DNA from: Isohypsibius dastychi
Taxonomy: Eukaryota > Tardigrada > Eutardigrada > Parachela > Isohypsibiidae
Length of the DNA stretch: 30,328 bases
NCBI GenBank assembly: GCA_034696485.1
Contig: JAQIWT010000168.1
Coordinates: forward strand, 1 to 30,328
Direction of reading: 5' to 3'
Within the stretch, counting starts at the first letter, position 1. Each line of letters begins with the position of its first letter. Below the pieces are notes generated by a model, which did no database searches, was not told the DNA's origin, and saw only the letters and a program-made list of their open reading frames with translations. The position numbers and the translations under genes are program-made. Shown in pieces: positions 1 through 30,328 of the stretch.

Positions 1-1688
1 ATATTTGTCGTGGATTGCTCAGGCTCAATGCAAGATCAAAACAAAATTGATGATGCGAGAACAGCTATGCAGATATTCCTCCGTAGTCTGCCAGACGGGT
101 CATATTTCAACTTTTACAAATTCGGCTCCACGTGAGTGACCAGTTTCTTTCAGGTCAACCATTTTTTCAACAGATTTATGTTTGCAGGTTCACGTCGTTG
201 TTCCCAGAAAGCGTCCCGTACAACGAAAGCACTTTCGAGCAGGCGAAAAAATACGCAGCTGACGCGGAAGCTGATATGGGAGGGACTGAAATTCTGGAAG
301 CTCTGAAAGATATCTACTCGAAGAAGCCAGTGCCAGAATATAGTCGACAGATTTTTGTCTTAACGGACGGTGAAGTGACCAACACTGATGAAGTCATCAG
401 CCTTGTTCGTTCAAACTCGGCGAAATCTCGAGTCTTTGCATTTGGTCTGGGCCTCTCACCAAGCCGTTCTCTTGTCAACGGCATCGCAATGGCCGGGAAT
501 GGAAAGGCCGAGTTCATTAAACACGGAGAAGAGCTCGCTGACAAAATTGGTCGCCATTTGCGTCGCGCTTTGCAGCCAGCTGTTGTTGACGCATCAATTT
601 CGTGGGTGGGAGTCAAAGATATTCAGCAAGTCCCGACCAGCCTGCCTCCTGTATTCTACGGAGATCGGCAACTCGTCTATGCACTGTTCGAGCGTGATCC
701 ATCCGGTGGCTCAGCTGTTGCAGTCAAACTTCAAATTGGATCAGATTCGAAAACCAAGCGCGCAGAGTTCAATCTGGATGCTGCTGTAAAGTCCAAGGAT
801 GACCTTTACATCAGCAAACTCGCCGCAAAAGCATTGATCAAGGAGATCGAAATCAATGCAACTGCACCCCCTCGTTCAACAGGTGGTTCATCCCAGACCC
901 GAGCTCAAAACATTCCCGCCACGCTGGAGGGTGCCAAGAAGGACAACATGGAGAGAATCACCAACATCTCACTAACCTTCGGAGTCATGTCAAAATTCGT
1001 CTCGCTTCTAGCCGTTGAGAAACGCAATGTCACCAGCAACAAAACGATGGAATTGAGAGAGATCCCTGTTCAGCTGGCTGGAAATCCTACTTCATCAGTC
1101 TGGATGAACTCTCCGCCATCAATTTCAATGTTCGCACCAATGCCTTCACCGGGCCGCTTCACAGGAGGGGGATTGAGTGCGGCAAGTGGAATGGCGATGA
1201 TGAACTCAGTTCTTTCATCAGCCGCTGGTTCTTTTGGTAGTGCAGGGTTTGGGGGTATCGTAGGAGGCTCGGTCAGGCCAAGGCCACCAGCAACACCAAG
1301 AGGACCTCCCCTATCACAGGTGTTTGCAGACAAATCCGCTGAATCAGACGCCGAGACGATTCAAACAACGACACCACGGAATAACAAGACGCTGCTCAAC
1401 GACATTCTGGCGTTGCAAAATTGGGATGGAAGCTGGTCTTTGAATGCCGACTTGATCAAGCTCATCCCAGCAGCTGTTGATCTTATGAAAACCCTCGGAA
1501 TGACTGGACAGACCGCAGATGAGAAAGCAGTCACAACCTTGTTCGTGGCAACATTTATCGAGAAACGATTCGCTGACCAGCCAAATACTTGGGATGCTAT
1601 TGTTCACAAAGCCAACGAATTTGTCGCAAAAGCGCTGTCTGACAGCGTCAAGGCAGAGGTTTTGAAGAAAATACAAGCTATTCTTTAG
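1..1688 (+). CDS. Secreted VIT/VWA-domain protein, paralog 1 (5' partial)
   Basis: The 3' part of a von Willebrand factor A protein of the ITIH/VWA5A type. Two exons are visible: 1-131 (frame 1, entering from outside the window) and 188-1688, split by a 56-base intron (132-187, GT..AG, phase 2), giving 543 residues. The VWA fold starts with DCSGSM, the MIDAS metal site DxSxS. GGTEIL and LTDGEV follow and supply the MIDAS threonine and aspartate, so metal binding looks intact. After the VWA and a beta-rich region comes a linker rich in Gly, Ser, Met and Pro (about residues 355-430 of the visible part), then a C-terminal module with [15 protein letters not shown], like the C-termini of VWA5A and PARP4. 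The VIT domain and signal peptide should lie upstream, as in the downstream paralog. It is probably an extracellular adhesion or matrix protein; the exact role is unknown. Confidence 0.9.
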
Positions 1689-2823
1689 TGAAGTTTTGTC
1701 GAAATGTCTGATTAGAGCATACCTGTGGTTTTAATCTTGGTTTTGTTTCTGACGGACAGCACCGCTTCGTGCTTCTCACATTCTACAAGGCAGTGATTGT
1801 GTTTGTTGTCGAAAAATTGGATGTCTATCACAAGCCAAAAGTGCTCTAGCTTGCTTGACCGTCTCATAAACTTATGAAATCTCGACCAATTAGCGAGGAA
1901 ACTTTTTTTGCAGACTGTACAGTAGCCTCCAGTAGTGAAGGTTTAAAACAGATACTTTCGTGATTTGAACAGTTGTTGGTTGCTACCTGAAACACCGAAG
2001 GTGCTGGACACAGAATGCATTCTCGACAGTTATTATGAATGACACGATCACGATCGCTAATGCAAGCTATTGTTAACCACGCGAGGGGGGGGGGAGGGGA
2101 TAAATCAAATTGAACTCCATTTTTGAACGAGCAGGCGCATTCGATCACTCAAACTTGCTTAGGTGTGGTGAGGCCGCGGGTGCGGTGCACTCTGTTTCGA
2201 TTTTGAATGTCGATTGATTGATTGATCTCTTGATTGATCTCTTCGGTATTTTGAATGAAAAATCAAAACCCCCATGTCTGACTGATGACGGGGAGTATTC
2301 GGAAGTAAATTTCGTTTCAATCAGTTTTTTACACCAAACTATGAATGAGAAACCCTGTAGTAAATGAACTGTCGCGTAACAGTAACAGCAATACAACAGT
2401 TCGTAAGATTCATCGTTTTACATGAGCTGGCTCTGTGCCATAACTTTTTGCATGCCATTTTCGTAGTTTTTGTTGTAGAATCTTCAGGAATCTTCATTGC
2501 CGCTAGGTTGTAGTCACGGGCTTTCGTGGTCGGTGAAGCTCTTATGCAAGAGAGTTCGTAGTTTGAGGTTTTGTGGTCATTATCTTTTGTAGTCGGTACG
2601 GGTATTCGTACTCCCTTGCCTACTTTCGTAGGTCGGAGAATCGTTTGGAATCCTGGAATTCTCGACTACGAGTAGTTCGACTACGAAACCTCTCGGAGCG
2701 TAGTAAGCCAACAGATGCGAGGTTAGAGCGAGTACGGGCTCGACCGCTGATGTTGGCAGTATCTGCTGAAACATCTCATACAATTATACCTCCAATGCTG
2801 CTGCCCAAAGAAATTCAAAAACA
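1689..2823. other. Spacer between paralog 1 and the GPCR 3' end
   Basis: I see no gene here. It holds the 3' flanks of two converging genes. A run of ten G sits at 2085-2094, a short GATT-rich tandem stretch at 2212-2242, and a cluster of CGTAG/CTACG/GTACG words on both strands from about 2460 to 2740. I found no clear AATAAA close to either stop codon. Confidence 0.6.
2460..2740. repeat. Cluster of CGTAG/CTACG motifs in both orientations
   Basis: The words TCGTAG, GTAGTCG, GTACG, CTACGAG and GACTACGA recur about eight times in 280 bases on both strands. An inverted pair around 2664-2690 reads CTACGAGTAGTTCGACTACG. The cluster could form hairpins or be a decayed satellite. I do not recognise it as a known element. 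Confidence 0.45.
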
Positions 2824-3807
2824 TCAGTTTAACCGAAACAGATCGTTAACTGCGCGGTGTATATCCGGCAAGCTACGGTGATACACGAAGGGATTGATGG
2901 CGCAGGTGGCGTATTGCAGGCATTTCACAATCAAAAACGCGTGGTGTTCCCAGAAATCCAACAACCCGGTCAAAAGGAAATATAAAGCGGCCGGGGTATA
3001 AAGCACCATCATCATGATCGCCAACCACGACAAGGTCAAGAACAGTTTCTTGTCGTTCTTTTCAGTATCCACCACTTTACCTGATTCAGTGACGTCGTTG
3101 GTGTTCGGTTCAGTGACCATGCTTGAAATCACTGATCTGGTAACCGCTTTAACACGATTCACCCTTTTTCTCTTTCGAAGCTTCAACATTATGGCCAGAT
3201 AGCTGATGACGATTCCGATCAATGGCAGGATGAAAAGGAGTAGTTCATACATAAGTGTATACATCGTTTGAGCGGGTCCGTTGTACATGCAAATGTTCGG
3301 TTCAAGCGGGTAATGCACTCTGTCGATAATTGTGTACGGTAGAACGATAATTTGGATGGACATCCATTTTGTCAGGCAGACCAGAAAGGTCACTTTTGAG
3401 GAACGGTTGTTACGGTACATTATTGGCCAAAAAAGCGACCATGCACGGTCCAGACTGATTAACAGAACCCCGAAAACGCTTGCTGAGGCAAAGTTGAGAT
3501 TTTCGTAAAGAGTGAAAGTGCACATTCCTGGGCTGAATGGGGTTATGGCAAATAGAATGTCCGTGATAAATGGGATCATAGCGAAAATTGCCATTCCAAA
3601 ATCTGCGATGGTGAGGTTCAGAAGAAGATAATTAAACGGCGTACGAATGCGTTTATCACGTACGAACACGATGATGATGACTAAGTTGAACGAGATTGTG
3701 ATGAGGGCAGTCAGAGCAACGAATGCTGAGGCAACCACAGCACCTGTATTCACGGTGTGATCAGTAAGGTTAGGAGCGGTCAGATTACCGGATACACTTG
3801 AATTCAT
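2824..3807 (-). CDS. Rhodopsin-family (class A) GPCR, intronless
   Basis: A complete single-exon seven-helix receptor of 327 residues. I take the ATG at 3807; the frame opens two codons earlier only at a TTG. The N-terminus has three N-glycosylation sites (NSS, NLT, NLT). Helix 2 carries NLTIAD with the conserved Asp2.50. The helix 3 Cys (PGMC) can pair with a second-loop Cys (NICMY). Helix 3 ends in LDRAW, where the usual DRY has Ala for Tyr. Helix 6 has LYTP in place of CWxP, and helix 7 ends in NPFVY, matching NPxxY. Position 3.32 appears to be Asn (CTFTLYEN), not the Asp expected of amine receptors, so an amine ligand is not supported. The third loop is basic (KLRKRKRVNRVK), a usual G-protein contact. 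It is an orphan receptor, probably from a lineage-expanded set, lying between two VWA paralogs on the opposite strand. Confidence 0.92.
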   Translation of the reverse strand: MNSSVSGNLTAPNLTDHTVNTGAVVASAFVALTALITISFNLVIIIVFVRDKRIRTPFNYLLLNLTIADFGMAIFAMIPFITDILFAITPFSPGMCTFTLYENLNFASASVFGVLLISLDRAWSLFWPIMYRNNRSSKVTFLVCLTKWMSIQIIVLPYTIIDRVHYPLEPNICMYNGPAQTMYTLMYELLLFILPLIGIVISYLAIMLKLRKRKRVNRVKAVTRSVISSMVTEPNTNDVTESGKVVDTEKNDKKLFLTLSWLAIMMMVLYTPAALYFLLTGLLDFWEHHAFLIVKCLQYATCAINPFVYHRSLPDIHRAVNDLFRLN

Positions 3808-5059
3808 GATCAAAACTCAATGAAATTCTCTTCGGAATGAAGTCTATGTAAACCGGTGAGTTTCTTGAACGATGTAAATTCAACTTCTGTCTACGCAGGT
3901 GTCTGTTGTACGCTTTTATTTGCAGAAGCTAGTTGGTTGCTCAACCCCCCATATATGACAGACTAAATTGATTAAGATGTGGACCATAAATTTCTCGGAA
4001 TCGAAATGAGCAGTCTGAGCACGAATTGGTCAACGGTTCGATTCACTCTGATTCGATTTTCGGTGTGGATTAATCTAATCAAGATTCGATTGACCTTGGT
4101 TTTATTTTGACGGGTAAGCCGATTATTCAGGATGCAGTTGAAGATGAAATGGAAGCAGTGTTCGATCCAATGTTTTTCAATTTTGAATCAATTCTTTTCG
4201 ACTGAATGACCACGATTCTGTCTTTAATCAAATCAGAATTGGAACGTGATCAGGGAGCGGATCTGATCGTTTAGATTACTTTCTTGCAGCGGTTGAAGAA
4301 TAATAAGAACGTCTGGCAAAAACCGTTGAAACTGGAAATGTCATTCCGAAACATGTTTCAAAAAGCTTATATGACATTACATACATACACGCATGTTATG
4401 TACGTGCATAACATACATAACATTTATAATTAGATTCTAGCTTCGGTTTGCAACCAAGTAACCCGAGCAGCTCATTTGAAAACTTAGTTCAGTTTTCTTT
4501 TCATTCCCAAACGAAGGTTCTCAGTCTCATCATCCAGCTGCTGCTTTTTGGCATCGTGGCAAAACGAAGATTTCTACCCAATATTTTCGTGAAGGAATCA
4601 AAAGCTCTGAAATGTTTTCGGAAAATTGGAAGGATAGAGATATCGCCAGTTTGGTCTTTTGGTGCTCTCAACGAAACTTTTGATATCTTCGCCCGGTATT
4701 TATTACTGTCGGACCAGGTCGTGGAGAGCGGTACTTCTACAAGAGAAATGACCCCCCCCCCCGTGTCCTACAATTTGTTAAAATTTGTTCTAAACTTGAT
4801 GTCACGCTTGAGGTTTTTCGTCGCATATAGCTAATGCTGCAGGCGAGGTTTTCTGCGTCTTCTTTCGTCATTGCACCGCTCGGAAACAACAATCGCAGAA
4901 CGCCAGATAAACACCGGTTTGTCAGATCGGGTTTACACACTTTGCTTATGAAGTCAATCAGTCTTTTCACTTAGGAAATTCGGCCTTGAATGCTTCATGT
5001 GCGTTGTTGGTAAATTGATAATTCAGCTTACTTCCTAAATCTGGTCTTTGGCGCTGAAA
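3808..5059. other. Spacer upstream of the GPCR and of VWA paralog 2
   Basis: A divergent intergenic region that should hold the promoters of the minus-strand GPCR and the plus-strand VWA gene. I could not pick a convincing TATA box. It contains a palindrome at 4393-4414 and a run of eleven C at 4752-4762. The open frames inside it (for example 4448-4834) show no protein signal. Confidence 0.55.
4393..4414. repeat. 22-base near-palindrome in a CATA-rich tract
   Basis: ATGTTATG and CATAACAT arms flank a TACGTG centre, inside a short ACATACATA-rich stretch (about 4376-4425). It could be a dyad binding site or just a cruciform-prone microsatellite. It lies about 590 bases upstream of the GPCR ATG and 650 upstream of the VWA gene. 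Confidence 0.5.
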
Positions 5060-7627
5060 ATGCGTGTCCCTTGGGTAATCTGGTCCACGGCGTTTCTAAC
5101 CATCCATCTAACCCTGGTAGCTGGAAGTTCTTTCATCTCTGGAAGCTTTGTCGGGCTGCTGGTAAAGGAGAAAAATACACCAGTTCCGCTTAAATCTGTC
5201 AACTACGACGTTCAAGTCCGCTCCTTCGCCAGCCGGATCACTATTCAACAAGTTTACAAGAATGAGGAGACCACGGACCTGGAATGTGTCTACGGGTTTC
5301 CTATCAATGATCAGGCTAGCGTAGTTGGGTTCACTGTTTCTATCGACGATCGGTAAGTTCATCAACAGTACATGATTGCTCGAAATCAGTCAATTTTCCC
5401 AAAAAACTCCCTCATAATATTCAATGTGTCTCACCGGTTTTGTACAACGTTAGATTAATTGAGAGCCAATTCAAGAAGAAGGAGGAAGCTTTAAAGGAAT
5501 ATGACGAAGCTCTCAAGAAAGGAGAAGGAGCTTATTTACTAGACCAAGCTGATCGAAGCGATGATACGTATATCCTGAGTGTCGGTCGGCTTCCACCTGG
5601 GAAAGAATGTCTAATCTCAATCGCCTACGTCTCAACTTTGGAATCCGTGAATGAAACAACCCTTCGACTTGTTATTCCAACCTCCCTCTATCCACGCTAC
5701 AATCCAACCCCTGAAACTACCAAAGAACAAGTGGCGCCGCCTGATGTATTTGCATCACAAGTTCCCTATACGTCCAGCTTGAATGCATCAATCACTACAT
5801 TCAACAAAATCAAGTCAGTTTCGTCACCAACTCATCCCGTCGCTGTCCGCATTCTAAATGACACTCAAGTTGGGGTGACCTTTGGAGCAAAGCAGCCATT
5901 GGATAAAGACCTCTTCCTGGATATTGAAGTGAACAGCAATCCGGAGCAACATGTGGAAGTTGAAGAGTATGCACCAGGAAAGTATGCGGCCATGTATTCG
6001 TATGTCCCGCATTCCGAAGGAGAGAGAAAAAAGCGAGTGAATACGGAAATCATCTTCGTTGTTGACTGCTCGGGGTCAATGCAAGACCAGAACAAGATTG
6101 ATGACGCGAAGACAGCCATGCAGCTGTTCCTTCGTAGCCTCCCAGAAGAATCGTTCTTCAACTTTTACAAGTTCGGATCAACGTGAGATCATAAATCTAC
6201 TTTAACTGGTGCTTTAGAAATACGTTCTACATTCCAGGTTCACATCGCTGTTTCCGGAGAGCGTGCCATACAACAAAACGACTTTCAACTTGGCCCAAAA
6301 ATATGCAATTGACGTGAGCGCTGATATGGGAGGGACCGAAATTCTAGGGGCTCTGCAGGATATCTACTCGAAGAAGCCAGTGCCAGAATACAGTCGACAA
6401 ATTTTCGTCTTGACCGACGGTGAAGTGACAAACACCGACGAAGTCATCAGCCTTGTTCGTTCAAACTCGGCTAAATCTCGCGTCTTTGCATTTGGTCTGG
6501 GTCTCTCACCAAGCCGTTCTCTCGTCAACGGCATCGCGATGGCAGGCAACGGAAAGACAGAGTTCATCAAACACGGAGAAGAGCTCTCTGACAAAATCGG
6601 TCGCCATTTGCGTCGCGCTCTGCAGCCAGCCGTCACTGACGCTGCGATCTCGTGGGTTGGCGTCAGAAACGTCCAGCAAGTTCCCAGCAGCCTACCACCT
6701 GTATTCTATGGAGATCGTCAACTGGTCTATTCACTGTTCGAGCGTGACCCATCCAGAGGCTCAGATGTTGCGGTCAAACTTCAAATCGGTTCAGACTCAA
6801 AATCTAAGCGTGCTGATTTCGATTTAAATGATGCTGTTAAATCCGAGGGTGACCTTTTCATCAGCAAACTGGCCGCCAAAGCACTCATCAAAGAAATTGA
6901 AATTAACGCAACAGCGCCTCCTCGACCAACAGGGGGCTCAACTCAAACACGAGCTCAAAACATTCCCGCCAAACTCGAGGGTGCCGAGAAAGACAACAAG
7001 GAACGAATCACAAATATATCGCTTACCTTTGGAGTCATGTCAAAATACGTTTCGCTTCTAGCCATTGAGAAACGGAATGTTTCAAGCAATTCAACCATGG
7101 AGCTCAGAGAAATACCTGTTCAACTAGCTGGGTCAGATACCTCATCTGATGTCATGAACTTCCCTTATGCCGCTATCTCCGGAGGTAGTAATAAGTTCGC
7201 GGTGGCGATGGATTCTTTTGCAGAAGAAGAGGAGGAGGAAAGTGCGCCAATACCTACAAGAACTTCTCTCAGTGGCCGTCCACAGGTTCAACTTACCACG
7301 ACCGCACCATCCATGCCAAGTAACAGGACATTGCTGAATGACATTCTGGCCCTTCAGTCCTTTGATGGAAGTTGGAAGTTGGACGACGAGTTGATTAGGT
7401 TGATTCCCGCAGCAAATCAACTTTCCGAGAAATTTGGGTCGAACCTAGCACCTGTGGATGACGCTGTGACGACTCTCTTCGTGACTACTTTCATCCAGAA
7501 GAGATTCCCGGGTCAATCCGATACATGGAGCACCATTGTTCAGAAAGGTGTTGACTTTGTCCAGAAAACGCTATCAGACAGCGTTCGAGAAGCAAGTTTG
7601 AAGAAGATCCAAACTATTTCTTTTTGA
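5060..7627 (+). CDS. Secreted VIT/VWA-domain protein, paralog 2 (complete)
   Basis: Three exons, 5060-5352, 5454-6182 and 6238-7627, join in phase (both introns phase 2; 101 and 55 bases) to give 803 residues. The first ATG, at 5060, begins a signal peptide (hydrophobic to about residue 23, ending LVAGS). A VIT domain follows (about 30-160; VYGFPIND and LPPGKECLISIAYV are characteristic). The VWA domain starts near residue 298 with MIDAS residues D302, S304, S306, T374 and D401 all present. A linker with an acidic run (EEEEEE near 7215-7240) precedes the C-terminal [15 protein letters not shown] module shared with VWA5A and PARP4. Domain order matches inter-alpha-trypsin inhibitor heavy chains, but no ITIH C-terminal processing site is obvious. 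The upstream paralog shares the second intron position and phase. It is likely extracellular; the ligand is unknown. Confidence 0.93.
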
Positions 7628-7930
7628 AATGTAGAATCGATTGTTTTGCTTTATATTTTACTGACTACGAAAGTTTTACCGAGACAAAAATTAACCGAAA
7701 ACTACAGAAATCACTACAGAAATCAAATTCTGCACTTCTTGTTTGTGATGAAAAAAAAAGAAATGGCACCAAAAAAAAGCCATTTCAAGCTCTAAAAGGT
7801 CATCTTTCTTCACAAATCTGCCATTTTCTGTGGCTCACTGGGTCATTCATAAGCAGCAGCAGGTGTGGAACAAGTGGTCATATCTCTCATGCGCACGAGG
7901 GTAATATACAATTCTGATATCAGTCATTTA
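7628..7930. other. 3' flank of VWA paralog 2
   Basis: AT-rich, A-run-rich sequence with no gene. An 8-base inverted repeat (AAATGGC... and ...GCCATTT, about 7762-7786) could form a hairpin. The open frame 7624-7917 starts inside the stop codon context of the VWA gene and shows no protein signal. Confidence 0.45.
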
Positions 7931-8150
7931 CAGTGTCATCGAGTTCTATGTTTTCATATTCAAACAATGGGAGCTTGATTGGGGAGATTTAATTATAATG
8001 ACAAAATGCGTTCATGGTTCAAACGAGTGGAAAGGGAAGAGGAATTGGTTGACATTTGGTAGCTTATAATGGACTCTAATGATTACACTTCCACAACTGC
8101 TCTTTTCAAATTAACACTTTGTTATCTCTGGTTCACTAATGCCTCCCGTG
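7931..8150 (+). repeat. Dispersed repeat block alpha, left copy
   Basis: About 220 bases that recur in reverse complement at 23055-23285. Shared stretches include CTTCCACAACTGCTCTTTTC and TTAACACTTTGTTATCTCTG. Scattered substitutions and small indels separate the copies. I see no convincing protein in either direction. Confidence 0.8.
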
Positions 8151-8639
8151 GGTAAGCAACGGACAATAACGAGCATGAGGATGATTCTAAATCGTAAAAT
8201 GTATCGATAAAACGATGTCTGTTAATATTTTGCTACGGCCTCATTTCGAATATGGGCTTCATTCCTGGTAGTCAAATATGGGCCTTATTTCGATATTGTA
8301 TTGCATTGTTGATTTCTGTCGATTGGTTGCGTGGGCCCAACGCGGGTTGGTTTGAAGATTCATAATGATAATCGTGTCATTTACTTATTATCTGTCCACA
8401 CTGTTGGATTAGGAAGAGAAATAAAAATTACGATAATTGTGAACTGTATGAAGAGTGATAGCTTAAAACAGATGTCGAGGAGCGGACACCATTTAGGGCC
8501 ACAGTAGTTTCACGTGATATATGCTGTCATCCATTTTGTCTAGTGTGGCAGCAATATTCACTGGGTTTACTTTTGAGGCACTTTTTACGGATGATTTTTC
8601 GTGATAATTCAACGCTTAGATATTTCTCACATTAATCAT

Positions 8640-9000
8640 CTTGGAGACGGAAATCTAACCGTTACACTTCCCACGGGAAAAGCAATTCAAATTGGGAGCT
8701 TACAACGGCCGCTACGTATTCTCAATTTCTCACACTCGAGTTTGAAAAGGTGAAGCGGTAGTGCAGTTATTTAGGATTAACTTATATGGTTTAACTGCTG
8801 ATTGATTTGAAAAATGGCAGGTGCAAAATATGATTCTGGGATTCGCTTCTCATTTTCCCTTTCACTTTAAACCGTGATTCTTATGAAAAGATGTCACACA
8901 ACAGGACACCTACACATTAAAAGGCGACATTTGGTGGCTTATCAATTATTTCATTCTGATGATTGCACTTGATCCCCATTAAACAAAAAGCTTGCTAGCT
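8640..9000 (+). repeat. Dispersed repeat block beta, left copy (diverged)
   Basis: Recurs in reverse complement at about 20630-20990, clearest at the CCCCATTAAACAAAAAGC end and around the GGCCGC and CTTCCCAC words. It is more diverged than the alpha or core blocks. Confidence 0.6.
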
Positions 9001-9249
9001 TTGTTCACGTGCGGTGAATGATATGGCATTGTAGTATCACTTCGAAAAACAGGTCGTTATTCCTCTCTAGTCATTCGTACAGTTAATCTTAATACGAAAA
9101 CAACCGAAGTACATTCATGAATTCTTGACGAATTTCTGTTTCCACGACATCTATTCGCAAACCGTGAGAACCCTAAGTGATTCCTGGTATTACTGATCCT
9201 TTCTGTCGCACGATTCAGAAACTCTTGCTCTGCAACAGGAGTTCCTGGG

Positions 9250-10080
9250 TATTCATATTTAGAGCTCCCGTATTCTGAACTGTCTGACGGTTATGATAAT
9301 ATCTTGTCACCCTAATAATCGGACGTGGATCACAAGTCAACGAACCTCATAACGGTCAACCACAAACGGAAAGACACGTGGCGGGAAGAAATAACATTAA
9401 TTGATGTCCGATGATAAACTCACCACGATATCAATTGAAGGATTAATTCGTGATAATTTATGAAGTAGGACACGTGACCTTTATGACAGGTATAAAGACA
9501 CATCCAGTCCGTAATCCCCGCATGAGTACGAGGAGAATTGATCTTATCCGTGAGAAATTCAGCTTCATCCATCTGGGTGGTCATAGTAATTTACTAATCC
9601 GGTGAACATTATGTAAAGCATACCTTGTTGAGAACCGACTTTTCCCACTCGGTGGAAGGAATAACACATTCATCCATTTTCCGCCAAACAGGAGAATACA
9701 AATGAAATCCATCCAGATCAATCACTTTGTGTTTCCGGATGTTACAATTAGCCACGCAAACCGCCGTTTTATTCAATCATGTTTCAGGTAGAGTCTATTC
9801 ATTTTCGAGTCAAAACGGAGTTATTGCGGATGGAGTGGTTTACAGTTTTCAATTGGCCGCCGTTCGTCATTACTCTTTTTCGTGAGATTGCCCGACTGTC
9901 CCAAGAACAGCGAATCAATAAAGGAAAATTTTCTGCTTGGATAGAATAATAATTACATTTCTGCGATCAAGATATTATTCAACTCGTCTATTAATCATTT
10001 TTGTAACGAGTCACTTGGTTAGCCGCACGTGCTGGGCGCTTGTTGCCCATTTAATTTCCGTGCCTAATTTTCACTAACTT
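9250..10080 (-). repeat. Dispersed repeat copy A, with coding core on the minus strand
   Basis: This copy matches 21920-22870 in reverse complement (copy C) and 17212-17600 in the same orientation (copy B). Conservation peaks over a core of about 97 bases (9690-9787), where A differs from B or C at only about two positions each; the flanks are clearly more diverged. The core is the exon described separately. Beyond about 9300 the match to copy C fades. Confidence 0.85.
9424..9767 (-). pseudogene. THAP-like zinc-finger coding core in repeat copy A (two exons)
   Basis: Read on the minus strand, 9767-9624 and 9572-9424 join across a 51-base GT..AG intron in phase 0 and stay open. The protein begins TAVCVANCNIRKHK, then DLDGFHLYS and STEWEKSVLNK; the second exon has MDEAEFLTDK and YTCHKGHVSYF, and ends at a GTGAGT donor (phase 2). 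A C-x3-C pair, FHLY and a Trp in similar order recall THAP zinc fingers (C-x2-4-C, FHxF, W, C-x2-H), but the spacing is stretched and the final C-x2-H is not clean. In-frame stops lie just upstream of the core with no AG acceptor, so I see no proper 5' end, and downstream exons were not found. It is either the remnant of a THAP-type gene or transposase, or a gene whose first exon I missed. Confidence 0.4.
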
Positions 10081-11150
10081 TACAGTCATAAAACAAACAA
10101 AAAACGAAGGGGGTTGTTTATTCTTGAACTCCAATAAATGAATTATGACCGCTAATATATTGACTTCAAATTTGACTCATAAATCGTTGATTTCGCTAAC
10201 CGCAATCTCTCTGATCAAATTCGTTTGTCTTCGTTGTTTCGCTGTGTTATATAAATTCGAAATTCATGATAAAATAAAAGAAATTGCTCTACAACTTGTT
10301 CCTCTTGGCAAATTTCCAGTAAATATCAAAACATCATTTTCTTGTGCCATCAAATGCATATTAATCGAATCAGGTGATCCAGATGATATTCAGCGTCTTA
10401 ACCCCATGACTCACATTTGTCAGGTCATTCGAGAAGGAGAGGTGCAAAAACGTAAACACGACGTTTGTCTGAAATTATCTTGTCATTGCCTCATCTTTTT
10501 CTCCATTTTGTCTTGATCCATCCCGTGCACAATTTCCGGCGCCAAGCAGTCTGGCGCCAATTTAACCTGTTTCCGGTCATTCACTGAATTTAACATCATC
10601 TACAATCGACATCAAAACTGGAATTATCTGGATGACATGCAAATATTGTGTCTCCGATAAAAAAGCATATTATTTTTTCGTTGCTCGAAAAATTCGCCAG
10701 ATTTTATCGCACGCTTTCGGAGTGGTCATTTAAAACGCCCCTTTGCAATCGCTATTGGACGGTGATCAAGCATTGTCCCCTGCACTGAAGCAATCGAGAG
10801 AGGAAAATCGGGACTGGCCAAGCACAGCTGATTAACATCATTTTCTGGTCGCTTTGGCTTGAAGCGGTTTATTAGCGGAAAGGCTCTTCTCACCAAACTG
10901 ACTCTTCACTTTTGCACTTTTCATCGGTTCAGACTTGAGATTCGTCTTCCTACTTTTGGCCCTAATCGCTTGCAGGTGCATAGGCCTCAGTTTATCTTTT
11001 ATGCAAGATATCTCAGCGCGTGAAGGTTTATGACCTGAACTACAGCGCGACTACTTCTTGTTAGTTTTTGACGAAAATTCAGGATTATCCCGAAATTGCG
11101 TTCGTGAATTTTCGGAATTACTCATCGGTCTGATCTCATTGTATCTACAG
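10081..11150. other. Spacer and probable promoter region of the BH3-only gene
   Basis: No coding sequence is supported; the 123-residue frame at 10145 looks like chance. Two GGCGCCAA words lie at 10538-10545 and 10553-10560. The last bases, up to CTACAG at 11150, would be a 5' untranslated exon if the GTGAGT donor at 11151 is used. Confidence 0.4.
10538..10560 (+). promoter_or_regulatory. Two direct GGCGCCAA repeats (E2F-like)
   Basis: Two identical 8-base words start 15 bases apart. Read on the other strand each is TTGGCGCC, which fits a loose E2F core (TTSSCGC). They lie about 600 bases upstream of the inferred 5' UTR donor of the BH3-only gene. Site function is inference. Confidence 0.3.
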
Positions 11151-11890
11151 GTGAGTTTGTTTCAGGAAAATTCATGTTTATACCAAGCAGCGTATGCAAA
11201 ACGCAGGAAACAACTGTTGCCGGGAAACCTGTTTTTTTCAAGTTCGATTTTTGTAGATTATCTGGTTGAGAATCCATTTAGATTAAGCGGAGCGCTTTCG
11301 ACACTAGTTGCGCGTTTGTTTGTGGTATTTAAATTTATGGCGACAAATTGATTGGTCTCCTAGCTTAATTTGCTTTTGGTCGAGCCACGTAATTAGCGTT
11401 GTTAATTAAAATCAGCCACATGAAAGCAGCAGAAGTTGGCAATTACAGCGGGGACGATTTAACTGATTGATAATATCAATTCATTATTTTAGCACGCGAT
11501 ATTTTGCACAAATCAGTAAAAGTTTATTCAAATTATGTTACAACTTCGGACTTTGGAAAACTGATTCTCAACTTGAGCATCTTGATCCGAACTTAGATAT
11601 CTTTTCACAAAACAATGCACTATAAGTAGCGGTGACGTCATGAGGGTTAACACCGACGTCCCACGTAAGCCCTGCCCACATGGTTTTTGATCAAATTTGT
11701 CATCCGATTTATTTGGCCTCTTCTTTTTTTGGCCTTTCTGGACATGGAGCAGGAGGTTGTTTGGCATGCATCTCCACGTTTGAAGGCTGCAGGTCGATAA
11801 CAGAAATCGAGGTTATCGTCTTCGAGTTACCCGATTTTATCAGTCCCTTTTGAATCAGCCCCATATCCTCATCGTTGCCCTTCTTTGCAG
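11151..11890 (+). other. Probable 5' UTR intron of the BH3-only gene
   Basis: CAG|GTGAGT at 11151 is a near-perfect donor, and TTCTTTGCAG ending at 11890 is a good acceptor 35 bases before the start codon. Nothing between them looks coding. Transcript evidence would be needed to confirm the pairing. Confidence 0.45.
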
Positions 11891-11925
11891 GTTCATTCAC
11901 TTCGGAAATTCGGAGGAAATTTTGA

Positions 11926-14900
11926 ATGGAGAATAACAGCGAATCTGGTTCTCTCATCCCATTCCTATCACGCCAGCGTCCACCAGATTTATCCATCTGC
12001 ACGTCGGAAGTGCCGCCATCACCCAGTGACAGCGGATATCAGACTGGTGGAGGAGGAGGAATCCCTGAAAGTGCTTCGCGAGTTCGCCATTTTACCACAC
12101 GGTTCTTCCCCTCCGACGAAGAGGAATTGGATGATTTGGATTGTGAGGAGTTGGAGGATGATGTTTTTGAAGCTCCAGAGTGTGTGATGGCGGAAGACAA
12201 GGAACGCGTTGTCGCCAAGGTGCCTTTGATGAGAAACAGAGCTTTCAGCTTCCCTTTTACGCTTTCGGATGTTCACTTCTCAAATGGCACTGGATTGTCG
12301 TTTTCGGGACTCAGTTTGATACAACGAAGACAATTTGGATCGCGATTTGTGATTCCAGGATCAAGGGCATCGCCGTTGGGGATTTGGGACGGAAATGACG
12401 GAAGAGGAGATCAAGTTCAAGAAGATTTCGATGTGGACGACATTGGTAAGTTATTTTAATTATAAAAGTATCTAGCACAGGTTGTAATAAATTTAAGGAA
12501 CCATTTGGATGTGTTTTTTCGATCGTTGAAGCATTTTTCAAGAGATTTTGGATGATTGTTAGAATCGATCGCGTCGACTGTTTTAAAGTGAATCGGGCTT
12601 ATTCTTTCTGGAAGTATTGTTATCTATCTGGTGAATGTTTTCCAACAACTTTTGGGCGAATATTGTATTATTCCAGTGGACTTCCGGCTGGCAGGGATTT
12701 TTGCGCTTTCTAGCTGTAGTGTATGAAAGAAAATTTCGCAGAGTAGTTTTCCATGAATTTACGTCTGAAAATTTTGATCAGTTTTGTTCTGGTTCTGAAC
12801 TGTTAAAATTGAACACGCTATGATATCTTCTGTGAATGTTATTTCACGTTTTTGCAATTTAGTTCCCGCAATATTTGTTCAGCATAATTTCAAGCGATAA
12901 CTGCAGCCCTAATTGAAACCGGAACAGCGAATCACTCAGCAATTACTTTCCTTCAAAACGACGCGAGTTGACCGAGACCAAAATGGACGAGCCAAATTCT
13001 CTTTCGATCACCAGCTGAAATTTGTCATCCATCCGGTGATCTCAGACTGCGGTTGAGCTGAGGAAGCGTTTTCCTCCTCTAAACCCTTTCTTATTTCCTG
13101 TTTCTATTGAGGCTGTTATTACCTCAGGAAACTCCAACATTCAGGCGGTCTATAAAAGCATGAGAATGAGATAATCTGGTTCTGAATAGCGGGAAGGGAT
13201 TAATGCGAGACCAATTAACGCGTATTCTACTCATGTTCTTCTCAAGCGAGTGTTGAAAAGCAGATGAAGAAGGCATTTATAGTGCGGCGAATTTATTACA
13301 CCTGTTTGAGAGGTTCGAACCGCATTGATTTACAACAGGAGCCGAAAGTTTGCATTTGGATGATGTCAGCTTTTGTTTTCTGAGTGTGAGGTCATTTTGC
13401 TTCGATTTCCTGATTATCGGTCAGTTGAGACTGAATTTAAGAAAATGTTGACGAGAAATAGAATTATTTGAAGTTGAAGATTTCGTTTATTAATCGCAAA
13501 GACATTTATCCGTACAGGAAAGCATCAGTTTTCAGCCGCTTTTGGTTGAACCCAGTATAACGGATCAGTTGGGTTTTTTATTGATTTTTGAAAAGTGGAA
13601 CATTTTGAGTGGATAAATATTAAACAGTGGAACAAGTAGAGACAGGTGGCATAATTTCAACTTGACTTTGAATAGCAGTCCGCCTTTCAAATGGGGATAT
13701 CAATTTCATAAAATGGAGTAGGACCACTCTCTGCAAAGCGGGATCTCTGGTTTGCACGGAGATTTGAGTTTTGGAGTTGAGAGGATTATGAGAGCTAAAT
13801 GAGCAGATGATCTAATTGGTCAGCAGCGCTTGAGAAAACAATTTACCAACATAATATCGCCAGTCAGGTGCAGTTGCGCTTTGTTTGTTTTGACCAAGTC
13901 AGACGGAAATGTGATAGCTCCCTTCTCTTTCTATCTGATTTTATCCAAATCCTTCCCCTGATTTGTTCGGCTTGATGAATCATGATCTCTGATTTAACAG
14001 GTGGATTATGCTCCTTATAGCTTTTTTAACATCGCAGATGTCGATCATTTTCGCGGTCGAAATTAAGATGTTGCTAATAAAATGGTTTTGGAATTTGGAA
14101 ACTGAATTTTGAATGCCGGCTACAATGTTTTTTGCACCTGATTACAAATCTTTTTTGAATAGTTTTATGAATTAGGCTTTGTAGAAAACAGTTTCTTGTT
14201 ACAGTTTCTTATATAAATTTGGCATCGATAACGAAACCTGAACTTGGCTCACCTCTAGATTCAGCAGTTGTTTTTCGCGACATGCTGCAAAGTCGCGTTT
14301 GAGGTTGTTTGCTCGCGTGAGTGACTCGTGGCGCTTTCTGACAATTTCTAATGCGATAACAGGTTATTTGGTAATAATAACACATTTCCTTTCCTTTTCG
14401 AAACTCATCGTTTCAAAGCAAATCTTTAAATAATCTTCATGTCAAGTTGAGAGGGGGAAAGTTTAAAGACTTGAGACTTGGTTGTTAACAACTCCTCAAA
14501 AGCACACGTGTGCGGCCCGAGCCGGCCGCCAGTTATTAAATCACAGATCGCTTATTATAAAGATGTTTTTATGACTGTCATTACGTGAGCTCTCTTGACT
14601 TATTATCCTACTTAATTTCAACCAAGAGGCCATTGCACTTGAACTCCGATAAACATTAGCAAGAGCTCGACATCACTTGATTCCAAGCTTACAATATGTA
14701 TTTTCTGGAACAAGCAGAAACGTTCTAACGGTTTTCCCGTTCGGAAGTTTTTTCGATTCTTGAGGAAAGCTTGGTAAAACTAATAATTTATTTTCGTTTC
14801 GGTAATGTTTGTGCTTTTACAGATGATTATGACGAAAAGCTCCCTTCGGATCAATCTCGTCCTCCTTCCGATCCCAAAGATTTTATCAATGTTCCCGACG

Positions 14901-17900
14901 CAGGTTCCCCGCATGATGTTCCAAATTTTTCCGGTTCTCGCCTGATGGCCCTTCCAGATCTCATTTTATCCGGTACTCGACATGGCCGACATCTTCACCA
15001 TTCTGCGGACACCCCTGATTCCCGGAACAGCAATAACAGCATGGAATTTGCGATCGCATGCCGGTTGGCTCAAATTGGCGATGAATTCGAAGCAAAATTC
15101 TTCAGTTCGGTGAGTCGTTGTCTTCAAATTAAAAAACATTTGAGAATTGTATACTTTTGAGTTATTTCGTTCCGACAGTAGTTTTTGTCACGAATGTCTT
15201 TCGATTATAATTTCGTTGGGTGAAATTTTTTGCGCTTGTTTACTTCAGAATAATTTTTTGACTTTTTTCGGGGGTATTCAAAATTTGCTTTTTCTCTTGA
15301 ATTTATCTTATTTTTAATATTGTGGCCTGTAATTTCCAAGTTTATCGCTGATGGTCGCGGTCAGTTTATCTGTTTTCGTCGCATTTAATTCTGAACATTT
15401 AAGCGATTAATTATCTGGGCTTTATGGTCAATGTGATATTTGTGGGTTGGTTGGTTGGTCGTTAAAGTTTTAAATTGGAAAATCATTTCCGAAGTAGCTC
15501 TTGTCCAGCCGTCAGCTATTATGTCAGATCGCCTGTTGAGCGTGACGAGTTATTTGCTAGCAAGTAAATCTATCATACGCATGACAGGTCTTTATTGCAC
15601 TTGTATGTAATATTTGCTCTTGACCGCTTTTCCAAAATCAAGTTCAATTTTAGAAACTGCGCCAAGTCTGTAGGAAAGTGGCTAGTTGGATAGAGGTGGT
15701 TGCGCTCGGCTTGTCAAGCGGGGTATTTGTTTGCCGGCCATATTTGCTTGCTCCTGTAGAAACGTGGTTGGTGAGCAGATTTTATGTTGTGAAAGGGTTG
15801 GATGAGTTCATGGAAAAAGGGCTATTAACACTTCGCGGTTGCGTAATTACAGGAAATTGTGTCGAATAATGGCTTTTATCGCACCGCTTTGTTTTACCGC
15901 GACTTTATATCCGAAGAGAAATTTCCCGATTATTTGAGTGAATTGAAATTAATCTTTTGATCAATGTGATAATGAAATATATCCGCCGCAGCAATTTTCT
16001 CTTCCGGAACGGTAATTAACGCTAATTGCTCATCTCCTGCCGCACTTTCCGCGTCACTTGATATTGATATCTCGGTTTTCAATCAGATGATCCGTCGTAA
16101 TTTTGAATTATTTGTTTCTTGTATCAATGTTTGTCTTTTTGGAGATTTTGGTACTTGAATAGACCTAATCGCATATTGACGGTTGTGCTTGAATTAACGA
16201 GGTTAACTGAGACGCAAATGTTGGAATTGAATTATCAGTGTTGGCCTTTGTCAATAGTATCCTCCAACCTGATGCTGGATGATTTATTGCTTACTGATGA
16301 GGCTCTTTGTGACAGTTCAGTGTTGTGATAGTCTGGTAATCAAATGTGAGATGGTCAAGAGATGCTTACTTTACCAACTCTTTTACGACTGCCAAATGTC
16401 CAAACTCCATCATGAAATGCCGTAATCTGACATTAATCGGAAATGTCCACGTTTTATTCGCTTTTCCGGCTGAAATACGGAATCCCAGCTGCTGAGCCAA
16501 AATGTAAAAACTTTGGTCTCCGGTAAATAATCTTGGCCCGAACGTTGAATTATTTTCAACCCTCCGAGTTTATTTCGTTATTTTACGACTTAATAAATTC
16601 TAGTTTTTTTAGTGAATACTAATATTTAGCCTGTGCTGGAAAACCAAGATGAGACTGCGCGATATTAGTTTGGGTTGAGTACAGCTCGTGTTTCCTTTGA
16701 TGAACGTACGACATGTCTGGCGTAGTAGTTTTGTAGTAAATGGTGTTTGGCTGGTTGTCAGCTCTTTCGGGGCAGACTTGTCTGTCCTAATCTTATCGCT
16801 GAGCATTTATGCATTTATCTCTCTTGATCAGTAAGTTTACCGGAGCGAGCAAACAGAATCGTGGTCAACTGTGGATTATAATCAGATTTTAGTTGTCCCT
16901 CTCGACATGGTTTGAAAGGAAAATATGCCTCAAGCCAAACACCTGTGTTTATCCCTGCATGGCGAAATTGTGCACTTTTAAATTGCTTCATCTTTGCTCC
17001 TTTTCGTGATGCGTGAGCAGACTTTGGCTTTAGCGTTAAGTGGAGCTGATTCAATATGACCTTTTCGAGTTGTGCCTTGCGGGTTTTTAAATCCCCGTAA
17101 TCGGTCATTTGGGATGAATAAGAGAAATATATGGAAAAAAAATTGTCATCGATAATAAAACTAACTTTGTCAGCTTGAATTATTTTATTTTTCTTATTTT
17201 CGTTGAACTTGAGAATACAAATGAAATCCATCCAGATCAATCACTTTGTATTTCCGGATGTTACAATTACCCACGCAAACCGCCGTTTTATTCAATCATG
17301 TTTCAGGTAGCTACTCCATAGAATCTATTCATTTATTAGTCAAAACGGGATTAGTGAGGATGGAGTGGTTTACATTCTGAATTGGCCGGCGTTCATCATT
17401 ATCCTTTTTCGTGAGAAATTCAAACTTTGTCGAGAACAACAAATTGGAAATGAGGAAATTTTGTGCTTGACTAAAATAATAATTATGTTTCTTTTATTCA
17501 AATGCGGAAACCGTCTATTAATCACCTCATAACGATCCACTTGATTCGTTTTGTTAAGGACACGTGTTGGACATGCTTGTTGATCATTTAATTTCTCCTC
17601 CTCCCAAAGCTGATCGAAATTGTTAAATTAGGTAAATTTCAAAATGAGATAATATTTTGAAGTTCGTTGATCCATGAATTTTACATTTTAGTGAGAGAGG
17701 AATTTTTCAACCATGTTTACAAATCAGAGTTGTTTGCGATTAATCAAGATATTCGGAATGTTTTGCCAAGAAATGTGATATTGTTTCGGGTGGTTGTGAA
17801 TGTCATGACTAACGATATTGTCCATCTGCTTTACTTTACTTGTCCGCCCGTACGGTTTGATACTTGTGACAAGTTTGCGGTAATTATCATCATATTTTTG

Positions 17901-18812
17901 AAACCTGATCGACACATTATACATCTGTAGAGGCCGTTAGAAATGCACTTTGCGCGAGAGATGAGTTGGAGAAGAGAGTAGAAGAGCGAGATGAACGGAC
18001 AGCTGGGCAGACACTATTTTTCCACTTTGTTATGCAATTGGCGATTTTGAAGTAAAAGTGCCAATTATCTTTTGCTCCTGTCGTGTTTTGAGGCCCGATG
18101 GTGGTCGGCTGATCCTATCTCTAGATTTACGCACATCAAATTTTATGTTGTGTGCTTTGCCAACTGAAAATTAGTTCTGATAACATACCCAGTTCTGTTA
18201 GCATTCGAGCAAAAAAAGCCATAAGCTTTTATAAAAAATGTATTTGTTTTCCTGTTTTGTATTAAAATTCAGTTTCATCTTTGAAATCTCTTAAAAGTAT
18301 TTAGGCGTGTACTGAGTTTTTCCTACCAAACAGACAGGCTTTGTGCCAAATTTCTCACTTATTTTGGTTCAAAACAAAAGGAATCAAAAAGAACAATATT
18401 GCGGCGAATGAATAAAATACAGACGTGAGTCTGTTGTTTTGTTGAAAATTGGAATTTCGGGTTGGACATGATGAAGTGAGATCTATAACAAATTAGTTCT
18501 GTAACTAAAATTTGTTCACATCTCTATTAAACGTTGGGAAAATTCCTGTAGTTTTTGTCTGAACATTTTGGTCGATTTAATATTAAAAAAAATTTGAACA
18601 CTTTGTTTTTCGTTCAGTCACTTGATTTTCAGCTGGATTAATAAATTTTTGTCTTCCAGAATGGGCCGTTAAATGGAGACAGTCCGGATTCGGGACGAAG
18701 TTTGGGTGCTGTCAGTCTGAGTTCAGCATCCCGATTATGGCAGTATCTCACGAAGTCATCAAACGCCGGTCGCACTTTCACTCGTCAACGTTCCCGTTCA
18801 ACGGCCGACTGA
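11926..18812 (+). CDS. BMF: BH3-only pro-apoptotic protein, Bmf/Bim-like
   Basis: Three exons, 11926-12445, 14823-15109 and 18660-18812, join at GT..AG introns (phases 1 and 0) into a 319-residue frame. TGA lies directly before the ATG, fixing the start. Residues 251-262 read IACRLAQIGDEF, a full BH3 helix: four hydrophobic positions (I251, L255, I258, F262) and the invariant G259-D260. Vertebrate Bim has IAQELRRIGDEF here. Residues 74-81, EELEDDVF, match the start of vertebrate Bmf (from memory), and RLWQYL (294-299) echoes the RVWWQIL after the Bmf BH3. SGYQT (36-40) resembles the LC8-binding TQT motif. Such proteins bind Bcl-2 proteins and free Bax/Bak at mitochondria. Outside these motifs the chain is acidic, Ser/Pro-rich and likely disordered; there is no membrane anchor. 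BH3-only identity is strong; Bmf over Bim rests on the flanking motifs. Confidence 0.87.
12446..14822 (+). other. Intron 1 of the BH3-only gene
   Basis: A 2377-base intron running from GTAAGTT to TTTTACAG. I found no gene, repeat copy or RNA in it. GGTTCGAACC at 13312 looks like a tRNA B box but has no matching A box or cloverleaf. Confidence 0.75.
15110..18659 (+). other. Intron 2 of the BH3-only gene
   Basis: A 3550-base intron from GTGAGTC to GTCTTCCAG. It contains repeat copy B at 17212-17600. Open frames at 15678, 16119, 16815 and 17667 show no protein signal. Confidence 0.75.
17212..17600 (-). repeat. Dispersed repeat copy B (truncated)
   Basis: Same orientation as copy A; matches 9690-10080. 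It keeps the first part of the core exon (TAVCVGNCNIRKYKVIDLDG, ending near HLYS) but stops abruptly at 17212, so the rest of the exon and everything 3' is missing. Two codons differ from copy A (GGT for GCT, TAC for CAC). It sits inside intron 2 of the BH3-only gene. Confidence 0.8.
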
Positions 18813-19300
18813 GCCGCCACACTTCCGGTCCGTGATGCTGATGCCACTGTCTACGACGTTTTTTGCACTTGTTGTTTCTGATCTCCACGATTTTATCTCT
18901 CCTCAACTGACCCGTCCGTTTTCTCGATCTTGAATATGAGTTTGGAGAATCAACTCCCGTTTCCAGCCGTTTGCAAAATGTTTTGTTTTTTCTACCTTGA
19001 TTCTTCGGAACGTTTTTATATTTTTTCTCTGTGTGGAACTACTTGGTCCAGCGGGTTTGGCTTTGCACTCTCATCTCATCTCCTTCTTATCCGGTCCCAC
19101 CTTTTTCTTGTACATTTTTAGAAAACTGTTGCAAAAGAAATGTATATTTTTGTCTGAATCTGGATTTATTTAGAGTTGGTTTGCTTATCCCTCCGTCTGT
19201 TTGTTTGTACAGAAAACCCGCCCGGAATATTGTGACCATGATTTCCGGTGCGGCCATTTACAAAAATGCGGTTGTTTTCAAAATAAATTATTTGCTGATG
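18813..19300 (+). other. Probable 3' UTR of the BH3-only gene
   Basis: T-rich sequence following the stop codon, ending shortly after the first AATAAA at 19282. The open frames at 18930 and 19031 overlap it and are not protein-like. Confidence 0.45.
19282..19287 (+). promoter_or_regulatory. Candidate polyadenylation signal AATAAA
   Basis: The first AATAAA on the sense strand, about 470 bases downstream of the BH3-only stop codon. Confidence 0.4.
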
Positions 19301-20600
19301 CTTCTTTTGCCGTTACGATCATACCAGATTTGTGTAGCGCAAGAAATTGGTGGCATTTCGTTCTCCGGTTGTTCAGATGATTTTTCGCCATGCGATTTTC
19401 ATTTATGAAATCAATCAAATAAGAATGTTGCATCTGACTAGAAGATAATGCTAGAACTGGCGTATTTCCCCGTAGGGATTTTCTCATTTTTGACAAAGCC
19501 ACATCTTCCTCGTAGCAAACACGTCAAAATGAAAAATTGGTTTATTACAGAACCCAAATATGCTTGATTTCTTCGTTTTCTTCAAAACGCGCTAGAGCAG
19601 ATCTGGCAAAATCGTCGCCAAATCCTCGCCCCAATCGTTACTTAGCAGCGCAGTTTAAAATACACAATTAGCAAAATTGTACAAAATGTCAGCTTCAGCC
19701 AGCAAAGGGGAGTACACACAGAAGAAAAGATGACAGGTGAAACAAAAGAAAAGTGGCTACATAAATTAATTAACAAGCTTACTTTGAGAGGTCATCCTAT
19801 TATTCATAATAAAGACCACATGAGGGTAAATCGATGAGGTCAGGTGAAGATTATCCTCCTTTCTTCCGAGTTTGTCAGAAGAAGAGTGAACAATTCGTCT
19901 GACACCTATTGTCTCCCAAAAGCAGATCATTCACCTGTGACCATCTCGGTTTCTAAATCTGATCGTAGCGAGAAATTATACCGACTTGAATAAAGTGAAT
20001 AATTCGCCAGAGATGTCAATACTCGGGTGACATCATTTTGTCATTAAACTGTCACACTTGTTTGAAAGCGATCGTCAAAAGTACATTACTCATTACCATA
20101 TTTAATCTCGTTTATGAACACAGAATGATGAGATGGATCTGCTTTTTGTTTGTATCGATGGCGAAATCGCGGGGATGCTTTGTTTTGTGTTGTTCAAACT
20201 CCGAATCCGATCTGTCATCAATTTCAGCACCTGCATTAACCAGTTTCCCCCCTGTCTGGTTTGGGGGCCTTTCACGAGAGATTGCGGAGACAATATTATT
20301 CGAGTCATTATTCATAATCACTTTATTCATAACTACACTTTTGAAGTTGAACGTGTGGCGTCAAAAGAGAGGGCATGATTAATATTTGAATAAGCGGACG
20401 CCTCGCAACCGGTTTCTCCGCAAATTGATTCCAGTTTTGAGCAAATTGGTTTTCGGTCAGCACGCGTCAGGTCTTGCTTCTTCTTTTCTTTGAGATTATT
20501 TGCCTTTTACTCAAACCAACTCAACCGAGGAATAGGATCTCGGTAAATATGAAAGTGTGCAATTGCTTTTGAAAATAGAAAAGCAGCACATTTCAGAGAG
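19301..20600. other. Intergenic stretch without a recognised feature
   Basis: AT-rich sequence. Overlapping short frames at 20038-20382 on both strands look like chance. No RNA gene or repeat copy was recognised here. Confidence 0.5.
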
Positions 20601-20629
20601 AGATGATTAATAATATCGCTCGCATTTTA

Positions 20630-20990
20630 CGGACAAAGCTGTTGAGCTTTTTGTTTAATGGGGATCAAGTGTAATCATTAGACTGAATTATTAATCACCG
20701 ACCAAATGTCAGCACTATTCCCTTACAAAATCAGAAAAGGTATCCTGTTGGGATGAATCTTTTCAAATGGTTACTCTTGAAAAAAGAAAAGGTTAAAATG
20801 GGGAGTGATCTTTTTGTGTCCCGTTTTGCACCTGCTCTTTACTAAAATCCTGTTTCATATTCCCTTTCATAACGATTAAAGTAAGGGCCTCCACCCTCTT
20901 TTATGATCAAGTGTGGGAATTCCAAGCGGCCGTTAGAACTCATTGGACTTAGCCACCATTTCTTGTGGGAAGCGCAACGGTTGCGGTGTT
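20630..20990 (-). repeat. Dispersed repeat block beta, right copy (diverged)
   Basis: Reverse complement of about 8640-9000. GCTTTTTGTTTAATGGGG and GATCAAGTG match well; the rest is interrupted by indels. Its position before copy C does not fit a simple inversion of the left-hand block order. Confidence 0.6.
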
Positions 20991-21995
20991 TATAGACGAG
21001 AAAATGACAAAATAAAACTGAATTTTGAATAGAGTAGCAATCTCACCAAGAAACTGAATACGTCACAGGTGGGGGTGTTTTGATCATTATAAACCAAACG
21101 GGAGATTGTTGACGATGACGACGCGGAACTTCCAGGTTCAACTCGACTGAAATGATTTTCAAGTTTTGTTCTTTACATTTAAACAACCTGAGCAACTACA
21201 GTACAGTATCCCTGTTGGGATCAACGCGGACAGTTGATAAAACCGAGCTTGACGCCATGGTTACTAAACAAGAATATATTGTTCGCCAGACCAAGGAAGG
21301 TCATATTTATATTTCGTATTATGTACGATAGTACAATAGCCATCGATGGCAACACTACTCTCGATCCATGGACCCAAGGAACAACCTCGATTTACTGGTC
21401 CGGAAATGTCAGAGTGATTTCTAATTAATCAGACACGCTTTCTATATGCTTCGATTCATCGTGTATATAATTCAGCTCTCGTTTCAATCAGAAGTTATTA
21501 ATGCGTGTCATTAATTACGCGTTTCATCATCCTCATCCTAACCAGCTCGAAAAAGGAGGCTTTGGATCCTGATAGAAATGACAAAAAGAATGGCAGGAAG
21601 CTAGCATGCTGCGATGCAAAGGTCAGTATTTTTGGCTCTAGTTTCGAGGTGATGGGACAAATTTTTGAGGAGAACCGAAACAGCGAATCTTCTGAACGAT
21701 GTTTGTACGAAGTTTCGAAAACTTTCAACAGGGTGACAAAAAATTAAAGGGTCTACATGTATGACCTCAGGACTTGTTGTTAAACTAAACAAAGCAAGAC
21801 GTTTTATTTGACCGATGAAGAAATTCCAGCATCTACCGAAGAACACGGTTACAGTTTTTTCTAAACAGACACGTTTGGACAAGTTTGTCGATCACCACAC
21901 AATTGGGGATATCGCGAAAACGAATTTTCCACTCCATCCGCAACGAGCCCATTTTGAAATAAATAGTTTACCTGAAACATGACTGAATGAAACGG

Positions 21996-22278
21996 CGGTT
22001 TGCGTGGCTAATTGTAACATCCGGAAACACAAAGTGATTGATCTGGATGGATTTCATTTGTATTCTCCTGTTTGGCGGAAAATGGATGAATGTATCATTC
22101 TTTCCACCGAGTGGGAAAAGTCGGTTCTCAACAAGGTATGCTCTACATAATTTTCACCGGATTAGTAAATTACTATGACCACCCAGATGGATCAAGCTAA
22201 ATTTCTCACGGATAAGATCGATTCTCCTCGTACTCATGCGGGGGATTACGGACTGGATGTGTCGTTATACCTGTCATA
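21996..22278 (+). pseudogene. Coding core in repeat copy C, frameshifted
   Basis: Exon 1 (to 22135) and exon 2 (from 22187) flank a 51-base intron exactly as in copy A, and exon 1 is intact (TAVCVANCNIRKHK, STEWEKSVLNK). In exon 2 a run of five G (about 22239-22244) replaces the four G of copy A. This shifts the frame after DSPRTHAG and leads to TAA near 22278. The copy A frame stays open across the same stretch. Copy C is therefore a decayed version. Confidence 0.5.
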
Positions 22279-22410
22279 AAGGTCACGTGTCCTACTTCAT
22301 AAATTATCACGAATTAATCCTTCAATTGATATCGTGGTGAGTTTATCATCGGACATCAATTGATGTTATTTCTTCCCGCCACGTGTCTTTCCGTTTGTGG
22401 TTGACCGTTA

Positions 22411-22781
22411 AGCGTCCAATATACCTCGTTGTGAGATGCTCGTACAAAGTGTTAGCAGATGTTTGATGTTTTACCGAGTTTTATCAAACATGCGCTAACT
22501 TTTTTGTTAACGCTAATACAAAAACATGATCAGACAGTTAGTGTTGTATGACGGAAAGTTGAAAAATTTCAACTCTGTCGAGCAGTTTCAAGAACAAAGA
22601 GATTTTTGTACGATCATGAAACATCGAACACAAACACGTTTTCCATTTATACTTTTTCTCGTGTACGATGATGTTTGACGCTAATTTGTTTCATCAAGGT
22701 ATAACTAGATTTTGTCAAACATCGTGCATTTATGTTTTTTGTTTAATCAAACACTGTGTTAGTGGAGGTATACTGGACGCT
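22411..22781. mobile_element. 371-base MITE with 17-base TIRs and TTA target duplication
   Basis: The left end is AGCGTCCAATATACCTC; the right end in reverse complement is AGCGTCCAGTATACCTC (16 of 17 equal). TTA flanks both sides (22408-22410 and 22782-22784). Copy A of the host repeat has a single TTA at the matching point, so it shows the empty site. There is no coding capacity; the interior has short inverted GTTTGATG/CATCAAAC-type words. A 3-base TWA duplication is typical of PIF/Harbinger elements, so a Harbinger-mobilised MITE is likely. I did not recognise the family from its ends. Confidence 0.85.
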
Positions 22782-23054
22782 TTAGGGGGCTCTTTACTTG
22801 TGACCCGCGTCCGATTATTGGGGTGACAAGATATTATCATAACAGTCGCAGACTGATGTACAATTTCGGACTACTGAATTCCGAACTCGTAACAGAACGG
22901 AACTGCATGCAATCTCCTTAAAACCCTGCCTGGTAGAGAAAATCTTTCAACAATGTCATGACTGGGGTATAAAGCCAGAGATCGAACAGTTTTCAACTGG
23001 GAAATATGGAATATCATGAAGATATGTCAGATCCCTCGTTAAAGACTCACGAGA

Positions 23055-23285
23055 AGAGAAGCATTAATGAACCAGAGATAACAAAGTGTTAATTTGAAAA
23101 GAGCAGTTGTGGAAGTGTAATCAATGAAGTCCATTATTAATAAGCTACCAAATGCCAACCAGTTCTTCTTCTCCATCCGTATATCTCTGAACCATAAAAG
23201 CATTTTGTCATTACAATTAAATCTTTCAATCGGCAGGCCCCCATTGTTTGAATATGGAAACATAGAATAGTTGATGACACTGTTA
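23055..23285 (-). repeat. Dispersed repeat block alpha, right copy
   Basis: Reverse complement of 7931-8150 with many exact stretches. The 74-residue minus-strand frame here (23039-23263) is interrupted in the left copy, so it is probably not a protein. Confidence 0.8.
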
Positions 23286-24066
23286 AATTATTGACGGTAG
23301 AATTGATCATTATCCTCTTGCGGAGAATAGATTTCGCCACTTGTTTCACACCTGCTGCCTCTCTTCATCAGGAGGATGATTGAGACGGATGTAATAACAA
23401 TTTTACTCGCAAAACTGATTAAATTACGGCAAAATAACAAAATTCAGATGTATCTTTGATTATCATTGCTAAAATGTACAGTGATGCATTTAGCCGGGTT
23501 TTGGTCGCGACTCCTAATCAGACCTAAGAAGAATACTCTGATGAACATCAGTATTGATGGTCGACGTCTGGAACGTTAACCGAAGCTTTTATAGTCGGGT
23601 TGTACGTGGGATCAAAATGCGTGTGCGTTTTCTTGTTTCATTGAAGTGGAAGCTTGCATGAGTAAACAGCAATCAAATATATGTTGATAATAATACTACG
23701 GTGACTTTTGATGATAATAACTTCGTACAACTCAATCATCGCTGGGCCGAAACAAGATCAAGTGGATCGGCTATCCAAAAAGCTTCCGCTAGTCCGGCAG
23801 TTCGAGTCATATGTTTTTTTATTAACCGCATTGTTGTAAGACGGTGAACTCAACATATTCCAAGTAGACCTAACCCAACTTCCACTTACAACCACTTTTA
23901 ATCATCATTACCGGTTAAGAATGCTTAGTTCCACATTCAAAAGGGTGGGATCGTTCGGTAGTGAAGTTTCAGATAACCCTGGCGGAACGCCACAGCGAAG
24001 TGTGCGAACAGCCACTTAGGCAATACTTTTCAAAAGCTAGTGATCACGGGAAATCCCTTCCATTTC
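23286..24066. other. 3' flank of the receptor gene
   Basis: No coding sequence is supported. TTTATT near 23818 reads AATAAA on the minus strand, about 250 bases after the receptor stop codon, and could be its polyadenylation signal. No kinase-homology or cyclase exon could be found here. Confidence 0.5.
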
Positions 24067-26942
24067 TTATAACAGAGACCGTTCGACGCTGTCATGTTGA
24101 GAATGGAGAAGATGAAATACGGGAACGATGTCGGACTCTGATATTATCCAGTAGTTGTGTCGCTTGTTTTCTCTATCTACCCTGAAATCGGGCAATTTTG
24201 GTATGGCGATTAATATCAAACATATACATGTCAGATCCAGGTTACTAACCAGTGCTTCCCCACTCCGGTAAGAAAAACAAGTACGACCAAGATGACAATC
24301 AATGGTGTCAGAAGAACCGAGAGCGAACTCGCTAAAAACTTCTATATTTTATGTACGCAAAAGCAGCCGCATGACGATGTTACCTTGTTTGTCGCAAATA
24401 TAGCTTCCACAATAATGGTGATCCGCTATTGGTGATGTAAGCATATTCAAAATTCCTGTGTTATTCCGCTCTAACCAGAACAAGCTGCCGTTTGCGCCGT
24501 ACGAAGCAAAAACCTTGAAAACGAACAAACTGTTCGGAGAGCAACTGACTTCCACATGAGGAATGCAAGAACCAAACCTCCATTCTGCCTGAATTGTTGT
24601 TGAACGCCATTACATCAATGTCTGGCACAGTGACTCCATTCGGCTTGATCGAGACCATTCCGCTAGTCAAAAACAATGGTCGAGCGAGGAATGTTTGGAT
24701 CATTCTGTTTCCTTGGCATGGGTTCATCTCAGAAAGACTGAAGTTCACCGCTGTTGCCCACATTTCCACCGAATCAAATGCTCCACGAACACTGTACAGA
24801 TCCATGGGCTGGAAGATTCGATTTTGTGGTCATGACCTTTTTCATACGGTTCCTTGCTTGTTGCAAATTAACCTTAAATTTCTCATACGTGATTCCGTAT
24901 GTTCGGACTGCTCGCTCTTCCAGAATCTGGTTGATATCTTCCTGACTGGCTTTCACAGGGGCTGGGGTAATGTATATTACGTTGCTGAAAGTCTCTGTCT
25001 ATTACATATCGCGATCACCATATCTAATAAGCATGGTTCATCAGAACAAGTAGAACTAACCAGGTATCTCGGTGCGGTTTCGAAGAGTACTGTTCCTCCA
25101 AAGAATTTATGCTGGCTTGGTTGCATGATTATGTAAACCTGTGCACACAAAAAGGCATTTATCGGACAGCTTGGTATTTAAGTTGTTGCCACGAACTGAC
25201 ATAGTGCTCTGTCATGTTGATATTCCTTGCTAACCCCTGAAATGTAACGCTAGATTCACTTGGGCTGCTTGGTCGTTTTGGGCCACGGACCTATAACTTA
25301 CTAGAAAACGAATCAGACATTCCGTAAAACCGCCAAAGACCAAGACTACAAAACATTGATTGAGCATTGTTAAATACTACGGTAAATGTTACACCAGCAA
25401 GCCACCTCTGCTCGTCTGTCGGGCGAATTTTAGCGCGGCGATCATCGAGCCCGTGTTGTTACAATTGAAGAAGACTGACTCGGCTCTCATGCCAATGCTA
25501 CGAGCGCTCCATATGAGCGGATCTCGCAGACCCATGTACGTCGGACTCTCCCCATATAGATATGTTAAGCGTGACCACATGTTTCGGGTACATACTGCAA
25601 CGATTGCAGCAGCGAGCCGATTTTGTGCACCGCTGGTCATAATCCTCCGAGTCTGAACGGCCAGACTGCCATCCTCGACACTGATTCCGCTAGAAAACCA
25701 ACAATACGTCACAGAACTGGTACTAAGCCGGATCCCAGCGATATTTCGTTAATCAATTGGAACTGTGACCATCTGGGTCGTCAGAAGGGTGTGGTCAAAG
25801 GAAGCAGTCCATGACCATCACTAACCTTCCCTGGATCTCGTTACCATTACCTTACTGAGGAAATTGCTAAGTGAACCACTATTTTCCCGCGTTATGTTAG
25901 TTGGATCAGGGGAGCTTCTTTTCGAGTGGTAGTAGTACTTGAATTTTATTACGTACAAGATATCACGGGTGTAGAGTTCTGATTTGCAGAGCTTATGTTG
26001 TGATTTGGAAGATATCGGTAAAAATTTCCACAGTCAACACCCTCCAGCTTCTCATACATCTACCCTAAGCATGCTAGGTCAGTAACCGGTGTTACAAACC
26101 ATTCAGTTTGACATCATCAGCTTCTACTAAAAATACATTTCAGTCACGTTGCTTGAAAAACATGGTACATCGCTTTTAGACCGTCAGAGAGCCGACCCTT
26201 CGTACGTTTTAGAGGCTATAAATTACTCGTTTTCCCCACGAAATCTGATGGACGTCCAGTTCTACGTGCTGCGATGTGTAGTTTTGTCCCCGGGAAACAA
26301 AAATGAGATGTTTTTGGCTAATATTAACTTTTGTGTAACTGCGGTAACTGTTTTGACTGCACATAACGTTTTCAAAAAACAATGGTGTTTGAACAGCGAC
26401 GCATGCAAGCCCTACTTCATAGCAGTCAGTGGATATCCAGCATCATGCACTTACAGGTTAAAACTGACAACATTCCATTCTGAAACGAAAGAGAGATCAG
26501 AAACCAAACCGCGATATTCATCATCTTAAACTTATACCTCTACCCATATCCATTGCAGTTTTTTCACAGCCTGTGTAAGTAGCCATAAATTATTAAACTA
26601 GACCGTGCAGATGAGTATTGTCGTGTTACCCGAGCTGATAAGAGCCATACAAACATTGGGCTCCTTCATTGCGTAGAATTCTCGAGCAGCAAAATCCGCA
26701 GTGACTGCGTCCATTTCAGGACAGGTCTTGGCGCTGTAGTTAGCGGCCACCAGAGTCAAGTGTATACTCTCTCGAAATTTGTCATTGACCTTGTCCACCG
26801 CAACGCTGAGACCGGCGCCAACATACCTGATTCCGAGCGTAAACGGGCCATCTGGCAGCAAACTTACGATTTTAACACGATAAACCGCCTCATTGACGGC
26901 AACGAGCAGCAATGCAAGAAATAACCTTTCGAATACAGACAT
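24067..26942 (-). CDS. Natriuretic-peptide-receptor-like membrane protein without kinase or cyclase domains
   Basis: Twelve exons: 26942-26630, 26570-26544, 26479-26455, 25689-25406, 25345-25302, 25236-25201, 25138-25061, 24998-24873, 24808-24578, 24513-24384, 24331-24250, 24181-24067. All joins are GT..AG and in phase, giving 496 residues; introns are 52-68 bases except one of 765. It opens with a signal peptide (hydrophobic to about residue 19). A periplasmic-binding-type ligand domain of the ANP-receptor family follows: YRVKIVSLLPDG, ISSGCEKTA, EWNVVSF, GISVEDGSL, ARQTSRVLVFGG, NINMTEHYVYIIM, VIYITPAP, RGAFDSVEMWA, DHHYCG. A single membrane helix (LLTPLIVILVVLVFL, about 434-456) and a tail of about 38 residues end it. 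The tail has NYWIISESDI, like the WxIxxxDI that precedes the kinase-homology domain of receptor guanylyl cyclases, then a stop. NPR-C, which clears ligand, has this layout and about 540 residues. A pseudogene cut at the 3' end is the alternative. Confidence 0.8.
25690..26454 (-). other. Unusually long intron 3 of the receptor gene
   Basis: 765 bases, against 52-68 for the other ten introns. Its donor (GTAAGTGC) and acceptor (TTGGTTTTCTAG) are good. It contains most of an antisense open frame, 26144-26529 on the plus strand. Confidence 0.6.
26144..26529 (+). other. Antisense open frame within a receptor intron; identity unknown
   Basis: A plus-strand frame of about 128 codons opens right after an acceptor-like TACATTTCAG. 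It has no ATG near its start and runs over one 25-base receptor exon. Parts (FYVLRCVVLSPGNKNEM, then FLANINFCVTAVTV, a C-x6-C pair and YFIAVSGYP) faintly resemble cystatin order (QxVxGxNY, Cys pair, PW), without the key residues. It could be a nested gene exon or chance. Confidence 0.2.
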
Positions 26943-27040
26943 TGGTGATCTAAGAAAAAAGCGATCTGGGATATTTCTGATCTACTCTCGGACTATATGG
27001 AGATCACGTAAGCTGGAGTGGGATTGGGGCATAAATGATT

Positions 27041-28206
27041 CTACGATATGGCCAGAATCATGTTTCTCCAGATGAGAGAGCAAATTCTTGGCGTGAGGGT
27101 AAGACAAGTCGTTGCGAAGTGAATCCAGGAAGGGAATGATTTTTTGATGAGCAGTGCGAAAAATGCCTGCGGACTGTAGCGGTTCTTGATGTAATCACTT
27201 TCTTGCACAAAGATGTGACCTTTACTTGACTCCAATAGGCACCCCGGTTGAATGACCTAATATCATGGCTGGAAGCCTGAAAAAGTGCCAGCATGAGTTT
27301 CGTGTTACATTCAATACGCCCAGAAGATGTGATTCCAATGAGAGCTAGCAATATCACTTGTTCTGATCGATTTTAACGACTTCAGAAAAGCCAACGATAT
27401 CCAGCCTGTCTCTGAAATTTTCGAAACTTCCAGAATGGCAAATTGCATATTTCTAACGCAAAGTCTCCTGGTCTGGGAACCACATGCGCTGCACGACTTG
27501 CGTGAACCCCCACAGGGAAGCTCTTCTGTTCGTATCAATATCATCATTACTTTCCGTCAGCCGCTGACAGTTCGTTAGGTGATTTGAAATGCGGAGGAGT
27601 ATTAGAATAAAGAGTCAGGATTAATTGGACCGTAGCTCTTGTAACAGCTTTAACAGGCTACCGCGCTGGCCGCATGATCTTGGGAGCCCCATTTCCGAAA
27701 GCACTGCTATCGAAGAGAGTGTTAACGAAATTCAAGATCTGACATTTCAGCAGAAGGACACTCAGATTGAAACAAGTTTTCGTTTGGAATACCAAATCTG
27801 AGTGAAAGTCCCGATTTTTGAAAGTTCACTGAAAAAAAGTCACGCAAGATTTTGCGTAACTACTCGAGGATCGAAGAAGTTTTCAGTTTCCATTATTTGC
27901 GGCGCTCTTATTTCTTGCTCGAGACAAGTGGAAATGGCGATCGAGAATAAGTGCTATCAGATTGGACATGGTTTTTGGTTGGACTACTACTGAGTGGGAG
28001 GTTAACTTTCGAAATTACTCTTCCAAGTTGGCTGAATTTCGCGGTGGAGTTGTCATTCCTGAACGCAATATCGTAAACCAATTCCGCTTTAGATATAACT
28101 AGATTCAAACGACCTGAACATTCGACCGCTTGAACTAGACATTTACAAACATTCAAAAACGCAAGATCACCAGAACGCATATTGTGACACCATGCAAGCA
28201 TACGCC
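27041..28206 (-). other. Possible multi-exon gene or gene remnant, unresolved
   Basis: The minus strand holds several short open stretches with good acceptors: GACTTTTTTTCAG before 27828 (NFQKSGLSLRFGIPNENLF), GCACTTTTTCAG before 27276 (LPAMILGHSTGVPIGVK, then a GTAAAG donor at 27225), and GGTGCAG before 28206 (MLAWCHNMRSGDLAFL). A chain with introns of about 46-81 bases can be joined in phase, but other frames look equally protein-like, including one needing single-base shifts. I recognise no family. It may be a real gene with tiny exons or a decayed copy. Confidence 0.25.
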
Positions 28207-28246
28207 TGCACCAAAAAACAGCTCGTTGTAGAAAATTTCAACGTTG

Positions 28247-28845
28247 TCACTCATCGAACAAATGAAAAAGCCATTGCATGCCAAGAAAGTTGAATTTCAT
28301 CTTCTCCGATCTTACTGGATCACGCATCTTGTCCAATTCCGTAAGTGACTTCGGTTGCTTTGCATTTGATTCCAACATTTCCAAAACATCAAGGCCGGAA
28401 TCAGCGGAAAGATCACTGGTTTGATTTCCTTTCTGTCTTTTCAAGCTGAACACCGAAACGCTGTTCAGCCAGCTTCCACGAAGTGCCATGCAGCGTCCAC
28501 GCTTTTTTGCATCGTTGTGATTGGTGCATTGACATGGTGAAGCGCATGGGTTTTGGTCGCCTGGCCCACAGATTTGACTTGCAATACATTTCGGAACTTC
28601 TTTCCTCACAATTGGCTTCTCGATCTCTAGAATCAAAAACGTTACCGTATCATGAGCAATCACCAGATCAGATTAAGATATACTGCAAATGACGTACTTT
28701 TTAGATTTTGTAGCGGATTACGACTTCGTAGTCCAGGAGATCGAATACGAATGTTTGGAAGCCGAGCTCGCTGTTGTCCGTTTATCACCAAGAGTACTCC
28801 GGAACAAATGGATAACGCTAAAAGATATGGGATCAATGTAGACAT
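28247..28845 (-). CDS. Small secreted cysteine-rich protein (knottin-like spacing)
   Basis: Two exons, 28845-28698 and 28626-28247, join across a 71-base GTACGT..TTCTAG intron in phase 1 to give 175 residues. It starts with a clear signal peptide (LLALSICSGVLLV, to about residue 23). Six cysteines follow at 63, 69, 77, 81, 83 and 95, spaced C-x5-C-x7-C-x3-C-x1-C-x11-C, close to the inhibitor-cystine-knot order of small secreted proteins. A basic stretch (KPIVRK) before the first Cys could be a processing site. The tail after Cys95 is long, charged and Cys-free, which is unusual. GATCCA|GTAAGA near 28315 is an alternative donor, so the real C-terminus may differ. The family is not recognised, and no specific activity is implied. 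Confidence 0.6.
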
Positions 28846-30073
28846 GATGCTAAGGGTGCCGGGCCATTCGCGGAGAGCTGTCTTGTTACTTTGCAGAACG
28901 AATGTTCGCTGGGGTTAACTAGAGTGCGTAGATGTCATTTGTGGTGCGAATGAAGATAAAACATTATGTACATGGAGTGACAGCCTTTCAAAGACTCGGA
29001 ACCAGTTAACGAACAGCATTTGACGTCATTTCTAAACAGTGAATGGGTTGTAACTGCATATGGGATATCATTTGCGGTTTCCACATAAAAACACTTTGTT
29101 CTTACCCGAAGAGTGGCTCATCTGACAAATGACTGGAACTGGAACTAAAGAATATCTTGACGTATAATATGTTATGTAGTTTTGAAGTACAATATTGTGC
29201 AATTTGTCAAGCTCAGTTGATGTGGCGGTACTTACGGTTAGTGAGAACAACAGCAAGCGACACGACTTCGAAGTCTTCAATGAACAGTCGATCCCAGTAT
29301 TTAAATGAAACGAAGATGATTTTTCACCGTTCATTACAATGCACATAATCTTTAGAAACTTGCAGCCTGTCAAAAAAGTCTGAGTCGATTACTGTTATCA
29401 ACCTTCGTTCTCAACCCCCTCACTGGTGTTAATTTGGAACAGTAAAACTGCTAAGTTTAATGGCTCATTTCGCTAGCCAATGCCAAGGACTGAAGTTGGG
29501 TGCTGTATTGAACCAAGATAGGAGGAAGTCAGTGGCATCCTGTGGGGATCATTTATAGATTAAGATCTCGTCGATTGCTTCAAACAAGCGTACGGTTAAA
29601 CTTACTCCTTGGAATTTAGTATCTCCAGAGGTCACCGATGACGCCATCTTAACGCGTGTGGACCCGTTAGGCAGCAGTTTCAGACCTCGCGAGGACGTTC
29701 TCGTCGCGGAATAATTGAAGTGGACTTGAGATACCGGGTTGCTTTACGGAATTATTTAGTCCACAACGTACCGAGAGTATGCGGCTGACGTAGAAGCGCT
29801 TGCGGTTGCCGATGTGATCAACTTTTTGCACCAAGGATGTAAGGAAGATATCTTAAAAGAGCACCGATGGATGTTTATTTCGCATGGTTACAATAACCAT
29901 GTTTACAAAAACACGCGAGAATTTTCACCAAAAACCCATGAAATACTGGACCCCTGTCCCAATTCTCAGACTGGCGAGGAAATCCTCTCTTCCCAAAGCA
30001 TCAAAACCATAACATCACAGACATTTAAAAATGAAACCTTGTAAACCCCGGTTTTCTAAGTTTATGGCTCTGC
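28846..30073. other. Spacer between the cysteine-rich gene and the chitin-binding gene
   Basis: I cannot support a gene here. Two strong minus-strand donors (GTAAGT) follow short open stretches, one ending at 29236 (FIEDFEVVSLAVVLTN) and one at 29606 (LKLLPNGSTRVKMASS). They may be exons of an undetected gene or decayed copies. Confidence 0.35.
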
Positions 30074-30328
30074 TCAAGCTTCCACTCGGTATGGACGAGA
30101 TGGCTTTCGGGGTGGCTGAGGCTGGGGCTGTGGTTGAGGACGAGGTCGGCTTGCGGAAGGGTCTTGTGGTTTGTAAAGAAGGCCACCAATCGTAGCTTCC
30201 ACTTGATCATCCAAAAGTTGCTCGTTCTCCTTGTACAATCGGCTGTTAGAGTAATCACGGAACTGAGCAGATTTGCTGCAGTCGACATTGAAGAACCAAT
30301 CGCAGGTCAAAGTAATTTGATTGAAGAG
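30074..30328 (-). CDS. Chitin-binding (CBM14/peritrophin-A) protein, C-terminal part
   Basis: The last 84 codons of a minus-strand gene that continues beyond the window end, open from 30328. LFNQITLTCDWFFNVDC is the C-terminal half of a type-2 chitin-binding domain of the arthropod cuticle or peritrophic kind, with its last two cysteines and the aromatic WFF cluster. A Tyr- and acid-rich segment (SNSRLYKENEQLLDDQ) follows, then a low-complexity PQPQPQPQ-type Arg/Pro tail to the TGA. It should bind chitin outside the cell, probably in cuticle. The N-terminal part and the other domain cysteines are out of view. Confidence 0.85.
   Translation of the reverse strand, partial: LFNQITLTCDWFFNVDCSKSAQFRDYSNSRLYKENEQLLDDQVEATIGGLLYKPQDPSASRPRPQPQPQPQPPRKPSRPYRVEA

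Follow-up and report, generated by a model that had tools for sequence, protein, structure and literature searches.

A probable BMF-type BH3-only gene in the tardigrade Isohypsibius dastychi

Do ecdysozoans carry a BH3-only death initiator of the kind known from vertebrates? The question is raised by a three-exon gene in the window, meaning the whole 30,328-nucleotide stretch of Isohypsibius dastychi contig JAQIWT010000168.1 that was analysed. In the sections drawn on here, a 2022 survey with BIM, BAD and BMF seeds describes probable BH3-only proteins in deuterostomes and merely potential ones in lophotrochozoans, and gives Caenorhabditis elegans as the ecdysozoan possessing such a protein (PMC8998228); BH3-only proteins whose kinship is unclear are present in schistosomes, according to the same sections and an excerpt of a second paper (PMC8998228, PMC7022251). 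The Hypsibius and Ramazzottius genome paper proposes, in the portion cited, that gene losses may uncouple stress signals from apoptosis (PMC5531438). A tardigrade BMF-type gene appears to be unreported, as no earlier report was found in the literature searched. The evidence below indicates that the gene probably encodes a BMF-type BH3-only death initiator, related to vertebrate BMF by descent and possibly dating from before the split between BMF and BIM.

The three exons (Table 1) are separated by GT-AG introns, the first of phase 1 and the second of phase 0, and splice in frame to 319 codons and a stop, with an in-frame TGA directly 5' of the ATG. A search of the genome with the gene's own protein found all three exons at this locus alone, and an Rfam scan of the window gave no match at gathering thresholds. 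The only relative found in the protein database was P0001, a 290-residue protein of Paramacrobiotus metropolitanus (LOC129595616) annotated as uncharacterized and nothing more, which aligns from first methionine to last aspartate (E 6.4e-18, 32% identity over 89%), is collinear with all three exons, has the motifs in identical order and keeps the BH3 as LACCLARLGDDF. Because this alignment runs across both junctions, the gene model is more than chance, and the hand-spliced model of the preliminary description proved exact in coordinates, frame, length and motif. A profile of the tardigrade pair yielded no homologue outside tardigrades among the 8000 best candidates scored in the protein database. 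The genome contains CAHS genes, with matches down to E 1.8e-39, and its source, previously called a probable tardigrade, is therefore a tardigrade. With the BH3, P0001 and the CAHS genes in hand, the preliminary claim that an ecdysozoan has a BMF/BIM-type BH3-only gene was borne out.

Table 1. Coding exons and motifs of the tardigrade gene, in window positions
Feature	Positions	Strand	Remarks
Coding exon 1	11926..12445	+	Residues 1-173 and first base of codon 174; donor G/GTAAGT, phase 1
DSGYQT, DSGxx[ST] motif	12028..12045	+	Residues 35-40; DSGYRT in Paramacrobiotus
EELEDDVF, BMF N-terminal motif	12145..12168	+	Residues 74-81; MEDEVF in P0001
MRNRAFSFPFT, matches BMF R..LFPLT block	12229..12261	+	Residues 102-112
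Coding exon 2 (BH3 exon)	14823..15109	+	Phase-1 intron before, phase-0 intron after; donor TCG/GTGAGT
LPDLILSG	14951..14974	+	Residues 217-224; block conserved in P0001
BH3 core IACRLAQIGDEF	15053..15088	+	Residues 251-262; kept in P0001
Coding exon 3 with stop	18660..18812	+	Residues 270-319; aligned to P0001
SASRLWQYL, short C-terminal Trp-bearing segment	18723..18749	+	SALRLWRHL in P0001; 3' of BH3 exon
RQRSRSTAD, C terminus	18783..18809	+	RQRSRSTTD in P0001; further RxRxxS site

The window protein fits the canonical helix pattern of a BH3, h-x3-L-x2-h-[GAS]-D-x-h, conserved in P0001, and IGDQF is found in caecilian BMF as well (P0074, P0081). PF00452, the Bcl-2 fold, had no match on the window protein at E<=10, so that the BH3 stands without other BH domains. 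It lies wholly on one exon, the second of three and hence second-to-last, which is the arrangement given for BH3-only genes except Bid in the part of the schistosome paper used here (PMC7022251). When two proteins were each shuffled under two settings, 132, 179, 237 and 276 of 50,000 sequences contained the generic BH3 pattern, and in a scan of six frames of the window and loci it matched, besides the present BH3, only the BAX-like one of L001 and a single minus-strand site in L002 (61,612 residues, with some loci overlapping and the L001 BH3 recurring in L003-L005). In a PDB search with the BH3 peptide, designed alpha-repeat proteins with IGDE repeats came first (E 0.0056 and 0.011), and peptides of BIM and BAK followed with E 0.75-1.7; because the designed proteins outrank the natural peptides, the BH3 is not provable by sequence search alone. 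The Pfam BID domain reached E 0.096 and 12.7 bits on the window protein, relative to a cut-off of 25, in the BH3 region only. A sub-threshold viral-family match, the sole other Pfam match on the spliced protein, is taken as chance.

That BH3-like patterns turn up in roughly 0.3-0.6% of shuffles of both tardigrade proteins leaves some room for a non-apoptotic disordered scaffold carrying a fortuitous BH3-like helix. We consider this highly improbable, as the BH3 is among the blocks conserved in both tardigrades and both a BAX-like and a further Bcl-2-fold partner are present in the genome.

Family profiles gave a divided answer to the earlier proposal that the protein be compared with BMF and BIM. 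Pfam BMF matched neither tardigrade protein at E<=10, PF15185 (BMF) found nothing in the whole genome, and the BIM N-terminal and BH3 models PF06773 and PF08945, both of which match human BIM, did not match the window protein; a profile of 31 BMFs, on the other hand, scored 12.4 bits on the window protein in two collinear domains (EELEDDVF and the BH3), above all 4000 of 4000 shuffles. On P0001 the same profile scored just 3.6 bits, a value reached by 4/2000 and 24/2000 shuffles. Aligned to the 31-BMF profile by hhalign, the tardigrade pair scored 32.1 (P 5e-4), with 0/100 column shuffles as high. The mean score over the 31 BMFs was reached by 2/3000 shuffles in each of two settings for P0001 and by 28/3000 and 12/3000 for the window protein, and the maximum scores were reached by 92 and 47 (window protein) and 24 and 39 (P0001) of 3000. 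Taken purely as sequence statistics, at about 7e-4 to 3e-2, the evidence for BMF kinship is only moderate. In pairwise comparison, mouse BMF and P0001 gave a z of 5.2, whereas BIM, BAD, BID and PUMA gave z <=1.7.

Two further blocks are shared with BMF. The patterns for these blocks and for the BH3 were written after the alignment had been inspected, and the first, [LM][DE]{1,2}D[DE]VF, matches 31/31 BMFs, for which the presence of D[DE]VF had itself been one of several selection criteria; the tardigrades have LEDDVF and MEDEVF where vertebrate BMF has L(E/D)DDVF. The second, R..[LS]FP[LF][TS], is found in 28/31 BMFs and in both tardigrades (RAFSFPFT and RAFSFPLT), lying 23 and 27 residues past the D[DE]VF motif in the tardigrades compared with 28-31 in BMF.

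Gene structure provides a separate line of comparison, in which the vertebrate BMF introns were deduced from isoform divergence points rather than gene models and the tardigrade introns were taken from the window gene. A BH3 followed by a tail of at least 8 residues was present in 84 of 120 vertebrate BMF database proteins, and 35 of these 84 were sorted as having non-canonical tails (one, P0032, was a canonical variant on inspection). The non-canonical tails diverge only past seven residues after the BH3 phenylalanine, and the next residues share no codon start, which places a phase-0 intron seven codons past that residue in BMF. All residues after RLFY in BMFs (119/119) are G, A or V; since these fit a split G/NN codon, the BMF intron before the BH3 exon would be of phase 1. 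In the tardigrade gene, a phase-1 intron precedes the BH3 exon and the phase-0 intron falls seven codons past the BH3 phenylalanine, as deduced for BMF.

These shared intron phases and the +7 position, together with three collinear BMF motifs and a pairwise similarity that stands out for BMF, argue against a tardigrade-specific BH3-only protein whose BH3 arose by convergence, as argued for Drosophila Sayonara, and whose likeness to BMF is chance. Such an origin is unlikely in our judgement, even though the BH3 is a short linear motif that would be expected to arise easily, as stated in the excerpt considered here (PMC10107002), and the sequence statistics and absent Pfam BMF match would accord with it.

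A harder question is whether the gene descends from BMF itself or from an ancestral BIM/BMF-like gene older than their split, a reading that overlaps with the BMF-type one, so that the weights given to the two are not exclusive. With hhalign, human BIM alone scored 31.4 (P 6e-4), close to the value for the 31-BMF profile and above those for three single BMFs (21.9-24.9, P 0.006-0.02), and because a single BIM ranks above single BMFs, our confidence in the BMF-type reading was lowered. We take the BH3 exons of BIM and PUMA to end at the same +7 place, which would also support the older ancestor. Against it, the LEDDVF and FPLT blocks are common to BMF and have no counterpart by eye in human BIM, and pairwise BIM scores were near shuffle level (53/500 and 164/500 as high). 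Descent from before the split is thus a possibility to be held tentatively. The preliminary description had called the BH3 nearly that of vertebrate BIM; the letters IA..L..IGDEF.A are indeed shared with BIM, but at the level of sequence comparison BMF is favoured over BIM by the N-terminal motifs and by the pairwise scores.

The BMF-type reading must also accommodate differences from vertebrate BMF. The tardigrade protein is longer (319 residues compared with 185 for the query), has DSGYxT and RNRAFSFP as extra motifs, and has a less hydrophobic C-terminal segment than the WWQ.L.FL.NLAL helix of BMF (best 15-residue hydropathy near the C terminus 0.39, compared with 0.85 in mouse BMF), although P0001 reaches 0.93; the RLW-bearing segment follows the BH3 exon, just as that helix does in BMF. 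The dynein-light-chain motif [KR]xTQT, present as KATQT in mouse BMF and KSTQT in BIM, is absent from both tardigrade proteins. DSGYQT was rejected as a dynein-light-chain site, since P0001 has R in place of its Q and neither protein contains TQT; it presumably resembles a beta-TrCP degron. RNRAFSFP, identical in both tardigrades, fits what we take to be the Akt (RxRxxS) and 14-3-3 (RxxSxP) patterns, as might be expected of a BAD-like gate under survival kinases and 14-3-3. Alignment to BAD was at shuffle level (161 and 211 of 500 as high) with an hhalign P of 0.34; a BAD identity on the basis of this site was set aside on these scores, a BAD-like gene is very doubtful, and the likeness is functional at best.

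Potential partners are present in the same genome. A PF00452 search found two loci, one closest to BAX (L001, E 5.8e-14) and the other encoding a second Bcl-2-fold protein (L002), and the caspase domain gave 25 exon matches; NB-ARC and the APAF-1-type winged helix had no match in the 30.4-Mb, 1648-contig assembly. From these components we infer a mechanism in which stress would release or induce the probably largely disordered BMF-type protein, its BH3 helix would occupy the binding groove of a pro-survival Bcl-2 protein of the animal, and this docking would free or activate the BAX-like pore former, after which caspases would be activated and the cell killed. Control by phosphorylation, through the Akt/14-3-3-like and degron-like sites, may take the place of the dynein-light-chain tether of BMF.

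EGL-1 of C. elegans, which we take to have a divergent BH3, is likewise an ecdysozoan BH3-only initiator; it is not known to be related to BMF. Sayonara is also an ecdysozoan BH3-only protein, but a coiled-coil one whose BH3 is reported, in the text consulted, as having arisen within Diptera (PMC10107002), and the earlier statement that BH3-only proteins are missing in flies is accordingly out of date. Schistosome BH3-only proteins, likened here by description only, are protostome initiators with BAX/BAK-type partners in the passages cited (PMC7022251).

The findings suggest that this trigger predates vertebrates and that the fly and worm models have either lost it or altered it until it can no longer be recognised; of these, loss may fairly be supposed. 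A tardigrade gene with the motifs and gene structure of BMF would place a named BMF initiator before the protostome-deuterostome split and entail its loss in flies and worms. The preliminary claim of an older vertebrate-style trigger holds for the BMF-type BH3-only gene; because both tardigrade proteins lack the dynein-light-chain motif carried by BIM and BMF, only part of that trigger is shown. The widest reading, to which we give slightly less than even weight, is that BMF represents the initiator type of the bilaterian ancestor and that the tardigrade keeps the three-part pathway under kinase, 14-3-3 and degron gating. If true, an ecdysozoan would run a full vertebrate-like three-part pathway with a BAX-type effector, the dynein-light-chain tether would have been added later, and the simpler state of flies and worms would be secondary. 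The gene would also provide a switch from stress to death open to testing, in animals known for surviving stress.

The three-exon spliced gene with a BH3 that the preliminary description had claimed was borne out: its frame, GT-AG junctions and 319 residues were reconstructed independently, and a relative from Paramacrobiotus metropolitanus (P0001, LOC129595616) aligns with the window protein from start to end, over both splice junctions. The spliced frame comprises 960 bases with intron phases 1 and then 0, the two acceptors end in TTTTACAG and CTTCCAG, and a TGA stop lies directly 5' of the ATG. The BH3 core is IACRLAQIGDEF (residues 251-262). Searching the host assembly (30.4 Mb, 1648 contigs) with the window protein at E<=1 recovered its own three exons and no paralogue. 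A tardigrade CAHS query sequence gave 11 matches in the same assembly (best E 1.8e-39), which together with P0001 identifies the host as a tardigrade; as CAHS proteins are known from eutardigrades, it is probably one of that group.

Coding exons of the BH3 gene and other features observed in the window
Feature	Position	Strand	Remarks
Coding exon 1	11926-12445	+	donor GTAAGT; spliced frame rebuilt independently
Coding exon 2	14823-15109	+	donor GTGAGT
Coding exon 3	18660-18812	+	rebuilt spliced frame
VWA-domain gene	87-1688	+	similar to the next gene; both inter-alpha-trypsin-inhibitor heavy-chain-like, apparently a tandem pair
VWA-domain gene	5320-7627	+	VIT domain as well
330-codon open frame	2824-3816	-	rhodopsin-type 7TM domain (PF00001, E 8e-34); apparently a single-exon class A GPCR
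Several open frames	about 24461-28672	-	could be exons of one gene; no Pfam match in five frames tested
Open frame	26598-26981	-	one of the frames in the preceding row; receptor-ectodomain look by eye

P0001, an uncharacterized protein of 290 aa, was the sole match to the window protein at E<=1 (E 6.4e-18) in a protein-database search in which 1548 candidates were scored out of 5.8 billion sequences clustered at 90%. Both tardigrade proteins keep the islands DSGYxT, [LM]ED[DE]VF, MRNRAFSFPxTLxDVxF, LPDLxLSG, BH3, DSPDS, RLWxxL and RQRSRSTxD, the first two slightly out of register in the MAFFT alignment, and the sequence drifts between them. This pattern matches the expectation for a protein with short motifs that is presumably disordered.

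The search for BMF proteins gave 204 matches; the 120 listed all carry the BMF Pfam domain, and the species-named entries among them are vertebrates. Of these 120, 40 passed script criteria that included a D[DE]VF motif and the BH3 of BMF, and redundancy filtering left 31. As a side observation, the BH3 contains IGDQF in P0074 and P0081 (caecilians) and in P0104, and IADQF in mammals among the matches listed; IGDQF resembles BIM, and IGDEF of the tardigrades, more closely.

Against a profile HMM of the 31 BMFs, the window protein scored 12.4 bits in two collinear domains (as high in 0 of 4000 shuffles). Pfam gave nothing above threshold for it or for P0001. P0001 scored 3.6 bits, reached by 4/2000 and 24/2000 shuffles, and profile-profile comparison of the tardigrade pair with the 31 BMFs gave P ~5e-4, with 0/100 column shuffles as high. 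Mean local-alignment scores over the 31 BMFs were reached by 2/3000 shuffles in each of two settings for P0001 and by 28/3000 and 12/3000 for the window protein; for maximum scores the counts were 24 and 39 (P0001) and 92 and 47 (window protein) of 3000. Average scores against forward versus reversed BMFs were 45.5 versus 33.7 for the window protein and 51.7 versus 31.8 for P0001. Pairwise comparison with single human BIM, BAD, BID and PUMA stayed at about shuffle level (top z 1.7, PUMA with P0001), while three BMFs gave z of 2.3-5.2; across all 31, the window protein spanned z 0.4-3.5 and P0001 z 1.2-5.3. Profile-profile comparison points the other way: single human BIM scored 31.4, on a par with the 32.1 of the 31-BMF profile and higher than any of the three single BMFs (24.1, 21.9, 24.9). 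By itself, the sequence provides moderate evidence of BMF kinship, compatible with BMF proper or with a BMF/BIM ancestor, a choice that it does not settle because single human BIM scores as high as the 31-BMF profile.

Near the N terminus of the BMFs lies L[DE]DDVF; all 31 match once the pattern is relaxed a little, D[DE]VF having been among the criteria for their selection. In 28/31, R..LFPL[TS] follows at a distance of 28-31 residues. The tardigrade counterparts are LEDDVF in the window protein and MEDEVF in P0001, followed after 23 and 27 residues by RAFSFPFT and RAFSFPLT, respectively. The first pattern occurred in 41/200,000 to 204/100,000 shuffles (both proteins, three settings) and the second in 12 to 42 of 60,000, figures that are optimistic because the patterns were picked once the sequences had been seen.

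Vertebrate BMF exon ends were deduced from isoforms and intron read-throughs in the 120-protein set, whose members are not independent cases because they are related and partly machine-predicted. A BH3 followed by 8 or more tail residues is present in 84, one has a shorter tail, and 35 have no BH3 pattern match. By script, 49 of the 84 tails were standard and 35 non-standard; among the latter, P0032 proved on inspection to carry a variant of the standard tail, and in P0024 the standard tail is preceded by an insertion. In all 35 non-standard BMFs the first seven residues past the BH3 Phe are retained apart from minor variations, and divergence sets in at the eighth (V, L, E, M, S, I, A, D, T, K, H or Q). 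No codon start is common to these residues, and therefore the vertebrate junction after the BH3 is phase 0; several of the tails start VG or VS, the expected result of reading through a GTG-type donor. The residue after RLFY is G, A or V in 119/119 found, which fits a phase-1 split codon G|NN; some proteins end GECS. In the window gene, the intron that precedes the BH3 exon is phase 1, and the one that follows, exactly seven codons past the BH3 Phe, is phase 0. Its BH3 lies on exon 2 of 3, the penultimate position described for BH3-only proteins other than Bid (PMC7022251). Chance agreement in intron position and both phases might be expected in roughly 1% of cases or fewer, a guess rather than a computed value.

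The vertebrate BMF order of L[DE]DDVF, R..LFPL[TS] and BH3, with its intron phases, is like that of the window gene. Vertebrate BMF differs from both tardigrade proteins in its dynein-light-chain motif, which is missing from the latter and is described as tethering vertebrate BMF and BIM (PMC2871139). The BH3-only Bmf/Bim-type reading was largely right. BMF-like motifs, profile scores and intron phases speak for kinship with BMF, the Pfam cut-off and the missing dynein-light-chain motif against it. Because tests of these last two were negative, we class the gene as BH3-only and of BMF-type descent rather than as a full BMF.

No BMF or other BH3-only gene is reported from a tardigrade in the titles and abstract openings listed by our literature searches, which cover CC-licensed PMC papers, and a term search of the text of a tardigrade stress review (PMC13389832) found no apoptosis terms. 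In PMC8998228, the ecdysozoan named as having a BH3-only protein is C. elegans, and BIM/BAD/BMF seeds led to candidates in deuterostomes and possibly lophotrochozoans. An oyster study found no BH3-only protein, and none was known in molluscs to its authors (PMC5550854).

The host assembly contains a BAX-like locus (L001, contig C72), whose BH3, BH1 and BH2 pieces each lie in an open frame of their own and, once joined, best match BAX (E 5.8e-14) and next Bcl-xL (3e-12), and a second Bcl-2-fold gene (L002, contig C715; PF00452 E 4.4e-8; best PDB match BAK, E 4e-4). Candidate partners for the BH3 are therefore present. Caspase-domain exons gave 25 matches, some with internal stops. An exon-wise search of this assembly, which may be incomplete, gave no match to NB-ARC or the APAF-1 winged-helix; the apoptosome of the host may be missing, diverged or unassembled.

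RNRAFSFP is the same in the two tardigrades and DSGYxT almost so; we take the former to fit Akt and 14-3-3 patterns and the latter to resemble a beta-TrCP degron. BIM is described as being controlled by Akt/14-3-3 and beta-TrCP (PMC2871139, PMC4695108). The window protein is likely to be related to BMF by descent and to work like it, and it may be controlled through the Akt/14-3-3-like RNRAFSFP and the degron-like DSGYxT in place of a dynein-light-chain tether.
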